From Anaerolineales bacterium UBA6663 (GTDB lineage Bacteria; Chloroflexota; Anaerolineae; Anaerolineales; UBA6663): a DNA stretch of 5,066 bases. Made by a program: the position numbers and the translations under genes. The notes under the pieces are model-generated. The model did not search any database. It was not told the DNA's origin and saw only the letters and a list, made by a program, of their open reading frames with translations. Of the stretch, positions 1-5,066 are shown piece after piece (the stretch's first letter is position 1; the number at the start of each line of letters is the position of its first letter). The stretch spans positions 1 to 5,066 of the forward strand of contig DKKP01000249.1 in assembly GCA_002455335.1 (NCBI GenBank), read 5' to 3'.

Positions 1-33
1 CCCCCGCCCGACGCTTTTTGACGCCCCCATCGC

Positions 34-1182
34 TCAGGACGCCGCGCCCGGACTGGGAGCCATGACCTGCAGGAGCAGAAAGACGGCGACGCCCAACACG
101 ATCAGCAAGATGATGGCCAAGAGCACAAGCACCACATACGTGCGGATCGGCAGCGGGCGCGCCTCTTTGGGCTGCGGACCATAGATCGCCAGCAGCGCCC
201 GCGCGAACTCGAGCATGTTGGGGAAGCGATCGGTCAGCGCCGTGGCGCGCTCGACGATCTTGACCACGCCCGCGCCCTCGAGCTCGGGCCGTTCGACTGG
301 CAGGACGGCCCGGTTCTGGGTCACCGACCGTCGGACACGCTCATCGCGCAACAGCTTCGGCTCGAAACCGGGATGGCCCGCGAGCATCTCATACGTGACA
401 AGGCCCAGCGAATGGACATCCGACGCCTGCGTCACCTGCACGCCCGTTCGCGCCACGAGCACCTCTGGTGCCGTGTACGCGGGTTCGCATCGATCGAGCG
501 CCTGCCCCAGGATCTGTGCATCGGTGGGGGCGACCAGCCAACCGAGATCGAGCACGGCTGCCCGCCAGTGGTTCTGTTTATCGCGGTCGACAAGGATGAC
601 ATCCGGGGTCAGGCTGAGGTGGAGCAGCCCGCGGCCGACCCAGGGGCGCAATTGCTCGGCGACGTGCGTGATGACCCAGGCGACCTCGTAATGCCAGAGC
701 TGCGGATTCTCCTTGAGGAGATCCGCCAGGATCACGCCCTCGAACGGCTCGAAGACCATGTAGACCTTGGTCTCGCCGCGAAACGTGATCTCGCCATAGG
801 GACGTTTGGAGGGCGCCGGGTACGGCGGCAACAGGATCGGCAGGCTGTGCCGCGGCTTGCGCATGAAGCCCTTGAGCCACTTCGGCGTCCGGTTTGCGGC
901 GCGCGCCACAGGCTCGAGCGCCTGCGCCTCACGCTTCAGACGCTCATCGCAATCGGGAGCCGTGTGCGCGACCTTGACCCAGACCGGCACGTCGTTGCGC
1001 TCGGCGGCGTAGATCGCGGCGTGTCGATAAACCGTGATCAGTTTGGTGATCTTGAGATCGCCCAGAAAATCTCCGAACTTGAAGATCGGGTATCCGGCCT
1101 CGGCCGGGCAATCTCGCTCAGGGCACCAGAGATGCCCATCGACTGTCTGACGTTCGCAGCGTTCGCAAAAACGAGTGAGCAT
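34..1182 (-). CDS. Membrane-anchored Ser/Thr protein kinase-like protein, probable pseudokinase, with N-terminal zinc-ribbon-like motif
   Basis: The protein has 382 residues. An N-terminal four-cysteine motif (C6, C9, C20, C25; CxxC and CPERDC) looks like a zinc ribbon. A protein-kinase fold follows at about residues 40-335. Recognisable landmarks are the ATP-anchoring Lys in VKVA (K70), a likely helix-C Glu (E85), a hinge-like VFEPFEG (143-149), DLG in place of DFG (212-214), APE (238-240) and SDVHSLG (254-260). The catalytic-loop HRDLKPEN reads HLSLTPDV (188-195), so the catalytic Asp, the Lys and the metal-binding Asn are all changed, and no glycine-rich loop is visible. This points to a pseudokinase or a very divergent kinase. 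Residues 348-373 form one strongly hydrophobic helix near the C-terminus, so the kinase fold should face the cytoplasm as a tail-anchored protein. The ATG has only a weak GAGG 11 nt upstream. It is transcribed divergently from the two-component operon. Its substrate or partner is unknown. Confidence 0.85.
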   Translation of the reverse strand: MLTRFCERCERQTVDGHLWCPERDCPAEAGYPIFKFGDFLGDLKITKLITVYRHAAIYAAERNDVPVWVKVAHTAPDCDERLKREAQALEPVARAANRTPKWLKGFMRKPRHSLPILLPPYPAPSKRPYGEITFRGETKVYMVFEPFEGVILADLLKENPQLWHYEVAWVITHVAEQLRPWVGRGLLHLSLTPDVILVDRDKQNHWRAAVLDLGWLVAPTDAQILGQALDRCEPAYTAPEVLVARTGVQVTQASDVHSLGLVTYEMLAGHPGFEPKLLRDERVRRSVTQNRAVLPVERPELEGAGVVKIVERATALTDRFPNMLEFARALLAIYGPQPKEARPLPIRTYVVLVLLAIILLIVLGVAVFLLLQVMAPSPGAAS

Positions 1183-1247
1183 GTCGTATCAGGCCTCGGC
1201 AGCTGAGGTCTGGCCATGGCGGGACACCGCTCGCAAGCCGACCGCAT

Positions 1248-1263
1248 CGCCGCATATTCGGCG
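1248..1263. promoter_or_regulatory. Candidate operator: 16-bp near-palindrome
   Basis: CGCCG-C-ATAT-T-CGGCG is palindromic at 14 of 16 positions: GC-rich 5-bp arms around an ATAT core, with one mismatched pair. It lies between the two divergent genes, which suits a dimeric DNA-binding protein. In GC-rich DNA, 5-bp GC arms occur easily by chance, so confidence is low. Confidence 0.3.
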
Positions 1264-1340
1264 TGGTTGTGTCGCGATTGTACACCGCGCGCCGTGGGAT
1301 GCGACTCGATAAACGCTGTCGCGGAGGGTTTCCGGGGCCG

Positions 1341-1346
1341 TATAAT
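1341..1346 (+). promoter_or_regulatory. Candidate sigma-70 -10 element for the two-component operon
   Basis: TATAAT matches the -10 consensus exactly in a GC-rich setting and lies 50 bp upstream of the sensor kinase ATG. This would give a leader of roughly 40-45 nt. The -35 position (about 1317-1323, TGTCGCG) does not resemble TTGACA at spacers of 16-18 bp, and there is no TGn extension. If this is the promoter, it probably needs an activator. Confidence 0.5.
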
Positions 1347-1384
1347 GGCAATCAACCAGCGCGTGAGCACCACCGATATCGCCT

Positions 1385-1388
1385 GGAG
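1385..1388 (+). promoter_or_regulatory. Ribosome binding site of the sensor kinase gene
   Basis: GGAG lies 8 nt upstream of the ATG at 1397. It supports this start over the next in-frame ATG at codon 29, which would remove the beginning of the PAS-like region. Confidence 0.6.
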
Positions 1389-1396
1389 ACCTGCTC

Positions 1397-2416
1397 ATGT
1401 CGACCTCAGGCCAGTCTGAAGATCCTGTCGTTCCACAGGCCGCGCTCTCCCACCGCGCTGCCCTTCTGGACGCCTGCCCGATGGCCGTCGCGCTCTACGA
1501 CCCCGAGGGCAACCTGTTGTATGCCAACCGCAGCGCTTCGGCCGAGGCGGCAGGCGGCGAGAGCGCCCATCGCCGCACGCTCATCCGGCGGGTCGCGACC
1601 ACGGGCACACCGATCCGATTCACTGAACGCCATGGCGATTGCTGGGAAGAGGTCTGGATCAAACCCGTGATCGCGACGGATGGCGACCCGGCGGGCATCG
1701 CCACCTATACCCGAGAGATCTCGGCCCAGATCCGGGCCGAAGAGCGGCTCAAACTGCTCTCGCTCCAGCTCCCCACCCTCCAGGAAGATGAACGCCGCCG
1801 GATCGCGCAGGATCTTCACGACGACATCGGTCAGGGCATGACGGCCCTGATCCTCAACCTCAAGGCCGTGCATGGGGCGTTGACCTCAGGGCGCCGCGAC
1901 GTCGAGGATCAAGTGCTCGACACCATCGCGGCCGTCGAAGAACTGATGCGCCACACGCGACGCATCTTCTACGACCTCAGGCCGCCGAACCTCACCGATG
2001 TACCGCTTGCCAAGGTACTCGAAGGCCTCTGTGCTTCATTTGCGCTGACCTCGGGGCTGCGCGTGGTCTTCAGCAGTCAGGACCCCATGCCCGATCTGCC
2101 CGATGTGCCGGCCACGGCTTTCTACCGGCTTGTGCAAGAGGGCCTGAACAACGTCGTCAAACACGGTCGGGCGGGCTCGGCCTGGATCAACCTGGAGCAT
2201 GTCGATGGCGAGGTCAACATCTCGCTCGAGGATGACGGACAGGGTTTTGATCCCGCCGAGAACCCACGCGAAGGCATGGGGCTCCAGGGCATCCGCGAGC
2301 GCTTCAAGCTGCTCAACGGAAACTTCGATCTCGAATCGGCGCCCGGGAGAGGCACCCGGCTCTATGCTTCCTTGCCGGCCAGTCAGCCGGGACCTGAAGA
2401 ACCGCGGAGGATGTGA
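1397..2416 (+). CDS. Cytoplasmic PAS-domain sensor histidine kinase, NarL/DegS (HisKA_3) type
   Basis: This 339-residue sensor kinase autophosphorylates on His and passes the phosphate to a partner regulator, almost certainly the adjacent one. Residues about 18-110 form a PAS-like sensor (ACPMAVALYDPEGNLLYANR, then a segment ending ATYTREIS). A short linker leads to a HisKA_3 dimerisation domain, with the phospho-acceptor H141 in the motif RRIAQDLHDDIGQG (134-147) and the family's DLRPPNL signature (193-199). The HATPase_c domain has an N box (EGLNNVVKHG, 248-257), a G1 box (DDGQGF, 279-284), a G2 box (GMGLQGI, 293-299) and GRGT (317-320). All catalytic motifs look intact. There is no signal peptide or membrane segment, so it should sense a cytoplasmic cue or protein partner. 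I see no heme- or flavin-binding signature; C27 and C82 are the only PAS-region cysteines. The stop codon is 1 nt before the regulator's ATG. The signal is unknown; the downstream glycerol-kinase homologue is a candidate partner. Confidence 0.95.
   Translation: MSTSGQSEDPVVPQAALSHRAALLDACPMAVALYDPEGNLLYANRSASAEAAGGESAHRRTLIRRVATTGTPIRFTERHGDCWEEVWIKPVIATDGDPAGIATYTREISAQIRAEERLKLLSLQLPTLQEDERRRIAQDLHDDIGQGMTALILNLKAVHGALTSGRRDVEDQVLDTIAAVEELMRHTRRIFYDLRPPNLTDVPLAKVLEGLCASFALTSGLRVVFSSQDPMPDLPDVPATAFYRLVQEGLNNVVKHGRAGSAWINLEHVDGEVNISLEDDGQGFDPAENPREGMGLQGIRERFKLLNGNFDLESAPGRGTRLYASLPASQPGPEEPRRM
2406..2410 (+). promoter_or_regulatory. Ribosome binding site that decides the response regulator start
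   Basis: GGAGG lies inside the end of the sensor kinase gene, 7 nt before the ATG at 2418. The frame is open further upstream (to 2199), but the receiver domain begins exactly at MIRVIVAEDH, so 2418 is the true start. Confidence 0.85.
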
Positions 2417-2417
2417 C

Positions 2418-3095
2418 ATGATACGCGTGATCGTCGCAGAGGATCATCACCTCGTCCGGCAGGGGATCGTCAAGTTGCTCGAAGGCGCCGGCGACATCTC
2501 GGTCGTGGGCGAGGCCGACAACGGCGCTCAGGCGGTCGAGTTGGTCGATGTGCTTCAACCCGATGTGATGGTGCTCGATCTGACGATGCCGCACGTCGAT
2601 GGGCTCGAGGCGCTACGCCAGATCGTGGTCAAGCGGCCGCGGCCTCAGATCGTCATCCTCTCGATGCATGCCGACCCCAACATCGTGCGCCAATCGCTGC
2701 GTGCCGGCGCGATCGGCTACGTCATCAAACAATCGGTTGCCGAAGAGTTGCTGGCCGCTGTGCGCGCGGCCCGCAACGGCAGCCTGTTCTTGAGCTCGGG
2801 CGTGATCGCCCAAGATTTTTTCACCGAACGGCCGCAGAACTTACTCGATCGGTTGTCACCGCGCGAGCGCGAGGTGGTCAAGCGCCTTGTCGAAGGCCAG
2901 TCGGCGCGCGACATCGCCGAGGCGCTGCGTACCAGCATCAAGACCGTCGAAAAGCAGCGCCGCGACGCGATGCGCAAGCTCGATGTCGACAACCTTGCCA
3001 GCCTGGTGCGGGTCAGCCTGGAGTTGGGTCTGGTCGTCGGCGCGCCGACACGCTCGCGCGCCGGTGCATCCGGCCCGGCGGAGGGGCTTTCGTGA
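2418..3095 (+). CDS. Two-component response regulator, NarL/FixJ family (receiver plus LuxR-type HTH)
   Basis: This 225-residue protein is a DNA-binding response regulator. The receiver domain (about 1-120) has the acidic pair E8/D9, the phospho-acceptor D54 in MVLDLTMP, the switch residue S82 in LSMHAD, and the conserved K104 in YVIKQS. The output domain (about 143-205) is a LuxR-type helix-turn-helix starting LSPREREVVKRLVEG, with recognition-helix region TSIKTVEKQRRDAMRKL. The usual VETHR is VEKQR here, a small departure that could affect specificity. A short Ala/Gly-rich tail follows. All phosphorylation residues are present, so it should be a functional phosphate-dependent transcription factor. 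It starts 1 nt after the sensor kinase stop and overlaps the next gene by 4 nt, so the three proteins are probably made together. NarL-family proteins bind inverted half-sites; the palindromes at 4662-4697 are the best candidates in this window. Confidence 0.95.
   Translation: MIRVIVAEDHHLVRQGIVKLLEGAGDISVVGEADNGAQAVELVDVLQPDVMVLDLTMPHVDGLEALRQIVVKRPRPQIVILSMHADPNIVRQSLRAGAIGYVIKQSVAEELLAAVRAARNGSLFLSSGVIAQDFFTERPQNLLDRLSPREREVVKRLVEGQSARDIAEALRTSIKTVEKQRRDAMRKLDVDNLASLVRVSLELGLVVGAPTRSRAGASGPAEGLS
3080..3084 (+). promoter_or_regulatory. Ribosome binding site supporting the GTG start of the glycerol kinase homologue
   Basis: GGAGG lies 7 nt before GTG at 3092, within the last codons of the response regulator gene. 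The family's N-terminal beta strand (YILSI) begins four codons after this GTG. The next ATG, at codon 18, would delete the whole first nucleotide-binding strand and loop. GTG is therefore the start, in a GTGA overlap with the upstream stop. Confidence 0.85.
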
Positions 3096-4591
3096 GTTCC
3101 TACATCCTCAGTATCCATCAGCGCACCGGCGGCACACGGGCGATGCTTCTCGACCGCCGGGCGAACCTGATCGCCTCGGCCTTTGGCGAAATCACGCAGT
3201 TCTTTCCGCAGCCGGGCTGGGTCGAGCATGACGCCCACGAGATCTGGGAGGTCAGTCGTCGGGTGGTGGCCGAGGCGCTGCAAAACGGCCGCATCTCGCC
3301 CGAACAGATCGAGGCCATCGGCGTCACCAACCAGCGCGACACCACTGTGTTCTGGGATCGGCGCACCGGTCAGCCCGTGGGGCGGGCCCTCGCCTGGCAG
3401 GATCAACGCACGCTGCCGCTGTGCGAGCAGTTGATCGCCCAGGACAAGGCCGGGATCGAGTCGCGCACCGGTATGGTGATCGTGCCGGATGTCACGGCCG
3501 CCAAGATCCGGTGGCTGCTCGACAACGACCGGGCCATCCAGAAGGGCGTTGCCCGCGGCGAGCTGCTCTGTGGCACGATCGACAGCTGGCTGATCTGGAA
3601 GCTCTCGGGCGGTGCGGCGCATGTCACGGATCACTCGAACGCCGCGCTGACGCTGCTGCAAAACGCCGAATCGCTCACCTACGACGACGGGCTGCTCAAC
3701 ACGCTCAGCATCCCGCGCGACATCCTGCCCGAGCTCCATCGCTCGAGCGAGGTCTACGCCACCACAGACCCGGGCGCCTTCTTTGGCGTGCGCGTGCCGA
3801 TCGCGGGCGCGGCCGGCGACCAGCAGATCGCCGTACTTGGGCAGGCGTGTCTCGCGCCAGGGACCGCGAAGAACACCTATAGCAGCGGCTCGTTCATCAA
3901 CCTCAACACGGGCGGCCGTTACCTGCCGCCGGCGAATGGGCTGTTCGCTCCGGTGCTCTGGACCATCGGTGAGACCGTGGTCTATGGGCTCGAGGGCAAG
4001 GCTGACGTCGCCGGAGACGCCCTGCACTGGCTCCGCGACGGGCTTGGGATCATCCGCGAACTGAGCGAGGTCGAGGGTCTGGCCAGCCAGGTCAGCGACA
4101 CACAGGGCGTGTATTTCGTGCCGCCGTTGGGTGGGCCCGATGTCGTGCAGGCCGGGGCCTATGCCCGCGGCGCCATCATGGGGATCACCCGCGGGATCAC
4201 GCGCCACCATATCGCGCGCGCCGCGCTCGAGGCGATGGCATATCAGACCCGCGACTTCTTCGAGGAGATCAAGCACCGCGCGCCGGATCTCACCCCCGAG
4301 GTATTGCGCGCCGATGGCCGGGTCGCCAAGAGCGACTTCCTGCTGCAGTTCCAGGCCGATATCCTCGGCATCCCCGTTGAACGGCCAGTGATGACCAACA
4401 CGGCCGCCGTCGGCGCCGCGTTCTTGGCCGGATTGGCCGTCGGATTTTGGAGTTCGATCGAGGAAGTCGCAGGCTGTTGGCGCCGTGAGACCCGTTTTGA
4501 GCCTCGCCTGTCCTATGATCGCCGCGAAGAGTGGTACGACGGCTGGAGGCGTGCCATGGCGCAGGTCAAGCGCCCCGGTGCCAGCCACTGA
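3092..4591 (+). CDS. Glycerol kinase homologue (FGGY family) with a degenerate ATP site; possible pseudoenzyme or sensor
   Basis: This 499-residue protein has the full length of GlpK (about 500) and aligns to it end to end, e.g. PGWVEHD (41-47), IGVTNQRDTT (76-85), VTDHSNAALT (178-187), GDQQ (242-245), AYQTRDFFEE (383-392), LAGLAVGFW (445-453). True GlpK makes sn-glycerol-3-phosphate from glycerol and ATP. The pocket and catalytic base are mostly kept: R82, W102, D243, F268; the usual Glu is D83 and the usual Tyr is D133. The nucleotide site is damaged. The N-terminal DQGTT loop is HQRTG (9-13), the usual FTGLGAPYWD-type loop is LGGPDVVQAG (346-355), and DGGAVANN is DGRVAKSD (408-415). H9 replaces the Asp that positions metal and phosphate. 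There are no frameshifts or internal stops, so it appears to be maintained. The 4-nt overlap with the response regulator suggests a role in that signalling system rather than, or besides, catalysis. Weak residual kinase activity, or another substrate, is not excluded. Confidence 0.92.
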   Translation: MSSYILSIHQRTGGTRAMLLDRRANLIASAFGEITQFFPQPGWVEHDAHEIWEVSRRVVAEALQNGRISPEQIEAIGVTNQRDTTVFWDRRTGQPVGRALAWQDQRTLPLCEQLIAQDKAGIESRTGMVIVPDVTAAKIRWLLDNDRAIQKGVARGELLCGTIDSWLIWKLSGGAAHVTDHSNAALTLLQNAESLTYDDGLLNTLSIPRDILPELHRSSEVYATTDPGAFFGVRVPIAGAAGDQQIAVLGQACLAPGTAKNTYSSGSFINLNTGGRYLPPANGLFAPVLWTIGETVVYGLEGKADVAGDALHWLRDGLGIIRELSEVEGLASQVSDTQGVYFVPPLGGPDVVQAGAYARGAIMGITRGITRHHIARAALEAMAYQTRDFFEEIKHRAPDLTPEVLRADGRVAKSDFLLQFQADILGIPVERPVMTNTAAVGAAFLAGLAVGFWSSIEEVAGCWRRETRFEPRLSYDRREEWYDGWRRAMAQVKRPGASH

Positions 4592-4661
4592 AGCAGATCC
4601 GCACGATCACGTCGCCCCCAAACCCGGCTCATCCCGCATCCTAACCCCAGTGCGCTCGAAT

Positions 4662-4676
4662 TACTCTGATGGAGTA
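4662..4676. promoter_or_regulatory. Candidate operator 1 (TACTC-N5-GAGTA)
   Basis: This is a perfect 5-bp inverted repeat around a 5-nt centre. The arm TACTC fits the first five positions (TACYY) of the heptamer recognised by NarL. The two arms are one base closer than in the classical 7-2-7 NarL arrangement. Its centre (4669) is 21 bp from that of operator 2, placing both on the same DNA face. The probable ligand is the LuxR-type regulator encoded at 2418-3095; this is an inference. Confidence 0.5.
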
Positions 4677-4682
4677 TTCATC

Positions 4683-4697
4683 TGCTCCATTGGAGCA
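4683..4697. promoter_or_regulatory. Candidate operator 2 (TGCTCC-ATT-GGAGCA)
   Basis: This is a perfect 6-bp inverted repeat with a 3-nt centre. It matches operator 1 at 10 of 15 positions, giving a shared pattern TRCTCY-N2-TGGAGYA. It has the same length and lies in tandem with operator 1. It could also form an RNA hairpin, but no T tract follows, so a terminator is unlikely. A weak promoter-like pair (TTCATC at 4677-4682 and CATAGT at 4700-4705, spacer 17) would place this palindrome in the spacer. Confidence 0.5.
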
Positions 4698-4982
4698 TCC
4701 ATAGTGCGCCATCCGTATCGCCTGGTTGGGTGGTCCGCCTGATTCCCAGGGCACCCAATCTGGTGATAATGGATGACGTCCTTTAAGGTTGCGAAAGTCC
4801 ATCGGAATCCACAGGCGGTTTGGCGGCAGCAGACATCGAGCGCCCGACGTGGCTAGCGGCATTTGACGACGGCTCGGAACGGCGGAACGCCGGGCTCATG
4901 CTGCGCCCCGCCCTGGAACCTGGGAGTGGAAGAAAGGAGCAATACCAGCAGAAGGCGTTGCATCGAAGTGAGAGTGCTGCAG

Positions 4983-5001
4983 CTTTGACATGGCATCAAA
5001 G
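4983..5001. repeat. Inverted repeat CTTTGA-N7-TCAAAG upstream of the channel gene
   Basis: Perfect 6-bp arms flank a 7-nt loop, 22 nt upstream of the GGAGGGG ribosome binding site. The left arm overlaps an exact TTGACA (4985-4990), a -35 match, but no -10 follows at 16-18 bp. It could be an operator near a promoter, or a leader-RNA hairpin. The function is not determined. Confidence 0.35.
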
Positions 5002-5023
5002 AGATTGGGCACGTCAATCATTC

Positions 5024-5030
5024 GGAGGGG
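5024..5030 (+). promoter_or_regulatory. Strong ribosome binding site of the MIP channel gene
   Basis: GGAGGGG precedes the ATG at 5035, with 6 nt between GGAGG and the ATG. This near-ideal site is the main reason, with the peptide itself, to accept the ten-codon fragment as a real gene start. Confidence 0.75.
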
Positions 5031-5034
5031 CAAC

Positions 5035-5066
5035 ATGTTTCTGGCTGAATTCTTTGGCACGATGAC
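5035..5066 (+). CDS. glpF: Start of a MIP-family channel, probable glycerol uptake facilitator (partial, runs off the window)
   Basis: Only ten codons are visible, reading MFLAEFFGTM. This matches the conserved start of the first membrane helix of aquaporins and glycerol facilitators (typically xxAEFxGTxxL, with the Glu conserved). These channels sit in the inner membrane; the GlpF branch lets glycerol diffuse into the cell, where GlpK traps it by phosphorylation. A glycerol-kinase homologue just upstream favours GlpF over a water-specific AqpZ, but ten residues cannot separate the two, so the symbol is tentative. The strong ribosome binding site supports the start. It lies 443 bp downstream of the three-gene signalling operon, behind two palindromes that could be operators. 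Confidence 0.6.
   Translation, partial: MFLAEFFGTM

What the first reader, a model, noticed from the sequence alone, without database searches (positions are those of the whole stretch)
3092..4591. Full-length glycerol kinase homologue with a lost ATP site, embedded in a two-component operon
The protein aligns with GlpK over its whole length, yet three separate nucleotide-site signatures are altered: DQGTT to HQRTG (residues 9-13), the FTGLGAPYWD-type loop to LGGPDVVQAG (346-355), and DGG to DGR (408-410). The reading frame is intact and the gene overlaps the response regulator by 4 nt, so it looks maintained for another job. Catalytically dead sugar-kinase relatives are known as sensors (yeast Gal3 is a galactokinase homologue acting as an inducer). 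A pseudo-GlpK signalling partner of a histidine kinase would be a novel arrangement as far as I know.
Basis: partly seen in the sequence, partly recalled or inferred. Interest (0 to 1): 0.85.

Follow-up and report, generated by a model that had tools for sequence, protein, structure and literature searches.

The report
Dead glycerol kinase as glycerol sensor
In some Chloroflexota bacteria a relative of the enzyme glycerol kinase whose ATP-binding residues are replaced is encoded together with a two-component switch and beside the glycerol-uptake genes, and it is predicted to be the part that senses glycerol (or a similar compound) and would tell the switch to turn those genes on.

Summary
Window 3092-4591 encodes an intact, full-length glycerol-kinase (GlpK) homologue with a broken ATP site, overlapping a NarL-type response regulator (RR) by 4 nt, downstream of a cytosolic histidine kinase (HK). 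In its clade (50 rows, 48 distinct) positions contacting glycerol in E. coli GlpK are nearly invariant while ATP-site positions vary like random columns. HK-RR-pseudoGlpK is intact in 7 of 7 genomes with upstream sequence; a glpF-like channel and true glpK lie nearby in 7 of 8 carriers. A tandem 15-bp palindromic box lies upstream of glpF; trained on three loci, it is recovered in held-out ones. In sister proteins the GlpK-like domain is fused to a LuxR helix-turn-helix up to 68% identical to this RR's (best paralogue found: 48%), and the two fusion loci read carry the same box. Best reading: a catalytically dead kinase serving as polyol receptor of a three-component glycerol switch. No biochemistry has been done.

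The parts
3092..4591 (+). pseudo-GlpK, 499 aa: glycerol-kinase fold with replaced ATP-site residues; predicted sensor
1397..2416 (+). histidine kinase, 339 aa, PAS_4-HisKA_3-HATPase_c, no hydrophobic membrane-like segment
2418..3095 (+). NarL-type response regulator, 225 aa, receiver + LuxR/GerE HTH; its stop overlaps the pseudo-GlpK start by 4 nt
4662..4676 (.). box 1 (TACTCTGATGGAGTA), predicted RR site
4683..4697 (.). box 2 (TGCTCCATTGGAGCA, perfect palindrome), starting 21 bp after box 1
4724..4747 (+). promoter-proximal element shared by eye with the other loci (TTGGG...CCTGATT)
   Evidence: read by eye, no statistic
4765..4770 (+). -10-like hexamer GATAAT of the predicted glpF promoter, 103 nt from the start of box 1
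5035..5066 (+). start of a MIP-channel (glpF-like) gene, cut by the contig end; it appears to continue in contig C156 (L174) through an exact 23-bp overlap, followed there by dhaK, dhaL and a true glpK

Best explanation
The gene at 3092-4591 encodes a glycerol-kinase-fold protein whose ATP-site residues are replaced while its polyol-pocket residues are nearly invariant across its clade, and it is predicted to be the ligand-binding sensor of the histidine kinase/response regulator pair encoded just upstream, which would switch on the glpF-dhaK-dhaL-glpK genes downstream. Proposed working: glycerol (or dihydroxyacetone) enters through the GlpF-like channel and binds in the cleft of the pseudo-kinase, which cannot phosphorylate it; ligand-driven domain closure is passed by direct contact to the cytosolic PAS-histidine kinase, or to the response regulator itself; phosphorylated regulator dimers bind two or three 15-bp palindromes on one face of the helix and activate a promoter with a good -10 but no clear -35. 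In sister proteins the same input domain is fused straight to the same type of HTH, which would cut out the kinase step. Shown: the sequences, synteny, clade, selection, motif and HTH kinship. Inferred: loss of catalysis, ligand, protein contact, RR binding to the boxes, direction of regulation.
For: (a) Synteny: HK-RR-pseudoGlpK co-directional in 7 of 7 genomes with upstream sequence (G000, G005, G021, G040, G662, G1246, G1268; G001 is cut by its contig end), with a 4-nt RR/pseudoGlpK overlap in 3 of 7. (b) Glycerol context: a MIP channel and a true glpK on the same contig in G001, G005, G021, G040, G1246 and G1268, and in G000 through the 23-bp contig overlap; dhaK and dhaL between them in G000, G021, G040, G1246 and G1268; the G662 contig ends first. 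(c) Residues, 50 rows: R83 48/48, W103 48/48, Q246 50/50, F270 50/50, D245 46/50; ATP site D10 to H/N/L 47/47, G12 to R/K 47/47, G266 to S/T 49/50, ten residue types at G411 (none Gly), eleven at Q314 (Gln in 10). Leaving out the three columns used for selection, mean entropy is 0.08 for five glycerol columns (random sets as low: 0.011) and 1.18 for eight ATP columns (random sets as high: 0.026); in 59 canonical rows 0.07 and 0.11. Four rows lost both D10 and D245. (d) Rosetta fusions: GlpK-like + LuxR HTH proteins. In G1233 and G1228 the best hit to this RR's HTH is the GlpK-fused HTH (61% and 57%, 67.6 and 68.4 bits), against 48% and 47.6 bits for the best paralogue in G000; up to 68% in others. 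(e) Box: a matrix from three loci finds held-out G1268 and G1246, and weakly G001, as tandems; of 9 single boxes scoring 17 or more in 1.24 Mb, 8 lie in these loci, four of them held out (L179, L106, L170, L171), and the reversed control has 0. First box to -10 is about 103 nt in four loci and 123-125 nt in three. (f) Purifying selection; predicted fold intact, TM 0.93 to GlpK 3g25, while the former nucleotide loop 346-359 has pLDDT under 50.
Against: No binding, activity or expression data. D245 is kept in 46 of 50 rows, so residual catalysis is not excluded. Two glycerol contacts changed (E84D, Y135D), so the ligand may not be glycerol. The HK has its own PAS domain and could sense something else. 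A relative with an intact ATP loop and a broken substrate site also sits with a two-component pair (L172), and the 70 HTH-fused rows keep D10 (70/70) with E84 and Y135 replaced (70/70 each), so the sister groups may sense something else, perhaps with nucleotide. The second box is weak in G001 and G1246 and not found in G021. The matrix was built by eye from three of the loci and the score cut of 17 was chosen after seeing the scores; at 13 or more only 10 of 26 boxes lie in these loci, against 6 in the reversed control (two of the other 16 are in loci that had been fetched with the box pattern itself). HTH kinship does not prove that the RR binds the boxes.
Confidence: 0.72

Rival explanations
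1. The pseudo-GlpK is a non-catalytic partner subunit or regulator of the true GlpK (mixed oligomers) that happens to be co-transcribed with the two-component pair.
For: A true glpK is encoded on the same contig in six carriers and by contig overlap in a seventh; solved GlpKs include oligomers (an 'inactive tetramer' is named in titles listed).
Against: The gene overlaps or lies within 70 nt of the RR in 7 of 7 genomes and never directly abuts glpK; in sister proteins the domain is fused to an HTH, and no further GlpK is encoded in the 17-18 kb read around the two fusion genes.
Confidence: 0.1
2. It is an active kinase with changed chemistry or another phosphoryl donor or substrate, and the two-component pair regulates it like any catabolic gene.
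For: D245 (46 of 50), Q246 and R83 are kept; the wider lineage includes members with intact ATP loops beside an amidohydrolase, which look like enzymes.
Against: D10, G12 and G411 are replaced in every row with letters there, G266 in 49 of 50 and T14 in 45 of 47, and the ATP columns vary like random ones; four rows also lost D245; the gene lies with the regulator genes, upstream of the predicted glpF promoter.
Confidence: 0.1
3. The signal is sensed by the HK PAS domain, and the pseudo-GlpK only tunes or inhibits the system (anti-activator, catabolite-repression link).
For: The HK has a PAS_4 domain, and DhaM-HPr-EI type proteins lie nearby in G021, G040 and G1246.
Against: The PAS domain of the window HK lacks about 16 residues that the seven aligned relatives have, whereas the polyol pocket of the pseudo-GlpK is nearly invariant.
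Confidence: 0.15
4. It is a decaying duplicate of glpK.
For: ATP motifs are broken.
Against: No stops inside the matches in any of the eight carriers, and low pN/pS, similar to the RR's.
Confidence: 0.02

Closest known systems
GlpK glycerol kinase (FGGY family)
   Same: Whole-length fold (TM 0.93), FGGY_N and FGGY_C, R83/W103/D245/Q246/F270
   Different: ATP loop, adenine-site glycine and other nucleotide positions replaced; E84D and Y135D; fails the GlpK equivalog cut-off; lies with a two-component pair
DhaQ, 'DhaKLM operon coactivator' (name from the TIGR02362 description; mechanism recalled: an inactive DhaK paralogue that binds dihydroxyacetone and activates DhaS)
   Same: A dead paralogue of a catabolic C3 kinase, encoded beside the true kinase operon, thought to report the substrate to a regulator
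   Different: Unrelated fold (DhaK and not FGGY); its partner is a TetR-type regulator (recalled) and not a two-component system
UhpABC (recalled) and other accessory sensors of two-component systems; the start of the abstract of PMC5703999 (search listing only) says that the transporter DctA interacts with the kinase DcuS
   Same: HK and RR score against the UhpB and UhpA models (115.3 and 105.3 bits, both far below those models' cut-offs of 408 and 258), with a third protein derived from a metabolic protein
   Different: The third protein is a soluble kinase homologue, not a membrane transporter
Yeast Gal3 (recalled)
   Same: Sugar-kinase homologue used as inducer sensor
   Different: GHMP kinase, needs ATP binding (recalled), acts on Gal80

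Membership tests
[quoted passage not shown]
   210.5 and 93.6 bits against cut-offs 28.8 and 27
GlpK glycerol kinase (enzyme) | GlpK equivalog model TIGR01311 cut-off | tested here: not met
   527.8 against 590.35; two true GlpKs of such operons 713.3 and 747.2
GlpK glycerol kinase (enzyme) | D10-x-G12-T-T14 phosphate loop and G411 of the adenine site (roles recalled) | tested here: not met
   H9, R11, G13, R410
GlpK glycerol kinase (enzyme) | Glycerol signature R83, E84, Y135, D245, F270 (listed in PMC3245297, passages) | tested here: not met
   3 of 5 identical (R83, D245, F270); E84 is D and Y135 is D
GlpK glycerol kinase (enzyme) | ATP-dependent glycerol phosphorylation | not testable with these tools
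   needs purified protein
Two-component system | HisKA_3 + HATPase_c kinase and receiver + HTH regulator with conserved phosphoacceptor regions | tested here: met
   domains above Pfam cut-offs; phosphoacceptors read by eye from alignments of 8 loci
Three-component system with accessory sensor (UhpABC-like) | accessory protein stably linked to the HK-RR pair | tested here: met
   7 of 7 genomes with upstream sequence
Three-component system with accessory sensor (UhpABC-like) | accessory protein binds ligand and controls HK activity | not testable with these tools
   needs biochemistry
DhaQ-like pseudo-kinase coactivators | homology to DhaK | tested here: not met
   FGGY fold; no DhaK model among its listed hits

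The most novel reading that the evidence does not exclude
A glycerol kinase was converted into a dedicated signal-input module and used in two architectures, as the third component of a histidine kinase/response regulator system and, fused directly to that regulator's own type of DNA-binding domain, as a one-component switch; in the window's clade the ATP site decayed while the polyol pocket was frozen into a receptor, and both architectures appear to use the same DNA box.
Probability: 0.62. Interest if true: 0.85.

Novelty: new variant of a known kind. Interest (0 to 1): 0.78.

Why it matters
It would be a clear natural series of an enzyme turning into a receptor (active GlpK lineage, then regulators with a changed substrate site, then regulators with a dead ATP site), with both a separate-protein and a fused form. 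It would explain how some Chloroflexota control glycerol uptake, predict an operator and regulon, show that a set of database entries called 'glycerol kinase' are regulators, and offer a polyol-sensing module for biosensors.

Tried and rejected
Decay/pseudogene: rejected by low pN/pS (most pairs are saturated at synonymous sites). Rfam elements in the window: none at gathering scores. HTH fusions in viral contigs: none confirmed. HTH fusions in the class of G450: 391 sampled genomes, only one non-fused relative at the cut-off; in the order of G450, 21 of 67 genomes have relatives, with open frames of 498-522 aa, all too short for a fusion. Strict single palindrome in 8 carrier genomes: too weak alone (0-3 per genome, reversed control 0-8), though 2 of 3 hits in G000 and the only hit in G040 are the glpF boxes. 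No box upstream of the window HK: the matrix finds none of 13 or more in the window outside 4662-4697. A strict two-box pattern gave three hits elsewhere that look like chance. Group-2 GlpKs of Eubacterium, Caldiserica and Lachnospiraceae lie beside an amidohydrolase, and no HK-RR homologue was found in the stretches read, so the wider lineage is not all regulatory. In the tree (quick method, SH-aLRT only) the labels 'pseudo' and 'fusedHTH' need 3 changes each; mislabelled or truncated rows account for some of these: P0041 and P0105 (no letters at D10), P0161 (536 aa, HTH present but under my length cut), P0114 (520 aa, no HTH listed). The branch that joins the pseudo clade to the L172-like group has support 90, not starred. 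In the entropy test columns 10, 84 and 135 had been used to define the rows; it was repeated without them. The gene picker hid some genes behind shadow ORFs (in the window, L106 and L179); (tblastn) corrected this and is the source for gene content. Literature: seven searches aimed at such a system and three at comparators in open PMC text; none of the listed papers (4-20 per search, of up to 972 hits) is about a pseudo-GlpK regulator or GlpK-LuxR fusion by title and start of abstract. One paper was opened, by term passages only (PMC3245297). Subscription papers are not held. The context of the other R83/E84-less proteins (P0058, P0066 and others) was not obtained.
Full report
What is there. 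The window is the whole of contig C117 of an unnamed 4.79-Mb genome, 86% complete; its nearest named relatives are Chloroflexi/Anaerolineales MAGs. Reading along the plus strand: a histidine kinase (1397-2416), a NarL-type response regulator (2418-3095), a 499-aa GlpK homologue (3092-4591), a 443-nt gap and the first codons of a MIP-channel gene. Contig C156 of the same genome shares an exact 23-bp end overlap with the window and carries on with that channel gene, dhaK, dhaL and a canonical glpK. The relative G001 shows pseudoGlpK, channel gene and glpK on one contig, so the likely order in the window's organism is HK-RR-pseudoGlpK-glpF-dhaK-dhaL-glpK. The join rests on 23 bp and synteny, not on reads.

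The kinase is broken in a patterned way. Against solved GlpKs the alignment runs end to end. D10, G12, T14, G266, T267, Q314, G411 and N415 (E. coli numbering) are replaced; R83, W103, D245, Q246 and F270 are kept; E84 and Y135 are both Asp. PMC3245297 (term passages only) names R83, E84, Y135 and D245 as hydrogen-bonding glycerol and F270 as packing on it. The roles of D10, G12-T14, G266-T267, Q314, G411 and N415 in nucleotide binding, and of W103 and Q246 at the substrate, are recalled. In 50 rows of the clade (48 distinct over the compared part; selected in part on positions 10, 84 and 135; 2-3 lack N-terminal letters; the later finds L179 and L180 are not among them) the other five glycerol columns have mean entropy 0.08, lower than 98.9% of random column sets, whereas eight ATP columns have 1.18, higher than 97.4% of random sets; in 59 canonical rows both are near zero. 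Four rows have lost both D10 and D245. The predicted fold is intact (pLDDT 87.9; TM 0.93 to 3g25), and the former nucleotide loop 346-359 is the only internal stretch under pLDDT 50. dN/dS against the nearest relative is 0.062; most other pairs are saturated at synonymous sites but have pN/pS of 0.31 or less.

It is a conserved trio. In the order, 7 of 400 sampled genomes had a match at E 1e-150 or better: six of the clade (72% identity or more) and G746 at 48%; in family f11, 4 of 152, two of them new. So it is rare. HK, RR and pseudo-GlpK are adjacent and co-directional in 7 of 7 carriers with upstream sequence. Near the trio, G021, G040, G1246 and G1268 each carry glpF-dhaK-dhaL-glpK on one strand (in G021 in opposite orientation and 6.6-10.5 kb away; in G1268 glpK is cut by the contig end), G005 carries glpF-glpK and G001 glpF-glpK; a GlpA-like dehydrogenase is also present in G005, G021, G040 and G1246. 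The HK has its H, N and G boxes and no hydrophobic segment (highest 19-residue mean 1.49), and the RR keeps its phosphoacceptor region, so this looks like a cytosolic system whose obvious candidate for input is the third protein.

Rosetta stone. A sister group consists of GlpK-like proteins with a C-terminal LuxR HTH. Both groups lie in a 98-starred clade of 55 rows that leaves out canonical GlpK and the amidohydrolase-linked group-2 GlpKs (quick tree). That HTH is not just any LuxR domain. Searching G000, G746, G1228 and G1233 with the HTH of the window RR, the best hit in G746 is the RR beside its GlpK-like gene (64%, 94 bits), and the best hits in G1233 and G1228 are the GlpK-fused HTHs (61% and 57%, about 68 bits); the best paralogue in G000 reaches 48% and 47.6 bits and all others 36 bits or less. 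The stretch KTVEKQRRDAMRKL is shared with some fusions and nearly so with the others shown. Evolution has joined the same input domain either to a receiver-HTH protein with a kinase, or straight to the HTH.

A shared box. Upstream of glpF, G000, G005 and G040 have two 15-bp palindromes of the type TRCTCYnnnRGAGYA (some imperfect) with a 21-bp start-to-start register. A matrix from these six boxes, applied to 1.24 Mb of non-redundant loci (166 loci, mostly GlpK neighbourhoods), gives as its five best tandem hits the three training loci and the held-out G1268 and G1246 pseudoGlpK loci; the sixth is the GlpK-HTH fusion locus L170 (a single strong box) and the seventh is G001. For single boxes, 8 of 9 hits of 17 bits or more lie in such loci: window (two), L107 (inside a doubtful 110-aa ORF), L108, L179, L106 (upstream of glpF, about 11 kb from its trio), L170 and L171 (just after the fusion genes, ahead of a membrane alpha/beta hydrolase and of a PF00144 serine-hydrolase gene); one is inside an unrelated ORF, and the reversed control gives 0. 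At 13 bits or more it is 10 of 26, with 6 in the control. L172 has a weaker box (11.1 bits) in the matching place. The start of the first box lies about 103 nt (G000, G001, G005, G021) or 123-125 nt (G040, G1246, G1268) from an AATAAT-like -10, the difference being about one more 21-bp register. Binding by the RR is inferred.

Results against the reading. The 70 HTH-fused rows (69 distinct) keep D10 (70/70) and replace E84 (70/70) and Y135 (70/70), so the sisters may sense something else, perhaps still with nucleotide. Of the groups compared, only the window's clade has the dead-ATP/frozen-pocket pattern. G662 gives no downstream view. The HK has its own PAS domain.

Mechanism and novelty. The best-supported account is a three-component switch in which a dead glycerol kinase serves as receptor. 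It works like DhaQ (a dead kinase paralogue as coactivator; name from the TIGR02362 description, details recalled) and like UhpC in UhpABC (a metabolic protein as third component; recalled), but it is a member of neither. None of the papers listed in the literature searches (calls named in Tried and rejected) is about such a system. I rate it a new variant of a known kind: pseudo-enzyme sensors are known, but a pseudo-glycerol kinase wired to a two-component system, with a fused one-component sister, was not found.

Noticed in passing
window 34-1182 (-): Protein-kinase-like ORF with an N-terminal Cys cluster and a C-terminal hydrophobic segment; by eye the HRD region reads HLSLTPD and DFG reads DLG, so it too looks like a pseudokinase.
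   Followed up: no
window 1397-2416: The PAS domain of the window HK lacks about 16 residues that all seven aligned relatives have.
   Followed up: no
L170 8015-9748 (-), L171 7824-9548 (+): GlpK-like + LuxR HTH fusions; all 70 fused rows examined replace E84 (60 of 70 with Cys) and Y135 (Asn) but keep D10.
   Followed up: partly
L172 6359-11698: HK-RR-GlpK-like with intact ATP loop and broken substrate site, next to a membrane alpha/beta hydrolase with the same top Pfam hits as the one beside fusion L170.
   Followed up: partly
L013, L014, L015, L016: A second GlpK lineage (Y135 to Asn, ATP loop mostly kept) directly after an amidohydrolase gene (Amidohydro_3 by Pfam in L014, the others by look) in Eubacterium, Caldiserica and Lachnospiraceae records; an unassigned kinase-amidohydrolase pair.
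   Followed up: no
P0058, P0064, P0066, P0069, P0071, P0072 and others: A hand-picked set of 16 GlpK-like proteins (L172 included) with R83 and E84 both lost and F270 to Ser; the context of the 15 others is unknown.
   Followed up: no
L108 818-3334 (-), L106 6192-8780 (-): DhaM fused to HPr and a full PTS enzyme I, 838 and about 860 aa; domains were checked in L108, and L106 is its 51% homologue.
   Followed up: no
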